Below are positions 1 to 64,000 of a DNA stretch of 64,000 nt, piece by piece. Both the position numbers and the translations under genes were made by a program. Origin of the DNA: a virus. Under the pieces are notes generated by a model. It was not told the origin of the DNA, searched no databases, and was given only the letters and a program-made list of their open reading frames with translations. Numbering within the stretch: the first letter of the stretch is position 1; each line of letters starts with the position of its first letter. The stretch lies in the IMG/VR virus record IMGVR_UViG_3300009285_002342, positions 51,126-115,125 of that record; one strand, given 5' to 3'.

Positions 1-2151
1 CTTACAGCCTTCAAAAAAGGAAATTCTATATGGTTCAAATTCTTTCGGATCGCGCTTCTTGCCGATAACCTTTAAAACATTATAACCATCGGTAGCAGAA
101 AAACCCGCTAAGTCAATCATAGACCGCATCATTTGTTCCTGATAGGCCATTACGCCATAGGTTGATTTTGTAATTTCTTCGTACTTCGGATGTAGCGGAA
201 TCCATTCCTCGCCATGTTTTCGCTTAACATATAAATCGGCCATTCCCGATTCTAACGGCCCGGGCCTAGCTAAAGCGCCGATAGCTACAATATCGTTAAA
301 TTCATCGGGTTTCATTTCTTTACATAATTTTTTACAGGCATAACCAGACATTTGAAATATTCCGGCGGTATCGCCTTCCGAAAGCATTTTATAAACCTTC
401 GGATCGTCTAACGGAATATTCTCAATATCCAAATTATCTATTATCTTAACCGCTTCGTCTATAACGACTACGGTACTTAGTTTTAAAACGTCAATTTTTA
501 CCAGTCCCGCGTGTTCATCGCAATCCACCATATCCCAGTTTATTACAATATTATCGCTACGGCGAACTAAATTGCCCCTCGTCCCGTCCCTTAGATCTTC
601 TCCGGAAATTATCAATCCTGCTGGATGTCTTCCACTCGAACGGCATTGTCCTTCTAATTCGCAAGCTAAACGGAGTTGATCTGGATATCGTACTGCAAAC
701 TTTCGCCCCTCTCTTGTACTCTCTGCTGCCGCTTTTATAAGTCCGGTAGCATGTCCTTTCCCCTCTATGTTTTTAGCAAATTCGTCTATATCATTTTCAT
801 CTAACTCAAAGACACGGCCTACGTCTCTAACAGAAGAACGACTTTTCATCCTCATAAACGTACTAATTCCTACGACATTATATTCCCCATATTCTTCTAC
901 AAGATGTTGTTGTATTTTATCGGTTTGAGTATTATCAAAATCAAGATCAATATCCGGAAGTGATTTTCTATCTTCGGAAATAAAACGCTCAAATAAAAGA
1001 TTATATTTTATCGGGTCTATCACTCTTGTTATTCCGGCGAGCATCGAAGTAAGTGAACCTGCAACCGATCCTCTTCCAGGCCCAACAGGTATCTTCGCTT
1101 CCTTACAGTATTGAATCAATTCATAGATAATAAGAAAATAACGAGAAAAGTTTTTATGCTGAATAACTTGCATTTCCCTCTTGTATCTTTCTCTATATCC
1201 TTCGGGCCATCTTTTTCCGAAAATCTCTTCGCCGCCTTTTTCGCATATTTCAGCTAAAATATCTTCGGCGGTTAAATCCGGATTCGCCTTTTCGTATCGG
1301 GTAAGCGGAAGGGAAGGAATCATTTTAGGAACTCTAAAATCCCAACACTTCTCCGCTATTTCTACTGTTTTCGTTAAGGCTTCGTAATACTGTTTTCGAT
1401 TTAAGATATTTTGTGCTTTAAATTCAGAGACCATTTCGTCTGCGGTTCTTAGATGTAAACCTTTAAAACCGAATTTCCACCTATCCGGATCTTTCCATTT
1501 CGCTTGTCTTTGCACAGCTAAAAGAACTTCTTGAGCTTCCCATTGATTTTCGTACACGTAATGGCAGTCGTTCGTCGCTATAAGCGGAATATTGTATTTT
1601 TCTGAAAGTTGTAGACAAAGGTTATTTATCTTAACTTGTGAGGCAATTTGATGTGGCATTACCTCTAAGTATATTTCTGTTTTTTCGATTAGATCTTTAA
1701 AAAGTTCTTCGCCATTAGGCAGATTAAGAAACGAAGACGAACATCCCGTAAGTAAAATTAAACCGGAAAGATCGGCGCTTCTTAGCAAGGGAAAATCTAT
1801 TCTCGGTCTACGGTTAAAACCTTCTAAGTTCGCTACGGTTAGCATCCGATTAAGTTCTTGCCAGCCTTGTAGATTTTTTACTAAAACAGTAATATGTCCC
1901 CTAGATTCTTTTCCAGTAGACTTCATATCGGGTACACAATATAGCTCAGTCCCGAGAATTGGCTTTATTCCTACTTTATCGAAAGCTTTCTGCCATTTTA
2001 TATGTGTATCTATATTGGAATGATCAGTGATAGCACAGGCTTTAAACCCTAATTCTACATTTCTTTTTGCGTATTGTTCCGGTTTGCCGATCCCGTCAAG
2101 GAGGCTGTATTCCCCGTGCACGTGCAAATGTATAAAATCGGAATTATTCAT
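1..2151 (-). CDS. dnaE: DNA polymerase III alpha subunit (partial, C-terminus outside window)
   Basis: Replicative C-family DNA polymerase; about 716 N-terminal residues are visible, against roughly 1,100-1,200 in full-length DnaE. The N-terminus has the PHP domain signature HLHVHGEYSLLDG (residues ~8-20). GPGRGSVAGS lies near residue 356. The palm motif PDIDLDFDN near residue 398 carries the two catalytic aspartates. The ATG at 2151 overlaps the stop of the upstream methyltransferase (TAATG), so translation is probably coupled. With the clamp, helicase and primase in this window it forms a largely phage-owned replisome. The gene runs off the left edge. Confidence 0.96.
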   Translation of the reverse strand, partial: MNNSDFIHLHVHGEYSLLDGIGKPEQYAKRNVELGFKACAITDHSNIDTHIKWQKAFDKVGIKPILGTELYCVPDMKSTGKESRGHITVLVKNLQGWQELNRMLTVANLEGFNRRPRIDFPLLRSADLSGLILLTGCSSSFLNLPNGEELFKDLIEKTEIYLEVMPHQIASQVKINNLCLQLSEKYNIPLIATNDCHYVYENQWEAQEVLLAVQRQAKWKDPDRWKFGFKGLHLRTADEMVSEFKAQNILNRKQYYEALTKTVEIAEKCWDFRVPKMIPSLPLTRYEKANPDLTAEDILAEICEKGGEEIFGKRWPEGYRERYKREMQVIQHKNFSRYFLIIYELIQYCKEAKIPVGPGRGSVAGSLTSMLAGITRVIDPIKYNLLFERFISEDRKSLPDIDLDFDNTQTDKIQQHLVEEYGEYNVVGISTFMRMKSRSSVRDVGRVFELDENDIDEFAKNIEGKGHATGLIKAAAESTREGRKFAVRYPDQLRLACELEGQCRSSGRHPAGLIISGEDLRDGTRGNLVRRSDNIVINWDMVDCDEHAGLVKIDVLKLSTVVVIDEAVKIIDNLDIENIPLDDPKVYKMLSEGDTAGIFQMSGYACKKLCKEMKPDEFNDIVAIGALARPGPLESGMADLYVKRKHGEEWIPLHPKYEEITKSTYGVMAYQEQMMRSMIDLAGFSATDGYNVLKVIGKKRDPKEFEPYRISFFEGCK

Positions 2152-2946
2152 TATCGGAAAAATCCTTTGGCTGGTATTTTATGATTTTTAATTCTTTCAG
2201 AAGCCTTTTTGTACATCTCTTCGTCTTTTTCGATTAGGATATAGTTTCTTTTTGTATTAAGACAAGCAATACCGCTAGTACCGCTTCCTGCGCAGTTATC
2301 AAGAACCAAATCACCTTCAATCGTATATGTTTTAATTAGATATTCAAATAACGGTACTGGTTTTTGGGTAGGGTGAATGCCTCTTTCCCTAGGATATAAT
2401 AAAATACTTTCTGGATATTTTGTATCGTATGTTTTTTTTAAAATCTTCTTTTCTACTATTTCCGCTAAATTTAGCACTTTCCGAAGAACATTTGTTTGCC
2501 CCGTTTTTAATTTTTTTATATCTCGGTATCATTTTTGGAAAATAATTTATGCTCCCAAAACAAAAAACCAAAACATCCTCGTGAACTTTCATAGGAGCGT
2601 ATTTAGCAGTAACAAAATTCCCTGCAAATTTCTTATTCCAAACCCAAGAATGTTTGTAATTGTTAATATTACTCATTACTAGCGCTGAAGTAAAAGGTTG
2701 AGATGACGTAAGGATTATCGCACCATTATCTTTAATAATTCTCCTATACTGTTTCCATAACGATTCAAAAGGAATAATCACATCCCATTTACAGGCGGTA
2801 GTGCCGTAAGGTGGATCGCACAAAACCATATCAATACTCTTATCTTCAATATATTTCATCGCTTGAAGACAATCGGCATTAATAAGGCTGTTTACTGGCA
2901 ATCGCCCTACGGATATAACCTCTTTAATATTATTAAAAATATTCAT
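2151..2946 (-). pseudogene. Beta-class DNA methyltransferase, frameshifted at an A8 tract
   Basis: N6-adenine or N4-cytosine methyltransferase split over two frames. The first part (2946 to 2389) carries motif IV DPPYGTT at residues 44-50. The second (from about 2477 to 2151) carries HPTQKP and the SAM-binding motif DNCAGSGTSG. Motif IV before motif I is the beta-class order. The frames meet at a run of eight A (minus strand, about 2432-2439). Removing one A gives a continuous protein of about 264 residues of normal family length. It could be a real mutation, a phase-variable tract or a sequencing error in a homopolymer. Confidence 0.85.
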
Positions 2947-3553
2947 TAATTTTCGCTTTTATCAGTTCCCATTCACTTTGATTAATATCTACTTTTGTTC
3001 TATTTTCTAACCATGAGACAAATTGTAAATTATCTAATAATAACGCCCCTCCGTTACACTTTGCTTTTATATGATCTAAAGACGGTTTAATCCATTTATC
3101 TCTCGAAACTCGCCATTTTTCTAAAAGGGTATTAAATTTTTTGTCATTATAAAACTTTTCAATAAACTGCTTATATATTTCCGTTGTAAATCCGTTACAA
3201 TCTCGTTTTCTAGAAAGTGAACGATTAAGATATTTTAATTTTTCAATATCTTCAAAACTATTAAGCCATTCAAGCGATACATCATATTTTAAATGAGATT
3301 TCATATTTTTTAATTTAAAATCCCTTGTCATTTTTTTACCCTTTGACCACGCTTCTCTCCCTTTACAAGCTCTACTAATATTGTTTTTATGTTCCTGCGT
3401 AAATTCTTTAAGAGTGTTCCTTCTTGTTATTTTAATCCCTTCTTTTTCTAATTTTCTTCTAATTAAATGATGATTTGTATTAAACTTCTCCGCTATCATC
3501 CTTAACGTCCATCTTTCTATTTCGTATAATCGAATTATCTCTTTGGTATTCAT
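2933..3553 (-). CDS. HNH homing-type endonuclease
   Basis: 206 residues. The N-terminal ~40 residues look like a helix-turn-helix (ERWTLRMIAEKFNTNHHLI). A middle segment with KGREAWSKGKK resembles NUMOD-type DNA-binding modules. The C-terminus has the HNH-like core PSLDHIKAKCNGG followed by LDNLQFVSWLENRTK, typical of phage HNH enzymes. It sits between a methyltransferase fragment (3596-3700) and the frameshifted methyltransferase, overlapping the latter by a few codons. This fits a homing endonuclease that invaded a methyltransferase locus. Function is inferred from motifs only. Confidence 0.8.
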   Translation of the reverse strand: MNTKEIIRLYEIERWTLRMIAEKFNTNHHLIRRKLEKEGIKITRRNTLKEFTQEHKNNISRACKGREAWSKGKKMTRDFKLKNMKSHLKYDVSLEWLNSFEDIEKLKYLNRSLSRKRDCNGFTTEIYKQFIEKFYNDKKFNTLLEKWRVSRDKWIKPSLDHIKAKCNGGALLLDNLQFVSWLENRTKVDINQSEWELIKAKINEYF

Positions 3554-3595
3554 AATAATTATTCCCCCTATTAATATAATATCCGTACCTTATAA

Positions 3596-3700
3596 CTAAA
3601 ATAGAAAGTTATATGGCAGATCACAAAGGATCATATCAATAGTCCGGTCAGGAATATTATCCATAAGTTTTAGGCAATCACCTAACCAAAATTCACTCAA
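3596..3700 (-). pseudogene. N-terminal remnant of a second DNA methyltransferase
   Basis: 34-codon open frame from a TTG at 3700 with GGAG eight bases upstream. It reads like the start of a phage DNA methyltransferase: WLGDCLKLMDNIPDRTIDMI, then motif IV as CDLPYN, then FLF and a stop. Homology to the family ends at motif IV. The TTG overlaps the stop of the upstream HD gene, as expected of an operon member. The HNH gene follows at once, suggesting that an insertion or recombination event truncated this gene. Confidence 0.7.
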
Positions 3701-4230
3701 AATTCATTTCTCCAAATTTCCTGAAATCTACCGATAAACATGTTATTCGCTTCTTTCGAAGGAACTCCGAAATTCCAACTTAACCTTAATCTTGCTCCGC
3801 TAATATTCCAAGGCGCAGGTGGTTTCAGCATTAAAGCGTCCATTTCATTTCCTAAGATAACCGTATCCGCAAATTTTACTTCTTCGGAAAACGGATAGGT
3901 AATACCGAACCGATTAGCAATAACGATATTTAACTTTTCTTCAATCTTAGCGTATCCCTTTAGAAAATGTTTAATCGGCTTAGGTACATCCAAAAGATAC
4001 GCTTCCGAGGCATCGTGCAAAAGTCCTTGTAAAGCATATCTTTCGGGAACGTGAAAGGAGACTAAGACAGAATGCTCAGCGACCGAATAAAACTTACGGC
4101 AATGCCCATTATACCTACACTGATTCGACAAGGACCAAGCGATATCCAAAATATCTATTTCTTCTGAACTAGGATCTAAAGGGTAGAATTGCTTGCCTGT
4201 ATAAGTTTGAATCCAGTCGCCTTTTCTCAT
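3697..4230 (-). CDS. HD-domain phosphohydrolase, phage type
   Basis: 177 residues. It has the metal-binding pattern of the HD superfamily: VAEHSV near residue 48, LLHDASEAYLLD near residue 70, and a later aspartate in FADTVILGNEMDA. The N-terminal TYTGKQFYPLDP is typical of the small phage HD hydrolases related to YfbR-type 5'-nucleotidases. The likely role is nucleotide pool control during phage replication. The start overlaps the next HD gene and the stop overlaps the methyltransferase remnant. Confidence 0.82.
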   Translation of the reverse strand: MRKGDWIQTYTGKQFYPLDPSSEEIDILDIAWSLSNQCRYNGHCRKFYSVAEHSVLVSFHVPERYALQGLLHDASEAYLLDVPKPIKHFLKGYAKIEEKLNIVIANRFGITYPFSEEVKFADTVILGNEMDALMLKPPAPWNISGARLRLSWNFGVPSKEANNMFIGRFQEIWRNEF

Positions 4231-4718
4231 TTTCGTCTCTCCAAATACATAGAATGGGTTGAGCGAAATTCGCCGGATTCTATGCTTTCTTTAACAGATT
4301 TTTGAAACTTTCTTATTGCGTCCATATTACTCTCGCAATTAATGGTTAATTTCGGTTCTACAATATTATTCCAATAAAGCCACCAAGTTGGAGATATATA
4401 CCAAGAATACTTATCCGCCTTATATAGCATACGCAAACCACAATATCCAGAATGTGAACAATGAGCGGCTGTAAAAATATAAGCTTTTCTTCCAAAAAAC
4501 CGACCTGCTACTTTAGCTCCTAATTCCCAATGCTTTTTCTTTTGTTCATAATCGCTTAAATAATCTTTACCTATATGCCCGATATCGTGGAGAAAGATAC
4601 AGATAATTTGCCAAAATTTAGGCCAACTCCCGTAAAGTTTTCTCCACGATATTAGGACTAGGAAAGAATGGAAAACAGAATGGCATCCAATTAGGATACT
4701 TACCGTTCCTTCCTTCAC
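4227..4718 (-). CDS. HD-like hydrolase, second copy type
   Basis: 163 residues. It contains a buried HD signature IFLHDIGHIGKDYLSD (residues ~41-56) and later AAHCSHSG, a pattern seen in a family of phage proteins annotated as HD hydrolases. It is not a close paralog of the neighbouring 177-residue HD protein. The two adjacent genes overlap by a few bases, so they are probably made together. Substrate unknown. Confidence 0.6.
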   Translation of the reverse strand: MKEGTVSILIGCHSVFHSFLVLISWRKLYGSWPKFWQIICIFLHDIGHIGKDYLSDYEQKKKHWELGAKVAGRFFGRKAYIFTAAHCSHSGYCGLRMLYKADKYSWYISPTWWLYWNNIVEPKLTINCESNMDAIRKFQKSVKESIESGEFRSTHSMYLERRK

Positions 4719-4722
4719 GATC

Positions 4723-5793
4723 TTATCCCCTTCCCCTTTTCTTCGGTTCGGGTTTTACTTCGGTTTCCACGGGTTCTTCGGTCGTCGGAGCTTCTTCCTC
4801 GTCTGCAATAAGACAGACGGCGTGTCTGAAATTGTCCCCTTCGAAAAGCAAAGCACCGTCAGATACCGTCGCTTTATTCGCCTTCGGAATAATCGAAGAG
4901 AGATGTTCAGGGGAAGCGACAAATTCAATCTTTTTCCCTTTGTACTTTATCGGGACCGGTTCTATAGCTTTTCCTTTTATGTTTTCGCACTTCGCAATGA
5001 TTTCCCAGTTATCTACCGTAATCGTTACCCGCTTCAACTTATTCGATTCTTCGGCTAAAACCTGTACCCTGGACAAGGCTGCACAAAGTTCTACCGGAAA
5101 ATCAATCTTCTTTCCTTCTACGTTCAGATATTCGTCTACGTCTTCAAAGTTATCGTCTATCAGCGTATGCGCAAAGATAGCCCCGTCGTGATTTCGGTAG
5201 ACGGCTTGCGAATCCGTAATCAGAATTTCCTTTAGCCCGAAGGTAGAAAGAAAGTGTGCGATTTTTGAGGGAATAAGAATCGGTTTTTCTAAATCGATTT
5301 CTTCGGAAAGAATCCTTTCGGTAATACGGAAGTTATCGGAAGACAAAATCCTTTTTCCATCTACGGAAAGACATGTTAAAACGCCCATAGACGCTTGATC
5401 ACTCGCGGAGAAGGTACAAAAACCTAATGCTTCGTCGAAATCCTCCGGTAACGGTCGCCAATCCTCCTCTTCAAAATCGAAAGAAGGTATATCTTTCGCT
5501 TCTACCATCTTCAACCATACTTCCGTCTTTCCTGCCTTAACGTGTAACTCCTTTTCGTCCGCGTCAATTTCCATGTCTTCCTGGCTGAATTTGTTAAGCA
5601 ATCTCGTAAATTCATCCGCAGGAATCACCGCCTTTAGATCGGTATCCAAAGGTACGCAAATCGTGATTTCTTCGCCAGCTCCGATAAGTTTATCATTATC
5701 GAAGATTAGCATTCCTGAAAGTTCGGAAATTTTACCGTCGCTTAAAGCCGGTTTTACCTTTTCAATCGCACTTAAAAGTTCTTTTCGTTTCAT
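4723..5793 (-). CDS. dnaN: DNA polymerase sliding clamp (beta-clamp like)
   Basis: 356 residues, the expected length of a three-domain bacterial beta clamp. Features such as MKRKELLSAIEKVKPAL at the start, IPADEFTRLLNKF, SSDNFRITE and a clamp-like third domain support this. The C-terminus adds an acidic Pro/Glu tail and a basic KKRGRG end not usual in host clamps. It lies in the same operon as dnaE and would tether it to DNA. The sequence is divergent, so the call rests on pattern and context. Confidence 0.75.
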   Translation of the reverse strand: MKRKELLSAIEKVKPALSDGKISELSGMLIFDNDKLIGAGEEITICVPLDTDLKAVIPADEFTRLLNKFSQEDMEIDADEKELHVKAGKTEVWLKMVEAKDIPSFDFEEEDWRPLPEDFDEALGFCTFSASDQASMGVLTCLSVDGKRILSSDNFRITERILSEEIDLEKPILIPSKIAHFLSTFGLKEILITDSQAVYRNHDGAIFAHTLIDDNFEDVDEYLNVEGKKIDFPVELCAALSRVQVLAEESNKLKRVTITVDNWEIIAKCENIKGKAIEPVPIKYKGKKIEFVASPEHLSSIIPKANKATVSDGALLFEGDNFRHAVCLIADEEEAPTTEEPVETEVKPEPKKRGRG

Positions 5794-6518
5794 TCTTTCT
5801 CCTTCCGTTTAAGTTTTCTCTCCTTTAGTGGTCTTACTGGAATTATTCCGAATCCTAGATTTATTTGTTTTACTTTAGTCAAATCTTCATATCTCTTAGA
5901 TTCACCTTTAGGATAATGTAAAATCGGAAATCTAAGATGTTTCCTTGCTTCCTTTGCCCATCTTTTATCGCCATGAAAATAAATATATCTATGTTTAGGT
6001 TTTTGAGGAATTCTTTCTTCTATTTTTCCTTCGTATCTTTCACCGCGAATTTTTCCAGTACAAGATCTTCGATGAATTATTTTCCCTTCAGTAGTAAGAT
6101 ATTTCCCTTCGTTAAAAGATCCTTCTCCGGTATAAATCCAATTTAGAGCTTGATAAACATAACCTACATGCCCTTGATTTTGGTCTGCGTAACTCACAAG
6201 GATAAGAGGTTTAGGTAGCAATTTTATTGCATTAGCAGCAAAAAAGGTGGCAAGATTTTTTCTTTCTGAATAATCAATACAAAGCCGGTTAAATTCTAAA
6301 ACAGTATCTTTATAATCTTTTCCGCAAACAGAAGCCCCTAAATTCCTATTAGGGCAATATCCAAAAGTCGCTACACCTATCGTTCTATTTTTTTCTTTTT
6401 CGACCAACGCAAATCCATAAATATTCACTGTAGGCGCTCTACCTGCATAATGCTTTTTTAAAAGCCATTCTTTTGCTGCCAAACATGGAATCGAAACTAT
6501 CCGGAATTTATCTTTCAT
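5790..6518 (-). CDS. Mom-like DNA adenine modification protein (GNAT fold)
   Basis: 242 residues, close to phage Mu Mom. The segment LEFNRLCIDY and the strongly Mom-like SYADQNQGHVGYVYQALNW support the family. Mom converts adenine in DNA to an N6-acetamido-type base, blocking many restriction enzymes. The start is set at 6518 because AGGAAGG lies just upstream and conserved sequence begins at MKDKFRIVSIPC. A longer in-frame extension to 6701 runs through an intergenic repeat and is not credible. The gene is followed by the sliding clamp gene with an ATGA-type overlap. Confidence 0.88.
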   Translation of the reverse strand: MKDKFRIVSIPCLAAKEWLLKKHYAGRAPTVNIYGFALVEKEKNRTIGVATFGYCPNRNLGASVCGKDYKDTVLEFNRLCIDYSERKNLATFFAANAIKLLPKPLILVSYADQNQGHVGYVYQALNWIYTGEGSFNEGKYLTTEGKIIHRRSCTGKIRGERYEGKIEERIPQKPKHRYIYFHGDKRWAKEARKHLRFPILHYPKGESKRYEDLTKVKQINLGFGIIPVRPLKERKLKRKEKE

Positions 6519-6525
6519 ATCCTTC

Positions 6526-6620
6526 CTACGCTTCGTAGAATCGCTTAGGTTAAACGATCTATCGCTAACCCATAATACCCTACGGGTAAAATATTTGAAC
6601 GCCTTAAAAACGATTAAGCG
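6526..6620. repeat. Intergenic repeat R1 (about 100 bp family)
   Basis: One of six related intergenic elements (others at 20799, 27496, 35253, 43602, 61359). It starts with a small hairpin CTACG-CTT-CGTAG, continues GAATCGCTTAGGTTAAACGA, has a central ACCCTACGGGT and ends CGCCTTAAAAACGATT. It directly abuts the ribosome site of the Mom-like gene. Confidence 0.8.
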
Positions 6621-6648
6621 AAGAATCCGCTTCGTTTCCCTTTTTTCT

Positions 6649-6831
6649 TCAATTCTGACATTTGGTAAGTTTTCCTTGACAACCTTTAGCACCGCATACA
6701 TTAGGCAAGACCCAACGAAACTTTTTATTTTTCGCTACCCAAAAACCTTGCTTCGAACCGCATATTTCACATTCATACCAAGTAGTCTGTTTCTTCTCTT
6801 CTTCAGTTTCTTCGTCCCTACACATTTGCAT
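6649..6831 (-). CDS. Small zinc-binding protein, unknown role
   Basis: 60 residues from the ATG at 6831, which has AGGAG six to seven bases upstream. Two pairs of cysteines (CEICGS; CGAKGC, with a final Cys) suggest one zinc ribbon. An acidic/basic stretch EETEEEKK precedes it. It lies between a methyltransferase remnant and repeat R1. No function recognised. Confidence 0.6.
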   Translation of the reverse strand: MQMCRDEETEEEKKQTTWYECEICGSKQGFWVAKNKKFRWVLPNVCGAKGCQGKLTKCQN

Positions 6832-6842
6832 TTTTAACTCCT

Positions 6843-6968
6843 TTACATACCCCAATATGCCGGCGAAGTCACGCACATATCAGCTATTCCGGAAGGTAGG
6901 GATTTTAAGACATCTATATTGTGCCCTAAATATATTTTAGAATCACCGAATTCACGATAAGGTTTCAT
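6843..6968 (-). pseudogene. N-terminal remnant of a DNA methyltransferase (TSPxY type)
   Basis: 41-codon frame starting at an ATG that overlaps the stop of the DUF2156-like gene (ATGA). It reads as a methyltransferase N-terminus: GDSKIYLGHNIDVLKSLPSG, then CVTSPAYWG, a degenerate form of the usual TSPPYWG motif IV, then a stop. The rest of the enzyme is missing, and a zinc-protein gene with its own ribosome site follows at once. It is the second methyltransferase remnant in the window that breaks exactly at motif IV. Confidence 0.7.
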
Positions 6969-7726
6969 ATTTTTGATCTTACCTTCCGAATAGCAATAGG
7001 ATTCATTTTTTTCTTAAACGCACGTAAAGACTCGTTCCCTAAATCCCCACAATCATTTACGTATTTTCCGTTTCCGTATTCTGCCACTTCCCGATAAAAC
7101 AGCAACCTCATATATTCAGCTAAGTACGGTTCCGCTAAACAAATTGAATAGCGGAAAATTAGATATTTGAAATTCTCATCCCAAACATTTAAGCCGACAA
7201 CTTTCTTCCTCTCCATGTCTATCAGAACTTTTCGATTTTTACCGTTTAGACAAAAATCTAACAATACTTCCGCATCTTCAATTTGTCTAAAACGCAAAGT
7301 CCATTCCGTTAGAAGATCGATAATCGGCGTTACAGGATGCCCCACTACGGCACGAAGATAAGTTAATTTCGGATTTCGGGCAACGAACTTCCGACTATTT
7401 TTACGAAACACTGCCCACTCCCCTCCTTTCATAGTGAGAAAATCGGCAGGATCGTAAATATACTCATAGTCAAGAAATTCGTTGCCCAACGGGCATTCCG
7501 GAAAGTCAGCCCAAAAAGGAGAGTCTTTCCAAAGTGGATTGCCCATTTTTCGGATAACCGGAAACAGTATTTGTTTTCCCTTATCTTCAACCCAAACTTC
7601 GCTTCCGGTATCGTAAACACGAAATTCGGCCCTATCGAAATATTCCTCCGAGCACCAGCAATTCGGCGTTATTCCGTTAAGGCGAAGAATTTCTAAATAT
7701 TCTTTCGGACTAATCAGTTTTTTCAT
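6965..7726 (-). CDS. DUF2156-like acyltransferase-fold protein
   Basis: 253 residues. The middle and C-terminal parts resemble the DUF2156 / LPG-synthase C-terminal fold, a GNAT relative: YDPADFLTMKGGEWAVFRKN, an internal VLIDMERKKVVGLNVW, and near the end NDCGDLGNESLRAFKKKMNP. Family members move acyl or aminoacyl groups. Being encoded beside a Mom-like acyltransferase and radical SAM enzymes, it could act in base or tRNA modification; that is inference. It starts next to the clamp-like gene and ends over the methyltransferase remnant start. Confidence 0.55.
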   Translation of the reverse strand: MKKLISPKEYLEILRLNGITPNCWCSEEYFDRAEFRVYDTGSEVWVEDKGKQILFPVIRKMGNPLWKDSPFWADFPECPLGNEFLDYEYIYDPADFLTMKGGEWAVFRKNSRKFVARNPKLTYLRAVVGHPVTPIIDLLTEWTLRFRQIEDAEVLLDFCLNGKNRKVLIDMERKKVVGLNVWDENFKYLIFRYSICLAEPYLAEYMRLLFYREVAEYGNGKYVNDCGDLGNESLRAFKKKMNPIAIRKVRSKI

Positions 7727-8568
7727 TATCTTCGAAGAAACCCCGTTCCTTTTTGCCTTTTAACGGTTTCTTTTCTTTCTTCGCCTTCTCTGCTATCAGC
7801 CGTTGAATCAGCTTCTTCGACACCCCGCCCGATTTCCTCGATTTCCCGCCCATTTTCTTCCTCCTGTATTGATTCTAAGAAACATCCTTCGTCATACAGA
7901 CAACCCGCGACAATTCCTTTCATTCCAAACTTATCCCCTTCGATTACTGCAAAATCATTCTTCTTACCGAAGAAAAACTTTACAGTATTCGAAAATGTAA
8001 AAAGGGCTAAAAGATCGGCGGTCCTTAATCCTATCGGCCCGAAGTCTTCTTTTATCGTCTTCCCCCATGATACCCCGAAACCCTCTTTCACTTGCGTTAA
8101 TTCTACGGTAGAACCGGAATAGATGTCCCTTTGTAGAAGAAGCGGTTTCCGATTCTTAGCTGAAACCTCAATATGACTAAGGCTTTCTTCTAAAAGAGAA
8201 AGAACTTCGGTATGCAAATCCAAACGGTTATCGCCTTTTTTCTTATAAAGTTTCCGAAAAGAATCATCTATTTCGTCAAAAGTCCGCTTAGAAGTAGCAC
8301 AAGATTTTTTTCTTACGAAACCAGCGGCGTTTTGCGTAAATACAATTTTCCCGTCTATTAACTTAAAATCCGGCGAATCGTACTGATTAGATTCCATACC
8401 GATCTTTTCAGGAAATTCTTCTTTCGAATCAAAATGCAGAATAACTGTATTGTCGAAGTTGGCTATGTAGATAGACTTATTTCCTAAGAAGACTTCGTTT
8501 CTTAAATGCCCATTTTGAGTTAAGACTACTGCTATAGAAAGTATTTTTTCGGTCATTTGATTAATCAT
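7726..8568 (-). CDS. Hypothetical protein, possibly clamp-like
   Basis: 280 residues from the ATG at 8568, chosen because GGAGG sits seven bases upstream. The middle has alternating beta-type stretches, and VIEGDKFGMKGIVAGCLYDE loosely recalls the third domain of sliding clamps. The last ~55 residues are highly charged and low in complexity (E/R/K/G repeats). The start overlaps the stop of the radical SAM gene (ATGA) and the stop adjoins the DUF2156-like gene. The clamp idea is weak; otherwise unknown. Confidence 0.4.
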   Translation of the reverse strand: MINQMTEKILSIAVVLTQNGHLRNEVFLGNKSIYIANFDNTVILHFDSKEEFPEKIGMESNQYDSPDFKLIDGKIVFTQNAAGFVRKKSCATSKRTFDEIDDSFRKLYKKKGDNRLDLHTEVLSLLEESLSHIEVSAKNRKPLLLQRDIYSGSTVELTQVKEGFGVSWGKTIKEDFGPIGLRTADLLALFTFSNTVKFFFGKKNDFAVIEGDKFGMKGIVAGCLYDEGCFLESIQEEENGREIEEIGRGVEEADSTADSREGEERKETVKRQKGTGFLRR

Positions 8569-9974
8569 AAACAATCCTCCAAAATTCTTATTCTAAAATC
8601 GTCTTCCTTTTCATATTTCCAGATTATCCTTCCTTCGGAATCATTCCCCACCGGTACTATCCCCCTTCCCCAATCCAGCGAATAAGAAGGATTTCCGCTA
8701 AGGTTCCACAATCCAAAAAATTCCTGCTTAAGATTTTCAGAAAGGAAACCCCCGTTTTCTTCTACATACTTTTCGTATTCATCCCAAGTTACCGCCCGTC
8801 CTTTCTGGTTTTTTATGTACCAGATCGCAGACACAGAACTTCCGCGATTAAATTTTGAATCCGGAAAGAAATCCCCCACTTCGCAACATATCTCGTTTCC
8901 GTTTTCCGCTACATTCCCTAAGTCGAAAGTAGAACAACGGAATCCCTTTTCTCTAAAAAGGTCCATAAACTTTCCTAGAAGAAGGGAACCAAGGGCTTGA
9001 CTATCGGAAGTAAGCAGATACATCCGGTTAAAATCATATCCTAAATTCGTAAAGTTATTACGGATACCTGGATTGTTGGCGGAATAGGAATATGTATCGA
9101 AGGTAATGTGTCGAACGCCGGCCGCATAAACTTCTTCAATATATTTTTCGACGAATTCCTTTTCGTCATTTATGAAAACCATCCACGGCTCTATCCTAGC
9201 CACAACCCTTATCCCAGCAGAAGATAAAATGCGCATCGCCTCTAACCGCTTTTTGTAAGAAGGCGCTCCCGGCTCTATCGCTTTTAAGATCCGGTTGTCT
9301 GCGGAAATCAAAGTAACGTGTACTGCAGCTTTAGAAGGATTATCCGCTAAAGCGGAAAGGTAAGGTTCTTCGGCAGGTAAATCCGATTTAGTATTTATCA
9401 TTATCGGATAATTTCTGTCTTTTAGATGATTCAAAAACGCTAACGCTATTCCGTTCTTCCTTTCTGCGTAAATAAAATCTTCGAATCGAATTCCTAACCG
9501 AATCGGAATACGGTTTTTTATCGCTCTTTGAATATCGGAAGCATTTAACGGAAGTCCCTTAGCGACAACCTCAAAATGCCTATCCAGTTCCGCACGAAAA
9601 TAATCAGGCGGGCAAGATCGTATTCCCATTTCCTCAGTTCTATCCCAAAAGGAAGTGTACAATGTCGCTTTTAGTATATCCGCGAAGCAATATTGGCAAC
9701 GGAAAGGGCACGCCTTTGCGTCATAGCAATCCGCATTGAGGGGCATCGGGCAAGCGGCTGCCCGAAGACTAACCTCAATAAAATGTTTAATCCTTTCCGT
9801 GTTAAATATCTTCTCTTTGTTTTGCCACTTTTGCCTTATCAGATTAAATTCATGATAATTTGTTTTTCTGCCTTTAATCTTAACTTCGGATTTCAATTTG
9901 TCTTTAACGGAAGTTAGAATCTTCTGTCTGGGAATCAGTTTAGAAACTAAAGATCGCAATTCGTAATAATTCAT
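8565..9974 (-). CDS. Radical SAM enzyme, spore-photoproduct-lyase-like
   Basis: 469 residues. The radical SAM cluster motif is CPFRCQYC (CxxxCxxC, residues ~88-95). It is followed by TIM-barrel features such as MINTKSDLP, HVTLISAD and RIEPWM, and a later CC pair. The arrangement matches the SPL-like / Rv2578c-type radical SAM proteins, which include DNA photoproduct repair enzymes and uncharacterised members. It is the last of a coupled set (radical SAM, methyltransferase-fold, aldo/keto reductase, radical SAM). Repair of UV damage and nucleotide hypermodification are both possible. Confidence 0.8.
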   Translation of the reverse strand: MNYYELRSLVSKLIPRQKILTSVKDKLKSEVKIKGRKTNYHEFNLIRQKWQNKEKIFNTERIKHFIEVSLRAAACPMPLNADCYDAKACPFRCQYCFADILKATLYTSFWDRTEEMGIRSCPPDYFRAELDRHFEVVAKGLPLNASDIQRAIKNRIPIRLGIRFEDFIYAERKNGIALAFLNHLKDRNYPIMINTKSDLPAEEPYLSALADNPSKAAVHVTLISADNRILKAIEPGAPSYKKRLEAMRILSSAGIRVVARIEPWMVFINDEKEFVEKYIEEVYAAGVRHITFDTYSYSANNPGIRNNFTNLGYDFNRMYLLTSDSQALGSLLLGKFMDLFREKGFRCSTFDLGNVAENGNEICCEVGDFFPDSKFNRGSSVSAIWYIKNQKGRAVTWDEYEKYVEENGGFLSENLKQEFFGLWNLSGNPSYSLDWGRGIVPVGNDSEGRIIWKYEKEDDFRIRILEDCL

Positions 9975-10954
9975 AATGGATAGTTACTTTCTATTTCGGC
10001 AATTTCGTCATCGGCAAGTTCTATTTTTACGGATTTAAGATTGTCTTTTAGATGCTCTAAATTATTTGTAGCTGGAATTGGAAGGACACCTTTCTTGCTT
10101 AAAAGCCAAGATAATGCAATTTGTGGCGATTTGCCTCCCTTTGATTTTGCTATTTTGTCTAAAATTGGTTTGTGTAATTTCTTATATGATTGCCCCAAAG
10201 GGCTATAGGCAATAACCAATATCCCCCTTTCTTGACAATACGGCAATAAAAATTCTTCTATACGCCTATCAATAAGCGAATAACTGACTTGAACGGAACG
10301 TATAACGTCACCAGAAAAATCAGAAAGAAATCTTTGCATTGATTCAATCATATCTACCGAACAATTACTAAGACCTATAGAAAGAATCTTGCCCTTTTTA
10401 CGCAATCCAACTAAAGTTTTACCTAAAACCTCGTCCGAATACTTATCGTTAGGAAAGTGAATTTGCAAATGGCTAACCCTTCCTAACTTTTCTAAAGATC
10501 TTGAAACGGTAGAAGTAAGTGCAGAAGATGACATATGATCCCTTCGAACTTTTGTAGCTACGGGAATTGAAATGTTTTTTAGTGCTTTCCCCAATTCTGT
10601 TTCTACCTTACCGTATCCGTATCCTTCTGCGGTATCTATCAATACAGCGCCGAAATTTACCGCTTCTTCTATAAGACTATAATCATATTTCCAACCATAT
10701 GTCCCGAAACCAATACCGCATTTACATTCGATTTCCATTGGTTTAAAAGAAATATCCTGGTGGTCTAAAAGTTTTTCTAAACGCCTAACCGAATATTGAA
10801 GTAATTCTTTTCTTTTAATCAAAAGCGCAGAAGATAAAGACATATAGCGTAGATTAAGTCCCCACATCGATCCGTGCAAAACATCTGAAGCCCCTGCGCT
10901 TAATTTCTTATCAAAAGAAAAGTTTTTTATTTCGTCAAGTATTTTTAACCACAC
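9971..10954 (-). CDS. Aldo/keto reductase with N-terminal extension
   Basis: 327 residues from a GTG at 10954. From about residue 80 it is a canonical NAD(P)H aldo/keto reductase: GFGTYGW, DTAEGYGYGKVETELGKAL with the catalytic Asp and Tyr, ATKVRRDH with the catalytic Lys, LQIHFPND with the His, and YSPLGQ. The first ~80 residues (SAGASDVLHGSMWGLNLRYM) do not belong to the family and may be a partner-binding domain. The gene overlaps both neighbours. A lone AKR is rare in phages; its substrate may be a product of the adjacent radical SAM enzymes. Confidence 0.85.
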   Translation of the reverse strand: MWLKILDEIKNFSFDKKLSAGASDVLHGSMWGLNLRYMSLSSALLIKRKELLQYSVRRLEKLLDHQDISFKPMEIECKCGIGFGTYGWKYDYSLIEEAVNFGAVLIDTAEGYGYGKVETELGKALKNISIPVATKVRRDHMSSSALTSTVSRSLEKLGRVSHLQIHFPNDKYSDEVLGKTLVGLRKKGKILSIGLSNCSVDMIESMQRFLSDFSGDVIRSVQVSYSLIDRRIEEFLLPYCQERGILVIAYSPLGQSYKKLHKPILDKIAKSKGGKSPQIALSWLLSKKGVLPIPATNNLEHLKDNLKSVKIELADDEIAEIESNYPL

Positions 10955-11664
10955 AATCCAAAACCTTTCAATTTTGCTTTCTTTGGTTTGAATTCTTCAT
11001 GCCCCCTAGAAACAAACAAATCGGAAGGTTGAATATGCGTAATCTTTCCTTTTTCATTTCCATACAAAACCATAGCGGCATTCATAAAAGCGGAAACAGC
11101 TATGAGATTTTTCCCAACAATCGGTTTTGTTTCCTTAGCCAACAATTCGTAGTATTCCTCTTCGGTTTTAACGCCATAATGACGGAGATTCCCGAACTTA
11201 AAACCAAAACAAGTGCTATCGGCTATTATAACCCATTTTGCTGTTTTCGCTACTCTTGACAATACTTCGCTATGTCCAGGCAACTTACGCAAAGTAAAGG
11301 CGTCAAAATCCAAAATTAGAATGTCCGATTCCGGCGGCGTCCAAGAATAAACATCGTTATTCAATACAGTGTGGTTTGGAAAATTACTTTTCAAAAAACC
11401 ACAACAATTTTCGTCCTTATCGTTAATAATCAATTCACAATCAGTCCATCTTGTTAACGAAACAGCGCACCAAAAACCAGATCTAGCTATAGCGTCTACG
11501 ATTTTTGGTTTCTTTCCACAATTTATTACAGACAAAACTGCATCAAGCGTTCTACAAGTTTCCGCTACATCACGGTACGGAACAACTTGGCTAGGTGTCC
11601 TTATCTTTCTTTCTGTCCCTGATTCGGGAATGTCAAGTTTTATTTTTCCTACGGAATAAATCAT
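10945..11664 (-). CDS. Class I SAM-methyltransferase-fold protein, degenerate
   Basis: 239 residues. A Rossmann-type methyltransferase layout is visible: VDAIARSGFW in place of motif I, CELIINDKDE for motif II, LNNDVYSW for motif III and DILILDFDAF for motif IV. Motif I lacks the usual Gly-rich loop, so activity is uncertain. The acidic motif IV (DFDAF) is not that of a standard DNA adenine or cytosine enzyme. It is embedded between a radical SAM gene and the AKR gene with overlapping ends, implying a shared pathway. Confidence 0.5.
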   Translation of the reverse strand: MIYSVGKIKLDIPESGTERKIRTPSQVVPYRDVAETCRTLDAVLSVINCGKKPKIVDAIARSGFWCAVSLTRWTDCELIINDKDENCCGFLKSNFPNHTVLNNDVYSWTPPESDILILDFDAFTLRKLPGHSEVLSRVAKTAKWVIIADSTCFGFKFGNLRHYGVKTEEEYYELLAKETKPIVGKNLIAVSAFMNAAMVLYGNEKGKITHIQPSDLFVSRGHEEFKPKKAKLKGFGLCG

Positions 11665-12731
11665 AGCCCACTATCCTTCATTGTGTAATGATTTTTTGAT
11701 TTACCGCACATAATCAATTCTGCGTTTTTTAAATCTTCTTTTGTCCCAATTCCTTCCCAGGTAGTTTCTAAAATAGTTTTTCTATCTAAACCTTCTTGCA
11801 GCAATTTTCTCCAATTGTGAGTGTTAAATTTGAAAGCATTTTTTATGTCTATTCCGCAACAAGTGTTAAGATTAGATACCCAATTTTTCGGAAGGTTGAC
11901 AAAATCCGGACATCCAAGATTTATATTTTCCTTGTCTGCAATTTCGCACAATTCCTTCTGAACAGGTTTCCATTTTTTATCCTGATTAGCGTCCCATATT
12001 TTTTCAATATCTAAACCTATATCCAAAAGACGTTTTGCAGTATAAGGATTCAAATGTAAATTGTAGATATTGTAAGACATAAAACCATAAGACTTGATAA
12101 GTTTAAGAATATCTTTAAATTGCGAAACAGTATGATACCCAGGAATAAAAGGTTCCCCCCTTATTCCAACATTTAACCCCAATCTCAACCATTCTTTTCC
12201 TATCATTAAACGATCTTTAATCGGAGAGGTTCTTTTCCTTTCGAATATTTCCCAATCAGATTCACAGCCAGCAGTTATTTCGATTAAAAAACAGAAGCAA
12301 TCTTTTTTTGTCTTAACAAATAAACCCGTATCCCTTAAAGCATTAGAAATGTATCTTGAACAAATTACGAAAGGCCAAGATAAATCTATCAGAACCTTAA
12401 CGCTGTTTCTAGTTACTTTGTGCTGATTTTCTATCGATTGATAAGGATCAGCTTTCCTTCCTAAAAATATTGCCTTTTTCTTTTTTAACGCAATAGCTAA
12501 GGGAGATTTTGGATCTTTTGATCTTTGAGAATCTGTTAATTTTTTACAGATTTGTTCTGGATTTGCTATCCGTTGTTCTTCGCCCCAAATCTTGTTAAGG
12601 TTTCTGCCTAAGCAGTGAAAACAATCTGCTTCACAAGCCCAATAAGATTCAAGAGTCAACGGAAGTGGACAATTTAGATGGGTTTTTCTAATACAGAAAG
12701 GATTTTTATATTCTTTCAAGTTATTCACCAA
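11661..12731 (-). CDS. Second radical SAM enzyme, SPL-type
   Basis: 356 residues if started at the TTG at 12731. The cluster motif CEADCFHC (CxxxCxxC) lies near residue 33, so the start must be close to this point. Barrel elements include IFLGRKADPYQ, LIEITAGCES and GIRGEPFIPGYH. C-terminal cysteines (TCCG, MCGKS) might hold an extra cluster. No ATG or convincing ribosome site is near; GTG at 12728 is an alternative. A strong hairpin sits just upstream. It is distantly similar in type to the radical SAM at 8565-9974 and is the first gene of the cassette. Confidence 0.75.
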   Translation of the reverse strand: MVNNLKEYKNPFCIRKTHLNCPLPLTLESYWACEADCFHCLGRNLNKIWGEEQRIANPEQICKKLTDSQRSKDPKSPLAIALKKKKAIFLGRKADPYQSIENQHKVTRNSVKVLIDLSWPFVICSRYISNALRDTGLFVKTKKDCFCFLIEITAGCESDWEIFERKRTSPIKDRLMIGKEWLRLGLNVGIRGEPFIPGYHTVSQFKDILKLIKSYGFMSYNIYNLHLNPYTAKRLLDIGLDIEKIWDANQDKKWKPVQKELCEIADKENINLGCPDFVNLPKNWVSNLNTCCGIDIKNAFKFNTHNWRKLLQEGLDRKTILETTWEGIGTKEDLKNAELIMCGKSKNHYTMKDSGL

Positions 12732-12737
12732 GAATTA

Positions 12738-12771
12738 ATTAGGGACTCGGTGAATTTTCCGAGTCCCTAAT
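12738..12771 (-). terminator. Strong hairpin after the 12787-13461 gene
   Basis: Perfect 13-bp stem (ATTAGGGACTCGG / CCGAGTCCCTAAT) with an 8-base loop, followed on the minus strand by TAATTCTT. It separates the promoter-driven gene upstream from the radical SAM cassette, whose first start codon lies seven bases beyond. Confidence 0.7.
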
Positions 12772-12786
12772 TTCAGAAGGGATTTG

Positions 12787-13461
12787 TTAGACAGGGGCTA
12801 CAGTCTTGGGATCAATCTTGGATACCTTACCGAATCCTATTGCACAAGGCATCATTACATCGACAAGATGTTTCGACTGTTTAAGGTTATCCTTACCGCC
12901 GCCAGAAACATAATCGTTATTGGCGAGTTCGGCCAAATCATCAATGGAAATTTGACACTTGAGATTATTGACGACATCAATGAACGATTCGGTTCTTGTC
13001 TTCTTGGAAGACGTTGCCTTCGGTGCTTTCGGTTCCTTCGGCGGCTTAGGCGGTTTTTCAGCCTTTGCCAGTTTTTCTACCTTTTCGGTTTTCGCGGGTC
13101 TACCACGTTTTCCCTTTTGAACAGGCGGATCTTTCGGAAGCTTCTCTCTGGCCAAAAGGATTGCTGTCTTTGCATCGTCCAGTCCCAACTCCCCGAGCAG
13201 CTCAACGGTTTCGTCGCTCAGATTCGCATCCCCCGGCGTCTTCTCCGGATCGATTAGTTCCGCTGCTTCCGTAACCAAAGCGGTCAACTTCTCGATCAGC
13301 GCATCTTCGCCTTCCGCCTCTGCCTTCGCGATTGCTTCCTTTCGCGCCTTTCCCTTTACCCCGTCCTCTACCAAACACCCGTAGGTAATGTCGATAGGCG
13401 GTTTAAGAACAAGAATCCGATTCATGTCCTCTGCGGCGTTTTGCAATACTTTAAGTTCCAT
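12787..13461 (-). CDS. Hypothetical protein with Ala/Lys/Pro linker and AT-hook-like motif
   Basis: 224 residues. An acidic N-terminal half is followed by a Lys/Pro/Ala linker containing KGKRGRPAK (an AT-hook-like GRP core). A compact C-terminal segment has VNNLKCQISIDDLAELAN. The gene is GC-richer than its neighbours and is flanked by its own promoter and a strong terminator, so it is likely an abundant single-gene transcript. A DNA-binding role is possible from the GRP motif; no family was recognised. Confidence 0.6.
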   Translation of the reverse strand: MELKVLQNAAEDMNRILVLKPPIDITYGCLVEDGVKGKARKEAIAKAEAEGEDALIEKLTALVTEAAELIDPEKTPGDANLSDETVELLGELGLDDAKTAILLAREKLPKDPPVQKGKRGRPAKTEKVEKLAKAEKPPKPPKEPKAPKATSSKKTRTESFIDVVNNLKCQISIDDLAELANNDYVSGGGKDNLKQSKHLVDVMMPCAIGFGKVSKIDPKTVAPV

Positions 13462-13523
13462 ACCGTTTCCTCCTTTTTCCGTTAAAGTTTTTTATCGGTA
13501 AAAAATTTACCCTATCCAATGAT

Positions 13524-13552
13524 ATTATAACGAAAAAATTAAATATTTTAAA
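13524..13552 (-). promoter_or_regulatory. Sigma70-like promoter for the 12787-13461 gene
   Basis: Minus-strand TTTAAA (-35), 17-base spacer, TATAAT (-10). It lies about 60 bases upstream of the ATG at 13461. The same TTTAAA-17-TATAAT arrangement occurs before the structured-RNA cluster at 63869-63897. Confidence 0.65.
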
Positions 13553-13609
13553 GGCGCACGGCGATTTTTTTATAAAAAAATTAAATAAAAAATTCCGGGA
13601 GGTTACGCC

Positions 13610-14415
13610 TTATTTTCCCCAATGCTTGCTTTCAACCCCCCCAATAATATCAAATCCTTCCTTCGTATTATAAACTCCCTTCGCATCATACCAATTTTGC
13701 AAAAATTCTTCAAACGTATTTTCTATCGCCCTACCTTTTAATTTCCCGTTCCAAAGTTCTAACATTGCTCTTTCAAACGCTCTGTAAATTCCGGGCCATC
13801 TATCCATATGTTTTTTAATAACTTTGGGTCTTCCACATATAAACGGACAAACAACACAACCAACTCTATCGAAACCCTGATCGTAAAGTTCGCAATAAGG
13901 TAAATTATATTTTTCAATATATTCCCAAATTGCCCATTCTCCCCAATTAAAAATTGGTTTATATAGAGTCTGTTTTTTAAAATACCGGTCTATTCTTGGT
14001 CTATTCGCTCTTTTGGCAGATTCTTCTTTTCTAATACCCATCAATCTTCTCTCAAGAGAAACCTCTTTAGTTGGTTTTTTCTTTAACTCGTCACAACACC
14101 ACCTTGAAAACTTTGTAGGAAATCCTCTTATCGGAATCAATTCATAAAATGATTTTTCAGGTTTTTCCATATTACATCGGAATGATTCCTTTTTATAAAC
14201 TTTACAACTTCCGGCGGATCTATTCCGGTAACGGAATAATAAGTCTGAAATTTTACGCCTGAACGTTTAGTTAAATCTTTTAAGACGCAAGAATCCTTTC
14301 CACCGGAAAATCCTAAAAAATAACCTTCCAGAGGTTCATTTTTTTGGATAAAGGTTATCGCTTCCTCTTCGTATTTTTCCAGAAAATCTATAAACCCTTT
14401 AGTTGTTTTTCTCAT
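13610..14415 (-). pseudogene. PAPS-reductase / ATP-pyrophosphatase family protein, frameshifted
   Basis: Two overlapping frames make one protein of about 268 residues. The first (14415 to 14137) has the PP-loop FSGGKDSCVL. The second (to 13610) has RGFPTKFSRWCCDELKK, then CVVCPF and a C-terminal tail. The frames join at TGGAAAAACC (near 14157); adding one A gives a continuous family-like sequence. Phage members of this family are common and mostly uncharacterised; some are DndC-like sulfur-transfer relatives. It may be a true lesion, a programmed -1 shift or an assembly error. It directly follows the helicase gene. Confidence 0.75.
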
Positions 14416-15989
14416 TACGCTTCCTTTTTAGCGGTCATTAGGTAACTGTCTAAATATGGCCTTCCGGTACGCAAAGACTGTAAGATCATAATTTCCGAAG
14501 AAGATACGGTTTCGCCGTGTCGCCGTTTAGAAATCGAAGCCCGAATTATTCCGGCGTCTTTTTCCCAAGAAGACTGATTAAAAGAAGCCCCATCGTCTAA
14601 TTCGTGAATCTTATCTATCGCTTCCCCCCACGTTCCTCTTCCTACCTGTTTTCCGCTACGCATTGTATTAGATTGCGAAGCGGAAGCCACTAAGCAGTTT
14701 AATTCTTGCGCTACTGCTTTATGTTCCCTCCATATCTTTCCGATAGAAACCCTAGGGTCTTTCGGAATTGCCCATTTGAATTTATCCGCATAATCCGTTA
14801 CGATTAATCCCGGTACTATCCCTTCGTAGTAAACCAGATTCTTTACCGCAGCTACCATATCTTCGGTTGTATATTTCCCGTTCGGAAATTCGATTAAACA
14901 GAACTTACCGGCTTTACGTAGCATCCCGCTTCGATCCAATACCGCTTGTTTCCGTAAGGCTACGTTCGGATCTAATAAACCTGGATCTTCGGTTTCCGTC
15001 CACCACGCAGTCGGTTCGAATTCATTCCTGCCTTTACAGGCTGTGCAAACTTTATATCCCCTAGGCATATCTTTAAAAGACGGACGAAGTTTGTCTTTAA
15101 GTAACGCTACGCCACATCCATTCGCACACGTCCCGAGTTGATTTTTCTTACAATCCCAAATCGGTATTAAAAGTTTACCGTGTCTTTCGATAGGCGCGGA
15201 AGTAAGGGATTGCCATATTCTTTTTACCATCTTCTTCGTAGACATTTCCATAGAAAAGAATACAACGTTGTGCCCCGAGAAGACGGCTAACTGCGCCATA
15301 TACGTTAACCACCAAGTCTTTCCTACTCCGGATTCGGCTTGTACCGCGAAAAGGAAACCCCTTTCTAACGGCCCTAAAGCATTTCCTAAAGCACCCGGAA
15401 GCCTCATAATAATATCCGGATTTTCGTCTTCCGGCGTTAAGGATTCTACAATACAATCAATATCCCGTAAAGGATCTACGGAAAGGATTAACGGCTTCGC
15501 TGGTTTCTCGTATTCTTTAACGCAGTTTTCCCCTTCGTCCAACTTCCCGGCAATAATCGCTGCGGTAAGTTTATCGCGAAGGTTCTTTAGACCGGCAGCT
15601 CGGAAGTGTTTTTCTGCTTCTGATATTATGTAATCCACATTAAAGGTTTCCGAAAGTTCGTATTCATCCGAAATCGAAGCTAAAAAATCCTCTAATAATT
15701 CCGCGTCTTCTTCGGGAACAGAAGCTTTGTGCGTAAGGTAGATATCTTCAATATGTCTAACCGGCGCTTTATTGAACTTTTCGAAATACTCTAAGCACCA
15801 TTGCGCTATTTTCCGTGCATAGTTAGACTGAAAATATTCCAGTTTACAAAGTGGTTTTACGCCTTTCGCGAATCGGTCAGAAGTTACTAAGCCGATACAA
15901 ATCATTCTTTCGATTTTCGCGTCTACTTCGGTCGGCCTGCGCCGGATACCCGTACCGTCCGGACCGGCTAAAATCATCGCTCCGCTCAT
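14415..15989 (-). CDS. Replicative DNA helicase, DnaB-type RecA fold
   Basis: 524 residues. An N-terminal helical domain (~170 residues) precedes a RecA-like core with Walker A ESGVGKTWW near residue 225, FFSMEMSTKKM, a Walker B region LIVTDYADKF, and SASQSN. A zinc-ribbon insertion (CKKNQLGTCANGC and CTACKG) splits the core, unusual for DnaB. The C-terminal SKRRHGE segment resembles the arginine-finger region. It sits upstream of the primase and initiator genes in coordinate order, consistent with a helicase-primase replisome. Confidence 0.85.
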   Translation of the reverse strand: MSGAMILAGPDGTGIRRRPTEVDAKIERMICIGLVTSDRFAKGVKPLCKLEYFQSNYARKIAQWCLEYFEKFNKAPVRHIEDIYLTHKASVPEEDAELLEDFLASISDEYELSETFNVDYIISEAEKHFRAAGLKNLRDKLTAAIIAGKLDEGENCVKEYEKPAKPLILSVDPLRDIDCIVESLTPEDENPDIIMRLPGALGNALGPLERGFLFAVQAESGVGKTWWLTYMAQLAVFSGHNVVFFSMEMSTKKMVKRIWQSLTSAPIERHGKLLIPIWDCKKNQLGTCANGCGVALLKDKLRPSFKDMPRGYKVCTACKGRNEFEPTAWWTETEDPGLLDPNVALRKQAVLDRSGMLRKAGKFCLIEFPNGKYTTEDMVAAVKNLVYYEGIVPGLIVTDYADKFKWAIPKDPRVSIGKIWREHKAVAQELNCLVASASQSNTMRSGKQVGRGTWGEAIDKIHELDDGASFNQSSWEKDAGIIRASISKRRHGETVSSSEIMILQSLRTGRPYLDSYLMTAKKEA

Positions 15990-16023
15990 ATATGGGAAAC
16001 TTTCTTTAAAGGTTTCTGCATCC

Positions 16024-16266
16024 TTATCCCCTTTCGAATCTTCGTTTTTTCGGTAGAAGCGAACAACCTTTATCGCACTCTAAGGAAATCCAAGATTGCG
16101 CTACTGACCAAGTATAATTAACCAAAGCACCGCAAAGCGGACATTTATCCTGTCCTTGAATATAGTCCGCAGTATTATCTCGGAAATGTTTAAGTTTACG
16201 GGAAAGAAAAGTCGGTATAGATTCCGTTTGTACTGCGGACTTTTTGAGTAAGCCGAATCCGGTCAT
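16024..16266 (-). CDS. Small zinc-ribbon protein
   Basis: 80 residues from the ATG at 16266, preceded by AGGA at good spacing. A CPLCG ... CDKGC cysteine set suggests one zinc site. No family recognised. It is one of a string of small genes between the helicase and the initiator. Confidence 0.6.
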   Translation of the reverse strand: MTGFGLLKKSAVQTESIPTFLSRKLKHFRDNTADYIQGQDKCPLCGALVNYTWSVAQSWISLECDKGCSLLPKKRRFERG

Positions 16267-16268
16267 AG

Positions 16269-16490
16269 TTATTTTCCTACGAAGAAAATACATTTTTGCG
16301 GATAAAGCCCGTCTTCGCTCATCGGAATCATCTTATGAAGAACGGAACCTTTCTTATTCGCTTCTTCATAGTTCCAAAGCATATGCGCCGTTAGACAGGG
16401 GCAACAGAAGTCTTCAAGGTTATGAACACATTTATCACAATATATTTCTTCGTAACGCATACCGATTGTACCATTAGCAAAATAAGCCAT
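16269..16490 (-). CDS. Small Cys-rich protein
   Basis: 73 residues from the ATG at 16490, with AGGAG eight bases upstream. CDKCVHNLEDFCCPC points to a compact metal site. Unknown function; adjacent to another small zinc protein gene. Confidence 0.6.
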   Translation of the reverse strand: MAYFANGTIGMRYEEIYCDKCVHNLEDFCCPCLTAHMLWNYEEANKKGSVLHKMIPMSEDGLYPQKCIFFVGK

Positions 16491-16492
16491 TG

Positions 16493-16708
16493 TTATTTCT
16501 CCTTTTCCCACCATCTATTTCTATTCGGAAGACAACCAGAGTTAATATAAAGAACGGCATCGTATAAAGCGTCCCGATATCCACCGTTATATCCTTCGCC
16601 GGATAAACCACGAGAATATAAATCACCGCCTCTAATAGATTTTGAAATATCTTCTTGTACATTTTCTGCTACTTTGGAAAGTTTGCAGACGATTTGTTTT
16701 TTAGTCAT
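16493..16708 (-). CDS. Small hypothetical protein
   Basis: 71 residues. The helical N-terminus has MTKKQIVCKLSKVAENVQED; a Gly/Tyr-rich middle holds GEGYNGGYRDALYDAVLYIN. The start overlaps the end of the initiator gene. Unknown function. Confidence 0.5.
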   Translation of the reverse strand: MTKKQIVCKLSKVAENVQEDISKSIRGGDLYSRGLSGEGYNGGYRDALYDAVLYINSGCLPNRNRWWEKEK

Positions 16709-18263
16709 CGTATTCCCTTCCTTTTATGCAACCTGGACATCGAAAAGATAAATTTTCAACAAATTCTCTAAAATAGTTATTATCCATTCCTATCATCCAA
16801 TACTCTAATTCTTGCGGAATTGTTCTAGGCCCGGTAAAGTTATTACCTGTTGGATCTTTTCCTAAAATCCAAAAAGCGTACATCCTTAAAACTATTTCGG
16901 AGTCTTGAAATGTATTACTGGCGAAGTAACTTTTATAGTTGATATTTTCTTCAAACCAATTCATTATTTCGGAAATATTTTTTTGATATGCTTTCCATTG
17001 ACCGTTAAGTAAATCTTCGGAAGGCAAAAAACCTTTCTCTATTAAAAATTCTGTAATCTTTGGAAACTTATCGGGAGTCTTTTCTATTTGAAGTGGTTTA
17101 GGTGGATTGTAATAACACATGACAAAAAAACTTGTTTTCCTTAATGGATTGTATAAAAGATCAGAAAGTTTTGTCGGAAGGTTTTCTTTTTTTACAGGCC
17201 AATTACCATGGATATACATTTGTGTTACCGGACCTTCTATTGTTTTAATTATTTCTCTAAAAGTCCATTTCTTTTCAGAAAATAATTTAAAGTCTATTTT
17301 ATGTTTATCTAGAAAATCATGGTTCCAATTTCTAACGGAAGGTGAACCAAAAATTCCGTTTTTCATTTCTCTTAATATTGTTGCTGTTTTTTTAATTGTA
17401 TCTGTATTTAATTTTGAATGCTTTCCCGCAGGATGCGGAAGTTTGTTCCATGCATTTAAAACTGCATATTCGCCTGTACCTATTTTGATCCAATCATTTT
17501 GGTTGCTATTTTTTTTATGTATTTTTTTATCTTCTTCTTGAGAAATATTACCTCGAATAAAACTAGGTTTTTTTTCATCTGGTTTCGCTACGGTTTTTTC
17601 CGTAGCGTTACCTTCGTAAGAAGGTTCTTTTTCTTTATGAATTTCTATATCCTTATTCTCTTCCCGTTTCCGAGAAGGGGGGTTCCCGTTTCCGAGAAGG
17701 GGGGTTCCCGTTTCCGAGAAGGGGGTAGCGTCATCTTTTATCTTTTTTAATTTATTGTAAAGTTCTAAATCTATCCAATCCGGTTTAGTTTTACCTAATC
17801 CTAGATCAACATCGGTAATTTTTAATTTATATGTTTTTATAATTTTTATTACTGATTTTTTTAAAAAAATATCTAGATCTTCATTATTTTCTGGTTCTTT
17901 AGAATAATCATGAAAATCCCTAACCATATCTTCGTATAGGACACTATATCCTTTTTTATTCTCAAAAATTCTTCTTTCTTTAGAACTATCAGTTAAAGTT
18001 TTTTCTTGTATTTTAATATATCCGAAACGTTCTAAAGAATTAATCATCTCGGATATTTTGCTCTTACTTCTATTAATTAAATTGCCAAGCGTCCTATTAG
18101 TTGCCCAACACCCTCTAGTGGTTTTTGAAAGATTTCTAATAATACCAAACAAGTTTTTTTGGACGTGAGAGATGAAAGGATTGAAGAAAATTTCGCCGGG
18201 GATTAATACTGAAGGGATTCCGTATTGTAGTTCTGTTTCTTTGGATTTAGTTTCTTCAGACAT
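16701..18263 (-). CDS. Replication-initiator-like protein with internal iterons
   Basis: 520 residues. The N-terminal ~110 residues form a winged-helix-like region (GCWATNRTLGNLINRSKSKISEMINSLERFGYI), as in phage replisome organisers such as lambda O. A long hydrophilic linker follows, encoded in part by three 22-bp tandem repeats. The C-terminal half is unrecognised but has aromatic-rich helices and a final RCPGCIKG. Iterons inside an initiator gene mirror the lambda origin. The start at 18263 has GGAGG 11 bases upstream, inside a hairpin. Adjacent helicase and primase genes support a replication role. Confidence 0.65.
   Translation of the reverse strand: MSEETKSKETELQYGIPSVLIPGEIFFNPFISHVQKNLFGIIRNLSKTTRGCWATNRTLGNLINRSKSKISEMINSLERFGYIKIQEKTLTDSSKERRIFENKKGYSVLYEDMVRDFHDYSKEPENNEDLDIFLKKSVIKIIKTYKLKITDVDLGLGKTKPDWIDLELYNKLKKIKDDATPFSETGTPLLGNGNPPSRKREENKDIEIHKEKEPSYEGNATEKTVAKPDEKKPSFIRGNISQEEDKKIHKKNSNQNDWIKIGTGEYAVLNAWNKLPHPAGKHSKLNTDTIKKTATILREMKNGIFGSPSVRNWNHDFLDKHKIDFKLFSEKKWTFREIIKTIEGPVTQMYIHGNWPVKKENLPTKLSDLLYNPLRKTSFFVMCYYNPPKPLQIEKTPDKFPKITEFLIEKGFLPSEDLLNGQWKAYQKNISEIMNWFEENINYKSYFASNTFQDSEIVLRMYAFWILGKDPTGNNFTGPRTIPQELEYWMIGMDNNYFREFVENLSFRCPGCIKGREYDD
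17661..17726. repeat. Three tandem 22-bp iterons, candidate replication origin
   Basis: Unit TTCCCGTTTCCGAGAAGGGG plus GG repeats at 17661-17682, 17683-17704 and 17705-17726 (last base differs). Since 22 is not a multiple of three, each copy is read in a different frame, so the repeat was kept as DNA rather than as protein. Flanking sequence is AT-rich, as expected of an origin. Confidence 0.7.
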
Positions 18264-18328
18264 TTTTCCGTTATCCTCCGTAATTTTATAATGGAGGCCG
18301 GAAAAACTGGTGGAGTGTTTCCGTGCAA
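18203..18328 (-). CDS. Possible leader ORF overlapping the initiator start
   Basis: 41 codons from a TTG at 18328 with a perfect AGGAGG eight bases upstream. It reads through the hairpin that hides the initiator ribosome site and ends inside the initiator gene in another frame. It could be a translational coupler. Protein sequence is not family-like; low confidence. Confidence 0.25.
   Translation of the reverse strand: MHGNTPPVFPASIIKLRRITEKCLKKLNPKKQNYNTESLQY
18267..18302 (-). promoter_or_regulatory. Hairpin sequestering the initiator ribosome binding site
   Basis: Nested inverted repeat: TCCG...CGGA outside and CCTCC...GGAGG inside. GGAGG at 18275-18279 is the Shine-Dalgarno of the initiator gene, so the hairpin would mask it. 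The loop holds TATAAA. Confidence 0.45.
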
Positions 18329-18360
18329 TCCTTCAACCTCCTGCTATAAGGTCAAAAGTT

Positions 18361-18383
18361 AGGGGGAGATAGCAGCTCCCCCT
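18361..18383 (-). terminator. Terminator-like hairpin
   Basis: AGGGGGAG / CTCCCCCT stem of 8 bp with a 7-base loop, followed on the minus strand by AACTTTTG. It lies in the 340-base gap 18264-18603, which otherwise holds the leader elements above and AT-rich sequence without a clear gene. Confidence 0.5.
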
Positions 18384-18603
18384 CTAGTTGAAACGCCTTC
18401 ACGGATGATCAGTCCGCGAAGAAAAAGAAGGGAAATCTTCCGTTTCCGGAATTATCTATAAATACTACGGGAAAAATAAAAAGTAAAGAAAAATCTTTTC
18501 TAATTACTTCCGATAGTTACCGTTTAGAACGGAATTTAGAAGTATGCAGTCAGAATAAAAAGAATTCCGATAAGTCCTAATAGGAATACCTTCCATCTTT
18601 CCG

Positions 18604-18825
18604 TTATTCCTCCAATATTTGAACGGAAACAATTTTAACTATCGTTTTTCTTTTTTCTATTGTGTCAAGAATTTTTAATATTCTATCTCCAATAGGGTTG
18701 GGATCAAAGTTTTCAACGTTTATCCCGTAAGTTTTTAGAACTCTTTCTATAGTAGAACAAATTCCAGATTTCCCAGAACCCGCAGAACCGGTAACGGTAA
18801 TGATTATCTCGTTTTTATTTTTCAT
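18604..18825 (-). CDS. Small P-loop protein
   Basis: 73 residues from the ATG at 18825, with AGGAA upstream. It starts with IIITVTGSAGSGKSGICSTIERVL, a clear Walker A motif in a very short protein, ending soon after. No Walker B is visible. Similar mini P-loop proteins occur in phages; it may be a truncated nucleotide kinase or a regulatory protein. Confidence 0.55.
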   Translation of the reverse strand: MKNKNEIIITVTGSAGSGKSGICSTIERVLKTYGINVENFDPNPIGDRILKILDTIEKRKTIVKIVSVQILEE

Positions 18826-18976
18826 TATTCTTTTCCTTTCTAAAGAATTTTCCGCACGTTCCACACTTCGGCGTTAAAGTCCGATAACCGCTATGTATTG
18901 GGCACTTTTCGTTTGGTTCGTCCGCTAAAGCGTAACAAGTACAATAAATCGTTTCTTTGCAAATATGGTTTTTCAT
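18815..18976 (-). CDS. Small Cys-rich protein
   Basis: 53 residues from the ATG at 18976 (TAATG overlap with the upstream stop). CTCYALADEPNEKCPIH and CGTCGKFF suggest a zinc ribbon. Unknown role. Confidence 0.55.
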   Translation of the reverse strand: MKNHICKETIYCTCYALADEPNEKCPIHSGYRTLTPKCGTCGKFFRKEKNNEK

Positions 18977-19344
18977 TATCCTCCCAATGCTTTTTCGCAA
19001 AGTTCTACGATTTTATTAGCCGCGACTTTTCGTTCTAATAAATTACCGGAACACCAATCTCGATAATAAGATATCTGACAAGGAAGTTGATCGTAGCTAT
19101 TTTGAAGAGAATATACGCAATTTTCCGGCTCTGGTTGTTTAGGCCATACTAAGGGGCAAAATTCTAAACATCGATCTTTTCTTGGAAATTCTTCTGTCTT
19201 TTGATACAGATATTCACAGCAAGGACAATAACTTAAATAGTTTTCTGATTCTTTTATTAAAGATTTGTAAACACTACCTGTTTCCGCCAATTCCGCCCAA
19301 ATTCTTTTTGTTTCTTCTAACGCCTTTGTTTTTGTAAGTTTCAT
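18976..19344 (-). CDS. Cys-rich hypothetical protein
   Basis: 122 residues with a helical N-terminus, then CPCCEYLYQKT and several further cysteines (CLEFCPLVWP, ENCVY, DWCSG). The pattern is common in uncharacterised phage proteins and suggests one or two metal sites. It overlaps both neighbouring small genes. Confidence 0.6.
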   Translation of the reverse strand: MKLTKTKALEETKRIWAELAETGSVYKSLIKESENYLSYCPCCEYLYQKTEEFPRKDRCLEFCPLVWPKQPEPENCVYSLQNSYDQLPCQISYYRDWCSGNLLERKVAANKIVELCEKALGG

Positions 19345-19529
19345 ATTTCCGCCCTTTCTGGATGAATTGAATGTTCGGTTTCGAAGAAGGAAAAACCCTC
19401 CGCTATATCCAAACAGTTACTGCAATATTTACGGCAAATTCCTCTCCCGGTCCATTTAAATTTCAAGTAGTGGAATTTGCCGCACCTCGGGCAAAGGCAC
19501 TTTACCGAACCCTTACCTTTCTTGCTCAT
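19341..19529 (-). CDS. Zinc-ribbon mini protein
   Basis: 62 residues with CLCPRCGKFHYLKFK and CRKYCSNC: two CxxC pairs forming a zinc ribbon. Overlaps its neighbours by a few bases. Unknown function. Confidence 0.6.
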   Translation of the reverse strand: MSKKGKGSVKCLCPRCGKFHYLKFKWTGRGICRKYCSNCLDIAEGFSFFETEHSIHPERAEI

Positions 19530-19866
19530 TGCCGTTTTCCTTTAAACGATTGATTTCTTTCAGAAGAACTCGTAGAATATCTTCGAATTCAAGATTTGAT
19601 CCACAAGGGCATATCATATCTTCGTGAAAACGGTATCCTATCTCTAAAAGAAGCAACGTACAGTCCATGTGAAACCATTGACAATCACAAAAATCGCCAT
19701 TGAAATTTTCTATTAATTCATCGTATTCATTTATGTGAGAATGATTTTTACATAAATTAAGTTCCTGTTCTATTTCTCTAGGACAAGTTCTAAAACTATT
19801 TGAACATTTCCCGTCCAGCCTTTCTACCAGCGTTTCCAGAATTTTTAACCTTAATGAATTTTTCAT
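19513..19866 (-). CDS. Hypothetical protein
   Basis: 117 residues with scattered Cys and His (CDCQWFHMDC, CPCG). The segment around MKNSLRLKILETLVERLDG looks helical. It overlaps the primase stop region upstream and the zinc-ribbon gene downstream. No family recognised. Confidence 0.5.
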   Translation of the reverse strand: MKNSLRLKILETLVERLDGKCSNSFRTCPREIEQELNLCKNHSHINEYDELIENFNGDFCDCQWFHMDCTLLLLEIGYRFHEDMICPCGSNLEFEDILRVLLKEINRLKENGNEQER

Positions 19867-20768
19867 TTTCTCCTCACTTCCTTCATTATTTCATTAGCCC
19901 ATTCATCCGGTATCGAACCGGAATCCAAACCTTCTCCTACCGGCCCTAACTTTACAATTTCTTTACCGAAAGCGCTTAATTCTGCTTCCATTCTGTCTCC
20001 CATTCTTTCTCCAGCAGGATCTCCGTCTCCGAATAGAAAAAACCGTTCAAAATTATTAATTAGCAATTTTAATTGTTCCGGTCGAAATTTAACTCCGAAC
20101 GTAGCTACCGCACCTTCCCCTAAACGCCACACTCCAGTTATTCCTTCGACTACCGCTACGGATTTCCATTTAGCTCTATCGAAACCATATAAAACGTGTT
20201 TATGATGTCTAACTTCCCAATCTTCCGGACAGCCAATATATTTATGTTCGTCTAAATCGGTAATGTCCCGCGCTTGCCATGATACCGTTCGGTTCCGGAA
20301 ATTTATCGGCGCTACGATTCGATTTGGATATTCGCCCCATTCTGCTGTTCCCGATAATCCGTATTCCTTTTCTAATTTTTCGGGATCGAATTTTCTTCTT
20401 TCTAAATAGCGTTTATGCTGGGTATTCATAGAAATTAGCGAAGACGGAAATTTTAAACGTTCGCGTTTCGTCCGTAGGGAGATAGGGGGAAGGTAAAGAT
20501 CGTTCGTGTATCGGGCTATTAAACCCCTTAGAATCGATATTTCTTTAGGGTCCGTTCCCGATAAGGCGGAAAATACTTCATACAATGATTTTTTTTGACA
20601 CCGATAACAGGTAGCGAAACCTTTTTCAATGTTTAACCCAAGATGAAAACCTGGGCTTCCGGTACAAAAGGGGCAAGGCACTCCTACCCATCCTTTACGG
20701 TAGTGTTTGTTTCCGGGCGGAGCAGTCGGAATTCGATAGTCAAGACAAAATTGCCGGAAGTCAATCAT
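19863..20768 (-). CDS. DnaG-type DNA primase
   Basis: 301 residues. The N-terminal zinc finger is CPFC ... CYRC (residues ~33-58). A short catalytic core follows, with VAPINFRNRTVSWQARDI and a Toprim domain: VVEGITGVWRLG and FLFGDGDPAG, the acidic metal-binding motif. It is shorter than host DnaG, lacking the helicase-interaction domain, as in many phage primases. It would make RNA primers with the helicase at 14415-15989. Confidence 0.9.
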   Translation of the reverse strand: MIDFRQFCLDYRIPTAPPGNKHYRKGWVGVPCPFCTGSPGFHLGLNIEKGFATCYRCQKKSLYEVFSALSGTDPKEISILRGLIARYTNDLYLPPISLRTKRERLKFPSSLISMNTQHKRYLERRKFDPEKLEKEYGLSGTAEWGEYPNRIVAPINFRNRTVSWQARDITDLDEHKYIGCPEDWEVRHHKHVLYGFDRAKWKSVAVVEGITGVWRLGEGAVATFGVKFRPEQLKLLINNFERFFLFGDGDPAGERMGDRMEAELSAFGKEIVKLGPVGEGLDSGSIPDEWANEIMKEVRRK

Positions 20769-20798
20769 CGCTTTTCCGATATAGGTTAAAAGACGTTC

Positions 20799-20895
20799 CT
20801 AGGCTTCGTAGAATCGCTTAGGTTAAACGATCTAAATTTTTCCGATAAAGGGTACGGATAAAATTTTTAAATCGATTCTAGGGGATTCTACGTAG
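20799..20895. repeat. Intergenic repeat R2
   Basis: Starts CTAGG-CTT-CGTAG, shares GAATCGCTTAGGTTAAACGA with R1 and R6, and ends GATTCTACGTAG. Its right end supplies the stop codon (TAG) of the gene at 20888-21256. Confidence 0.8.
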
Positions 20896-21256
20896 ATTTC
20901 TTAAAAATCGGTTCGTACCATTCCGGTTTCTTCGTGATTAAAACCATACGATAAAACCAGTGAGTTGCTTCGTCTAAGACCCAAGGCGGGTTAATTGGTG
21001 AATTAGGAATTTTGTAAGGTAGAAGTTTCGTTCGTATTCCATCAGCTAAGACTGCTCTAAGGCCGACATTGTAATAATCTTTTAGGGAATCTACGTATCC
21101 TGCCCATCGCTTTACGTTCGGATGCCTAGACCATCCCGTAGTTCCTTCTAAGGCGCTTACGGATTGCATCGCCTCTAAGACCTGTTTCCATTTCCGCTTT
21201 GGATCTAAGACGGCATAACATTGTTCATAATCTTCGTATGGAATAAAATGTTGCAT
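20888..21256 (-). CDS. Pyrimidine-dimer glycosylase-like protein
   Basis: 122 residues. The pattern MQHFIPYEDYEQCYAVLDPK, KWKQVLEAMQ, GTTGWSRHPNVKRWAGY matches a small family related to MSMEG_6728 and to T4 endonuclease V-type pyrimidine-dimer glycosylases. Such enzymes cut the glycosidic bond at UV dimers. The catalytic residue cannot be confirmed by eye. Its stop lies in repeat R2. If real, it complements the SPL-type radical SAM genes as possible UV-damage functions. Confidence 0.6.
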   Translation of the reverse strand: MQHFIPYEDYEQCYAVLDPKRKWKQVLEAMQSVSALEGTTGWSRHPNVKRWAGYVDSLKDYYNVGLRAVLADGIRTKLLPYKIPNSPINPPWVLDEATHWFYRMVLITKKPEWYEPIFKKST

Positions 21257-21257
21257 A

Positions 21258-21599
21258 TTAATTCATACTCCTTTTCCTACGCATTTCGCGGGCCATTTCC
21301 ATTGCTTCTTCATTAATTTTAATAGCAACATCTCTTTGAATCAGTAATTCGGCAGCGGTCTTCTTCCTGTTTTCTTTTAATATTTTAATTTGAGATTTAA
21401 TCGCAGAAAGATCGCCGTCAGTAAAGTCTGAATTATCGCAAGTCGTAACATAAACCAATAATTTAAATTCCTTATCGCATTTTTTACAATATTTTACTCT
21501 TATATTTAACTCCGAACCAAAACCAGATATCGCTACAACTTGATGATTCCCGCAGAAAGGACATTTTATATTTGGGCAAAAGTTAGTATCGTTGCTCAT
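21258..21599 (-). CDS. Zinc-ribbon protein with helical tail
   Basis: 113 residues. CPNIKCPFCG ... CKKCDKEF gives a zinc ribbon; the second half is a charged helix ending KRSMN. The start overlaps the small gene at 21599 (TAATG). Unknown function. Confidence 0.6.
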   Translation of the reverse strand: MSNDTNFCPNIKCPFCGNHQVVAISGFGSELNIRVKYCKKCDKEFKLLVYVTTCDNSDFTDGDLSAIKSQIKILKENRKKTAAELLIQRDVAIKINEEAMEMAREMRRKRSMN

Positions 21600-21751
21600 T
21601 ATTTTCTCCTTAGTAATCCAAATCCCTTTTCGGGAATAGAGTTTAAACAGGATTCGCCTTTACGATGCACATAGCGCAAACCTTTATCGGGAATTCTACG
21701 AAGAAAAAGCAACCTTCCGCATCTTGGGCATCTTACTGATTTTGGTTTCAT
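21599..21751 (-). CDS. 50-residue zinc-ribbon-type mini protein
   Basis: Short gene: MKPKSVRCPRCGRLLFLR then basic residues, HRKGESC and GFGLLRRK. It is packed between two others: ATGA overlap with the upstream stop and TAATG overlap with the downstream start. The tight coupling argues that it is translated. Confidence 0.6.
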   Translation of the reverse strand: MKPKSVRCPRCGRLLFLRRIPDKGLRYVHRKGESCLNSIPEKGFGLLRRK

Positions 21752-22032
21752 AAGATTTTAAGATATTTGCATTTTACACATTCTTGCTCATGCTTTCGGA
21801 TCTTACACAAAGAAGGGCTCGTCCAATAACCTTTCGCAGGGCAATTAAACGCAGAAGATAAAGTATATTTATAACAAGAATCATTAGAAGGTTTTATGGT
21901 TTTACCATTACAAATTCCTGTAACTGCCGGAATATCCCCGCTTCGGTCCGCTTCGTAGTATCGCGCACACATTCCGCAAAAACCTTCGGCAGGGATATTC
22001 CGGGTAAATCGGCTACGGGTAAATCGACTCAT
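21748..22032 (-). CDS. Cys-rich hypothetical protein
   Basis: 94 residues with CGMCARYYEADRSGD, ICNG, CYKY, NCPAKGYW and CVKCKYLKIL. The spacing of cysteines is typical of small phage metal-binding proteins. Coupled to both neighbours by overlaps. Function unknown. Confidence 0.6.
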   Translation of the reverse strand: MSRFTRSRFTRNIPAEGFCGMCARYYEADRSGDIPAVTGICNGKTIKPSNDSCYKYTLSSAFNCPAKGYWTSPSLCKIRKHEQECVKCKYLKIL

Positions 22033-22220
22033 TACAATGTTTCCTGTAATTTAAGAAGACATGATTCGCAGACATTCTTAGTAGTCGAAACCCGGACAAA
22101 ATTTGGATAGGAAATTACCGTAATACGATAGGTAGCAATCTCTTTATGGCAGACCATACACGGAAAATCTTTCGGTTCTGTAGGCGTCCAAGTTTCCCAA
22201 GTAATCGGTTCTATCTGCAT
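22032..22220 (-). CDS. Small zinc-binding protein
   Basis: 62 residues with CMVCHKEIA and CESCLLKL, a two-pair zinc site. Coupled to its neighbours. Unknown. Confidence 0.55.
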   Translation of the reverse strand: MQIEPITWETWTPTEPKDFPCMVCHKEIATYRITVISYPNFVRVSTTKNVCESCLLKLQETL

Positions 22221-22534
22221 GCTTCCTCCTCGAAAGATTTAAAAAGAAGACGTTTGCGCTGGTAAGTTTCGAAATCGGGAAAGATTTCAAAGAAAAGCAT
22301 AACCATTTCTGGTTTAACTTGGCGTGTTACTTCAAGAGTCATATAGAGAATTTCAAAAAAATCTTTCTTAGGTTCAGATAAGGCGCATAAAACTTCCGTT
22401 TGAACTTCTGGTTGAATAAAACGTCTGAAAAGGATTTCTCTACGTTTTGAAAGATTTTTTTCTTCATTACGCTTATGTGCGATTTTCTGTTTTTCCTGAA
22501 TTTCCCGTTTCCGTTTTTTATCTACCTTTCTCAT
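22211..22534 (-). CDS. Basic hypothetical protein
   Basis: 107 residues with a very basic N-terminus (MRKVDKKRKREIQEKQK) followed by a helical region. It could bind nucleic acid. Overlaps both neighbours; no family recognised. Confidence 0.5.
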   Translation of the reverse strand: MRKVDKKRKREIQEKQKIAHKRNEEKNLSKRREILFRRFIQPEVQTEVLCALSEPKKDFFEILYMTLEVTRQVKPEMVMLFFEIFPDFETYQRKRLLFKSFEEEACR

Positions 22535-22832
22535 TTTTCCCCTCCTCTCTATATTTTTCGGCTTCTTTCTTGATATATTTCTCGGTCGTATCCCCGGAAT
22601 CGGTCCATTCGACGGCCCGCCAAACTTCCGAAAGTTTATTTTTCCTTTCCGTCAATTCATTAATTTTTTCTTTAATAAATTGAACGTCGTTAAGGATTGA
22701 TTTAGTATCCAAAGCAATATCCGGATATCCTCTATGTTCTAAAGACAGCGCCATCCGTTCTAGGTCTTCTTCTGAATTTAGAAGATCTTCGCCGTCTTTA
22801 CAGTAAAGATAGTTAAAAGATCCACCGCTCAT
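22518..22832 (-). CDS. Conserved phage protein, MSGGSFNY family
   Basis: 104 residues. The N-terminus MSGGSFNYLYCKDGEDL is a recognisable start shared by many small phage and plasmid proteins of unknown function. The rest is a charged helix. It is the first gene after the promoter at 22875-22903, with a GGAGG-type ribosome site. Confidence 0.6.
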   Translation of the reverse strand: MSGGSFNYLYCKDGEDLLNSEEDLERMALSLEHRGYPDIALDTKSILNDVQFIKEKINELTERKNKLSEVWRAVEWTDSGDTTEKYIKKEAEKYREEGKNEKGR

Positions 22833-22874
22833 TTTTCCCCTCCTTTTTCCGCCGGTTAAAAAATCTTTACAGCG

Positions 22875-22903
22875 TTTATAATCAAGAAAATAAAGAAAGT
22901 CAA
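22875..22903 (-). promoter_or_regulatory. Sigma70-like promoter for the small-gene operon
   Basis: Minus strand TTGACT, exact 17-base spacer, TATAAA; about 45 bases before the ATG at 22832. The flanking TTTTC-TTGACTTTCTTTATTT is nearly repeated at the promoter at 27338-27366. Confidence 0.75.
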
Positions 22904-22920
22904 GAAAATAAATAAAAAAA

Positions 22921-23490
22921 TTATGCCTGTCTTAACTCGTAGGCTTCCCGAAGCATCCCCATATCCAGCTCTCCGACATGCTTCGCAAGTTCCTCTTCGT
23001 ATTTTTTAATCCGATTCGCTTTTTCGAAAATTTGCCTTCGAAGTGAATTATTTTCTTCAACTAGTTGCTGTATCTTTTCTTGCATTGAACAGTTTCGTTT
23101 AATTTGTTCGTCTAACTCAACAGTCGGTTTTTCTATTAACGCTCTTACCGCTTCGATAATATAAAAGCCTACTTCGGCAGCTTTCATTTTACCTATGGAA
23201 ATTACAGGTTTCGGTTTTTCTTCTATCGTAACTGCTGGTTCTTCGGTAACTCGTTCAAGGATTTTTTCGATATTTCGACGATAATAACCGCGTTCGCCCT
23301 TTGCGATAAATCCGTTATTTTGAAGTTTGCGAATTGCGCTATGAAGCGAAGAATCGGAAACCGCTTTCTTTGTTTCAGCCATTAATCCACGTTTAATATC
23401 GTTCGGCGAAAATTCTTCAATACTCATCGGCATTACCGCTAATTTATTTAAAATTGCAGTTTCCATTTCCCCGTTTTTCCATTGTTTCAT
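22921..23490 (-). CDS. Winged-helix/coiled-coil putative regulator
   Basis: 189 residues. Residues ~10-70 look like a winged helix (SLHSAIRKLQNNGFIAKGERGYYRRN). A Pro/Glu linker follows, then a coiled coil (MQEKIQQLVEENNSLRRQIFEKANRIKKYEEEL). This suggests a dimeric DNA-binding regulator. It ends just before the promoter region of the next operon. Confidence 0.5.
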   Translation of the reverse strand: MKQWKNGEMETAILNKLAVMPMSIEEFSPNDIKRGLMAETKKAVSDSSLHSAIRKLQNNGFIAKGERGYYRRNIEKILERVTEEPAVTIEEKPKPVISIGKMKAAEVGFYIIEAVRALIEKPTVELDEQIKRNCSMQEKIQQLVEENNSLRRQIFEKANRIKKYEEELAKHVGELDMGMLREAYELRQA

Positions 23491-23502
23491 TTTCTTTCCT
23501 TT

Positions 23503-24870
23503 CTAAGATAAAGTTTTATAAACCCGTTGGCGAGAATAGTAAGATCCGTAAAGGCATCTTACATTATAATCCAGGTAATCGTAAATCTTCGCATTTCCTT
23601 TACCTTCTTTCGGACGTAAAACGCGGCCCAGATATTGTGTTATCCTACCGGAAAATCTAATCGGCATTGTTAAAAACAAAGCGGAAAGATTTTTACAATC
23701 AAAACCTTCTCCGATTAGTTGCCCGGTAGCTACTAAGACTTGGATTTTTCCGGCGTTTACCCGTTTTACAATATCCTCTCTTAAAACCTTTTTTGTATCG
23801 CCGGTTAGCATTTCCGTTTTGTTTAATCCGGAATCTTTGAATAGTTCTAAAAGCGTATCGCAATGTGTCTTCCTATCCGATAGAACTAAACAGGTTTCTC
23901 CGTTTCGTACTTCTTTTATTACATCCGAAACGATCATTTGATTCCGGTCCCTATCGCCGGCAATTTCCGTAAGAAGTTTAGAATATTCTTCCGATGGATT
24001 TCCTAATCTTGTACGGAAATTCGTCGAACGAACAATAGGTTCAATCCCGACGATATGACCTTCTTCAATTAATTCGCTCGAATTGACTTTATGTCGTATC
24101 GGACCACAAAACCATCCGATCACCTTATCTAATTTATCGTTACGGTAAGGAGTAGCACTTAGCCCGGTAATGTATTTCCCTTTAAAGTATTGTACAACGT
24201 CGGAAAAAAGACTAGCTGCCACTCTATGTGCTTCATCCACAATCAGATATCCGTAATCGTGGATAATGTCCGGATGTTTTCGCAAAGTTTGAATCAAAGC
24301 TACTGTAATTTTTGGTTTGGGATTTACCTTACCGTCACCGATAGTCCCGATTTCTTTTTTATCAATATCAAGAAATGAACTTATCCGATCTATCCATTGA
24401 TTTAGCAGTTCTTTTGTATGAACGATTATTATTGTTGGTTGTTTTCTTTCGGCGATCATCTTAATTCCCATTACGGTTTTTCCCGAGCCGGTTGCAGCGC
24501 AAAGAGTTCCTTCCTCGTACCGTAACATTTCGAAAATCGCTTCTTCTTGATATGGACGAAGATCGCCGGTGAATTTAAAGTTGATCGGTTTTTTCTCGTC
24601 GGTCTTTCTGACTATCTTAGTTTCTATCTTTTCCCGCATACAAATTTCTAACAACTCACTTAAAAATCCTCTAGGAGCAAATAAAGTTCCGCTCCATGCA
24701 TGCCCTTCATAGAATTCTAAATATTCAGGAGTCTTATACTGCGAACGGTTCATCCGTTCATTTTCTACGAATTGCGGATTCTGAAGCGTTAATGGTTTAA
24801 CGATTAATTCCGTTAATTTTTCTGAGATATACGGAATTTCGATTTTATCTTTAACGATGATAGTATTCAT
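23503..24870 (-). CDS. SF2 DEAD/DEAH-box helicase
   Basis: 455 residues with all main SF2 motifs: DLRPYQEEAI (Q-like), Walker A AATGSGKTV near residue 128, IIVHTKELL, DEAH in LIVDEAHRVAA, SATPYR, and in domain 2 VLVATGQLIGEGFDCKNL and QYLGRVLRP. It resembles phage UvsW and XPB-type helicases, which unwind branched or transcription/repair intermediates. The likely role is recombination or origin control in phage replication. Confidence 0.92.
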   Translation of the reverse strand: MNTIIVKDKIEIPYISEKLTELIVKPLTLQNPQFVENERMNRSQYKTPEYLEFYEGHAWSGTLFAPRGFLSELLEICMREKIETKIVRKTDEKKPINFKFTGDLRPYQEEAIFEMLRYEEGTLCAATGSGKTVMGIKMIAERKQPTIIIVHTKELLNQWIDRISSFLDIDKKEIGTIGDGKVNPKPKITVALIQTLRKHPDIIHDYGYLIVDEAHRVAASLFSDVVQYFKGKYITGLSATPYRNDKLDKVIGWFCGPIRHKVNSSELIEEGHIVGIEPIVRSTNFRTRLGNPSEEYSKLLTEIAGDRDRNQMIVSDVIKEVRNGETCLVLSDRKTHCDTLLELFKDSGLNKTEMLTGDTKKVLREDIVKRVNAGKIQVLVATGQLIGEGFDCKNLSALFLTMPIRFSGRITQYLGRVLRPKEGKGNAKIYDYLDYNVRCLYGSYYSRQRVYKTLS

Positions 24871-24875
24871 GAATT

Positions 24876-25109
24876 TTACCTTATCAGATTAATTTCGTTA
24901 TCTTCGGATTGTTCAATATTCAAGATATTTAAAATTTCATCCAAGTCCAATATTTTTCTATCCGTTAGAACGTCAATTAAATTACCAAGAACTTTACAAA
25001 GGTTTTGTTTATCCTCTCCTATAGAATTTTCTACAAAAGTATTTAAACGAGGATAATCGTTCATTAAACCTTCTTTATAGTTGTATTTTTTAATTTCTAA
25101 TGTTGCCAT
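24876..25109 (-). CDS. Small hypothetical protein
   Basis: 77 residues from the ATG at 25109, with GGAG six bases upstream; the earlier in-frame ATG lacks this. Acidic, helical C-terminus (DEILNILNIEQSEDNE). A GCGGTTAACCGC palindrome lies just upstream (25127-25138). Unknown function. Confidence 0.45.
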   Translation of the reverse strand: MATLEIKKYNYKEGLMNDYPRLNTFVENSIGEDKQNLCKVLGNLIDVLTDRKILDLDEILNILNIEQSEDNEINLIR

Positions 25110-25159
25110 AATAAACTCCATGATATGCGGTTAACCGCCACCGCAAGGCCAAAAAGGTT

Positions 25160-25366
25160 TTACATTTCGCAATGATCGGCCAAGGTAGCGACAAGATGAT
25201 CGTAGTCTTTGGATCGGGCTTCGTTAACGACATCATCAACTTCTTTCAAGGTCCATTTTTCTCTCATCGCTTGGCTTACGAAAGCCCCGATTAACGCGAA
25301 GGCATTTCCGTCGAGCCCAACAAGGTTCAATTTTACCTTTTTCTTTTCTTGATTAATTGAATTCAT
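25160..25366 (-). CDS. Conserved small phage protein
   Basis: 68 residues with VKLNLVGLDGNAFALIGAF then a helix SQAMREKWTLKEVDDVV, a pattern shared by small proteins of unknown function in many phages and mobile elements. Overlaps the next gene by four bases. Confidence 0.6.
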   Translation of the reverse strand: MNSINQEKKKVKLNLVGLDGNAFALIGAFVSQAMREKWTLKEVDDVVNEARSKDYDHLVATLADHCEM

Positions 25367-25548
25367 TTTTCCTCCAAAGAAAATTGATTAAGTTTGTCGC
25401 AGACTTTCTTTGCAGATTCATAGGATTCAAACCTTCTGATTCTACCATTTCTAGACCTTAGAATTAATCCGGAACCACTTCCTGATAAATTTTTGAAAAT
25501 AAACCAGTGTCTTTTTTTGCTTCCGTTGCTAACTGGTTCCCATTTCAT
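25363..25548 (-). CDS. Small hypothetical protein
   Basis: 61 residues from the ATG at 25548, with AGGAAG upstream. Basic; an internal FKNLSGSGSGLILRSRNGRI suggests a small beta-fold. Unknown function. Confidence 0.45.
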   Translation of the reverse strand: MKWEPVSNGSKKRHWFIFKNLSGSGSGLILRSRNGRIRRFESYESAKKVCDKLNQFSLEEK

Positions 25549-25561
25549 TTTTCTTCCTTTT

Positions 25562-26545
25562 CTACGCAGCCATTTTGATTGCGGTATCCAGCGCCCGTTT
25601 GTTGAGCGAATATCCATCCGCGAACCATGCGCTGTTCAGCCGGTTATCCGCGTTTTGTCCGCGATGGTACATCAGGAATTCATTGAAGGCATTATATGCT
25701 CCCCACCACGTTCTTGCCTTCGGAAGATCGGAACCGATCCCGTTTTCGAAAAGTTCGATGATTTTGTTTTCGGTAGGTTTCGGCTTTTCTTCTTCCTTCT
25801 TCCCGCCATTCGGCCCACCTTCCGGTCCTTCCAACTTCGGATCGAAAACGATTCGGATATAACGCATAAGATCAGTTTCGTTTACATCACGGGAAGCTAA
25901 GAATCGATATTGTTCTATCGTCGCTTCGAAAGACACCTTAGACAGATTGAGCATATCCCGAAGTGCCACGATGTTTTCGTGAAGTCTCGGTGTATGGATA
26001 ATTCGGATAAGGCGGGAATTTCCGTCTTTTTCCGCTGCCGAAAGGGTATTGTTACATACTACCCGGATAGGCGTAAAACCAAACCGAACAGCCATCGTTC
26101 CGTCATGCGCATTACTCAAAAGAACGTAAGGCCGGATTTCATCGCCTTTCCCGATTTCCGCACTATCGGAATTTATACGGGCTAAGATCCATACCCTACG
26201 CCCGTTTTTCAACGATCCTGCGGTTTCTAGAAGAAGCGATTTGTCTTTGACTAAAGGGGCGAAGATTCCGAAGGCTTCTGCATTTTGAAGCGGCGTCCAA
26301 TTCGCGCCTACGGTCCCTAGAATTTCTTCGGTATCTACGCGCATAATCGCCCTTGGTTCGACTTCTTCGAAAACGTCATTAGGTTTTACCGCATATAGCG
26401 GAAGCGGGATAACTGTCCAGTCCAGATTCGCCTTCGTTAATGCTTCTTCTACGGAAGGGGGATTGTCTAAAACTATCCCTAATCCGTGCCAAGGGGTAGC
26501 GCCTACCGAAAACATATTATCGCGTTCCATAATCATATGTGCCAT
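25562..26545 (-). CDS. DUF932 phage/plasmid-like protein
   Basis: 327 residues. The N-terminal region FSVGATPWHGLGIVLDNPPSVEEAL is the hallmark of DUF932 proteins found in phages and plasmids. IRVVCNNTLSAA and the C-terminal NAFNEFLMYHRGQNADNRLNSAWFADG also fit. The family is often near replication genes but has no settled function. Confidence 0.9.
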   Translation of the reverse strand: MAHMIMERDNMFSVGATPWHGLGIVLDNPPSVEEALTKANLDWTVIPLPLYAVKPNDVFEEVEPRAIMRVDTEEILGTVGANWTPLQNAEAFGIFAPLVKDKSLLLETAGSLKNGRRVWILARINSDSAEIGKGDEIRPYVLLSNAHDGTMAVRFGFTPIRVVCNNTLSAAEKDGNSRLIRIIHTPRLHENIVALRDMLNLSKVSFEATIEQYRFLASRDVNETDLMRYIRIVFDPKLEGPEGGPNGGKKEEEKPKPTENKIIELFENGIGSDLPKARTWWGAYNAFNEFLMYHRGQNADNRLNSAWFADGYSLNKRALDTAIKMAA

Positions 26546-26547
26546 TG

Positions 26548-26775
26548 TTAGTTTCCCTCCTTAATCCTTAGTTTGATTTCGATATGTCCCGGAATATTTC
26601 GTAGGTCGTATCCAATTCCTGCAACTTCTAAAAGAAGAGAAATAAATCCAGCAGGAAGATTGTTGGAAATAAAATGTTCATCATATTCCGGATAACCATA
26701 CATTTCGGCAATTATTGACGCTATCGCGACTTTTCTTGCCCAGAATTTTTCGCCGGTTAGTTCTTCTTTGTTCAT
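26548..26775 (-). CDS. Small hypothetical protein
   Basis: 75 residues, mixed helical sequence (KFWARKVAIASIIAEMYG). The start overlaps the stop of the sigma-like gene and the stop precedes DUF932. Unknown. Confidence 0.45.
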   Translation of the reverse strand: MNKEELTGEKFWARKVAIASIIAEMYGYPEYDEHFISNNLPAGFISLLLEVAGIGYDLRNIPGHIEIKLRIKEGN

Positions 26776-27284
26776 AACTCCTCCTTTATTGCTTCTCGGA
26801 TTTCTTTAAACGATTCCCAACATCGGTTAATATTCCACCCCTCCTTTTTAACCAGATATTTTTGTAGAACATGTTTAGACATCTTCGTACTTCCGTTCCG
26901 CCTCATTTCCCAGATTAACTGCGTAGGCGGATTTATAACATAATTAACCATTTCTTTTGATCTACCGGAAAGCCCATCGACCATCCCTTTTAACGCCGCA
27001 GCCTTTAAGGGGCAACCATCCGGATGCGCTATGGTTTCGATATCGGTATCGCAGAAAACAGCGGAAGGAAAAGATTGAATGAATTTACGGAAATGAAGAT
27101 TAAGGGAATGATAAAAGAAGGTAGAAAATTTTGATTTTGAAGGATCGTATTTTTCTTTAGTTTTAAGAAAACATAAATATCCTTCTGAAATTAATTCGTC
27201 GTAATAATTGTTACCAGAAGACCACGCTCTAGCTCTTGAGCAGACTAAGCTATGGAAATCTTCGTATTTGATTTCTTCCCCCAT
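26772..27284 (-). CDS. Sigma70-region-2-like factor
   Basis: 170 residues. Residues ~25-75 match sigma region 2: YYDELISEGYLCFLKTKEKYDPSKSKFSTFFYHSLNLHFRKFI. No clear region 4 is present; a helical C-terminus could still bind the -35 area. It may be an alternative sigma for late genes, which share a TTATAATTCCC element in front. It is the first gene behind two tandem strong promoters. Confidence 0.7.
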   Translation of the reverse strand: MGEEIKYEDFHSLVCSRARAWSSGNNYYDELISEGYLCFLKTKEKYDPSKSKFSTFFYHSLNLHFRKFIQSFPSAVFCDTDIETIAHPDGCPLKAAALKGMVDGLSGRSKEMVNYVINPPTQLIWEMRRNGSTKMSKHVLQKYLVKKEGWNINRCWESFKEIREAIKEEL

Positions 27285-27337
27285 TCTTCTCCTTTCATAG
27301 AAAAGCGTAAAGGGTTTAAAAATACAGCGTTTTCCTA

Positions 27338-27366
27338 CCTATAACCAAGAAAATAAAGAAAGTCAA
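27338..27366 (-). promoter_or_regulatory. Promoter P2 upstream of the sigma-like gene
   Basis: TTGACT, 17 bases, TATAGG on the minus strand, about 50 bases from the ATG at 27284. Its upstream half nearly repeats the promoter at 22875-22903. Confidence 0.6.
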
Positions 27367-27392
27367 GAAAATAATTTATTTATTTGAAAATC

Positions 27393-27421
27393 TTTATATT
27401 CCTGTTTTTAAAGGAAGTCAA
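27393..27421 (-). promoter_or_regulatory. Promoter P1 upstream of the sigma-like gene
   Basis: TTGACT, exact 17 bases, TATAAA on the minus strand, in tandem with P2. Together they mark the start of the early operon in the 457-base gap 27285-27741. Confidence 0.7.
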
Positions 27422-27495
27422 GAAAATTTTTAAAATATTTTAATTAATAAAAACAGATAGTTATAAAAATACTTCGGTAGAATAACCTAAGCCCC

Positions 27496-27580
27496 TTCCT
27501 AGGCGTTTTCCCTAAAAACCATATAGGGATACGCCTTACGGGTAGATCGTTTAACGTAGGGGATTCTACGAAGACGTAGA
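27496..27580. repeat. Intergenic repeat R3 (inverted orientation)
   Basis: Opposite orientation to R1, R2 and R4; on the minus strand it reads CGTAGAATCCCCTACG then TTAAACGATCTACCCGTA, with a variant interior and an end containing CCTAGG. It lies in the gap upstream of the early promoters. Confidence 0.7.
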
Positions 27581-27616
27581 AGGGGAATAAAGTGAGACAG
27601 GATAGTAACGGGAACA

Positions 27617-27663
27617 GCGGGGATTATCCTTCGGATTATAAACACAAATCCGGCAATCCCCGC
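27617..27663. repeat. Nested inverted repeat in the 27.3-27.7 kb gap
   Basis: GCGGGGATT...AATCCCCGC (9 bp) enclosing CGGATT...AATCCG (6 bp). A strong two-stage hairpin without a T run; it could be a boundary element, RNA structure or protein-binding site. The rest of 27422-27741 shows only repeat R3 and AT-rich sequence. Confidence 0.6.
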
Positions 27664-27741
27664 ATCCTTCTATAACGGTAAATACAGAAGGACGAAAAAG
27701 TTGAAAAAGACATCTTACCATAACAAGCCGAATGCAAGTTA

Positions 27742-28119
27742 TCAGATATTTTTATTACCGCAAAGATCGTTTAGTTTTTTTAATAGATATTCTTTAACTT
27801 CTTCGCTAGGTGGATCTTTTCTAACATATCCATCTTGCGTTTCGTTAAGAATAAAATGTTGAAGTTTACATTCTTTACTTAAATAACAATAAGCAAGAAT
27901 ATATCCAGGCGGAATAACCAACAACATTGCAAATTTAATATCTTCGTTTTGATTCGGGTTTTTAACCGAAACAGATAAAACCGTCCCGTCTGTTTCGGTA
28001 TTAACCATTTCCCATTCAGAAATTACCCTTGGATCTATTTCTGATTCAAAGGTATAAGAATAAGAAGAACCCGTTAGAAACCCAACAAAAAGAATAAGGA
28101 ATAATACGATTTTCTTCAT
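27742..28119 (-). CDS. Secreted hypothetical protein
   Basis: 125 residues from the ATG at 28119, with AGGAG upstream. A clear signal peptide MKKIVLFLILFVGFLTGSSYSY is followed by a soluble domain with beta-type sequence (GTVLSVSVKNPNQNEDIKFAMLLV) and three later Cys. It ends the lysis-region operon. It may act in the periplasm, for example in superinfection control. No family recognised. Confidence 0.6.
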   Translation of the reverse strand: MKKIVLFLILFVGFLTGSSYSYTFESEIDPRVISEWEMVNTETDGTVLSVSVKNPNQNEDIKFAMLLVIPPGYILAYCYLSKECKLQHFILNETQDGYVRKDPPSEEVKEYLLKKLNDLCGNKNI

Positions 28120-28135
28120 CTTTTTTCTCCTCACT

Positions 28136-28792
28136 TTAAAATGGAGGTTCTAATTCCTCCGTTTTAGGTTTTATGGCGCATTCGGCTTGCGCTAATTTAA
28201 GTTTATTTCTTCCTAATGCAGAAACGCCTAAGATCGCACAAGGAACGCTAAAGAGCGCGACTAGAGCGCCGATAATGACAGGAAGTTGAGTTATAAAGGC
28301 TATATCTTTATCGCCTATAGCTTTCATAATAGCGTCACATAAACGCCAAGCCGTAAATCCAAAAGAAGTCCCGGTAATAAACCCGATGTATGGCCGCCAA
28401 GACCACTGCATCCAATGTTCGGACTTTGTTTCTTCCCGCATTGTAGCGTTTACTTCGGAAATCTGTTTGATTGCTTCTTCCGTTGCTAACCTTTCTTTAT
28501 CGACTAACAACCTTTCTTTTTCTATATCCAATTTTGAATGCTCTAATACAAGTTCCTCAATACGGATCTTATATTGAGCGTCTATTTCCTTAGCCTTTAA
28601 AAGTTTTTCGGGGTCTTGAAAGGCGGAAAAGATTTCTTCCGGTAAAGGTTCTGCTTTATCTAAACCTAAAGCCCCGGAAACTATAGAAACCAATCCCTTT
28701 CCCGCCATTCCTCCGGCCGGCCCTAGAAAAAAACTTCCTAAAGTCGGTAATCCTAATTCGAAAGCTTTTTGCCCTAATGATTTCCAGTCCAT
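28136..28792 (-). CDS. Holin of the three-transmembrane (3TM) type
   Basis: 218 residues from the ATG at 28792, with GGAGG four bases upstream. A Gly-rich N-terminal segment (LGSFFLGPAGGMAGKGLV) is followed by a charged coiled coil, then WSWRPYIGFITGTSFGFTAW and a second hydrophobic helix near LPVIIGALVALFSV. This layout matches the 3TM holin family (PF11351 type). It is next to the SleB-type hydrolase gene, so it likely controls lysis timing. Confidence 0.75.
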   Translation of the reverse strand: MDWKSLGQKAFELGLPTLGSFFLGPAGGMAGKGLVSIVSGALGLDKAEPLPEEIFSAFQDPEKLLKAKEIDAQYKIRIEELVLEHSKLDIEKERLLVDKERLATEEAIKQISEVNATMREETKSEHWMQWSWRPYIGFITGTSFGFTAWRLCDAIMKAIGDKDIAFITQLPVIIGALVALFSVPCAILGVSALGRNKLKLAQAECAIKPKTEELEPPF

Positions 28793-29004
28793 TAGTCCTC
28801 CTTCTCCCATCCATGTTCTCCGATTAAAACTAAATCGGAAAATGTCGTAGAAAAATCTTCCGCATCTTTTTTCCTAGCGAAACGTAATGCTTTATATGGA
28901 TCGTTAGCCCATATTATTTCTGCATTTTCTACCGAAACAAATAAAAGTGTAGTCGGATCTTCGTCACTATATCTTTCTACAACCCATCCGAATTCAGTTT
29001 TCAT
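28792..29004 (-). CDS. Conserved small phage protein
   Basis: 70 residues with NAEIIWANDPYKALRFARKKDAEDF, a pattern common to small phage proteins of unknown role. TAATG overlap with the holin start and overlap with the hydrolase stop place it in the lysis cassette. Confidence 0.6.
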   Translation of the reverse strand: MKTEFGWVVERYSDEDPTTLLFVSVENAEIIWANDPYKALRFARKKDAEDFSTTFSDLVLIGEHGWEKED

Positions 29005-29461
29005 CTTTCTCCTTTTTTGTTTTCTTCGGAATTTCTACATCTTTGTCAAGATTATAGAATTTAATCTTTCCGATTTGTTTTACGAAAGTTTCTTCAGTAG
29101 CCCACTTCGGCGCTTTGCCAATTTTATCTAAAGAAATGTCATAATACGAATCAGCGCCGACTACCGGATTTTTTAACGCTCTGTCGAAAGCGCGGCAAGC
29201 TATCGCTAAACACTTCGTCCAAGACTCATCACTGCTTTGCGGCCAAGTTATGAGTTGCGGATCTTTCGGATCGGTAAGGGAAGAAAATTGCCATTTTTTA
29301 AAGACAACGGACATTATATCCTTCCCCCACCATGTCGGGCTATCTACCCGGTTAAGTACGCAATACGCTACAGCCGTTTTTGCTTCATCCGGTTCGCCCC
29401 TAGCCTCTCGCCAAATCGTTAAAGCTAAAAAGGTTTTATCTGCGTGTTCTTGCTGATTCAT
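28994..29461 (-). CDS. SleB-type cell wall hydrolase (endolysin)
   Basis: 155 residues. The N-terminus LALTIWREARGEPDEAKTAV carries the catalytic-Glu-type motif of the SleB / Hydrolase_2 family, and YCVLNRV follows as expected. No signal peptide, so release through the adjacent holin is likely. The C-terminus is a lysine-rich tail. Role: peptidoglycan degradation at lysis. Confidence 0.88.
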   Translation of the reverse strand: MNQQEHADKTFLALTIWREARGEPDEAKTAVAYCVLNRVDSPTWWGKDIMSVVFKKWQFSSLTDPKDPQLITWPQSSDESWTKCLAIACRAFDRALKNPVVGADSYYDISLDKIGKAPKWATEETFVKQIGKIKFYNLDKDVEIPKKTKKEKDEN

Positions 29462-29462
29462 T

Positions 29463-29717
29463 TTAAATCTCCTCTAAGATTGGTATTTGTAAAAATTTGC
29501 TTGCCGTTTTCATTAAAGAAACTCTATCGCTATCTTTCGTCAGTTTTTCGAATCCTTCTCTACACGCGCAACACAATCCATCCGCTTTCGTTCGATTCCA
29601 AGAATTCAAGGAATGCCCACATTTTTTACATTTATTACGAACCTTGTTTTCTCTGAATTGGCCAATATGAATTATCTGTTGACTTTTTATTTTCTGTTTT
29701 AACTCCAATTTTCTCAT
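29463..29717 (-). CDS. Zinc-ribbon protein
   Basis: 84 residues from the ATG at 29717 (GGAG upstream). CKKCGHSLNSW ... CCACREGF gives a zinc ribbon. The upstream in-frame extension overlaps another gene and is unlikely. Unknown role. Confidence 0.5.
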   Translation of the reverse strand: MRKLELKQKIKSQQIIHIGQFRENKVRNKCKKCGHSLNSWNRTKADGLCCACREGFEKLTKDSDRVSLMKTASKFLQIPILEEI

Positions 29718-29886
29718 AATACAACTCCATGCAGTCGCACTGATGAGGTTCTTCAAGATTATAATAAATACATTTTTCTCCAGGTTTCGTATTTCTAGCG
29801 GTAAAACATCGGCAAGCAGACTGCTTAACGAAGTTTGTTTCATTGCATGTATTTATAACTCCGAATTCGCAAAGGGATTCTTTCAT
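29635..29886 (-). CDS. Cys-rich hypothetical protein
   Basis: 83 residues, with AGGAAGGG upstream of the ATG. Cysteines in INTCNET, SACRCFTA, KCIYYN and QCDCMELYY suggest a metal site or Fe-S cluster. It overlaps the next gene in another frame. Confidence 0.5.
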   Translation of the reverse strand: MKESLCEFGVINTCNETNFVKQSACRCFTARNTKPGEKCIYYNLEEPHQCDCMELYYEKIGVKTENKKSTDNSYWPIQRKQGS

Positions 29887-29905
29887 TGATTCCCTTCCTA
29901 TATAA

Positions 29906-30130
29906 TTAAATTCTACCGCGTATCTTCCGGAAAAAATGCCATGGAGAACAATTAAAAATATTACAAGCTTTTTTATTTTCGCAAAGACCCGTTCCTTCTT
30001 TAAAATCTGGGCAAGGTCTTATCGGATCACCGAAAGCAAAAGTTCGCCATTCTTTTTCTTCAAAATTATCCCTGTCTTTTTTATAAATTTCTGCATTTCC
30101 TTCTTTGACTAAGGTAGGCCCAGCGCTCAT
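29906..30130 (-). CDS. Small Cys-containing protein
   Basis: 74 residues with PCPDFKEGTGLCENKKACNIFNC near the C-terminus. Probably a small metal-binding protein. Unknown role. Confidence 0.5.
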   Translation of the reverse strand: MSAGPTLVKEGNAEIYKKDRDNFEEKEWRTFAFGDPIRPCPDFKEGTGLCENKKACNIFNCSPWHFFRKIRGRI

Positions 30131-30155
30131 TTTTTCTTCCTTAATAAAAGAATAT

Positions 30156-30665
30156 TTATTCTTGTTTACCGTCCTTTACCTGTTGGATAAAGGCATTTAT
30201 GCACTCTCTAACTGTCTTCTCAGTTCTATCCCCGTTATGGTCTTTCATATACCTTTGAACGTCCCCCATAAACCCGGAGATTTCCCTTAAAATGATCTGT
30301 TTCTGATCATGTTTTTCGTATAGGTCTGCGACAAGTTTTTCTATTCTTGCCATAGTTTTCTCATTAGATTCCATCTTTTTGTCTATTTCATTAAGCACCT
30401 TATTAGCACATATACCTTGCTTATCTCCGCAGACTGTTAATGAAACAAGAGTTGGAATTACTTTTTCAATAGCCTTGATTTCTATTTTGGCTGTAGATAT
30501 TTGTTTTTGAAGTATTTCATCTGATTCTTTCGAAGATTTCTTATGAGCTTCTAAATCCTCCCTATTTCGTTTTGTTGTTATCTGAGTACCGACGAAAGCC
30601 CCGGTGATTGAAACAAGCGCTGTTGCCGTAAGAAAAATAACCTGGGGGGACATCCAAGCGTCCAT
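30156..30665 (-). CDS. Membrane-anchored coiled-coil protein
   Basis: 169 residues. A single N-terminal membrane helix (VIFLTATALVSITGAFVGTQI) is followed by a long charged coiled coil, with two Cys in VCGDKQGIC. The topology is compatible with an inner-membrane spanin or a second holin-like protein in this lysis region, but no family motif confirms it. Confidence 0.5.
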   Translation of the reverse strand: MDAWMSPQVIFLTATALVSITGAFVGTQITTKRNREDLEAHKKSSKESDEILQKQISTAKIEIKAIEKVIPTLVSLTVCGDKQGICANKVLNEIDKKMESNEKTMARIEKLVADLYEKHDQKQIILREISGFMGDVQRYMKDHNGDRTEKTVRECINAFIQQVKDGKQE

Positions 30666-30666
30666 T

Positions 30667-31419
30667 TTACGCCCTCACTTCCCGAATCCGATATTGAGGA
30701 AATAGTTGAACAAAAGCGGGAGCTGGATAAATAGAACTATTTTGCGGTTCAGAAATACAGATAGTACCGTCCGCTAATACCCAAAGATTCATTGCGTGCG
30801 CAGACATAGGATTGCTATAAATATTAAAATGAGCATCTAAACAGACGGTAGCGTCGCCGCAATACGCTAACCATCCACGGAAAAGTCTTTGCGCAAAATC
30901 GTCGCAATCGACTCGTTCCGGTATATACGGAAGAAAACGTACTGGTGATTTTACGATTATCTTATCTAACATGCTTCTTGAGATTAGTGAATAAGAAGAA
31001 TCGTCCGGAGAAGCCCAAACACAATTCGGTTCTAATGGAATTCCGCATGTAAGAATTTGCGATTGAAGATAGGAATAGGGAACGGTTTTTTCCGTTTCTA
31101 TTTTTATAGCAGGATCAATTATCGCTAAATATTTATCAATATCTACCGGATACCTAGGATCGCTCATCCACGCCAAAAGATTTTCGGGATTATGAATTCC
31201 ATAATAATCCCTTACGAATACAGAAAACGTAATCGGAAAAAGACATTGTCTTAGATCTGTATACCATCTCATCGCATGTAATAATATACGCATCGGCCTT
31301 CTTTCCGGTCTTCCTTCTTCAGCCATCACTTTAAAAACTTGTAAAAGCGAAGCCCCGCCTTCTGCTGTATCCGAAAAACCGGCATTTAGAATCCATTGAT
31401 GCAACGGAGTAATAGCCAT
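30667..31419 (-). CDS. Papain/transglutaminase-like phage protein
   Basis: 250 residues from the ATG at 31419, with GGAGG upstream. VDCDDFAQRLFRGWL near residue 175, then a histidine in SAHAMNLW and the sequence GTICISEPQ, resemble the Cys-His arrangement of papain or transglutaminase-type folds seen in some lectin-associated phage proteins. Function is not established; it may process a surface or tail component. Confidence 0.45.
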   Translation of the reverse strand: MAITPLHQWILNAGFSDTAEGGASLLQVFKVMAEEGRPERRPMRILLHAMRWYTDLRQCLFPITFSVFVRDYYGIHNPENLLAWMSDPRYPVDIDKYLAIIDPAIKIETEKTVPYSYLQSQILTCGIPLEPNCVWASPDDSSYSLISRSMLDKIIVKSPVRFLPYIPERVDCDDFAQRLFRGWLAYCGDATVCLDAHFNIYSNPMSAHAMNLWVLADGTICISEPQNSSIYPAPAFVQLFPQYRIREVRA

Positions 31420-31841
31420 CAGTTTCCTCCGAAATCTACTTGTCTGCAAAGCGCTAATAAGGCTTTGCCGAAAGTTTTTAAAACTTTCTTTGGATCGTTC
31501 ACGTCTACATAAGCATCTATTTGTGCGTAGGTTAGTTTATCTAATTGCCGCCTTATCCTTAGTGCATTTATATACTCTTGTCTTGAAGGTTTAACTGTTT
31601 CGTCGATTTCCGGAAGTTGAACCTGATTCATTTCCGAAGCCTTTTTTGACCATTTTGTTTGTTTTGTTTCCTTGTCGATAATAATTTCGGTTTTGTCTTC
31701 AGTCCAAATTAAATCATAAAGGTTTTCCTTTAATCCGTCAGCTTTCCCGTTAGAACCTCGATAATTTTTTCCTTGCTTTACGCAATCACGAATGAATTGT
31801 AGGATTTCATCGGAACCTTTATTTTTAATTATTAAGTTCAT
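31419..31841 (-). CDS. Hypothetical protein, tail-region
   Basis: 140 residues. The C-terminal half has RRQLDKLTYAQIDAYVDVNDPKKVLKTFGKALLALCR, a helical region found in tail-adjacent phage proteins. It overlaps the next gene at its start and the papain-like gene at its stop. Confidence 0.45.
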   Translation of the reverse strand: MNLIIKNKGSDEILQFIRDCVKQGKNYRGSNGKADGLKENLYDLIWTEDKTEIIIDKETKQTKWSKKASEMNQVQLPEIDETVKPSRQEYINALRIRRQLDKLTYAQIDAYVDVNDPKKVLKTFGKALLALCRQVDFGGN

Positions 31842-32133
31842 TTTTCCATATTCTCATTTGTTTTTCGAAGATTTCAATTTCTTCCCAAAAAGGAATTTGC
31901 CTTTTTGAAGTTTTATCTCCATAATTTTTTATTGCTTCTCGGAAAATAGAAAGACGATTTTTCTTTATCTTCAATTCTTTTGTTAAACCGTATTTTTTAA
32001 TATTATTTTCCAAGCTTTTATAATAGTAATTATATAATTTTTGCGCTTCTATAGTTCTTTTGTGAAAAAACCATTTATCTTCATTGTGAGCGCAAGATAT
32101 AAAAAGAAAGATTATTAGAATGTACCATTTCAT
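31825..32133 (-). CDS. Small lipoprotein
   Basis: 102 residues. MKWYILIIFLFISCAHNEDKW carries a short signal peptide and lipobox (FISC), so residue Cys-15 would be lipidated. The rest is a charged helical domain. A phage-encoded outer lipoprotein next to lysis genes could be an o-spanin or an exclusion protein. Confidence 0.6.
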   Translation of the reverse strand: MKWYILIIFLFISCAHNEDKWFFHKRTIEAQKLYNYYYKSLENNIKKYGLTKELKIKKNRLSIFREAIKNYGDKTSKRQIPFWEEIEIFEKQMRIWKNELNN

Positions 32134-35100
32134 TATACATCCTGCGCAGTTACTACGTTACCGGTTCCTGCGTCAGAGATTGAAGTACCTACTCGATATG
32201 TAATATTATCCCCGCCTTGGTTATTATCACAAGTTCCATCCAAGGCGATTCCTATATCCTTTGCATTGTTATTCACCATATCTATATTGTTTCCTTGGAT
32301 AATGTTCCTATCGGAACCTTGAAATCTTATACCGTACCGATTATAAGTGGCATCCGCGTTATCGACCACAATATTGTTCTGAGATATAATGCTATCATTA
32401 AGACCGGGTATCGATATTCCTTCGCAAAGCTGAACGGCCATATTAATATCGATAAATATATCATTTTTAGTTACTTTGCCCGTAGAGAGATTAAGGATTA
32501 TCCCATACTGCAAATAATCCCCTGTCCGGGTATGAATGATGCTCACCTGGTTTTCTGAACAAATAACACCCCTCCCATTTTGCGTTATAATTCCATATAT
32601 ATAATAAGATGCGCTGTCATTGATTGACTTTAATGTATTATTAATTATTAGGGACTGAGGATCAACGTAAGTTTCCTGATAAGACTTGATACCTATATAC
32701 TTGAAATTCTTAACTGTATTGCCAATAATTTTAGACGAAATTGTACTCGCGTCAAGGCGAATATCAACGCCTTTGTTTTCTGGAGAGTCTACGGTATTTG
32801 CAAAAATATTTATTTCGCTAATTTTATAGATGTAAATCGGGATACTGCCATCTATAAAGCTACAGTCACTTACTCTAATTATAGAGTTACCTAAATACCC
32901 ATATACGCCATAATCTCCACTTGACGAAGCGCCTATTACTCCATCATCTACAAGATTAAAGGTTATTTGCCGAACCAAAATTAATGCCGTATTTTGATTT
33001 GCTGTATCGCCATAGATATAGATCATTTTAGAATAAGCAGATGTATTCTGACTTTCAAAAGTAAAGTCTGAAAATGAAAGCCGTTTTGTTAAATTATGTA
33101 AAGTAAAACCGTCGCTTCCGGCAGTATTTTTTAGAATTACCCCCCCTTGCGATTCACCGATAATCTCGATATCTCGATCTACAAGAAATATCCCACCAGA
33201 AGGTAAGGTATATTCACCATTCAAAAGGTAAATTCCGTTATGCCTACTTTCAGATAAAGCATTAATAGCAGTTTGAATGGAAGTGTATTGCCCCTGATTT
33301 GTATTTGGCCCGACAATTAGATTCGGTCTTCCCCATACATCAAATCCCGAAGACGCTAAAGACTCGGAAGATAAAGGTCCGCTTAACGGTGGTTCCCACA
33401 TTTTTATATTTGTATCTTCTTCGTTTACGGTCAAGGCGGAAGGATCTAAATCTGCCCAATTATCTAACGAATCAGAGAGCCGAGTACAAGAAAACCCGAT
33501 AGAAGCATCCCGATTAATTCGCATAGAATCAATTAAAATATCGTAAGATCCACCATAATCGGCATGATTTAATGTTATAACATCATTCGGTTGTAACGCT
33601 AACAAGGTAGACTTCCCGTTAAACCTAATCGTAGCGTCCGGAAGTAGTTTCCGTTGATAATGTAGAGTTCCTAATTTTTGTGCATGAATTGAATTTTGTA
33701 CGAACGGAAGTTCTAAAACTTCGTTACTAATTTTGGTTCTTGCTGTTTTAGCAGGGACTAAAATTTGAAGAAATTTATCTTGCGGTTCATCCGTTTCTTG
33801 CCAAGTAACATAACCACTATCCGAATTTTCTTCGTCGAATATTTCCGAATATTCAAAACTACTTTCCGCTGTTTCGCCACCTTGCGTTAAAACATCGGCC
33901 TTAGTCAAGGTTTTTTTAGATGTAGAAGAAAGGGGATAAAGCCCTAAAGTATTTTCAGAAATCAGAACGGAATTACACATACTTTGTAACCTAGCGATTA
34001 TCTTTTCCCTAGGTTCTTTATACCAGAACGCCCCGTTCCACGTTAACCCCCATCCCGAATATACCGTTTCTGCGTCTGTAAAGATTGTCGAACCAATAAT
34101 AGATGTAGAAACCCCTAAGTTTTTTACAACATTCTTAATCACGTTAGCAGGATTAGTCATAGACGAAGTATCTGAACGCATAAACTTCGTAGGTATATCC
34201 AGAAAATAATCCCCTTGTTTCCAAACTCCCGGTGCATCCGCAGTACCGTCATTATCTACGTCCATAATCATAGGATGCATTACCCGCCAATTTACCGAAG
34301 TCGATTCCGCTTTAGTGTATTGCGAAAATGTATACCCGGTAGAAGTCCAAATACTTTTTCGTCCCCATTCCCTCGGGGATCGAACTTTTTGTAAAGTATA
34401 GGTTAAAGACGTACTTCCTAAAACATACGCTCGACTGCCTTGCGTTACCGTTACGGAATCACCTACTGCTTCCGCTACGAAACCAGCATTTTCGGCGTAT
34501 TCCATTTCCGTAGAAGATCTAGCTAAAACAATAGCGCTTTGATTATTCGCCGTAGACGTAAAACCGGAAATAGGCGTAGTCCGTCCAACTTCAAAATTAT
34601 CGAAAGCGGAAGAAGCCGTTCTGAGTTTACATCGACTCCCGTTACTAGAAGCTACGGCGGAAATAGCGGTAGAAGTTAATGAGGTAAACGTAGGAATATA
34701 AACGCTTCTTAAAGGAACGTAAGCTACCCCATAAGGTTCCGGAACACAAACATTATCGTCTTTAACTTGCGCAGAATTCGGAAAAATATCTTTAACTAAA
34801 CGAGTATTCGGATAATCGCCTTTAAGGTATCTTTGTAAATAATCTACGCAATGAAACCTTAAAGCTTGCATCTGTGGTTCCGCCCTACGAACAATAAAAC
34901 GGAATTGTCTTATAACTGCTTCGTTCGTATAATCGCTCATTACGAGTTGTAGCAATAAATCTGCGTCGGTAAAATCAGTAGCGGTTAAAGTATTCGCAGG
35001 ATTCGTTACAAGAAAGGTAAGTTCGTTAGGCGCTTGTAGCCCCATTTCGGATTGATTACGATTTAATTCTACTCCGTTAAACGAATCGGGAATAATCCGG

Positions 35101-35246
35101 AAGGTATAGGCGTTTCCTCCGTAACTTCTAGTCACCGTAGACCACCGATACGTCGTCGCCCCGGTAGTAACTACAGTAAATCCCCAAAAGATTTTTTTGG
35201 ATACAGCGGAAACTATCGTTTGTTGGGTTGCGTCAAATGTTATCAT
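32133..35246 (-). CDS. Tail tip/tailspike protein with beta-helix C-terminus
   Basis: 1037 residues. The first ~500 residues look like a siphophage tail-tip or hub protein (FRFIVRRAEPQMQALRFHCVDYLQRYLKGDYP). From about residue 640 a parallel beta-helix is evident: GPNTNQGQYTSIQTAINALSE, then many short Asn/Ile rungs (IIGNTVKNF, ICSENQV, IISQNNI, IIQGNNID). Such helices often bind or cut surface polysaccharide. The gene follows repeat R4 and the tail genes. Confidence 0.75.
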   Translation of the reverse strand: MITFDATQQTIVSAVSKKIFWGFTVVTTGATTYRWSTVTRSYGGNAYTFRIIPDSFNGVELNRNQSEMGLQAPNELTFLVTNPANTLTATDFTDADLLLQLVMSDYTNEAVIRQFRFIVRRAEPQMQALRFHCVDYLQRYLKGDYPNTRLVKDIFPNSAQVKDDNVCVPEPYGVAYVPLRSVYIPTFTSLTSTAISAVASSNGSRCKLRTASSAFDNFEVGRTTPISGFTSTANNQSAIVLARSSTEMEYAENAGFVAEAVGDSVTVTQGSRAYVLGSTSLTYTLQKVRSPREWGRKSIWTSTGYTFSQYTKAESTSVNWRVMHPMIMDVDNDGTADAPGVWKQGDYFLDIPTKFMRSDTSSMTNPANVIKNVVKNLGVSTSIIGSTIFTDAETVYSGWGLTWNGAFWYKEPREKIIARLQSMCNSVLISENTLGLYPLSSTSKKTLTKADVLTQGGETAESSFEYSEIFDEENSDSGYVTWQETDEPQDKFLQILVPAKTARTKISNEVLELPFVQNSIHAQKLGTLHYQRKLLPDATIRFNGKSTLLALQPNDVITLNHADYGGSYDILIDSMRINRDASIGFSCTRLSDSLDNWADLDPSALTVNEEDTNIKMWEPPLSGPLSSESLASSGFDVWGRPNLIVGPNTNQGQYTSIQTAINALSESRHNGIYLLNGEYTLPSGGIFLVDRDIEIIGESQGGVILKNTAGSDGFTLHNLTKRLSFSDFTFESQNTSAYSKMIYIYGDTANQNTALILVRQITFNLVDDGVIGASSSGDYGVYGYLGNSIIRVSDCSFIDGSIPIYIYKISEINIFANTVDSPENKGVDIRLDASTISSKIIGNTVKNFKYIGIKSYQETYVDPQSLIINNTLKSINDSASYYIYGIITQNGRGVICSENQVSIIHTRTGDYLQYGIILNLSTGKVTKNDIFIDINMAVQLCEGISIPGLNDSIISQNNIVVDNADATYNRYGIRFQGSDRNIIQGNNIDMVNNNAKDIGIALDGTCDNNQGGDNITYRVGTSISDAGTGNVVTAQDV

Positions 35247-35252
35247 ACCTTC

Positions 35253-35350
35253 CTACGCTTCGTAGAATCCCCTACGTTAAACGATCTATTCTTAACCCTA
35301 GTTACCCTACGTTCGAAAAATTTAAACGCCTTAAAAACGATTCTACGTCG
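35253..35350. repeat. Intergenic repeat R4
   Basis: Starts CTACG-CTT-CGTAG then GAATCCCCTACGTTAAACGA; ends CGCCTTAAAAACGATTCTACG. The right end provides the TAG stop of the 35343-35759 gene, as R2 does for its neighbour. Confidence 0.8.
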
Positions 35351-35759
35351 TTCCTAAGATTTTAAGTTTCATTTGCGGGACGCCTTGTATTCCTAAAGCG
35401 TAAGGTCCGGGCCTCATCGTTCGGGTAACATCGTCGGCGAACCTAGCACAATATGTATGCCCGTCGCCATAATTTAATTTAAAACTTCGGGCGATTCCGT
35501 TACCTTTTCCGGTAGACATCCAATAATCGAAAATTGTACCAATATTAGCAGCCATCTCGGTAGGCCATCTTAGGTTAACATACGCTATCGGAGAATTAGA
35601 AAAACTAATTCTTTCTTCGCTTCCGTCGTCCCCATAACGAACCATTTGGTTTTTTGTAACCATTTCTTCTATGACTTCCTGCGGACTTAATTGTAAAGCC
35701 GAAGAAGTAAAGTTTACGGTAGCTGCGGAAAGATAGTCGAACAGCTCTTTTGACGCCAA
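35343..35759 (-). CDS. Distal tail protein-like
   Basis: 138 residues. EEMVTKNQMVRYGDDGSEERISFSNSPIAYVNLRWP and GDGHTYCARFADDVTR fit small siphophage tail proteins placed between the tape measure and the tip protein. Exact assignment is by position. Confidence 0.55.
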   Translation of the reverse strand: MASKELFDYLSAATVNFTSSALQLSPQEVIEEMVTKNQMVRYGDDGSEERISFSNSPIAYVNLRWPTEMAANIGTIFDYWMSTGKGNGIARSFKLNYGDGHTYCARFADDVTRTMRPGPYALGIQGVPQMKLKILGTT

Positions 35760-35760
35760 T

Positions 35761-38700
35761 TTATTGCTCCATTATTCTACGCATTTTTTTAATGGTTTGT
35801 GGATTCTTCGAAGCTTTGTCCATAACTATAGAAGCAATAACCTGTCCGTCTATAGCGATTTGAACTGGTTGATTGCTATTTTGCGGTAAGGCTTGTAGAA
35901 TATATTTAGCTATGGATTTTCCGATTTCGTCCGGATCAATACCGATAGATTTGAGGAAATTTTCGTTTCTAGGATTACTGGATGCAGGGATTGCCCATTC
36001 CGATCCGTTTTCTCCGAAGATAGCGGGAACACCAGGATTGAAACCACCTAAATCGTATCCACGCATTTGCCGAAGTTGCTCTATCGTATAATTAACCCCT
36101 TGAGCGTGAGTCATCCCTAGGTCAAACAAGATGTCGCTACGCCTATTTCCCGCAGATTGATCTTGAGGGGTTATAACTGGGGTATAGGTTGAAGTGAAAT
36201 TCCATCCAGAATCACCAGTAGCACTTACATTATTTACAGGAGGAGAATAAGGAACAGTCACGGTAACTGGATCGGTATAGGTCGGTGTAAAATCCCATCC
36301 AGAATCACCAGTAGCCCCTACTACATTAATTGGGGCAGGAACATACCCGACTGTGGTTCCGGAATCCGTAGTCATACTTCCTGGCAAAATAGGGCTAACG
36401 GGCTGCCCCGTAAGATTTAAAAGCGAAGTATTAATCAAAGAAAGATAATTAACCATATCTGTTGTATTATCTGCGATTTGTTGCTGAAGAAGATCCTGTG
36501 TATCTTCTGCTAATCCCCTTACGTCCATTACGTCGTTAATTATTGCTCTCGCTACTTCTTTGTAATCTTCGGAATATCCACCCATAAAACCAGCATATTC
36601 TCTAGCGAAAGATTCAAATTTCGATATCGCCCCAGGTAAATCTTCTGGCGCTGCATTCCTAGCTGCATTTAACAGGTCTGTATATTTCGTCCCGTAATAT
36701 TCCGCGCTTTGTACCGGAGACAAACTTCCTCCGGTTAATTCGTCGATTAAAGCAGTTAGAGATTCTTTGCTTTGTTCAAGAGAATTAATGATTTGTTCAT
36801 TTTGCTGATTTTGTTTTTCTGTAAGACTTTGGATTTCGCCCATTACCGAATAAATTTCGTTCGAAATATCTAGCGAATCTGCCCAATATGTAAGGGAATT
36901 TTTATCCAAATTCAAAAGTTGAGTTGCTAATCCGCCGGCGTATCCTAAATATTCTTCGGTCCCCCAGTCTTTTCTTTGATAACCTTGAATATCCGCCTTT
37001 ACTGCGCCCGCCAACTCAATCATTCCGAACATTCCGCCTAATAGCGTTTGCCCTAAAGAGGCTAATTGTTGCAATAATTCGGAAGGTTCCATTCCGATAG
37101 ATCCAGCGTAAGCGGTAAATTGTTCACGATTAGCCGGATTTAAAGCTGCTGTTAACCAGGAAGCGGTATTAGAAGGCGTAATTTGCTCCATACCGATTCC
37201 GGTTTGTGCCGAAAAAAGACTAGCTTGAATAGCAGCTGAATATTGAGGCAGGAAACCTTCTAAAATAGAAGCTTGCGTTTTTAGAAGATCGTTAAGTTTT
37301 TTAACAGACTCTTCTTCCGCAGTAGTTATGTTTGCTATTGCTACGGCCCTACGCTCCTCGACCCATGTAATGTATTCTTCCGCCGCACCCATTTTGCGAA
37401 GTTGTTCAATATAACCATCAAATTGTTGATTGACATTGTAAACTTCTTGGTCATACTTTGTTAAAGCCCCAGTAGCCACCATAATTGAATGATAAATACT
37501 CTCTACAGTTGTTATCGCATCTTGTGTTGTCGTGTTAAATACCGCTAAAGCATTAGAAAGAGCGATAATTTCTTCTGCGGTAAAACCTCCTTCTTCGTAT
37601 TGATGAAATAAACCGCCCAAAGCTTCATATCCGCCGGAAACAGTACGGGTGTCACGGACAAAATCTGGAGCGTTTTGCAAAGCGTCAAAAGCGCCTTGTC
37701 CTAAAGCAAGGGCCATTTGTTGAGAAGCAGCATCCCAATACGCAGTACCAATTTGCGCTACAATCTCTTCTATACTTCTTCCACTAGCCCCACCTTCGAA
37801 AAGTGTAACGTTGAGACCTTCTAAACGATCTTTAAAATCATCGAAAATATCATAAGGAAGGGCAGCTTCCGCCCAGTCCTCTATACTGCTTCTTACCGTT
37901 GTAGCGAAATCGTCTATAGCGGTTTCTAATTCTAAATAGAAACCCTCCTGATCATCTGTGCCTGTTCGATAAAAATCCCAAGATTCAGGAGTACTTCGAA
38001 AACCTTCTACGCCAGCATCCGGATTACCGATACCGGACCCGCCATATTGATATGCATCCGGAACAAAGTCAGGAAAACGTGCACTATCGCCATAACCAAG
38101 GGAAAGTTCGGGAATATAACGGAATTTATCTTTATTAAAATGTTCAAGAATTCCAGCAAAAACCGCAACGGCACCGGCAGCCATAAGGAACGGACCGGCA
38201 ACCGCTCCGATAGAAGTTGCGCTATATCCACCGGCCGCACTCGCTCCCGCGCCTTCGCCTAGTCCTCCGGCCATAGCGGAAGTATTATAACCAACGCCAG
38301 CACCCGTACCGCCAAACATCTTTTTAACCCAAGCCCCAACGCTTGCTGCTGCGCTAATGTTCCCTACAGCATTCCCAACCGCTCCTCCGGTTAATCCTCC
38401 TAAAAAGTCATAAACAATCGGGACAATAATCTTTTCTGCTGCTGCCTTAGCTGCCATTTCGGCTAACGCTTTAGCGAAAAGATCGGTCATCTTTTCAAGC
38501 ATATCGGTCCAACCATCAATATTCCCTTTATAAATATCGAAGAAAAAATCAGCGGTAAAATCCGTTACCCTTTTTGTAAAATGTCGATTTTCTTCTTCCT
38601 GTTTTTTTAATGCCTTTTTCTCAGCTTCCACCCTTTCGTCGATAAACTCAAATTCTTCTTTTAATGCTTTTTCTAATCTGTCTTGCCTATATTTTTCTTC

Positions 38701-40683
38701 TTCTGCGTTAATTATTGCTAATGCGTCTTTATGATATTGAACGATAAGTTTTTGTGTTTCTTCGTTCGCACCGGCTAATATTTTAAATCCTTCAACTTCT
38801 TTTTCTAAAGTTTCTCTACGACGATTAAATTGGTTCACGTCTAACTTAATCATCATTTTTTCGTAATTATCGTAAGACTTTTTCTCTGCTTCCGCTCTTT
38901 CATCGATAAACTCAAATTCTTTCTTTAAAGCCTTTTCAAGTCGCTCATTAAGTGACTTCTCAAAATCTTGATTCATTAAAGCTAAGGCGGCTTTATGCGC
39001 TTCTTTAACTTTGTCTCCTAATAACGGATATTGTTCTTTATATTTTTCCGCCATTTTATATGCTTCTTCAAACGAAGCGTTTACCTCCGATTCTTCGAAA
39101 GCGAACGGATCAAGTTTAAATTTATTAACTATGCTTTGTAATTCACGCATCTTTCGTTCAAGACGCTGTTGCTCTTCCCAGTCTAGTTTAGGCGTTCTTA
39201 AAGGATTAATATAAGTTTCTTCTTGCCCGGCACCGGCCATCGCTTCTATTTGTTCGTAAAGTTCTTTTCTTTCTTCGGCAACTTTTACTTCCTCGTTTTC
39301 TAAACGATAGATCGTCCGTTTAGCTCGTTCAATTTCATTTTCTAAACGAAGTAATTCTTGCAGATCTTTTTTTAAAGTATCATTAATATGAATACTTTTT
39401 AATCCATCCATTTTTGGTTCTAATGCATTTTCTCTATACCATTTTATGCTTTCGTTAAGACGTTTATGTGCCATTTCTAAATCTAAAAGATCGTTTTTTA
39501 CAATTTGGATTTGATTAGGAGGATAATAATATGTTTCCCAATCCTTTTCTACCTTTCCGGGTTTTGTAAGCGCATCTAAAGAATCTTGCCATTTTGGGTA
39601 CATTCCCTTAGCGGTCATATCCGCCCAGTTTTGTAAATGAACACCAAAATCATGCGCTTCTTTAGCGATGGCGGTAAAAATCGCTGTGTAACCAGCGCCT
39701 TTTAGCCCAGCCTTACCGAAAAGGACTACCCCTACTATCCCTCCTTTTAAAATCCACGGATAATCATCTAGGAATTTTACCGAAGACCGAACCGCATTTT
39801 CTGTTTTTTCTACCCATTCGGTAATATTTTCTTTCATTAACTCATTATTTGCTTCCCTCCACTCTTTCGTCGCTTTTACAATTTCCTTTACAGCGGTAAC
39901 GAAAAGTTTCATCCCCCCCGAATCCATAAAGGCTAGGCGAAGGTAATCCATTTCGTTTTTCAAACGATTTATTTCTGCATACGCTGCCTTAGCCGCTTCC
40001 GGAACGGCTTCCCCGTAAGCCCTAGTAAACTCACGAGCTAAACGGGGGAGCATATCTTCGGAAAGAATTTTACCTTGCCGAACTTGTTCAATCATTTGTT
40101 CCGTAGTTAGCCCCATCGCCTTCGCGGCTCTAGCGAAAGCGCCTGGAATATGATCGCCTAACTGTCGCCGTAATTCTTCCATAGCCACTACGCCCTTAGA
40201 CATCATCTGCTCAAGTGCGTATAAGGCCATTTTAGTTTTTTCTTGTGTAAGACCGAGAACAACGGAAGCTTCGTTAACCGAAGTGAAAATCTTTCTAGTT
40301 TGTTCCATCGTAAGATTAGTAACGCGGGCAGCGGCGGCGAAGGTTTGAAAGGATTTGACTTGATCTCGGTAAACTAATCCTAATCTATCGGATTCTTGAC
40401 GGAGCCATTTAATCTGCTGTTGACCTTCGACGGCAGATTCAAAAACAGCATTCATACTTCTCGACATTCGGTCGAAAGTAACGCCGGTTTCTATAAGACT
40501 TTTCCCCAATTCACGTAACCCCCATCCTCCAAAGGCGGTTACTGCTAAACGTTTTAAATTAGTAAAACCGGCGGAAAGATCTTCTGTAGATTTACGAAGG
40601 GCCGCTAAATCCTTTCGCGCTTGCTGCATTCCTGCGGTAAATTCAGCCGAATGAATACCGATTCTTAATAATAATGGATTCAT
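35761..40683 (-). CDS. Tail tape measure protein
   Basis: 1640 residues, the longest gene here. The N-terminal region (GMQQARKDLAALRKS; QEKTKMALYALEQMMSKGVVAMEELRRQLGDHIPGAFARAAKAMGL) is the tape measure domain. Long charged coiled coils follow, with an internal repeat around EFEFIDERxEAEKK, a Gly/Ala hydrophobic region near residue 790-850, and a second repeat around ATGDSGW near 1500. Length predicts a long tail. It starts with an ATGA overlap after the chaperone frameshift product. Confidence 0.95.
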   Translation of the reverse strand: MNPLLLRIGIHSAEFTAGMQQARKDLAALRKSTEDLSAGFTNLKRLAVTAFGGWGLRELGKSLIETGVTFDRMSRSMNAVFESAVEGQQQIKWLRQESDRLGLVYRDQVKSFQTFAAAARVTNLTMEQTRKIFTSVNEASVVLGLTQEKTKMALYALEQMMSKGVVAMEELRRQLGDHIPGAFARAAKAMGLTTEQMIEQVRQGKILSEDMLPRLAREFTRAYGEAVPEAAKAAYAEINRLKNEMDYLRLAFMDSGGMKLFVTAVKEIVKATKEWREANNELMKENITEWVEKTENAVRSSVKFLDDYPWILKGGIVGVVLFGKAGLKGAGYTAIFTAIAKEAHDFGVHLQNWADMTAKGMYPKWQDSLDALTKPGKVEKDWETYYYPPNQIQIVKNDLLDLEMAHKRLNESIKWYRENALEPKMDGLKSIHINDTLKKDLQELLRLENEIERAKRTIYRLENEEVKVAEERKELYEQIEAMAGAGQEETYINPLRTPKLDWEEQQRLERKMRELQSIVNKFKLDPFAFEESEVNASFEEAYKMAEKYKEQYPLLGDKVKEAHKAALALMNQDFEKSLNERLEKALKKEFEFIDERAEAEKKSYDNYEKMMIKLDVNQFNRRRETLEKEVEGFKILAGANEETQKLIVQYHKDALAIINAEEEKYRQDRLEKALKEEFEFIDERVEAEKKALKKQEEENRHFTKRVTDFTADFFFDIYKGNIDGWTDMLEKMTDLFAKALAEMAAKAAAEKIIVPIVYDFLGGLTGGAVGNAVGNISAAASVGAWVKKMFGGTGAGVGYNTSAMAGGLGEGAGASAAGGYSATSIGAVAGPFLMAAGAVAVFAGILEHFNKDKFRYIPELSLGYGDSARFPDFVPDAYQYGGSGIGNPDAGVEGFRSTPESWDFYRTGTDDQEGFYLELETAIDDFATTVRSSIEDWAEAALPYDIFDDFKDRLEGLNVTLFEGGASGRSIEEIVAQIGTAYWDAASQQMALALGQGAFDALQNAPDFVRDTRTVSGGYEALGGLFHQYEEGGFTAEEIIALSNALAVFNTTTQDAITTVESIYHSIMVATGALTKYDQEVYNVNQQFDGYIEQLRKMGAAEEYITWVEERRAVAIANITTAEEESVKKLNDLLKTQASILEGFLPQYSAAIQASLFSAQTGIGMEQITPSNTASWLTAALNPANREQFTAYAGSIGMEPSELLQQLASLGQTLLGGMFGMIELAGAVKADIQGYQRKDWGTEEYLGYAGGLATQLLNLDKNSLTYWADSLDISNEIYSVMGEIQSLTEKQNQQNEQIINSLEQSKESLTALIDELTGGSLSPVQSAEYYGTKYTDLLNAARNAAPEDLPGAISKFESFAREYAGFMGGYSEDYKEVARAIINDVMDVRGLAEDTQDLLQQQIADNTTDMVNYLSLINTSLLNLTGQPVSPILPGSMTTDSGTTVGYVPAPINVVGATGDSGWDFTPTYTDPVTVTVPYSPPVNNVSATGDSGWNFTSTYTPVITPQDQSAGNRRSDILFDLGMTHAQGVNYTIEQLRQMRGYDLGGFNPGVPAIFGENGSEWAIPASSNPRNENFLKSIGIDPDEIGKSIAKYILQALPQNSNQPVQIAIDGQVIASIVMDKASKNPQTIKKMRRIMEQ

Positions 40684-40901
40684 CGCGCCCTTCGTCCCTT
40701 TTTGCCCGCTAAACGGTTAGCCATATTCTTCTGGATACGTTTATCGGCTTCGGTTTCGGAATCGATCTTAAAGAATGCCCTCCACTTCGGAATCTCAGTA
40801 GAGGGCATTGAATCAAGCATTTCATCAACGGTCATCCCAAGTTCCCTAGCTAAGAAGAAATAAAATCGTTCTTCGGGATGACCAAACCTCAGTCCTTTTC
40901 G
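40680..40901 (-). CDS. Tail assembly chaperone, frameshift extension (T part)
   Basis: An open frame in the -1 phase of the gene at 40889-41236, with no start of its own. It encodes GHPEERFYFFLARELGMTVD then MPSTEIPKWRAFFKIDSE, typical of gpT-type extensions. The overlap contains C-GAA-AAG (about 40895-40901), a plausible slip site: AAG to AAA pairs well, though the P-site does not. It ends with ATGA over the tape measure start. Confidence 0.75.
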   Translation of the reverse strand, partial: RKGLRFGHPEERFYFFLARELGMTVDEMLDSMPSTEIPKWRAFFKIDSETEADKRIQKNMANRLAGKKGRRAR

Positions 40902-41236
40902 GCCTGTTCAGTAGCGTCTTTCGTAAGACCGGAAATACGCATCGCCTTCGACACAAGAAGTTCTACCGGTCCCGAAGATTTTTCCATAAGCCATTCGGAA
41001 TCGTCTTGCGAAAAGATTCTTTCCTGGGTTTCCGGATCGAAACAACAAGCGATAAGCATTTGCGCGTGTAACTTATCGTGTTGAATCTTACCGTCATCGT
41101 TCATTGATTCGTTCAACACAAAAGCCCGCTGTTTCGCGGTCATCGTTCTAAGCTCAATAGAACAATCCCACACAGCAATCTTAACGATTTCCTTCTTAAT
41201 GTCGTCTGCGCTTCTAATCTTGTCTCTTAAACTCAT
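40889..41236 (-). CDS. Tail assembly chaperone (G part)
   Basis: 115 residues. Position just before the tape measure gene, and a helical fold with TMTAKQRAFVLNESM and VELLVSKAMRISGLTKD, mark it as the gpG-like chaperone. A -1 frameshift near its stop would give a longer gpGT-like protein. Both forms guide tape measure folding in siphophages. Confidence 0.75.
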   Translation of the reverse strand: MSLRDKIRSADDIKKEIVKIAVWDCSIELRTMTAKQRAFVLNESMNDDGKIQHDKLHAQMLIACCFDPETQERIFSQDDSEWLMEKSSGPVELLVSKAMRISGLTKDATEQAEKD

Positions 41237-41262
41237 TTTCTTTCCTCCTTTTCGATTTTTGA

Positions 41263-41691
41263 TTAAGTCGCGGAAGTCCTACGGGTTAAAACTCCATCGC
41301 CTTGGAACGTAACAGACAACGTGGCCAAACTTCCTACAGCCCCCGCAATCGGCGTATAGGAAGGAAGCAGAACGTTTCCTGTCCATCGTGGATTAACAGC
41401 AGTAGAAGCGGAAGATTTAGCTCTAGTTGTAATCCACTTAGCAGTAGACCCGATATAAGGCCAAAGTGTAGCATCTACCTTTGAGGCTGCAAGATCCTGG
41501 TTAAATTCTACTGTTACGGAAAAATCTTTAAGCCCGGAAATTCTTCGTCTGCCCGAAGAACCCATAGCGGTTTTGTCCAGCATTTCCGCATTCGCCGTTA
41601 CCGTTACTGACCGTACATAGGAACTGAGATTTACAACAGCTGCCGTAGTTCCGATCTTAAAGACGCCTTTGTTAAACATGAATTCTGCCAT
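41263..41691 (-). CDS. Tail tube protein paralog 1
   Basis: 142 residues. It shares MLDKTAMGSSGRRRISGLKDF with the next two genes (41708 and 42464), so this is a tandem family. The short beta-rich sequence and location between the chaperone and tail-completion genes fit a major tail tube subunit. Confidence 0.7.
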   Translation of the reverse strand: MAEFMFNKGVFKIGTTAAVVNLSSYVRSVTVTANAEMLDKTAMGSSGRRRISGLKDFSVTVEFNQDLAASKVDATLWPYIGSTAKWITTRAKSSASTAVNPRWTGNVLLPSYTPIAGAVGSLATLSVTFQGDGVLTRRTSAT

Positions 41692-41707
41692 TTTCTTTTC
41701 TCCTTAG

Positions 41708-42451
41708 TTATTGGATTGCTAATGCCAAAACAGCGGTCATTTTACTATTTGTAGACCCGGTAGAATCAATTCTCCACCGATACCAAGTATGGACAGTACT
41801 TCCGTTCGTAGACTTAAATTGGGCACTTACCCTCGTAGACCATCCTACGGCGTCCATATTAATTGCCGTAGTTAGGGAACCAAAGCCGGATGAACTGGAA
41901 GTTTGAACCTTAGCTCGAATCGTATGGGTTCCACCGGAAGACGAAATTCCCCTTACGTGCATTATTCCGTAAAGCTTTTTCGTAGTTCCTTTTACGCCTA
42001 GATTTTGCGGTGTTGCGGAAAGGGCGGTGGAAAGTCCTGTGCCGGCTTGCGCTATTACGCCTCTTACAGCTTCGTCGTCTCCGTAACAGGCGAAGTTAAA
42101 GCGCATCATTTCCCCTATTCTACCGGCCGGCGAATATTCGGAAAGAACATCTTGCCCCGAATAGCAGATCGCACCTAGCGAAGAACCGTGCGCTACCGTA
42201 ATTACCGAAGCGGTAGAACCAAGTTTAGAGAAAATATGCGGATCGTTTTTTTGCGTAGTGGCAGCGTTATAAAAACCGCCGCCGGTGACTTGAAAATCCT
42301 TTAACCCGGCCATTCTACGTCTGCCCGAAGATCCGAAGACAGTTTTATCTAATACGTCTGCGGATTGAGTTACCGTCACTTCGTTCATATCTCCAGAAAG
42401 GTCCGCACCGCCGAAAAGGATTTTTGCGTTTTTTAAGGCAAATTCACCCAT
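41708..42451 (-). CDS. Tail tube protein paralog 2 with extra domain
   Basis: 247 residues. Residues ~1-60 match the shared tube signature (VLDKTVFGSSGRRRMAGLKDF). The second half is a different beta-domain (THTIRAKVQTSSSSGF; TWYRWRIDSTGS) that may decorate the tube surface. Confidence 0.65.
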   Translation of the reverse strand: MGEFALKNAKILFGGADLSGDMNEVTVTQSADVLDKTVFGSSGRRRMAGLKDFQVTGGGFYNAATTQKNDPHIFSKLGSTASVITVAHGSSLGAICYSGQDVLSEYSPAGRIGEMMRFNFACYGDDEAVRGVIAQAGTGLSTALSATPQNLGVKGTTKKLYGIMHVRGISSSGGTHTIRAKVQTSSSSGFGSLTTAINMDAVGWSTRVSAQFKSTNGSTVHTWYRWRIDSTGSTNSKMTAVLALAIQ

Positions 42452-42463
42452 TTTCTTTTTCCT

Positions 42464-43183
42464 TTACTGACTTAATCTTACGTTAGCATACCCTGCGGTA
42501 TAATTGCCTGTTTTTATTCCAATTCTATAATAAGTTCCGTCTTCTGGTTCAATTCCTACGGTTTCGGTATTCGTCGAGAAAGAAGAAACATCATTTTCGC
42601 TTCCGGTAGAACCAAATTTTCTTTGCACAGTAACACTTCCTTCCCAAGTGGTAGATACAGCAACAGAAGCGTTAAATAGATCGTAAAGTTTACCCCATCT
42701 TGTCCAAGAATCCCCTTCCGTACATCTAGCGGTTAACGACGTTCCTTCATATGCAATCGGCGTAGAAGATCTTATTAAAACCCCATCACCAATAATTTCC
42801 GCATTACTTATTGCTAAAGTCCCTATAGAACCAGAAATAGGAACGTATGAACGAAGTAAGAATTTACCGTAATATCTTGGATTCCCATCATTAACCTGAC
42901 TAGAGTTTAATTTAACCGAAAGCCAATTTGCCGTACTACCTAACATATTCCAAAGTGAAATATCGGGACCGCTTAATGCAAAAGATTGGTTTAATATAAG
43001 TTTAGAATTCCAATCTTTCAATCCTGAAATTCTTTTTCTTCCAAAACTACCGCAAGCAGTTTTATCTAAAGATTCTGAACGATAAGTTAACGTTATTTCT
43101 TTAACAAAATTTGAAATATTAGCAGGATGAACAGACGAACCTAATTTAATTTCTGCATTTTTTAAAGTGAATTTTCCACCCAT
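42464..43183 (-). CDS. Tail tube protein paralog 3 with shared C-terminal domain
   Basis: 239 residues. The N-terminal part has SLDKTACGSFGRKRISGLKDW. The last ~75 residues (SVAVSTTWEGSVTVQRKFGSTG...GIEPEDGTYYR...RLSQ) are nearly the same as most of the separate 95-residue protein at 47376-47663. The domain has thus been copied between a tube gene and a stand-alone gene. Confidence 0.7.
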   Translation of the reverse strand: MGGKFTLKNAEIKLGSSVHPANISNFVKEITLTYRSESLDKTACGSFGRKRISGLKDWNSKLILNQSFALSGPDISLWNMLGSTANWLSVKLNSSQVNDGNPRYYGKFLLRSYVPISGSIGTLAISNAEIIGDGVLIRSSTPIAYEGTSLTARCTEGDSWTRWGKLYDLFNASVAVSTTWEGSVTVQRKFGSTGSENDVSSFSTNTETVGIEPEDGTYYRIGIKTGNYTAGYANVRLSQ

Positions 43184-43184
43184 A

Positions 43185-43592
43185 TTAACACGTAGTCCAA
43201 ACTATGAAATCTTGTGCGCGATGATAAGTTATTTTATCGGTTTCCGGATTAATATCGGGAACGTCATATTTACCGTCGAAAAATATCCTTTGTACTTTAA
43301 AATTGCTGCTTCCTAACGTTCCTGTTTTGTCTCTTAAAATTGTTTTTATTTGCGTAGAAACCGATACAACATTAGAATACGAAGTTGACCAAGAACTGAT
43401 TTGCATTCGAAACATTCGTATTTTCGGATCGGCAATCATCGTATGCACCGGGACTTCGCTTATTTCCTGATAAGTGATAAACGGTTTCCTAGCACCTTGC
43501 GGCGCTACTATCGGATAAATCCGATTACTGGTTAAAGCGGTAATAGCGGTAGTTGCTTTAATTTGCGAATATATAGCTTCGGATAGATCCAA
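43185..43592 (-). CDS. Tail terminator/completion-like protein (DUF3168 type)
   Basis: 135 residues. AIYSQIKATTAITALTSNRIYP and the later RMFRMQISSWSTSYSN match the DUF3168 / tail-completion pattern of HK97-like phages. The position between the head-tail genes and the tube genes supports it. Confidence 0.7.
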   Translation of the reverse strand: MDLSEAIYSQIKATTAITALTSNRIYPIVAPQGARKPFITYQEISEVPVHTMIADPKIRMFRMQISSWSTSYSNVVSVSTQIKTILRDKTGTLGSSNFKVQRIFFDGKYDVPDINPETDKITYHRAQDFIVWTTC

Positions 43593-43601
43593 GGATTACC
43601 T

Positions 43602-43646
43602 TCTACGCTTCGCAGAACCGTTTTTAAGACGTTTAAATTTCGAAGG
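43602..43646. repeat. Intergenic repeat R5 (short copy)
   Basis: Partial copy: TCTACGCTTCGCAGAACCG then TTTTTAAGACGTTTAAATTTCGAAGG. It keeps the first hairpin and the distal part but lacks the centre. The stop codon of the 43633-44205 gene lies inside it. Confidence 0.6.
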
Positions 43647-44205
43647 CATGCCTCCCCTTCCTATTCCATTTTTCTTCGACTAAAGTTACTACGGTGTCTT
43701 TAATTAATACTTCTATCATATTCCGATTACTATCTACAGTAGAACGGAAAAATGGTTGCGCAGGCATGGGCCCTATTCCGTATATTCCACCGCCTAAATT
43801 CTTAGCGGAATAAAATCTTCCGTTACTAAGCCAAACCCATCTTGCCCCTGGCGCTGTCTTCTTCGCTTTATCCGTAGCAATACGATAACCTTGCGTACCG
43901 AATTCTACCCAGTGCCAATGCGGTGCCTTTCTTCTATCTACCGCTACAAAAACCGAAGGGGAACCTTTTACCTTAGAACGAAATTTTTTAGCGACGATTG
44001 ATTTATTTAACTTGTTATCGTGCGCTAAACCACTATCAGGAGTATTACTGCGTATTTCGTCGCGTAGATATTTACCTATTAGGAGCAATGATTCTTCTGT
44101 TACTCTGTCGTCAGCGAAAGTCATTATTTCATGAAAAGCGGCTAAAACCTCGTCCAATCCTTGAATCGATACGTCTGCCCCGCCGCCCCTTAACGTAGTC
44201 GCCAT
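43633..44205 (-). CDS. HK97 gp10-like head-tail protein
   Basis: 190 residues. GLDEVLAAFHEIMTF, SNTPDSGLAHDNKLNKSI, and APHWHWVEFGTQGY with a C-terminal PAQPFFRSTVD fit the HK97 gp10 family that joins head and tail. Confidence 0.8.
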   Translation of the reverse strand: MATTLRGGGADVSIQGLDEVLAAFHEIMTFADDRVTEESLLLIGKYLRDEIRSNTPDSGLAHDNKLNKSIVAKKFRSKVKGSPSVFVAVDRRKAPHWHWVEFGTQGYRIATDKAKKTAPGARWVWLSNGRFYSAKNLGGGIYGIGPMPAQPFFRSTVDSNRNMIEVLIKDTVVTLVEEKWNRKGRHAFEI

Positions 44206-44538
44206 TTACGTACTTTCCGTAACGTAGATATCCAGCATTTTATTTCGTTCTTCTACGTTTATTGCATCTTTAATATTAAAATATCGCGTACCAAAACGGA
44301 TTCGCCACTTCGGCCCGATTTCCGCCCCGGTAGAACTTTTTCGATATCGAATTTGTACCCTATCTATCGTAACAGATTGAACCTGTTGATTTGCAAAATA
44401 TTCTTTTCCCCTAGTCCGGTAAATCGCTCCCATCGTATTAAAATCGGTAGTCCACGTAACTACTTCTTCACCGTAGGTATTAGCGGAAGTTCCGGGTTTT
44501 TGAAAAAACAACTTGTGTCTTAATTCGCCAGCTCTCAA
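44206..44538 (-). CDS. Head-tail adaptor / head closure protein
   Basis: 110 residues. MRAGELRHKLFFQKPGTSANTYGEEVVTW is a typical start of the phage head-tail adaptor family (PF05521 type). It forms the connector stopper between portal and tail. Confidence 0.8.
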   Translation of the reverse strand: MRAGELRHKLFFQKPGTSANTYGEEVVTWTTDFNTMGAIYRTRGKEYFANQQVQSVTIDRVQIRYRKSSTGAEIGPKWRIRFGTRYFNIKDAINVEERNKMLDIYVTEST

Positions 44539-45143
44539 AACGTTTTTATCCTATACGAAGAAAGAAGTCTTTTAGCCGGAGTGGGGATTGAGTTAATAGG
44601 TTGTCCTACTATGAAATTTTCCCTTTGCTCATAAAGATCGGAAACGATTAATTTTATCGCGTGTCTTATTAGCGCAGGTACGAATCTTCCACCCGAAGAA
44701 GCGCCGGAAGTCGGATAACCACAACGAAATTCTATAGAAATCGGGTTACTTTGCGCTAATGTATCGGTAGGCCAATCGTCGTTATAATCCAAAACTAATC
44801 TTCCCGGCTCGCTTACCGTATCGGAATCCCATTTCGTAGAAGAAAGAGTTTGAGTTGACTGCGTACTATTTGTGTATCTTAAACCGGTAGACGGAATAGA
44901 CCTTAAGGGCGGATAAGGTATTTCAAAAGATTCGCCTGAAGGAAATTCATCGAAATAAACTTTCCATCTTTGGTACATTAACTTACGGTTTGTATAATTT
45001 TCAACTTCTTGCCGTGCCGCAGTAATTAGCGAATTAATGTAACTATCGTCATCCGTAAAACTTGTAGAAACACGGAGATGTCTTTTAGCATCGCTTAAAA
45101 GAATTGGTTCGGCAGTTGCGCTAGTTACTATCGCTGTCTTCAT
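44535..45143 (-). CDS. Head-tail connector protein (gp6-like)
   Basis: 202 residues. LSDAKRHLRVSTSFTDDDSYINSLITAARQEVENYTNR is the signature of gp6-like connector proteins. It overlaps the adaptor gene. Its 5' side (45144-45237) holds AT-rich sequence with no other gene. Confidence 0.85.
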   Translation of the reverse strand: MKTAIVTSATAEPILLSDAKRHLRVSTSFTDDDSYINSLITAARQEVENYTNRKLMYQRWKVYFDEFPSGESFEIPYPPLRSIPSTGLRYTNSTQSTQTLSSTKWDSDTVSEPGRLVLDYNDDWPTDTLAQSNPISIEFRCGYPTSGASSGGRFVPALIRHAIKLIVSDLYEQRENFIVGQPINSIPTPAKRLLSSYRIKTF

Positions 45144-45237
45144 CTAATTCTCTCAAAACTTTGCTTTTCTAGTTAGAAGTTTTTTAAAATTGGTTTATTT
45201 ACTAATAACTAATGGTAAATAAGTAATGCTTATCCAG

Positions 45238-45263
45238 GGTCCGTATTCCAATCAATACGGACC
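45238..45263. terminator. Hairpin bordering the GC-rich tail-fibre module
   Basis: 10-bp perfect stem (GGTCCGTATT/AATACGGACC) with a 6-base loop, adjoining the stop of the 45263-45517 gene. The T-rich tail is on the + side, so minus-strand termination would rely on the hairpin alone. Confidence 0.5.
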
Positions 45264-45517
45264 TATTTTATTTCCGGTTCTGTGGTGACTATGATCGGTC
45301 CTGAAGCATTTAAAATGACGCTGGCATTCTCAACCCCGGTCATCGCCTCCAAAATCGATTCATTTGTAGGCTTTTCAGCCTCAACATACTCGTATGCGTA
45401 TGCGGTCCTTGTGCCCAAGTCTGTCTCGACCTGGATTTCCCGGACATTGAACCGGAACTGAATTTTTCCCCGCGATTCTACAAATTTTGTCGGAACTTGA
45501 TCGCATTGCCCCTGCAT
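45263..45517 (-). CDS. Small protein of the fibre module
   Basis: 84 residues, GC-richer than the surrounding genes. Beta-type sequence (GKIQFRFNVREIQVETDLG) followed by a helical SILEAMTGVENASV. It may be a fibre chaperone or accessory factor by its position just after the fibre gene. Confidence 0.5.
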   Translation of the reverse strand: MQGQCDQVPTKFVESRGKIQFRFNVREIQVETDLGTRTAYAYEYVEAEKPTNESILEAMTGVENASVILNASGPIIVTTEPEIK

Positions 45518-45538
45518 CAGCCACCTCCTATTCCTGCT

Positions 45539-47266
45539 TTAGTATGCCAGCCGACCGCCGATAATCCGAAACGCATAGCCCGACGCGTTATACGCATTCA
45601 CGTAGAACGCCCCAGCGTTCCCACCGTCATCCGCATAACTGCCCACGAGCACCACCCGCCAGCCCGAGGCCTGCCAGTAGTAATCTGTGATTTTTGTGGA
45701 TGACGAGGCACCAACGCTCGCTGGCAAAAATCCACGACTGATCTGTTGCAGGGCATTCTGCCAGCCATCCGATGCCGTCAAAGTAATCCCAAGCGCTGTA
45801 TAATTGGTGCTCGTATCATCGGCATAATTTGCCGAATTATTGGTTACATATGGTACGTTGGCATTGACGTTAATCCCGTCGCACCACTTCCAAGTATGCC
45901 CCCACCAATTCTCGATCCCACGATAGGATAGATATTTGGTGGTCTCTGTCGCAGCCGAGGTCGATCCGGCATTGTTTCCGGTCGCGCTTCCAGCCGCATT
46001 GGAATTGCCGGTTTTCGCGATTGGATTGTAGTCGTTATAAACGTCCCACCCAGAGACATTGGTTATCCCTGCGCCGATTACCGACTGGCTGTAAAAGGAT
46101 GCATATTCGACCAAATAAAGAATTTGAATCGCCGAATGCAGGTCGTAATCAAGCTGCCTCCACCCACTCCCCCGATTTGCGGCCACGGCACGAAACTGCG
46201 CTCTCGTACCGTATGTGATCGGAGCCTTACCGGAAATCGAGCAGAGCTTGTCCCCGCTGGTGGCCGTCCAATCTTTTTGAGTTTGGACAACCGTACTTGC
46301 AGCCGTCTCGTCGGCAATGGCTTCTGTGGTTGTGATTTTTGTATCTGAAACGATGGAAGCGACTGTAAAGGTAGCGTTATTACTCGCTGTTCCGGAAATG
46401 GTGATTTTATCTCCGGCCACGAGATTAGCGAACGGGGCAGTCCTGGCATTAGCAGTAATGCTCGAATCGGCATTGGCAAACGTGCAGGAAAACGCGGTCT
46501 GATAAATTCCATTGGCATAAATAGAGGCGCTTACATCGTAAAGCGTCCCCTCATAAGCTCCGATATACCGATTATCTACCCATGCCCCGTTTTTAAAAAA
46601 CGCTGGATGGGGCTGCATACCTGGCTGCGGACGTAGCGAAATCAGCCACGTGTGGACCGGGGCAGCGTAAGAGTATGAATAATAAAATTTTGGGGTCTCG
46701 ACCATCACCTGACCATCGGCACCAGTCAACACAGCAGTCGAGCCGTCCCACTTTTTCGTGGAATCCGTAGGCAGCAAGTAATATTGGAGAAGCCCTGCAT
46801 CGCTTAAAACAGCACGCTGCATTCGGCGCTGAACCGGGAGCAGATTATTCCCTGGCGAAACATTGTTTGCTATCCCGGCCAGCGAACCCAGCCGGGTATA
46901 ACTGTCGGTCGTCTCGTTCCACGACACCCCATAAATTGCATCATCGAGAGATGCAGCCAGACCCGCAGGAGTAACGATCCTGGAGGTGTCGGTCTTTGCC
47001 GCAGCTTCTGCCAGTGTTGCAAGCTCGGCAACACCCGTTGCACTTTCGGTTGCGGCTTGTTTAAGCGCTGTAAAAGCATCGGCGGCAGATTTGCTTTCTA
47101 ATTTTTTATTGACATCTGTAAAAACTGGAAGGGATGCCGTTAACGCCGTGTCTGTGAGGCCGACTACTGAGGCCGTATTCCCTATGGTTACGGCCCTATC
47201 TGTCACTAAATTTCCTGCTACTAAACGCCAAAAACTAGCGAAAGGACCGCCTCTAAAAATCCCCAT
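45539..47266 (-). CDS. Tail fibre/receptor-binding protein with lectin-like C-terminus
   Basis: 575 residues. The N-terminus GGPFASFWRLVAGNLVTDRAV is a phage-attachment type region. Alpha-helical and Ala/Thr-rich spacers follow. The end SGWRVVLVGSYADDGGNAGAFYV...GYAFRIIGGRL resembles the C-type-lectin fold that ends diversity-generating-retroelement target proteins. No template repeat or reverse transcriptase is in this window. The gene is clearly GC-richer than its neighbours, suggesting recent acquisition. Confidence 0.6.
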   Translation of the reverse strand: MGIFRGGPFASFWRLVAGNLVTDRAVTIGNTASVVGLTDTALTASLPVFTDVNKKLESKSAADAFTALKQAATESATGVAELATLAEAAAKTDTSRIVTPAGLAASLDDAIYGVSWNETTDSYTRLGSLAGIANNVSPGNNLLPVQRRMQRAVLSDAGLLQYYLLPTDSTKKWDGSTAVLTGADGQVMVETPKFYYSYSYAAPVHTWLISLRPQPGMQPHPAFFKNGAWVDNRYIGAYEGTLYDVSASIYANGIYQTAFSCTFANADSSITANARTAPFANLVAGDKITISGTASNNATFTVASIVSDTKITTTEAIADETAASTVVQTQKDWTATSGDKLCSISGKAPITYGTRAQFRAVAANRGSGWRQLDYDLHSAIQILYLVEYASFYSQSVIGAGITNVSGWDVYNDYNPIAKTGNSNAAGSATGNNAGSTSAATETTKYLSYRGIENWWGHTWKWCDGINVNANVPYVTNNSANYADDTSTNYTALGITLTASDGWQNALQQISRGFLPASVGASSSTKITDYYWQASGWRVVLVGSYADDGGNAGAFYVNAYNASGYAFRIIGGRLAY

Positions 47267-47287
47267 TTTTAACTCCTATCTAGTAAA

Positions 47288-47354
47288 ATTGCCGATCCCC
47301 AAAAATACCTGGCGAAAGGAGGTTGAAATTCCAGGAAATTCGGAAACCGGCAAT
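47288..47354. repeat. Long inverted repeat ahead of the fibre gene
   Basis: ATTGCCG (47288) and CGGCAAT (47348) enclose CCTGG...CCAGG. As a minus-strand transcript this forms a two-part hairpin in the leader of the fibre gene; it may mark a recombination border. Confidence 0.45.
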
Positions 47355-47375
47355 CTGTTTGCCTAAGTTCCGTCA

Positions 47376-47663
47376 TTATTGACTAAGGCGAATAGTAGCG
47401 GTCCCCGCCGTGTAACCACCGGTCTTAACTCCTGCTCTGTAATAAACATCGTCTTCCGGTTCAATACCCACATCTTCTTCAGCGGTCGAATACGAAATAA
47501 CGTCTTTCTCTGTACCGGTAGAACCGAATTTACGTTGTACCGTAATGGTTCCTATCCAAGTAGTAGATACGGCCACGGAAAGATTAAAGTTATTCCGGAT
47601 TAAACCCCAATCGGTCCAAGTATTTTGAGCTGTACTTAATTTGGTTAAAACCTGAATCGACAT
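47376..47663 (-). CDS. Stand-alone copy of the tube C-terminal domain
   Basis: 95 residues, almost entirely matching residues ~165-239 of the tube paralog at 42464-43183 (SVAVSTTW, TVQRKFGSTG, VGIEPED, YTAG, RLSQ). It may be a free decoration or fibre-tip subunit that shares the tube's surface domain. Confidence 0.6.
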   Translation of the reverse strand: MSIQVLTKLSTAQNTWTDWGLIRNNFNLSVAVSTTWIGTITVQRKFGSTGTEKDVISYSTAEEDVGIEPEDDVYYRAGVKTGGYTAGTATIRLSQ

Positions 47664-47665
47664 TA

Positions 47666-48628
47666 TTATTTCCCTTTACAAGACGTTATACGGTAATCGT
47701 GATTCCCTTGACAATACGGACAACGGGTAATCCGGTTTTCCCTAGAAACTAATTCCCTCCCACTTTGTTCCCAGGTCTTCATGATATAGGCCATATTATC
47801 TCTAGCGCCTAAAAGTTGATTCTTAACGTCCCGGTTTTCCGATTCCGCTTGTGCGTGCATTTGTAAAGACCGAGTAAGTTCATTTTGCCGAGCGATACAT
47901 TTAGCCCGGAAAGGTGCGGAATCATCGTAGGGATAAATCCAAAGGGTTTTCAAAAGATCGGATTTCTCCGGAATTACGATTCGATTCTTATCCCCGGTAG
48001 CCCCACAAGCCCAACCTAGGAAGAATTCGACTGAAGGTCGTTCAAACTGGTATTCCGAATCCTGTGCCATATCCACTCCGAAGAGATAGATTTTCTCAAA
48101 ACCCTCGTAGACAGCCAATGCTATTTCCCAAGAAATGCTATTTGTCCAGTAATTTCCGAAAACAGACATTAACATTTCTTTCGGAAATCGTACCGAACAA
48201 GGCACATCCGCGTTTTCTTCCTGCATATAAATCGGGAAATCTTTTTGCTTCGTAAGCCATTCGTGGTGCGAGTGGTCCCGACCTACGGTTTGATCATACG
48301 AAGTGCGGTGATGAATTTGGAACCATCGGGTCGTCTTAGGCGTAATGTCCGGAAAGGCCATATAAAGCTGGTTCAAAGACCAGATTTCCAAATCCGGATC
48401 GTCAAACATCGTCCTTACATCTTCCATAGATGAAGGCGCAAATCCTACGATAGCTACTTTGTTTCGGGTACGAGGAGCTTGAGTGCCGGTAATATATCCT
48501 AAAGGTGCGTTTACGTCCCTAGGCCCGTAACCAAGATAACGGATTTGATCCAAATTTACAGCGATTTTTTCGCCTTCGGCAGTCGCGCAATTTACAATCG
48601 GGCCGGGATCTTCCTTAATCTGTTCCAT
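47666..48628 (-). CDS. Conserved phage protein, Rossmann-like (DUF115/Maf-type)
   Basis: 320 residues. NKVAIVGFAPSSMEDV near residue 55, WSLNQLYMAFPD, TRWFQIHHRTSYD, and IYLFGVDMAQDSEYQFERPSVEFFLGWACG make a recognisable phage family whose core recalls DUF115/Maf glycosyl-modification proteins. The C-terminus has a zinc-type CPYCQGNHDY. It might modify a surface protein, but the reaction is unknown. Confidence 0.55.
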   Translation of the reverse strand: MEQIKEDPGPIVNCATAEGEKIAVNLDQIRYLGYGPRDVNAPLGYITGTQAPRTRNKVAIVGFAPSSMEDVRTMFDDPDLEIWSLNQLYMAFPDITPKTTRWFQIHHRTSYDQTVGRDHSHHEWLTKQKDFPIYMQEENADVPCSVRFPKEMLMSVFGNYWTNSISWEIALAVYEGFEKIYLFGVDMAQDSEYQFERPSVEFFLGWACGATGDKNRIVIPEKSDLLKTLWIYPYDDSAPFRAKCIARQNELTRSLQMHAQAESENRDVKNQLLGARDNMAYIMKTWEQSGRELVSRENRITRCPYCQGNHDYRITSCKGK

Positions 48629-48676
48629 CGTTAATGTTCCTCCTTTTCTGTTTTTTCCTTGTCGGGGAAATTGAAA

Positions 48677-49258
48677 CTAGGTGCAAGCCGTAGTCAAAGA
48701 GACATAGGCAGTTGATCGGCAATTGAAATGCCAACGCTTAGTCGAATGCCCGATCAATTCTATAAACGCTCCCATCTTAGCTTGCTTAGATGTAGGAGCA
48801 ATAAGCAAACTATAGGTTTTTGTCGCGGTAGTACCGAAAATTGGTGCGGTAGCCACGGCCGAAGCGCCACGAACAGTTTGCACCAAAGTCGTGTACGTAA
48901 CGATAGTTTTTCGAATACCGGCCATCGGTAGTGCGCTAATCGTAATCTTATTAGCCGCAGCAACTGCCGTCGAAAACACAGAAATTCCAGTTCTGGTCAT
49001 AGACAAGGCACCGGACGATTGCGCAACAACTGCGTCTTTTACCAGCCCGCCAGAATTAATGTTAATAGAAGCCCCAGATTCTACGTTTACCGTAGAGCCG
49101 GATTTAAGTTCCATTTCTCCGCCACTTTGGATCTTTTGAACAGCTCCACCTTGGACGTTAAGCGTACATCCACTAGTAAAGCTCATCACCTGACCCGAAG
49201 AGGAAGGTTGCTCCCTAGAAATAATCGATCTTGCGTATCCCGTACTCGTAGAAGCCAT
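48677..49258 (-). CDS. Beta-solenoid decoration-like protein
   Basis: 193 residues. Repeats of the kind SGGEMELKSGSTVNVESGASININSGG suggest a beta-solenoid or fibre stalk. Sited between the capsid genes and the fibre module, it may be a head fibre or decoration protein. Confidence 0.5.
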   Translation of the reverse strand: MASTSTGYARSIISREQPSSSGQVMSFTSGCTLNVQGGAVQKIQSGGEMELKSGSTVNVESGASININSGGLVKDAVVAQSSGALSMTRTGISVFSTAVAAANKITISALPMAGIRKTIVTYTTLVQTVRGASAVATAPIFGTTATKTYSLLIAPTSKQAKMGAFIELIGHSTKRWHFNCRSTAYVSLTTACT

Positions 49259-49274
49259 ATTAATCCTCCGTTAG

Positions 49275-49300
49275 AAGGGGAAGGACTTTACCTTCCCCTT
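49275..49300. terminator. Hairpin between decoration genes
   Basis: 10-bp stem AAGGGGAAGG/CCTTCCCCTT with a 6-base loop in the gap after the 49321-49827 gene. No T run follows on the minus strand. Confidence 0.45.
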
Positions 49301-49320
49301 TTCTTAGGTCGAAAGTGAAA

Positions 49321-49827
49321 TTAACCCGTAGTCTTCGTAGTAGCGGCCGGGGAAATTGCTATAACCTGATTTGCGATCCTATCGGATTGCCACAACGTAG
49401 AACCGGCGCGAGTCGAAGCCTTCCACATATTCGAACTACCGGGTTTACGACTGTTATACTGGATAGCCAGCATACAGCTAATTTCCCCAGTACAACTTCC
49501 TACAACCATCGGGCGCATAAACCGAACCGTAGAAAGTGGGCGAACCATATCAATAGCCATTACCTTACGGGTAAGACTTCCGGTAGTCCAAGGCCCGGTA
49601 GAAGAAGTCCCAGCCAACTTCTTAAAAGTCCCACCAGTAGCCGAAGCCCCTTGAATAACGGTGTATACCGTAGTTCCGCCGGCATTCGAAGACCCTACGA
49701 CGATAAACAGAGTCCCTTCGAAACCAGCAGTGTCGATAGCCCGGCCGGTTTGGAAGGAGCTGGCCTTTAGACCGCTCTTCTCCCCGGACACTCGGACAAC
49801 CCTTACGTTCGTGAGCATGTTGTTCAT
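49321..49827 (-). CDS. Head decoration-like protein
   Basis: 168 residues, beta-rich (GFEGTLFIVVGSSNAGGTTVYTVIQGASATG). Placed next to the capsid gene apart from an inserted endonuclease. Likely a minor capsid or decoration protein. Confidence 0.5.
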   Translation of the reverse strand: MNNMLTNVRVVRVSGEKSGLKASSFQTGRAIDTAGFEGTLFIVVGSSNAGGTTVYTVIQGASATGGTFKKLAGTSSTGPWTTGSLTRKVMAIDMVRPLSTVRFMRPMVVGSCTGEISCMLAIQYNSRKPGSSNMWKASTRAGSTLWQSDRIANQVIAISPAATTKTTG

Positions 49828-50921
49828 ACTATTTTCTCCTTCTGCAAACGTTTATGTGAAACTTCAAGTTCCCTTATTCGTTCAAATTTAAATTCAGGGT
49901 AAAACTCCTGAATTTCCTTCTGTCTCATTGCGTCTTTCTCTGACAATTTGCCGTTAATATAATGATGCTCTTCATCCCATTCCATAATTAGTTTTAATTT
50001 CGGATTGAAATAATCAACCCAATATCCTAATTCTGGAATATGATATTCCCCACCATTAGTAGCATATTGCCCTTTAGTTTGATATTCTTTATCGAATTCA
50101 GCAAACCATTCGCAAGATTTAAGATTAAAAGAAGGAAACGGAGGAGCTTTTAAACCGAGTTGTCTTTGAACCCGATCTATAGCTTTAAGTCTTAAAACTC
50201 TTTTCGTTTCCTGTTTGTGTTTTTGACCGTACCAAGGATGTTTTTCTCCCGTCCTTTGCTGTGACCATTTTCTTTTTTGTTCATCGCTTGCTGTTTTACC
50301 GTACCATGGATTATTAGAACCTTTCATAACGCCAGATTTACTCATCCATTCATTATGGCATTTTTTATCGCAAAAATTATAGTTCGAAATACTACAAGGG
50401 GGTTTTAGAAAAGTCATTCCGCAATTATCACAAAAAACCTCAACCTTTTTCCATTGATATGCGTCAACTCCCCTTTTTCGATTAGTTTCTCTTTTTACGG
50501 CCTGTTCTGGCGTAATTTTGAAACCTAATAATTTTGCTCTAATTTTTCCCTTAACCTCTTCGGACAACTTTTTGCCATAACGATAATGATTTTCTCCTGC
50601 CGATATTCCGGTTTCTTTTCTCCATTCGTACCAACAGGACCTAGAACAAAATTTACGATCTTCCAATTTATTTTCTGGAATTTGGTAAATTTTTCCGCAT
50701 TTTTTGCAACTTTGATCTACTTTTTTGATATATAAAGCATTCTTTTCGCCCTTCAGAGTTTTCTTAAACTCTGAATAACAACGATGATTGCAAAAATTAC
50801 GGTCCCTAACTTCGCTAGGATATTTTTTCAGATCCTGTCCGCAGCTATGACATTTAACCGTTAATTTCTTATTAGAAGAAAGTTTACGGTTATTTGTATT
50901 ATTTAGATGTTTGAAAAACAT
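49824..50921 (-). CDS. Free-standing homing endonuclease with zinc fingers
   Basis: 365 residues. Several CxxC zinc finger pairs (CHSCGQ, CKKCGK, CDNCGM, FCDKKCHNEW) are joined to NUMOD3-type segments (HYRYGKKLSEEVKGKIRAKL; NPWYGKTASDEQKRKW). The C-terminal IPELGYWVDYFNPKLKLIMEWDEEHHY looks like a PD-(D/E)xK nuclease core of the Vsr/DUF559 kind. It sits between the capsid and decoration genes, typical of a mobile homing gene. Confidence 0.75.
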   Translation of the reverse strand: MFFKHLNNTNNRKLSSNKKLTVKCHSCGQDLKKYPSEVRDRNFCNHRCYSEFKKTLKGEKNALYIKKVDQSCKKCGKIYQIPENKLEDRKFCSRSCWYEWRKETGISAGENHYRYGKKLSEEVKGKIRAKLLGFKITPEQAVKRETNRKRGVDAYQWKKVEVFCDNCGMTFLKPPCSISNYNFCDKKCHNEWMSKSGVMKGSNNPWYGKTASDEQKRKWSQQRTGEKHPWYGQKHKQETKRVLRLKAIDRVQRQLGLKAPPFPSFNLKSCEWFAEFDKEYQTKGQYATNGGEYHIPELGYWVDYFNPKLKLIMEWDEEHHYINGKLSEKDAMRQKEIQEFYPEFKFERIRELEVSHKRLQKEKIV

Positions 50922-50934
50922 CCTTGGCTCCTAG

Positions 50935-52323
50935 TTATGCCAATTTAACTCTTGCGAATGCGGTTTCAAGAACCGGCGCACCATCTGTCTCTTTCCTACA
51001 AAAGTATCCGTTTTGATTTGTGGCGCTATAAAGTTCTGTTACAACCTGAATTTCCATATTCAGGGCATCTGCAATCCAATATTCAGACCAGTCACCAAGA
51101 ATGCCAACATACTTTCCAGTCGTAAAGGTATTCGGCGCATATTCGGATTCCTCGTAAGGATGCCCAAGAATAGAATCATCTTCCTTATCGGAGATTCCCA
51201 TTCTCCAAAGATAATTCCCTTCGCCGTCTTTCAGCTTACGAATCATCTTTATTGCGTCCCGATGGAAACACCACCGATTAGACGGTTTAGACCGATACTG
51301 TTTCTTCAAAGACATTTCACAGTTAATCAGGCCATCTGCTGTAATCGCGGTAGTCGTATTCCCGGTAGAAACATCGCGAGCAGTAGAAATCCCCAGATCA
51401 GAAGCGGTAAAAACACCAAGCGGCTGATTCGAACCGTTTCCATTCAAGAAGGTATTTTCCTCAACGTAACCCATCTTCCTTGCGAAAGCTTTGGAAATAT
51501 AGGCAGCGATGTCGATAACCGCTACTCGAAGAAGTTTCTTGCTAACCTTAATGGATTTCGCAAGAGGATGAGGGGTCAAGGATCTCTTATCAAAGTTGAG
51601 ACTGGTATCTACACCACCGGTTAGAATTTCCGAAGTCCAGTTCAAATCCGAAAGATCGGTATCGCGGGCAGGAGCACCGAGGGAAACTGCGCTAGGAAGC
51701 GGGATAACATTCGCGTACTGTCGAACAAAAACAATGTTATCCAGTTCCTCAATAATCTGATAGACCATCTGCTCAGGCACTACAAGATAACCTCCGGATT
51801 TATCCGAGTCAACCTGAAGCGCACGAATATGCCTATCGGCATTAGCCAAAATATCTCTTGCTTCCGAACCACAAGCCGACAAACCTTCCGCTAGATAACG
51901 TTTATAGGAATCCAGATAGGGTTTTGCCGAAAAGATATTCATGTGGGACTGCCGATACCCGTCGATCATTGGTTGATACGTAGGGTTAATCCGGTATTCA
52001 ACGAAATTGCCCTTATTCCTTTGATCGGGATCGGCAGGATTCGGATCGGGCCGCGTAGGCGGAACGGTAGACTGATTGAGCAGTTTTTGCCGATCAGCCA
52101 ATTTCTGCCTACGAGTCTCAGCGTCTAGTAGGGAATCCTGCTCCCTCTTCAATGCTGTGATTTCGTCGGTGTATTTATCAAAATCCTTATCGAGATTTTG
52201 ATAAATCGTTTCCTCATCAGCGGTCAATCCCCGCTTCTCGGTGCCAGCCTTATCAAGCAGAGCCTGCTGATCGGCGACGACCTTTGCCCTTTTGTCTTTC
52301 AGTTCTTGAATCTTGTCGGCCAT
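50935..52323 (-). CDS. HK97-fold major capsid protein
   Basis: 462 residues from the ATG at 52323, with AGGAG 10 bases upstream; a GTG at 52362 is an alternative. An N-terminal coiled-coil scaffold-like region (~110 residues, KIQELKDKRAKV) precedes the capsid core: SGGYLVVPEQ, TPHPLAKSIKVSKKLLR, NTFLNGNGSNQPLGVF and the C-terminal ETDGAPVLETAFARVKL. The N-terminal part is probably removed by the adjacent prohead protease. A 130-base leader with a GGCGG/CCGCC hairpin (52374-52387) precedes it. Confidence 0.95.
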   Translation of the reverse strand: MADKIQELKDKRAKVVADQQALLDKAGTEKRGLTADEETIYQNLDKDFDKYTDEITALKREQDSLLDAETRRQKLADRQKLLNQSTVPPTRPDPNPADPDQRNKGNFVEYRINPTYQPMIDGYRQSHMNIFSAKPYLDSYKRYLAEGLSACGSEARDILANADRHIRALQVDSDKSGGYLVVPEQMVYQIIEELDNIVFVRQYANVIPLPSAVSLGAPARDTDLSDLNWTSEILTGGVDTSLNFDKRSLTPHPLAKSIKVSKKLLRVAVIDIAAYISKAFARKMGYVEENTFLNGNGSNQPLGVFTASDLGISTARDVSTGNTTTAITADGLINCEMSLKKQYRSKPSNRWCFHRDAIKMIRKLKDGEGNYLWRMGISDKEDDSILGHPYEESEYAPNTFTTGKYVGILGDWSEYWIADALNMEIQVVTELYSATNQNGYFCRKETDGAPVLETAFARVKLA

Positions 52324-52454
52324 TTTCTGTATTCTCCTTAATGGGTTAAAGTTTTTTTTCACATTTTGTTTCGGGCGGGTCGCCGCCTCATCTTTGATTT
52401 CCGTTTCTAAGCGTTGCTTTTGACGGAAAATATGTTTTCGAAAAGTAGAAGGGA

Positions 52455-52460
52455 ATTATA
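52455..52460 (-). promoter_or_regulatory. Candidate late promoter of the capsid gene
   Basis: TATAAT in the shared context TTATAATTCCC, followed by CTTTTCGAAAACATATTTT. A near-identical block lies at 56885 and a variant at 59404. No usable -35 box; recognition by a phage factor is possible. Confidence 0.4.
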
Positions 52461-52463
52461 ACG

Positions 52464-53303
52464 TTATCCAGTAATTTCCTTTTTCTTTAATGCTAGTTTC
52501 TTTTTCTTTAAATCGGTTTCCCAATTTCTTCCTTCCAGTTCCGCCCTTTTTGCTGCTTCCTCTTCCCGCTTCGCTTTTTCGATATCTGCCATCCGTTTTT
52601 CTTCCAACTCATCCTTCCATCCATCCATAGACCTCAATGCCACCTTCGTATCCGGGTAGGCAGGGAAGGTAACTTGGCTTCCGTCGATCAACTCCCGACA
52701 TCCACCCTTCTTTAAGGTTCTCGTAATCATTCCTTCTTCGTCTTCTTCCCAGTAATCCCCGTCACCGTTTAAACGGAAACCGAAAGAATTCCCTTTTATA
52801 TCACCACGCTCAATCGGGGATATAACCAAGTCACGAATAAGTTGCGTATCCGGAGCGATACATTCGTATCTAAGTCCCGTATCATCTTCGGAAAGTTTCA
52901 GCGTTTTCGCAGAAACCCTTCCCAAGACATAATTCGGATCATGATTAAAAAGGTCTACGGTATCGCTGGTTTTCAAGGCTTCCGCAAAAAAACCTCGTTC
53001 AATCTTTTCTCGAAATCCGCCAAGGTTCTCGGAAAGTTTACCGAACTTAGCGAAGTAACCTACGATTCGGGTAGGTTCGCCTTCTTTCTTGTCCACCCGT
53101 ACCTCGGCATCATCAAACTGAATAAACCTTCGTTCAATTTCCTCCGTAGATTCCGATTTCTTCTCTTTCTTCGTCCACTGTTTTTCGCAAACAGCATAGC
53201 ATTGATCCGAATCAGGAAATTCCTTCTGCATCGTTTCGTCGGACATGCATCGGTCAATAAACTTTTTTTTAGATTCGTCTTTCTTCGGTTTTAGCATTGG
53301 CAT
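52464..53303 (-). CDS. HK97-type prohead protease
   Basis: 279 residues from the ATG at 53303 (GAGG upstream); an earlier ATG at 53372 overlaps the previous stop. KKKFIDRCMSDETMQKEFPD is a familiar N-terminal region of these proteins. The protease core (IVGYFAKFGKLSENLGGF; FNHDPNYVLGRV; GNSFGFR) contains the likely catalytic His and Ser of the S78 family. A basic, coiled-coil tail follows. It matures the capsid shell. Confidence 0.85.
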   Translation of the reverse strand: MPMLKPKKDESKKKFIDRCMSDETMQKEFPDSDQCYAVCEKQWTKKEKKSESTEEIERRFIQFDDAEVRVDKKEGEPTRIVGYFAKFGKLSENLGGFREKIERGFFAEALKTSDTVDLFNHDPNYVLGRVSAKTLKLSEDDTGLRYECIAPDTQLIRDLVISPIERGDIKGNSFGFRLNGDGDYWEEDEEGMITRTLKKGGCRELIDGSQVTFPAYPDTKVALRSMDGWKDELEEKRMADIEKAKREEEAAKRAELEGRNWETDLKKKKLALKKKEITG

Positions 53304-53368
53304 TTCACTACCTCTTTCCTCAATTATTTCGTGAATAATTTTTTCTTTATTTTTCATATGAATAATTT

Positions 53369-54088
53369 TCATCTTTTTGATTCCTTTATTTTCATAGCAT
53401 CAATAAACCCATATTTATGCCGGGTAATAATTTCTTCTGGAACACCATTATTTCTAGCAAGACAATTCATAATTTTCTTTCGTTCAAAATTATCAAACTT
53501 TTCTGAATATGGAATTTGAGAAAAAAGCAAAATTACATCCCTATCAATATATGGGAGCAAAACTTTAACATTACCAGAATTCTTATGAAGAGGTTCAAGT
53601 TGTTCCTTCTGAAGTCTCCGCATATAATCATAATAGACTTCTTCGGTTGGGTTTTTCATGTGATCGTAGTATCCGCCCATAAATTCATCTACGCCATCAC
53701 AACAAATTATTCTATCGATTCCCTTCCTGCTCAAACATCGGAAAAATTCTCTGACGTTTTCGTCCCCTTCAAAATCACATTCTTCTTTTTTTAACGGTCG
53801 ATTTGGAACCCAATGAAGTAAATCAACTTTAAAATGGTCAGCGGCCATCTGTGAATAAATATAATCAGGATGACTTGCGTTTAATGCAATATTAAAGCAA
53901 TGAATATCCTCCTTACGGAAAACTTTTAGCATCAAAGCGAGCATTGTTGTAGAATCGACTCCGCCAGATAAGGCAAGATTCCGACATTTCAATCTATAAA
54001 GAACGGCCAGAATAGAATCTTCTATCTGTTCAATTGATATAGCGCAACCGATTTCCGGCCAATATGACGGATAGATAATCATTACCAT
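53369..54088 (-). CDS. Asparagine-synthetase-like amidotransferase domain protein
   Basis: 239 residues. The PP-loop ALSGGVDSTTMLALML (residues ~37-52) and DGVDEFMGGYYDHMKNP fit the synthetase half of class B asparagine synthetase, without the N-terminal glutaminase. Family members activate carboxyl groups with ATP. A stand-alone copy inside the head gene block, between portal and protease, is unusual. It might act in a peptide or nucleotide modification; no substrate can be named. Confidence 0.7.
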   Translation of the reverse strand: MVMIIYPSYWPEIGCAISIEQIEDSILAVLYRLKCRNLALSGGVDSTTMLALMLKVFRKEDIHCFNIALNASHPDYIYSQMAADHFKVDLLHWVPNRPLKKEECDFEGDENVREFFRCLSRKGIDRIICCDGVDEFMGGYYDHMKNPTEEVYYDYMRRLQKEQLEPLHKNSGNVKVLLPYIDRDVILLFSQIPYSEKFDNFERKKIMNCLARNNGVPEEIITRHKYGFIDAMKIKESKR

Positions 54089-54405
54089 TCCTTAGATTTT
54101 TGTTTATAAGTCATTCCAGCAGACATTTTCTTCGGAACAATATCGTTTTCTTTTGCCTGTTCATCGCTCCAACAAATTTCTTGCGTTTCTTCTAAACCAC
54201 TAATAATATGAAAAATTCCTTCTTTTACTTTTTTATTGCCTATTTGCACTACTCCGTTTTTTACCAAAATATGTTCTTGTTTGAACAAATTTCCTAAATG
54301 GTCATACACAAAACAATGGTGTATTGTTTCATTACCTTTTTCGTCAATTTCAATATGATGGAGAAGATATTCAAAATCTTCAATTGGTTTTGAATCCATC
54401 GGCAT
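54082..54405 (-). CDS. Hypothetical protein, partner of the AsnB-like gene
   Basis: 107 residues of mixed beta-type sequence (NETIHHCFVYDHLGNLFKQEHILVKNGVVQIGNKKV). It overlaps the AsnB-like gene start, so the two are likely co-translated. No family recognised. Confidence 0.5.
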   Translation of the reverse strand: MPMDSKPIEDFEYLLHHIEIDEKGNETIHHCFVYDHLGNLFKQEHILVKNGVVQIGNKKVKEGIFHIISGLEETQEICWSDEQAKENDIVPKKMSAGMTYKQKSKEW

Positions 54406-54409
54406 CGTC

Positions 54410-54607
54410 TTATCCCCTTTTGCGGCTTATTTTTATTGGTTTATCTTTTATTCGCAGCTCAACCGGTGAATCCGACATAGGCGGTAACGAAGGTTTAAAA
54501 ATCATATCTTTCGGATGAGCAATTGTGTTTTTCGCTAAAAGTTGTTTCAGCAAATTTTCAATAGAAGTTAATTTTTCTATCATTTCTATAAAATATTGAT
54601 CGTTCAT
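54410..54607 (-). CDS. Small hypothetical protein
   Basis: 65 residues, a coiled-coil N-terminus (YFIEMIEKLTSIENLLKQLL) then a Pro-rich segment and basic end KISRKRG. Lies between portal and the AsnB-like pair. Confidence 0.45.
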   Translation of the reverse strand: MNDQYFIEMIEKLTSIENLLKQLLAKNTIAHPKDMIFKPSLPPMSDSPVELRIKDKPIKISRKRG

Positions 54608-54617
54608 ATTTCCTCCT

Positions 54618-56606
54618 TTAGACTATCGACACGATACAGTTACAACCACGATGTAGTGGGGGATGTTGCATATTGCCTTGAATTTTTAAAATTCCATGTT
54701 TTTCGGAATTTATTTCATCCCCCTTTTCCAGAAAATATTCCCCTTTACGGAGTTTCTTCCCGTTCATAGATTGACAATACTCACACGAACCTTTCGGTGT
54801 CCGCCACACTATTTCGTACCCATTATCGAAAAATACCGTAGACGCTATCGCGTTACCTAACCTTACGGTTTCTTCGTTTGCTATTTTATTCGGCCGTTTC
54901 TTTTCCCATTCGTCTACCCGTTTCGTTATCGCTTCCGCCGGATTATCGGTTTTTACTAAGGCGTTAATTTGTCCCAAACTTCTTCCGATATGCCTTTTTA
55001 CATACGTTTCTAAATATTCCGTTAGAAATCTTTCATTCTCTTTGACTTCTTCTAATCCGATTTCGGCAGAAGCCTGAAAAGACATTTGTTCCACGTAGCT
55101 GCGGACTACCGGAGAGATTTTTTCTTTTACGAAATCACCTAAATTTTCATAAAAGTCTTCAAGCCAAATCCGGAATTCGTTAATCGTTCGTTTCTTTAAT
55201 GCCTTCTTTATAGATAGACCTTCACGATTCACGATTTTTTGCGCTGCGTCTACAAACAACGGGCGATAGGCTTTAAACAGACGTTCGCGGGAAATAAAAA
55301 CCTTAGAAGTCCGCATTTCAATACTTTTTTCTTCATCTTCGGCTGGTTCCGGTTCTTTCTTTTTATCTTGCTGAAGTTTATTCGCTTCTTCGGCTTGATC
55401 CGCCGGAATCATATTTAAAGGGATAAGGTAAATGTCGCCTTGCGGTCCTATAGAATTTTTATTTTCCATCTCCCTTACGTCATTCGCGCTATAATAGCCC
55501 CACTGTCTCCCTACAGCGTAAGCTGCATGTCTCGTCTTTGTATCGCCCCTTAGTAATCCATCAACTAAATGTTCAAAAAAATATTTTTTCTGTTCTTTTT
55601 CGGAAAGAAGTTGTAGCGTGTAATTTTGTTCTAATCGTACTAACCACGCCATTAATGTGTAAGTTACAAACTCATGCCCTTGAAATTCTATGTTGTTGTT
55701 CGTCGCACGATCAAGGTTCTTTAGCATATGAACAGGCATGTTAAAGATACGGGCGACTTCTTCTACCTGAAATTTACGGGTTTCTAAAGATTGCGCCTTT
55801 TGTGGATTAGATTCAAATTCGTGAAGTTTCATTCCTTCTTCAAGAATCGCAATTCTATGCGAACGCTCTAATCCTTCGTGAATTTTATTCCAATTTTCCC
55901 GTAAACGGTCTTGTGCTTCTTGGCTAAGTTGTTCCGGATGTTCTAATACTCCTCCCGGTAAAGCACCATTACCGAAAAATCTTGCCCCGTATTCTTCTAC
56001 CGCTAAAGTTAAAGCGATGGGTTCTTGCCCGATCTTTACGGCGTTATAACCGGTAAGCCCGTTAGGTGAAAATCCAGGGACACGTAAAATCCGGCTTCCG
56101 TCTAGTGTTTTCTGTTTCCCGCTAGGAAGAGTTAAAACATAAACTAATTGATCTAGCATCCTTGTCGGATAAACATCTTTAGATAGTAAGGGCCATAATC
56201 CTATTATCCTTCCGTTACCGTCTATTTCTTTTTCTGCATAGCATGTCCCAAAACGAAGAACCTGACCCATCTGCTGCTCCCGAAAAGCCATAGAAGTCAT
56301 CTCAGGATTCGGAGAAATATGTAGAAGGCGATAAACAGGATGATTAGAAGCGCGGACCTTACCTCGATCCTGGCGCTTATAAAGATGTAACGGAAGAGAA
56401 GCGACGGCTTGCGAAAGCTGAAGAACAGCGGACCAAACAGCAGAAGCGGCTAAGGCGCTTTCTTCGTCAATTATCTTCCCAGTGTAAGAAATATTTCCGC
56501 CCAACCAATGTTTCGTATCTGGATCTTTCGCTAATTCAGAAGGCCACTTCGCCGGGTGCCACCGTGTTTCTGCGATATTTTGTGCTGCTCTCGCTAGATA
56601 GCCCAT
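54618..56606 (-). CDS. Portal protein fused to a MuF-like head morphogenesis domain
   Basis: 662 residues. Residues ~40-400 are an HK97-type portal (ALAASAVWSAVLQLSQAVASLPLHLYKR, GNGALPGGVLEHP, FNMPVHMLKNLDRATNNN). After a charged linker (PAEDEEKSIEMR), residues ~440-662 form a MuF-type domain ending RTPKGSCEYCQSMNGKKLRKGEYFL and HPPLHRGCNCIVS. These are two separate genes in most phages; here they are one polypeptide. Confidence 0.88.
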   Translation of the reverse strand: MGYLARAAQNIAETRWHPAKWPSELAKDPDTKHWLGGNISYTGKIIDEESALAASAVWSAVLQLSQAVASLPLHLYKRQDRGKVRASNHPVYRLLHISPNPEMTSMAFREQQMGQVLRFGTCYAEKEIDGNGRIIGLWPLLSKDVYPTRMLDQLVYVLTLPSGKQKTLDGSRILRVPGFSPNGLTGYNAVKIGQEPIALTLAVEEYGARFFGNGALPGGVLEHPEQLSQEAQDRLRENWNKIHEGLERSHRIAILEEGMKLHEFESNPQKAQSLETRKFQVEEVARIFNMPVHMLKNLDRATNNNIEFQGHEFVTYTLMAWLVRLEQNYTLQLLSEKEQKKYFFEHLVDGLLRGDTKTRHAAYAVGRQWGYYSANDVREMENKNSIGPQGDIYLIPLNMIPADQAEEANKLQQDKKKEPEPAEDEEKSIEMRTSKVFISRERLFKAYRPLFVDAAQKIVNREGLSIKKALKKRTINEFRIWLEDFYENLGDFVKEKISPVVRSYVEQMSFQASAEIGLEEVKENERFLTEYLETYVKRHIGRSLGQINALVKTDNPAEAITKRVDEWEKKRPNKIANEETVRLGNAIASTVFFDNGYEIVWRTPKGSCEYCQSMNGKKLRKGEYFLEKGDEINSEKHGILKIQGNMQHPPLHRGCNCIVSIV

Positions 56607-56609
56607 TGA

Positions 56610-56819
56610 TTATCCGATCCGTTGCTTTGGTTTCGCTCCGGCTAAAGCGGAAATTACAAAAATTACCGAACCAACAACGATATAGGCCAGAAATGGTCGC
56701 CACTGATACAGACCGTAGAAAACCATTCCTAATCCAAATAGCCCAACGATATCGGATAGATCAAATGTTCTTCCGCACCAATTAAATAGCGAAAGTACGG
56801 CGTTACCGAACGCTTTCAT
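56610..56819 (-). CDS. Small membrane protein
   Basis: 69 residues with two hydrophobic segments (IVGLFGLGMVFYGLYQW and LAYIVVGSVIFVISAL). Sited between terminase and portal, behind a candidate late promoter at 56885. Unknown role. Confidence 0.5.
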   Translation of the reverse strand: MKAFGNAVLSLFNWCGRTFDLSDIVGLFGLGMVFYGLYQWRPFLAYIVVGSVIFVISALAGAKPKQRIG

Positions 56820-56884
56820 ATAAGTCTCCTTTGCGCAAAGGAAAATGCCTTTGATAAAAATATGATTTCGAAAAGAATAGGGGA

Positions 56885-56890
56885 ATTATA
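56885..56890 (-). promoter_or_regulatory. Candidate late promoter before portal
   Basis: TATAAT within TTATAATTCCCC, followed by CTTTTCGAAATCATATTTTT, matching the capsid-leader block at 52455. It stands just downstream of the terminase terminator. Confidence 0.45.
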
Positions 56891-56910
56891 ATAGAAAGGC
56901 GATTTGAGGA

Positions 56911-56945
56911 AATAAAAACCCGTATCGGAATTAACTGATACGGGT
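56911..56945 (-). terminator. Intrinsic terminator after large terminase
   Basis: Minus strand ACCCGTATC/GATACGGGT (9 bp, 10-base loop) directly followed by TTTTTATT. A textbook intrinsic terminator. Confidence 0.8.
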
Positions 56946-56970
56946 AAATTAAATAATATGTTTTGATTTT

Positions 56971-58806
56971 TTACACCGATGCAAATCCCCGCGTTTCATA
57001 AACCGATTTAGGTTTTACGGGTTCGGTAGGTCGCAAGATTCGATCTAATGATAATAGTAAAGCGATGATTCCATCAATTTTTCCTTGGGATGTGCTCTTG
57101 TCAGGTTTTTTACCGCCGGAAGGATCAACCTTAACCGAAACATTATCTGCCATCCACCTCAGTACAGGATTTGCTCCATGATTTATCTGTTTCTGTTTCA
57201 GTCGCCTTTCTAACTCAAGAGTTAACGGAGTCATCGATTTAAATCCCATTCCACAAGGCGCTACTTTAGGTTTATCTTCCGTACCTCCTAATTGTGAATC
57301 TAATTTGGATGCAAATTCATAACCTTGGAAAAGTCGGTCAATCGCAATCGAATCTATTTTGAACTTCTTTGCATCCTCGTAGATTTGTTCCCTAATAAAA
57401 TCGTAATCAACGACATTGCCAGGAGTTGTTTTAAGAAATCCTTGCCGGACCCAGGCTTGATAAAATTCTTTGTATCGATTTTCCTTTTCGTACAATCTTG
57501 CTTCAGGACACCAACATCTCATTATTACGTCTAACTTTTGAGAACCATCGTCCCTAGGAAAGACCATAACCCAAGGCGTTAAATCTAAAGTCGCGGCAAT
57601 ATCTATTCCGCCATAACAAACCCTTCCTTTCAATTTTTCTTCGTCAATCTCATTAGAATAATTCCCGTCCCAAAGATCCAAGGAAATCCATCGGGAAAAC
57701 TGTCCAGTCCAAACCGACATTTTCTTAGTGAGAAAATTGTTTAAAGCCGCCGGCGTTTCTTTTGCGTAAGCGGCCTCTTCCCTAATTTTCTCAATCTTCG
57801 TCATGTATCCCGGTAATGGATTTCCTTCGGCGTCTATTCCGTACCTTTCGCCGCTTTTAGAAATGCCCAATATTCCAGGATTCGCCTTTACCCAATTATC
57901 CTCATCCTCCCAATCATCCTCCAACTTTCCGGAAGTATCATTTTTATGTTCTTCGGGAGTTTGCAGTTCCGGCCAATCCGCCTTCCGATCTAAGGTGTAA
58001 ACGATTCCAAAAAAGCTATCGTCCTCTATTACCTTTTTCAGAATTCTCGTAAGATAATCACGGCGCTGAAAACAAACTCCGGTTTGATTAAATCCAGCGG
58101 TAGTGATAATGAGAATTAACGGTTCCAATCTAGCGCCAGTAGAATCGCAAAGTAAATCGTGAACTTCGGGGGTAGGATGAGCGTGCAGTTCGTCTAAGAC
58201 GCCGAAGTACGTATCTAAACCGTCCATCGATTTTGTATCCGCAGATAACGGTTCGCACTTACTCCATGTCTGCTCTATCGAAAGATTATGACGATGATAA
58301 GTGATGTGTTCCGCGAAAGGGGTATTCTTCGTGAGGTTTTGGATATTAGTCCAAACGATTTTCGCTTGTTCGCTTTTTACTGCTGCGCAATATATTTCGG
58401 CTCCATGCTCATTCGTACCCAAAAACATAAAAGCGCCGCAACCACCGGCTATCGTGGACTTTGAAGATTTTCTCGCGACTTCTACATACCCTATCCGAAA
58501 CCGTCTAGTTCCGTCCTTCCGTTTCCACCCGAATAGGGAAGAAACAATAAATTGAAAATGCGGAGCAAGAGAAAAAGGTTTCCCTTGATACTCCTTACCT
58601 TTCCACAGCCGAAGTTGACCGAAAAATTGTAGTACACGGTCAGCCTCGGCGTAATCGAACCATAATCCCCTTTTCCCGCCTTCTTTAAGGTCATCCTTAT
58701 GACGCTGACAAGCCAGTTTTACCCAACGACAAGCGGTTATCTCTCCGTTTAAAACTTGCTCTACATATTCGTCTGCGGGATGAAGGGGTTTATCCCCCCG
58801 TCTCAC
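56971..58806 (-). CDS. terL: Terminase large subunit, HK97-like
   Basis: 611 residues. ATPase: YVEVARKSSKSTIAGG with Walker A-like loop, VLDELHAHP Walker B, IITTAGFN coupling motif. Nuclease: YGGIDIAATLDLTPWV, DSIAIDRLFQGYEFAS, and C-terminal KIDGIIALLLSLDR with acidic residues. It packages DNA with the adjacent small subunit, whose stop overlaps its start. Confidence 0.92.
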   Translation of the reverse strand: MRRGDKPLHPADEYVEQVLNGEITACRWVKLACQRHKDDLKEGGKRGLWFDYAEADRVLQFFGQLRLWKGKEYQGKPFSLAPHFQFIVSSLFGWKRKDGTRRFRIGYVEVARKSSKSTIAGGCGAFMFLGTNEHGAEIYCAAVKSEQAKIVWTNIQNLTKNTPFAEHITYHRHNLSIEQTWSKCEPLSADTKSMDGLDTYFGVLDELHAHPTPEVHDLLCDSTGARLEPLILIITTAGFNQTGVCFQRRDYLTRILKKVIEDDSFFGIVYTLDRKADWPELQTPEEHKNDTSGKLEDDWEDEDNWVKANPGILGISKSGERYGIDAEGNPLPGYMTKIEKIREEAAYAKETPAALNNFLTKKMSVWTGQFSRWISLDLWDGNYSNEIDEEKLKGRVCYGGIDIAATLDLTPWVMVFPRDDGSQKLDVIMRCWCPEARLYEKENRYKEFYQAWVRQGFLKTTPGNVVDYDFIREQIYEDAKKFKIDSIAIDRLFQGYEFASKLDSQLGGTEDKPKVAPCGMGFKSMTPLTLELERRLKQKQINHGANPVLRWMADNVSVKVDPSGGKKPDKSTSQGKIDGIIALLLSLDRILRPTEPVKPKSVYETRGFASV

Positions 58807-59342
58807 TTAATCCTCCTCAATCCCGGCATTAGATTGTCTAAATCTGTTTCTTTCGGTTTATCCGGCTGTTTCGTTTTAACACGGGTAGCGGAAGCGGGAG
58901 TCATTCCGAATTCGATCATAAATTGTCGCATAACAGCGGAAGATTCCAATTGTATTTTCCACCACGGCGACTGAATCGGAAAACCTTTCGCTCCGATCAT
59001 AACCGGGCCGTCTTCCTTCATTTTGTCTGCCGCATGTACCCAACTCGCATACGCCATACAATACACTTCGAAAGCGGCTAAGGCGGCATTATCCAAAAGG
59101 CCTTGCTCAATGAGTTGCGGAACCATTCTATTCCATTCTGCCCTTCCTACTTCGTTTAATGTCTTAGGCGCGGGAACCATTCCTTTAGGTTTAGCGAAGT
59201 GCGCACCTTCCGCTTCTTCCTTTTTGTAATCTTTGCCGTGCGATGGATAACCTTTGAGTTTATGCAAACCCGCCGGAAGTCTCGGTCTACCTGCGCCTTT
59301 ACCTCTCGCTGCACTTTTACCGCCGCCTCTTGAAAAACTCAT
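58803..59342 (-). CDS. terS: Terminase small subunit, P27 family
   Basis: 179 residues. GRPRLPAGLHKLKGYPSHGK and PKTLNEVGRAEWNRMVPQLIEQGLLDNAALAAFEVYC are typical of P27-type small terminases. The C-terminal AVMRQFMIEFGMTPASATRVK also fits. A basic N-terminus may bind DNA. A candidate late promoter lies upstream at 59404. Confidence 0.88.
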   Translation of the reverse strand: MSFSRGGGKSAARGKGAGRPRLPAGLHKLKGYPSHGKDYKKEEAEGAHFAKPKGMVPAPKTLNEVGRAEWNRMVPQLIEQGLLDNAALAAFEVYCMAYASWVHAADKMKEDGPVMIGAKGFPIQSPWWKIQLESSAVMRQFMIEFGMTPASATRVKTKQPDKPKETDLDNLMPGLRRIK

Positions 59343-59403
59343 GATAATTCTCCTTTCGATTAATTTTGATAAAAAATAAAGGTTTTACGTAAATTAAGAG
59401 GGG

Positions 59404-59409
59404 AATATA
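59404..59409 (-). promoter_or_regulatory. Candidate late promoter before terminase
   Basis: TATATT within GTTATATTCCCC, a variant of the TTATAATTCCC element at 52455 and 56885. About 60 bases ahead of the small terminase start. Confidence 0.35.
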
Positions 59410-59453
59410 ACCGATTTTTATTAAATTAGGGGGATTTTTGAAAGAAATTTTTC

Positions 59454-59482
59454 TTTAACTTTTTCGTTGCGGCGTCTATAAT
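59454..59482 (+). promoter_or_regulatory. Promoter of tnpB
   Basis: TTTAAC, 17 bases, TATAAT on the + strand, about 38 bases before the tnpB ATG. Divergent from the terminase promoter. Confidence 0.55.
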
Positions 59483-59519
59483 ATATAAGTAACTTATTTT
59501 AAAACTTTTTAGGAAAAAT

Positions 59520-60671
59520 ATGAGAAAGACATTCAAATACAAGGTAAAGATCAATGAAAAAACAGAGGCAAATTGTCTTGATTGGTTAGATAAATGCCGT
59601 ACTCTTTACAATCTTTGTCTTGAACAACGTATAATTTATTGGAATCAATGGAAGAAAAATATTTCTTATTACGAGCAAAAAAGAGAACTCCCGTTTTTTA
59701 AAAAGGAATTTCCAGAATATAAAAATATAAGTGCGCAAACTCTTCAAAGCGTTATAGAAAGATTAGATAAAACGTATCAAAATTTTTTTCGCAAAATCAA
59801 AAAAAGCGAAAAAACAGGTTTCCCAAGATTTAAAGGTAAAGATAGATATGATTCTTTTATATTACAACAAACTGGTTGGAAATTAGAAGGTAGATATCTT
59901 TATATTAAAAATGTTGGAAGGTTTAAACTTTTTCTTTCTAGACCGATTGAGGGAAAAATAAAGACCGTTACAATAAAGAAAACAAATACAAATCAATGGT
60001 TTGTTAGTTTTTCTTGCGATGAAGTTGTTCCAAATCATTTTTGGAAACCTAAAAAAGAAGATGTGGGAATTGATGTAGGCTTAAAAGTCTTTTTAGCTGA
60101 TTCCGAAGGAAATAAAGTTAAAAATCCTAGATTTTTTAAAAAATCAGAAAGGGAATTAAGAGTAAAACAAAGATCATTAAGCAGGAAAAAGAAAGGTTCT
60201 ATTCGAAGGCGAAAAAACAGGTTATCAGTAGCAAAAACTCATGAAAAAATATCTAATCAAAGAATCGATTTTGTCAATAAATTAGTCTTTGATTATGTCT
60301 CAAGGTATAAAAATATTTTTATAGAAGATCTAAATATCAAGAAGATGGTTTCCGAAAAACAATTCAGTAAGTCAATTTCTGATGTTTCTTGGGGTTTATT
60401 TTTTAATAAGTTACAAGTCAAAGCGGCAGAAGCTGGACGTGTAGTTATTAAAGTTAATCCTAAGAATACAAGTCAAAGATGTTCAAGTTGCGACTGTATC
60501 GTACCGAAAGATTTATCCGTAAGGATACATAAATGTGATTGCGGTTTGGTTTTGGACAGAGACGTTAATGCCGCAATCAATATATTGAAGTTAGGTCGGG
60601 CAGACCTATCGGGCGTTAAGTCGGCGGGTACGTCGATTAGCCCGAAGATATCCAGATTCACTAGAGGATAA
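59520..60671 (+). CDS. tnpB: TnpB RNA-guided nuclease (IS605-type OrfB)
   Basis: 383 residues, the only clear protein gene on the + strand. Full RuvC-like set: VGIDVGLKVF (Asp), FIEDLNIKKM (Glu), and LDRDVNAAINIL (Asp), with a zinc finger CSSCDCIV...CDCGLV between. The N-terminal helical region and FPRFKGKDRYDSF are also typical. No TnpA is adjacent. TnpB proteins cut DNA using an RNA made from the 3' end of their element; that end probably lies at 60560-60700. All catalytic residues appear intact. Confidence 0.92.
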   Translation: MRKTFKYKVKINEKTEANCLDWLDKCRTLYNLCLEQRIIYWNQWKKNISYYEQKRELPFFKKEFPEYKNISAQTLQSVIERLDKTYQNFFRKIKKSEKTGFPRFKGKDRYDSFILQQTGWKLEGRYLYIKNVGRFKLFLSRPIEGKIKTVTIKKTNTNQWFVSFSCDEVVPNHFWKPKKEDVGIDVGLKVFLADSEGNKVKNPRFFKKSERELRVKQRSLSRKKKGSIRRRKNRLSVAKTHEKISNQRIDFVNKLVFDYVSRYKNIFIEDLNIKKMVSEKQFSKSISDVSWGLFFNKLQVKAAEAGRVVIKVNPKNTSQRCSSCDCIVPKDLSVRIHKCDCGLVLDRDVNAAINILKLGRADLSGVKSAGTSISPKISRFTRG

Positions 60672-60693
60672 TGCCAAACCTATAAAACAGAAA

Positions 60694-60725
60694 CCCTTCC
60701 GATAGCGACTTCTGTACCGGAAGGG
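60694..60725 (-). terminator. Terminator between tnpB and the 60753-61055 gene
   Basis: CCCTTCCG/CGGAAGGG stem (8 bp) followed on the minus strand by TTTCTGTTTT. It ends the minus-strand transcript and may also act on tnpB readthrough. Confidence 0.55.
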
Positions 60726-60752
60726 GATTTAAAAAAACCGATTTACCTGATG

Positions 60753-61055
60753 TCAACCCAAAGCCTTCTCCAACTGCTCGATTTCAGATTCCAAACTCCT
60801 CCGTTTCTCATCCGGTGTAGCGATAGCCTCTCTCCGTGCCTTCGCGGTTTTCAGCCTTCGCTGCAATTCGACTCGGTTCCGTTTCGTGATTTCCGCCGAA
60901 ACCAACGACAGCTTATCGATCACCCAATCGGGCGTTTGGATACTGATCGCCTGGCATTCCGCATCAATAGCTTTAAGGTTAATCTTCGCCAGAATCAAAT
61001 CCTCCATAATGTCCACGTCTTCCGTTAAAAGTGATTTCAACTGTTTTGCGTTCAT
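60753..61055 (-). CDS. Coiled-coil hypothetical protein
   Basis: 100 residues, almost wholly helical with two coiled-coil stretches (LVSAEITKRNRVELQRRLKT; KRRSLESEIEQLEKAL). GC-richer than most of the window. Followed by a terminator. Unknown function. Confidence 0.5.
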   Translation of the reverse strand: MNAKQLKSLLTEDVDIMEDLILAKINLKAIDAECQAISIQTPDWVIDKLSLVSAEITKRNRVELQRRLKTAKARREAIATPDEKRRSLESEIEQLEKALG

Positions 61056-61348
61056 CTTTTTTCCTCCTTTTTGTCAATACGTCTTAGAATGTTTATTTTA
61101 TCGTCAGTTTCCATTGGCAATCTTTTTGTACTTAACCACGTAAGCAAGAGGATTACCAATTGCCCAACCTCCTCTCGGTTAAGGTGAAAATCCCGGCCGA
61201 CGAAAAGAAAGCTGCTACCTGGATTTTCTAAAGAATCTTTGTCTTCGCCTATAGCGGAAGATTCCTGAACAAGTTTTTCTATATTTCCGTTCGGATAAGC
61301 CGGATGCTCAATTACGATAAAACCTCTATCTGTTTTTCTCGCTTCCAT
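61052..61348 (-). CDS. Conserved small phage protein
   Basis: 98 residues. VIEHPAYPNG, LVQESSAIGEDKDSLENPGSSFLFVGRDFHLNREEVGQLV is a clear signature of a widespread small phage protein family of unknown function. Confidence 0.65.
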   Translation of the reverse strand: MEARKTDRGFIVIEHPAYPNGNIEKLVQESSAIGEDKDSLENPGSSFLFVGRDFHLNREEVGQLVILLLTWLSTKRLPMETDDKINILRRIDKKEEKR

Positions 61349-61358
61349 ATCTTCTCCC

Positions 61359-61450
61359 TAATCGTTTTTAAGACGCTTTCCGGTTTTACCCGTAGGGTAT
61401 ATCGGAAAAATTTAGATCGTTTAACCTAAGCGATTCTACGAAGCCTAGAA
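61359..61450. repeat. Intergenic repeat R6 (inverted orientation)
   Basis: On the minus strand: CGTAGAATCGCTTAGG, TTAAACGATCTAAATTTTTC, ATACCCTACGGGTAAAA, ending TTAAAAACGATT. Closest to R1 and R2. It lies directly downstream of the Ro60-like gene. Confidence 0.8.
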
Positions 61451-61456
61451 GCCTAT

Positions 61457-62995
61457 TTATTCCCGCTTCCGTAGTATCTCCTCTATGGTTAGAAGTTTCG
61501 TAGCCATAATTTCATCAAGCAGTGTGAAGCGAGAAGTTCTCATCGTCTTAACTAAATTCGGCAGCGCATAATAATCCATCCGCGAAACATCTCTCTTTTC
61601 GAACGGAATATTTGCCTTAATGCACCTTTCAGAAAATACATCCGTTTCACCGGGAACCCAATAATGATAAACCGTAGGTTCTACGCCGAATTTTGCGGAA
61701 TATTTTCGGTAGACATCGGAAAAAAACGGGAAATCATTTTCACCGCCATCCGAACATACCGCAATTCCGTTTACGATGATTCCCTTTTCGGCAATCAGGT
61801 CTAAACCGCAACCGATATTCGTTCCGCCGGAAGCGTTAATTCTTCGCGTTTCATTTTTGATTTCCTCTAACGTCTTCCCGGTAACGTCATACGCCAGAGG
61901 TTCGTTATTAAAGAATACAAGATAAATTTTACCTTTAACTTGTTGTGCAATCAGGGCTGCGATATTTTTGGCTAATTCTACCGACCGTTCCATAGATCCG
62001 GATCGATCCCCTAGCACCAACCAATCCCCTTCGATACCGCCTAACTGTTCTAATTTTTCTTCCTGTACCCTTTGCATTTTTTGCGCAACTTTAACGCTTA
62101 CCTTTTCCGCAGCCTTTCCGGTCTTTAAGGTAGAAACCTTTTTATCAGCGGCCACCTTCCGAAGCGCAGCATCATAACCGGATTTCAAAATCGGATTATC
62201 CATTACCCCCATTCTCTCGAAAGCAGCGGTATTCGTTAAAACTTCATTTCCGCTCATTCTTTCGAGTAGCGCAAGAATAATATCCGGTTTATCTTTTATT
62301 CCGCCTACGGCACCTACAGCGATAAGAAACGGAATTTTATGATTCAGGATCGTTCCGGCAGCTTCCGTAGGATTCATATTTCGCAAATTTTTAATCGCTT
62401 CGAAAACAGATCCGTTCGGATATTCGTTTTCGAAAAGGATTTTTTGTGCGAAAGGCGCAGGTCTAACGTGAAACTTAGCATAAAGTTCCTTTAATGCTTT
62501 TCGATGTTGTACTGCCGTCTTATTCCACCATCTCCTGTTTTCTTCCATTGCCCGAAGGTATCTTTCGCCGGCCGAATACAGTAAAGCGCGGGAAGCCTTA
62601 GCGGGATGAGAAACGGAAACGTTAACCTTCGCTTTTTTCTTAACGGTTTTTCCTTTAACGGAAGTCTTTTGGAAAATTTCTAATTCGCCTTTGGCTAAAC
62701 CTTGCGAAAATTTAAGAGCCTTCGTAAAGGAGATAGGGTCTAAAGAAATGATATGCGCGATTGCGTTTTCGTGTAACTCCAGATCCCATTCCCCTCTTAA
62801 CGCTAAGACAGGAAATGCAATTTTCGAATCGCGAATTTCACCCTTCTTTGCATTCCAGGCGATAAGATGAGCGAAAATTTCCGGCTCTTCCATTGCTGCT
62901 CTTAAACCGGTTTTCGCATAGACGGAAAGATCGCCGTGCCCGATGGAGATTAAAGATTGGATAAGCTGTTGCTTGGAGATAGTCGATTTTTCCAT
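61457..62995 (-). CDS. Ro60-like protein (TROVE helical domain + vWA)
   Basis: 512 residues. The first ~320 residues are helical, with TROVE-like elements (RALKELYAKFHVRPA; NLRNMNPTEAAGTILNHKIPFLIAVGAVGG). The C-terminal ~180 residues are a von Willebrand A domain with an intact MIDAS: DRSGS (~residue 330), the Thr of GGTNIG, and Asp of CSDGG. Ro60 forms a ring that binds misfolded RNA and Y RNAs. This gene directly follows a cluster of tRNAs and Y-like RNAs, probably in one transcript, so an RNA chaperone or decay particle is likely. Confidence 0.78.
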   Translation of the reverse strand: MEKSTISKQQLIQSLISIGHGDLSVYAKTGLRAAMEEPEIFAHLIAWNAKKGEIRDSKIAFPVLALRGEWDLELHENAIAHIISLDPISFTKALKFSQGLAKGELEIFQKTSVKGKTVKKKAKVNVSVSHPAKASRALLYSAGERYLRAMEENRRWWNKTAVQHRKALKELYAKFHVRPAPFAQKILFENEYPNGSVFEAIKNLRNMNPTEAAGTILNHKIPFLIAVGAVGGIKDKPDIILALLERMSGNEVLTNTAAFERMGVMDNPILKSGYDAALRKVAADKKVSTLKTGKAAEKVSVKVAQKMQRVQEEKLEQLGGIEGDWLVLGDRSGSMERSVELAKNIAALIAQQVKGKIYLVFFNNEPLAYDVTGKTLEEIKNETRRINASGGTNIGCGLDLIAEKGIIVNGIAVCSDGGENDFPFFSDVYRKYSAKFGVEPTVYHYWVPGETDVFSERCIKANIPFEKRDVSRMDYYALPNLVKTMRTSRFTLLDEIMATKLLTIEEILRKRE

Positions 62996-63026
62996 TTTAA
63001 TCTGTTCTCCTTTCTAAAAGTTTAAA

Positions 63027-63103
63027 TGGCAGGCCATGAAGGATTCGAACCTCCAACCTACGGAATCAAAGTCCGATGCTCTACCGGATTGAGCTAATGG
63101 CCT
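63027..63103 (-). tRNA. tRNA-Gln (UUG)
   Basis: 77 bases with encoded CCA. Acceptor AGGCCAT/ATGGCCT; D arm GCTC...GAGC; anticodon loop CTTTGAT gives UUG; T arm GGAGG-TTCGAAT-CCTTC. Normal cloverleaf. Confidence 0.95.
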
Positions 63104-63109
63104 AAAAAG

Positions 63110-63195
63110 TGGTGGGCGGGGAAGGAGTTGAACCTTCGTTGTTTCCCCGTCACGGATTTACAGTCCGCTGCAATCGCCACTATGCGCACCCGCCC
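63110..63195 (-). tRNA. tRNA-Tyr (GUA)
   Basis: 86 bases with encoded CCA and a long variable arm. Acceptor GGGCGGG/CCCGCCC; anticodon loop CTGTAAA gives GUA; T arm GAAGG-TTCAACT-CCTTC. Normal class II tRNA. Confidence 0.95.
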
Positions 63196-63204
63196 GTTAA
63201 AAAC

Positions 63205-63282
63205 AAAAAATCGGGATAAGTCACCTGAGCATTAATTGTATTTCCAATATACATGTAGGCTCAAGCAGTATCCCGATTTTTT
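63205..63282 (-). ncRNA. Minimal Y-like RNA (no tRNA body)
   Basis: 78 bases. A 14-bp closing stem (AAAAAAUCGGGAUA / UAUCCCGAUUUUUU) is followed by an internal loop (CUG / UGACU), a 7-bp inner stem (CUUGAGC/GCUCAGG) and an apical hairpin UGUAU...AUACA. The 3' side ends in U6, so it may also terminate transcription. The internal-loop 3' strand UGACU resembles the conserved Ro-binding strand of Y RNAs and recurs in the three RNAs upstream. Confidence 0.65.
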
Positions 63283-63293
63283 AAAAGTTTTTT

Positions 63294-63432
63294 GGGGATG
63301 AGTCAAAAGCGCTAACTTTTTCTGTGCTCTAACCGGGCTGAGCTACCGCTGTCATTTTTTATTGGGACAGCGGGAAGGATTTGAACCTTCGACCCCAGGC
63401 TCCTATAGCATGTATGCGCTTTAGGTATCCCC
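63294..63432 (-). ncRNA. Permuted tRNA-like Y RNA (YrlA-like)
   Basis: 139 bases. Closing stem GGGGAU/AUCCCC, internal loop ACCU/UGACUC, inner stem AAAGCGC/GCGCUUU. Between the inner strands a tRNA body is circularly permuted: T arm GAAGG-TTCAAAT-CCTTC comes first, then acceptor CCGCUGUC and CCA, a short AU linker (AUAAAAAAU), then acceptor GACAGCGG, UA and D arm GCUC...GAGC. The Y-like stem takes the place of the anticodon arm. This matches the layout expected of bacterial YrlA tRNA mimics. Confidence 0.75.
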
Positions 63433-63443
63433 AAAATTGGGTT

Positions 63444-63544
63444 GGGCCGGGTAGGATTGATTACCTGCACGATAGCCTTTATTTGAGGCCGATGCTGCAA
63501 CGCTCTGCGTCCGCTGAATCCTCGTCTTGACTACGCCCCGGCCC
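63444..63544 (-). ncRNA. Structured RNA of unclear type, GGGCCGGG-closed
   Basis: 101 bases closed by a perfect 8-bp stem GGGCCGGG/CCCGGCCC. Inner pairs AGGAUU/AAUCCU, an ACGC-AGA-GCGU hairpin and a GCCU/AGGC hairpin can form. It does not give a normal tRNA cloverleaf. On the + strand the 3' side reads CUUGACUACG before the stem, close to a Ro-binding strand, so the coding strand is uncertain. It may be another Y-like RNA. Confidence 0.45.
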
Positions 63545-63554
63545 ATAAACGATT

Positions 63555-63699
63555 ACGGGAATAAGTTAATCAGGCTTAATGTTTTACATAATACTGATTT
63601 CAAGTCAGTCGCCTTTAGCCACTAGGCAATATTCCCCGAAGGAAATAGAAGGAATCGAACCTTCGATTATTTGCATGTATGCCCGAAAGGTATTCCCGT
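63555..63699 (-). ncRNA. Permuted tRNA-Ser-like Y RNA with UUCG-capped acceptor
   Basis: 145 bases. Closing stem ACGGGAAUA/UAUUCCCGU, inner stem UCGGGC/GCCUGA, 3' loop UUAACU. The tRNA body is permuted in the variable arm (stem AUAAU/AUUAU): T arm GAAGG-TTCGATT-CCTTC, acceptor UAUUUCC, UUCG tetraloop, acceptor GGGAAUA, D arm GCCU...AGGC, then a full anticodon arm ACUGA-CUUGAAA-UCAGU (anticodon UGA, Ser). With the acceptor sealed by the C(UUCG)G loop it cannot be charged, so it is a tRNA mimic. Confidence 0.78.
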
Positions 63700-63708
63700 A
63701 AAATTCGG

Positions 63709-63835
63709 TATCGGCAGTGAGTCGGAAGCGGTTATTGGATTTGCTTGCTGGATTTGAACCAGCGACACACGGTTTATGAGACCGATGCTCAACCAACTGA
63801 GCTAAAGCATGTATCCGCTACCATTACCGCCGATA
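63709..63835 (-). ncRNA. Y-like stem carrying a tRNA-Met-like (CAU) body
   Basis: 127 bases. Closing stem UAUCGGCGGU/ACUGCCGAUA, internal loop AAU/GACUC, inner stem GGUAGCGG/CCGCUUCC (one mismatch), then AUACAUGC. The tRNA body has normal order: D arm GCTC-AGTTGGTT-GAGC, anticodon CAU (63776-63778), T arm GCTGG-TTCAAAT-CCAGC and encoded CCA. Only five acceptor pairs form; positions 1-72 and 2-71 mismatch. It could be processed to an odd tRNA-Met or stay a Y-type RNA. Confidence 0.65.
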
Positions 63836-63868
63836 TTTTTTAAAAGAGCGTTTGATTTTTCTTGACTG

Positions 63869-63897
63869 ATTATATCCAAAAAATTCAGATTTTTAAA
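63869..63897 (-). promoter_or_regulatory. Promoter of the structured RNA / Ro60 operon
   Basis: TTTAAA, 17 bases, TATAAT on the minus strand, about 34 bases before the first Y-like RNA. It has the same boxes and spacing as the promoter at 13524. To the right (63898-64000) I see only AT-rich and unassigned sequence. Confidence 0.7.
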
Positions 63898-64000
63898 GAA
63901 AAAAATAAAAATTTTTTGACCCTAATTTTAAGGGGTAGCGAAATGTCCTATAAAATCAAGGGGTAACGTCGATATAAAAATAGGGACGTATGCGCAAGGC

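What the first reader, a model, noticed from the sequence alone, without database searches (positions are those of the whole stretch)
61457..63897. Phage-encoded Ro60-like protein with a family of Y-RNA/tRNA chimeras in one transcription unit
A promoter at 63869-63897 is followed on the same strand by four RNAs with a common Y-like scaffold (63709-63835, 63555-63699, 63294-63432, 63205-63282), one more structured RNA, two true tRNAs, and then a TROVE/vWA Ro60-like gene. Known: Ro60 binds Y RNAs; bacterial YrlA RNAs carry a tRNA-like module; Ro homologs with Y RNAs occur in some mycobacteriophages. What looks new is several Y RNAs in one locus with different tRNA attachments. I infer a phage Ro particle that uses tRNA mimicry to recruit or block tRNA-processing or decay enzymes during infection.
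Basis: partly seen in the sequence, partly recalled or inferred. Interest (0 to 1): 0.95.

Follow-up and report, generated by a model that had tools for sequence, protein, structure and literature searches.

The report
Phage Ro protein with tRNA-tipped Y RNAs
A bacterial virus carries a relative of the human Ro60 protein next to four small "Y" RNAs that share the docking stem for such proteins, three of which bear a tRNA (two of them re-cut in circular order) on the other end, and about a hundred relatives in viruses and bacteria suggest that these Y RNAs are racks displaying copies of translation RNAs, including, in cyanobacteria, parts of the ribosome.

Summary
Minus strand 63204-63835 carries four Y-RNA scaffolds (descriptor scores 36.7-43.7; nothing else in the 115 kb record reaches 26; none of 4.6 Mb of shuffled DNA reaches 34). 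All have the Rfam YrlA geometry. R1 carries a whole tRNA-Met(CAU). R2 carries a complete circularly permuted tRNA-Ser(UGA)-like cloverleaf. R3 carries a YrlA-type permuted T-arm/acceptor/D-arm. R4 is bare.

The 512-aa protein misses Pfam TROVE, but its AlphaFold model matches Ro60/Rsr over its full length (top 13 PDB hits) and keeps the MIDAS residues. I found 65 virus-contig homologues, one huge-phage homologue and 56 in genome assemblies, usually with Y modules just upstream.

Permuted modules keep T-arm, acceptor stem and nearly always the D-arm; many have lost CCA or anticodon arm. Four cyanobacterial Y RNAs carry the 23S sarcin-ricin loop sequence and GTPase-associated centre.

Best reading: a Ro particle displaying translation-RNA mimics as bait for enzymes that attack or process those RNAs; recruitment of host RNases is the main rival. 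Function is inferred. New variant of the Ro60/YrlA kind.

The parts
63869..63897 (-). promoter-like site TTTAAA-17-TATAAT upstream of the RNA array
   Evidence: 10 of 12 consensus matches; 5.4 promoter-like sites expected in shuffles of the region, so weak alone
63709..63835 (-). R1: Y RNA carrying a whole, unpermuted tRNA-Met(CAU) at 63736-63811 with a shortened acceptor stem
   Evidence: descriptor score 37.7; ARAGORN and Rfam tRNA 52.8 bits; fold z -3.7
63553..63701 (-). R2: Y RNA carrying a complete circularly permuted tRNA-Ser(UGA)-like module: T-arm, 7-bp acceptor closed by UUCG, D-arm, anticodon arm, variable arm
   Evidence: score 36.7; unconstrained MFE gives this fold; permuted-tRNA search
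63443..63545 (-). further structured RNA closed by GGGCCGGG/CCCGGCCC, between R2 and R3; not a Y scaffold, identity unknown
   Evidence: fold z -2.75; no relatives in fetched loci
63290..63436 (-). R3: Y RNA with YrlA-type permuted module: T-arm, 7-bp acceptor with CCCA after it, D-arm, no anticodon arm
   Evidence: score 38.0; Rfam YrlA 36.5 bits E 4e-6, below gathering 69
63204..63283 (-). R4: mini Y RNA without tRNA module; long stem1 followed by U6, possibly also a terminator
   Evidence: score 43.7; fold z -6.3
63110..63195 (-). ordinary tRNA-Tyr(GTA)
63027..63103 (-). ordinary tRNA-Gln(TTG)
61457..62995 (-). Ro60/Rsr-fold protein, 512 aa: helical ring-type N part plus vWA domain with DxSxS...T...D (MIDAS) residues
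   Evidence: AlphaFold pLDDT 81.8; Foldseek: 13 best PDB hits all Ro60/Rsr/TROVE, E 3.7e-10 to 4e-7; profile vs PDB Ro60 E 1.1e-4; invariant D330 S332 S334 T392 D416
61052..61348 (-). 98-aa ORF just downstream of the Ro gene, unknown function

Best explanation
The locus encodes a viral Ro ribonucleoprotein. SHOWN by sequence and prediction: a Ro60/Rsr-fold protein preceded by an array of Y RNAs. Each Y RNA has a constant docking end (stem1, 6-nt linker, stem2, NUACAUG, 8-nt linker with RACU) and a variable display end that is a whole tRNA, a circularly permuted tRNA, or nothing. INFERRED from known Ro/Y biology: the constant end docks each RNA on the Ro ring. INFERRED, and the point I commit to: the display ends are bait. 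They imitate the translation RNAs that ribonucleases, toxins and RNA-processing enzymes act on, so the particle occupies (or senses cleavage by) such enzymes and shields the real tRNAs during infection. Different Y RNAs in one array display different baits, and phages keep swapping the displayed tRNA by recombination with their neighbouring tRNA arrays.
For: Docking end: all four window modules score 36.7-43.7, against none of 34 or more in 4.58 Mb shuffled. Of 131 modules in 66 virus loci, 125 lie upstream of the Ro gene on its strand. The Rfam YrlA consensus scores 35 on the same geometry. Protein: Ro60/Rsr is the full-length fold match. Display end: 25 clean permuted tRNAs, all with a near-perfect 7-bp acceptor, 24 with a D-arm; permuted-tRNA search 8/27 inserts against 10/5400 shuffles; covariation in T-arm, acceptor and D-arm pairs and in anticodon and T-arms of the whole-tRNA type. 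NCCA follows the acceptor in 10/25 (p 2e-12) but is replaced by a stable tetraloop in 6/25, and only 9/25 keep an anticodon arm, so charging and decoding look dispensable while tRNA shape is not. Bait rather than one fixed adaptor: relatives display rRNA parts. In four cyanobacterial Y RNAs, TAGTACGAGAGGA (23S sarcin-ricin loop) and the 23S GTPase-associated centre occur in one insert (LSU model 52.7 bits in L084; blastn E down to 1e-14; the 12-mer occurs nowhere else in 1.55 Mb of fetched loci). The sarcin-ricin loop and tRNAs are classical ribotoxin targets (general knowledge). Inhibition of an anticodon nuclease by YrlA has been suggested (PMC7790460).
Against: No expression, binding or phenotype data. 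Sixteen of 25 permuted modules lack a recognisable anticodon arm, so these cannot be baits for anticodon nucleases as such. In Salmonella, YrlA was not cut by the SOS-induced anticodon nuclease (PMC7790460). The known role of bacterial Y RNA is as an adaptor for PNPase (PMC8394870), not bait. rRNA mimics were firmly found only in cyanobacterial relatives; in phages only a weak helix-70/71-like stretch in LR756511 (E 0.009). Ro-Y RNA docking itself is not tested.
Confidence: 0.45

Rival explanations
1. Adaptor model (RYPER-like): the tRNA-shaped end tethers the Ro ring to a host RNase such as PNPase, or to tRNA modification/processing enzymes, and the phage particle redirects RNA decay or quality control during infection.
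For: Reviewed YrlA/Rsr biology: basal stem binds Rsr, tRNA-like domain binds PNPase and is modified by DusA and TruB (PMC8394870). R3 has the same T-arm/acceptor/D-arm order as YrlA. No PNPase-type RNase_PH domain in 21 phage records, so a host enzyme would have to be used. Proposed for Listeria phage CKA15 (PMC12282133).
Against: Does not explain why one array needs several different tRNAs, bare Y RNAs, or, in cyanobacteria, ribosomal sarcin-ricin and GTPase-centre mimics.
Confidence: 0.33
2. Working tRNAs with a Ro handle: at least some chimeras mature into chargeable tRNAs that Ro stores or protects. Where Y sits inside a tRNA the acceptor end is free; permuted modules with ACCA could be opened by RNase P and 3' processing.
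For: Removing the Y module restores an ARAGORN tRNA at 12/200 Y-motif sites against 7/859 control sites, p 2e-5; nine look convincing. NCCA at the right place in 10/25 permuted modules.
Against: Many permuted modules have a closed tetraloop instead of CCA or no anticodon arm. In the whole-tRNA type, R1 included, the acceptor stem is fused to the Y stem and incomplete. Anticodons seem unsystematic.
Confidence: 0.12
3. Passenger model: the Y stems do all the work (gating the Ro ring); tRNA pieces are recombination debris that merely stabilise the RNA end.
For: Mini Y RNAs without tRNA exist in many arrays (R4; 24 of 116 distinct modules). Arrays lie among phage tRNA genes, a ready source of tRNA pieces.
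Against: Compensatory changes in T-arm, acceptor and D-arm pairs, and retention of all three in 24/25 permuted modules, show selection on the tRNA shape.
Confidence: 0.07
4. Chance folds or ordinary tRNAs with flanking hairpins; no Y RNA family.
For: Single-sequence Pfam search finds no TROVE; YrlA match below Rfam's threshold.
Against: Shuffle controls, recurrence upstream of Ro homologues in tens of loci, and full-length Ro60 fold match.
Confidence: 0.02

Closest known systems
Bacterial Rsr-YrlA RNP (Salmonella rsr-yrlBA-rtcBA; Rfam RF02553)
   Same: Same docking geometry as the YrlA consensus; R3 has the same permuted T-arm/acceptor/D-arm order; Rsr-fold protein encoded beside it
   Different: YrlA threshold not met; whole-tRNA (R1), anticodon-bearing permuted (R2) and Y-inside-tRNA forms are not part of the YrlA descriptions I could read; no RtcB in 21 phage records
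Deinococcus radiodurans Rsr/Y RNA/PNPase (RYPER)
   Same: Ro ring plus Y RNA; Rsr 2nvo is a full-length structural match, E 3.7e-7
   Different: About 13% identity; several tRNA-bearing Y RNAs; no phage PNPase
Phage DUF2828-type Ro proteins (phrog_850; Listeria P100/CKA15, Mycobacterium L-cluster phages, KVP40, SUSP1)
   Same: Ro60-like vWA protein, often close to phage tRNA genes; Y RNAs suspected in CKA15 (PMC12282133)
   Different: A search with the P100 protein gave 671 phage records, yet tblastn with the window's protein or with its huge-phage homologue matched none of them; none of seven such loci carries this Y scaffold near Ro or an Rfam YrlA match
Human Ro60 / vertebrate Y RNAs
   Same: Full-length fold (9nen E 5e-9, 1yvp E 7e-9); two-stem docking end in general plan
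   Different: No tRNA module; very low sequence identity
Thermus phage phiLo Ro60 (PDB 9l5y)
   Same: Phage Ro60 with a solved structure, matched at E 8.6e-9
   Different: Different sequence family; its RNA partners not examined here

Membership tests
Ro60/Rsr (TROVE + vWA) protein family | Full-length Ro60 fold: HEAT-type ring followed by vWA domain | tested here: met
   Foldseek: 13 best hits all Ro60/Rsr/TROVE over 513-567 alignment columns, TM 0.53-0.62
Ro60/Rsr (TROVE + vWA) protein family | Pfam TROVE (PF05731) sequence match above cut-off | tested here: not met
   No TROVE hit for the window protein or any of 11 homologues; a family profile does hit Ro60 and TROVE PDB chains at E 1e-4 to 1e-5. 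Hence filed as a Ro60-fold homologue, not as a Pfam TROVE member
Ro60/Rsr (TROVE + vWA) protein family | MIDAS metal site DxSxS...T...D in the vWA domain | tested here: met
   D330, S332, S334, T392, D416 invariant in 11 sequences
Ro60/Rsr (TROVE + vWA) protein family | Binds Y RNA | not testable with these tools
   Co-location only
YrlA RNA (RF02553) | Rfam gathering score 69 | tested here: not met
   R3 36.5 bits; R1, R2 and R4 not listed as YrlA
YrlA RNA (RF02553) | Ro-docking geometry: stem1, 5-6 nt, stem2, NUAC, ..., 8 nt with RACU, stem1' | tested here: met
   YrlA consensus scores 35 on the geometry that scores R1-R4 at 37-44
YrlA RNA (RF02553) | Permuted tRNA-like domain (T-arm, acceptor, D-arm) | tested here: met
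   R2 and R3 yes; R1 carries an unpermuted tRNA and R4 none
RNA-repair operon (rsr-yrlBA-rtcBA) | RtcB ligase encoded with Ro and Y RNA | tested here: not met
   No RtcB in 21 records, G000 included; ATP-grasp RNA ligase matches in 4 of 21. Records may be fragments
RYPER | PNPase tethered through Y RNA | not testable with these tools
   No phage RNase_PH domain; a host PNPase interaction is possible

The most novel reading that the evidence does not exclude
Ro particles of this family are general bait racks: an array of Y RNAs presents copies of the vulnerable parts of the translation machinery (tRNAs in three topologies, the sarcin-ricin loop plus GTPase-associated centre, perhaps helix 69-71) to absorb or report attack by ribotoxins and RNA-targeting defences; cyanobacteria and other bacteria use it with ubiquitin-like, KptA and ATPase partners, and phages carry it as counter-defence.
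Probability: 0.35. Interest if true: 0.96.

Novelty: new variant of a known kind. Interest (0 to 1): 0.88.

Why it matters
What bacterial Ro60 and its Y RNAs are for is still open. This family turns it into a testable question, because nature has varied the display end systematically: whole tRNA, permuted tRNA with or without CCA and anticodon arm, Y inside a tRNA, no tRNA, and rRNA pieces, all on one conserved docking end next to one protein. The set shows which features of the mimic are kept (T-arm, acceptor stem, D-arm) and which are not. It also gives a large set of circularly permuted tRNA modules in viruses and bacteria, and shows Y RNAs bearing ribosomal functional centres, which points to a link between Ro particles and attack on, or care of, the translation apparatus.

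Tried and rejected
Single-sequence searches of viral and genome contigs and of PDB found nothing; profiles built stepwise (A1, A2, A3) found 65 virus-contig and 56 genome-assembly loci. Pfam and NCBIfam give no useful name. RNA-repair coupling (RtcB, RNA ligase) considered and not supported. A vault-type particle was considered because one record has a major-vault-like protein; only 1 of 21 records has it, so rejected as a general feature. DUF2828-type phage Ro loci were scanned for the same scaffold: none near Ro; one 29-point hit in SUSP1 lies on the strand opposite the tRNAs and is near the chance level. ARAGORN on doubled inserts detects few permuted tRNAs (its 'linear' control count there is a parsing bug and is not used), so an explicit arm-by-arm search was used. 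Whether the fifth element (63443-63545) is an rRNA mimic was tested and not supported. Stem1/stem2 covariation is not independent evidence because modules were selected by pairing, and MAFFT plus RNAalifold did not recover those stems, so shuffle controls carry that claim. Chen et al. 2014 and Sim et al. 2020 (main YrlA papers) are not held, so novelty of the whole-tRNA and Y-inside-tRNA forms against them is unchecked.
Full report
WHAT IS THERE. The window is bases 51126-115125 of a 115,125-bp IMG/VR virus record with phage terminase and portal genes. On the minus strand, reading away from the record's end, come a promoter-like site (63897-63869, TTTAAA-17-TATAAT), four RNAs with one common scaffold, one other structured RNA, tRNA-Tyr, tRNA-Gln and a 512-codon gene.

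THE SCAFFOLD IS REAL. I wrote a descriptor: stem1; about 6 nt; stem2; NUACA(U/A); insert; stem2'; about 8 nt holding RACU; stem1'. It finds the four RNAs at the stated places with scores 36.7-43.7 and nothing else of 26 or more in the whole record. In 4.58 Mb of shuffled sequence 21 hits reach 26 and none reaches 34. The four fold more stably than dinucleotide shuffles (z -3.7, -3.1, -3.8, -6.3).

WHAT THE FOUR RNAS CARRY. R1 holds a whole tRNA-Met(CAU). In R2 the unconstrained minimum-energy structure is two Y stems plus T-arm, 7-bp acceptor closed by UUCG, D-arm, anticodon arm with UGA and a small variable arm: a complete tRNA-Ser-like cloverleaf, circularly permuted between variable arm and T-arm. 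R3 has T-arm, 7-bp acceptor followed by CCCA and a linker, and D-arm, without an anticodon arm; Rfam recognises it as YrlA-like at 36.5 bits, E 4e-6, under the gathering score of 69. R4 has no tRNA part. The Rfam YrlA consensus printed obeys the same geometry (score 35).

THE PROTEIN. Pfam finds only a weak vWA match and PHROGs a weak match to phrog_850, an RNA-binding family. Profiles from 4 and 11 homologues hit PDB TROVE chains at E 1.4e-5 and human Ro60 at E 1.1e-4. The AlphaFold model (mean pLDDT 81.8) has as its 13 best PDB matches only Ro60, Rsr and TROVE structures, full length, E 3.7e-10 to 4e-7. The MIDAS residues are invariant. It is a Ro60-fold homologue that lies outside the Pfam TROVE threshold.

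RELATIVES IN VIRUSES. Stepwise profile searches gave 65 IMG/VR loci plus the 595-kb phage genome LR756511. In these 66 loci (800 kb) 131 modules of score 27 or more occur: 125 upstream of Ro on its strand, 4 downstream, 2 on the opposite strand. The Ro gene often sits in long phage tRNA arrays. Of 116 distinct modules, 29 were sorted as permuted tRNA, 23 as whole tRNA, 24 as mini, 11 as a Y hairpin with inverted order and the rest as other (the sorting is automatic and approximate). Explicit checks: permuted-tRNA search 8/27 inserts against 10/5400 shuffles. The 25 cleanest permuted modules have 24 D-arms, 10 with NCCA directly after the acceptor (chance 1/64; p 2e-12), 6 with a stable tetraloop instead and 9 with an anticodon arm. 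Alignments show changes on both sides of all seven acceptor pairs and of several T-arm and D-arm pairs in the permuted type, and of anticodon and T-arm pairs in the whole-tRNA type. At 12 of 200 Y-motif sites, cutting out the Y hairpin restores a tRNA spanning the junction, against 7 of 859 control-motif sites (p 2e-5); nine look convincing, for example tRNA-Arg(UCG) in L001 and L010.

RELATIVES IN CELLS. The same protein family occurs in 56 genome-assembly loci, mostly cyanobacteria, also Chloroflexi, Acidobacteria, Planctomycetes and Myxococcota; L080 and L081 are probably phage contigs, since the L080 module equals one in virus locus L028. Forty-one loci scanned gave 79 modules, again with whole and permuted tRNAs. 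Many have a small ORF ending in LIVRPEAVYG or similar upstream, seen also in distant phages. One has a KptA gene next door. Four cyanobacterial Y RNAs (L084, L085, L087, L135) carry, right after the NUACAU motif, TAGTACGAGAGGA, identical to the E. coli 23S sarcin-ricin loop at 2653, and further on the 23S GTPase-associated centre: LSU model 52.7 bits, over threshold, in L084; blastn E 1e-14 to 4e-5. The 12-mer is found nowhere else in the fetched loci, 0.19 expected. An Okeania Y RNA (L113) and a phage one (L001) both resemble 23S 1919-1941; each match is weak alone (E 8e-5 and 0.009; best shuffle 9e-5).

HOW IT MOST LIKELY WORKS. Shown: constant docking end, variable display end, co-location with a Ro60-fold gene, selection on tRNA shape. 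Known from other systems: the basal stem of YrlA binds Rsr, its tRNA-like end binds PNPase and is modified by DusA and TruB (review PMC8394870); competitive inhibition of an anticodon nuclease by YrlA has been suggested, and YrlA was not itself cut (PMC7790460). Inferred: phage Y RNAs dock on the Ro ring and present tRNA-shaped ends. Loss of CCA and of the anticodon arm in many modules speaks against decoding; conservation of T-arm, acceptor stem and D-arm says the tRNA core is what is recognised. The variety of displayed tRNAs, and ribosomal centres on the same scaffold in cyanobacteria, fit bait or sensor better than one adaptor for one enzyme. I put bait at 0.45, adaptor for host RNases or tRNA enzymes at 0.33, working tRNAs with a handle at 0.12.

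WHAT IS KNOWN AND WHAT IS NEW. Known: Ro60/Rsr with Y RNAs, YrlA as permuted tRNA mimic, Ro proteins in phages including jumbo phages (PMC7824862), YrlA in mycobacteriophages (Chen et al. 2014 as cited by PMC12282133), and a proposed Rsr plus abundant upstream ncRNAs in Listeria phage CKA15, whose Rsr protein was detected in virions (PMC12282133). Seven known phage Ro loci of the DUF2828 type lack this scaffold near Ro. New as far as I could check: arrays of Y RNAs with whole tRNAs, permuted tRNAs complete with anticodon arm, Y modules inside tRNAs, and rRNA-centre mimics, tied to one divergent Ro family shared by phages and bacteria. The main YrlA papers were not available to me.

LIMITS. All function is inferred. 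One transcript for the whole unit is unproven. The module counts depend on my descriptor, which demands pairing, so stem pairing itself is supported by shuffle controls (mononucleotide) and recurrence, not by independent covariation. Records may be fragments. Host of this phage unknown.

Noticed in passing
L084 7355-7555, L085 7355, L087 8558-8779, L135 9346: Cyanobacterial Y RNAs beside the Ro-like gene carry the 23S sarcin-ricin loop sequence and the 23S GTPase-associated centre in one insert.
   Followed up: partly
L001 4666-4984; L113 2210-2411: Long Y inserts of a huge phage and an Okeania genome both resemble 23S 1919-1941 (helix 69-71 region); weak each alone.
   Followed up: partly
L001 6146-6382, L013 5680-5946, L014 5087-5311, L015 5684-5893; many of L084-L135: Small ORF ending in (I/V/L)RPxA(V/I)(F/Y)G upstream of Ro in the distant phage clade and in bacteria; looks ubiquitin-like by eye but matches no Pfam or NCBIfam model. 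L001 also has ThiF/E1 and JAB genes nearby.
   Followed up: partly
L004 6-2567: Phage ORF with major vault protein shoulder (E 4e-28) and vault repeat, about 3.4 kb upstream of the Ro gene; a second vWA protein at 10895-11923.
   Followed up: partly
L087 8707-9378 and 9143-10585: RNA 2'-phosphotransferase (KptA, E 6e-52) and an AAA ATPase next to the cyanobacterial Ro locus.
   Followed up: partly
L087 4931-5713 and L004 12144-12962; L087 12136-13029 and L001 10458-11351: Two protein families without a Pfam name seem shared, by eye, between cyanobacterial and phage Ro neighbourhoods (motifs GPLRRxLRxKVGxPW and NFxGWGxF).
   Followed up: no
window 63443-63545: Structured RNA between R2 and R3 closed by GGGCCGGG/CCCGGCCC; no relatives found, identity unknown.
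   Followed up: partly
window 63204-63283; L001 7192-7272: In both arrays the last Y RNA ends in a long stem followed by U6 and may double as a terminator.
   Followed up: no
L004 5510-5600, 5690-5790, 5810-5895, 8680-8770: Repeated RNA-like element (AAGACGGGATTAAATG followed by a hairpin) interspersed with Y RNAs and downstream of Ro; identity unknown.
   Followed up: partly
window 59520-60671: IS605 OrfB/TnpB-type gene between the terminase and Ro regions, on the opposite strand.
   Followed up: no
L010 about 5400-5972, L012 about 5425-5965: HNH-type ORF between Y array and Ro gene in some phages, judged by eye.
   Followed up: no
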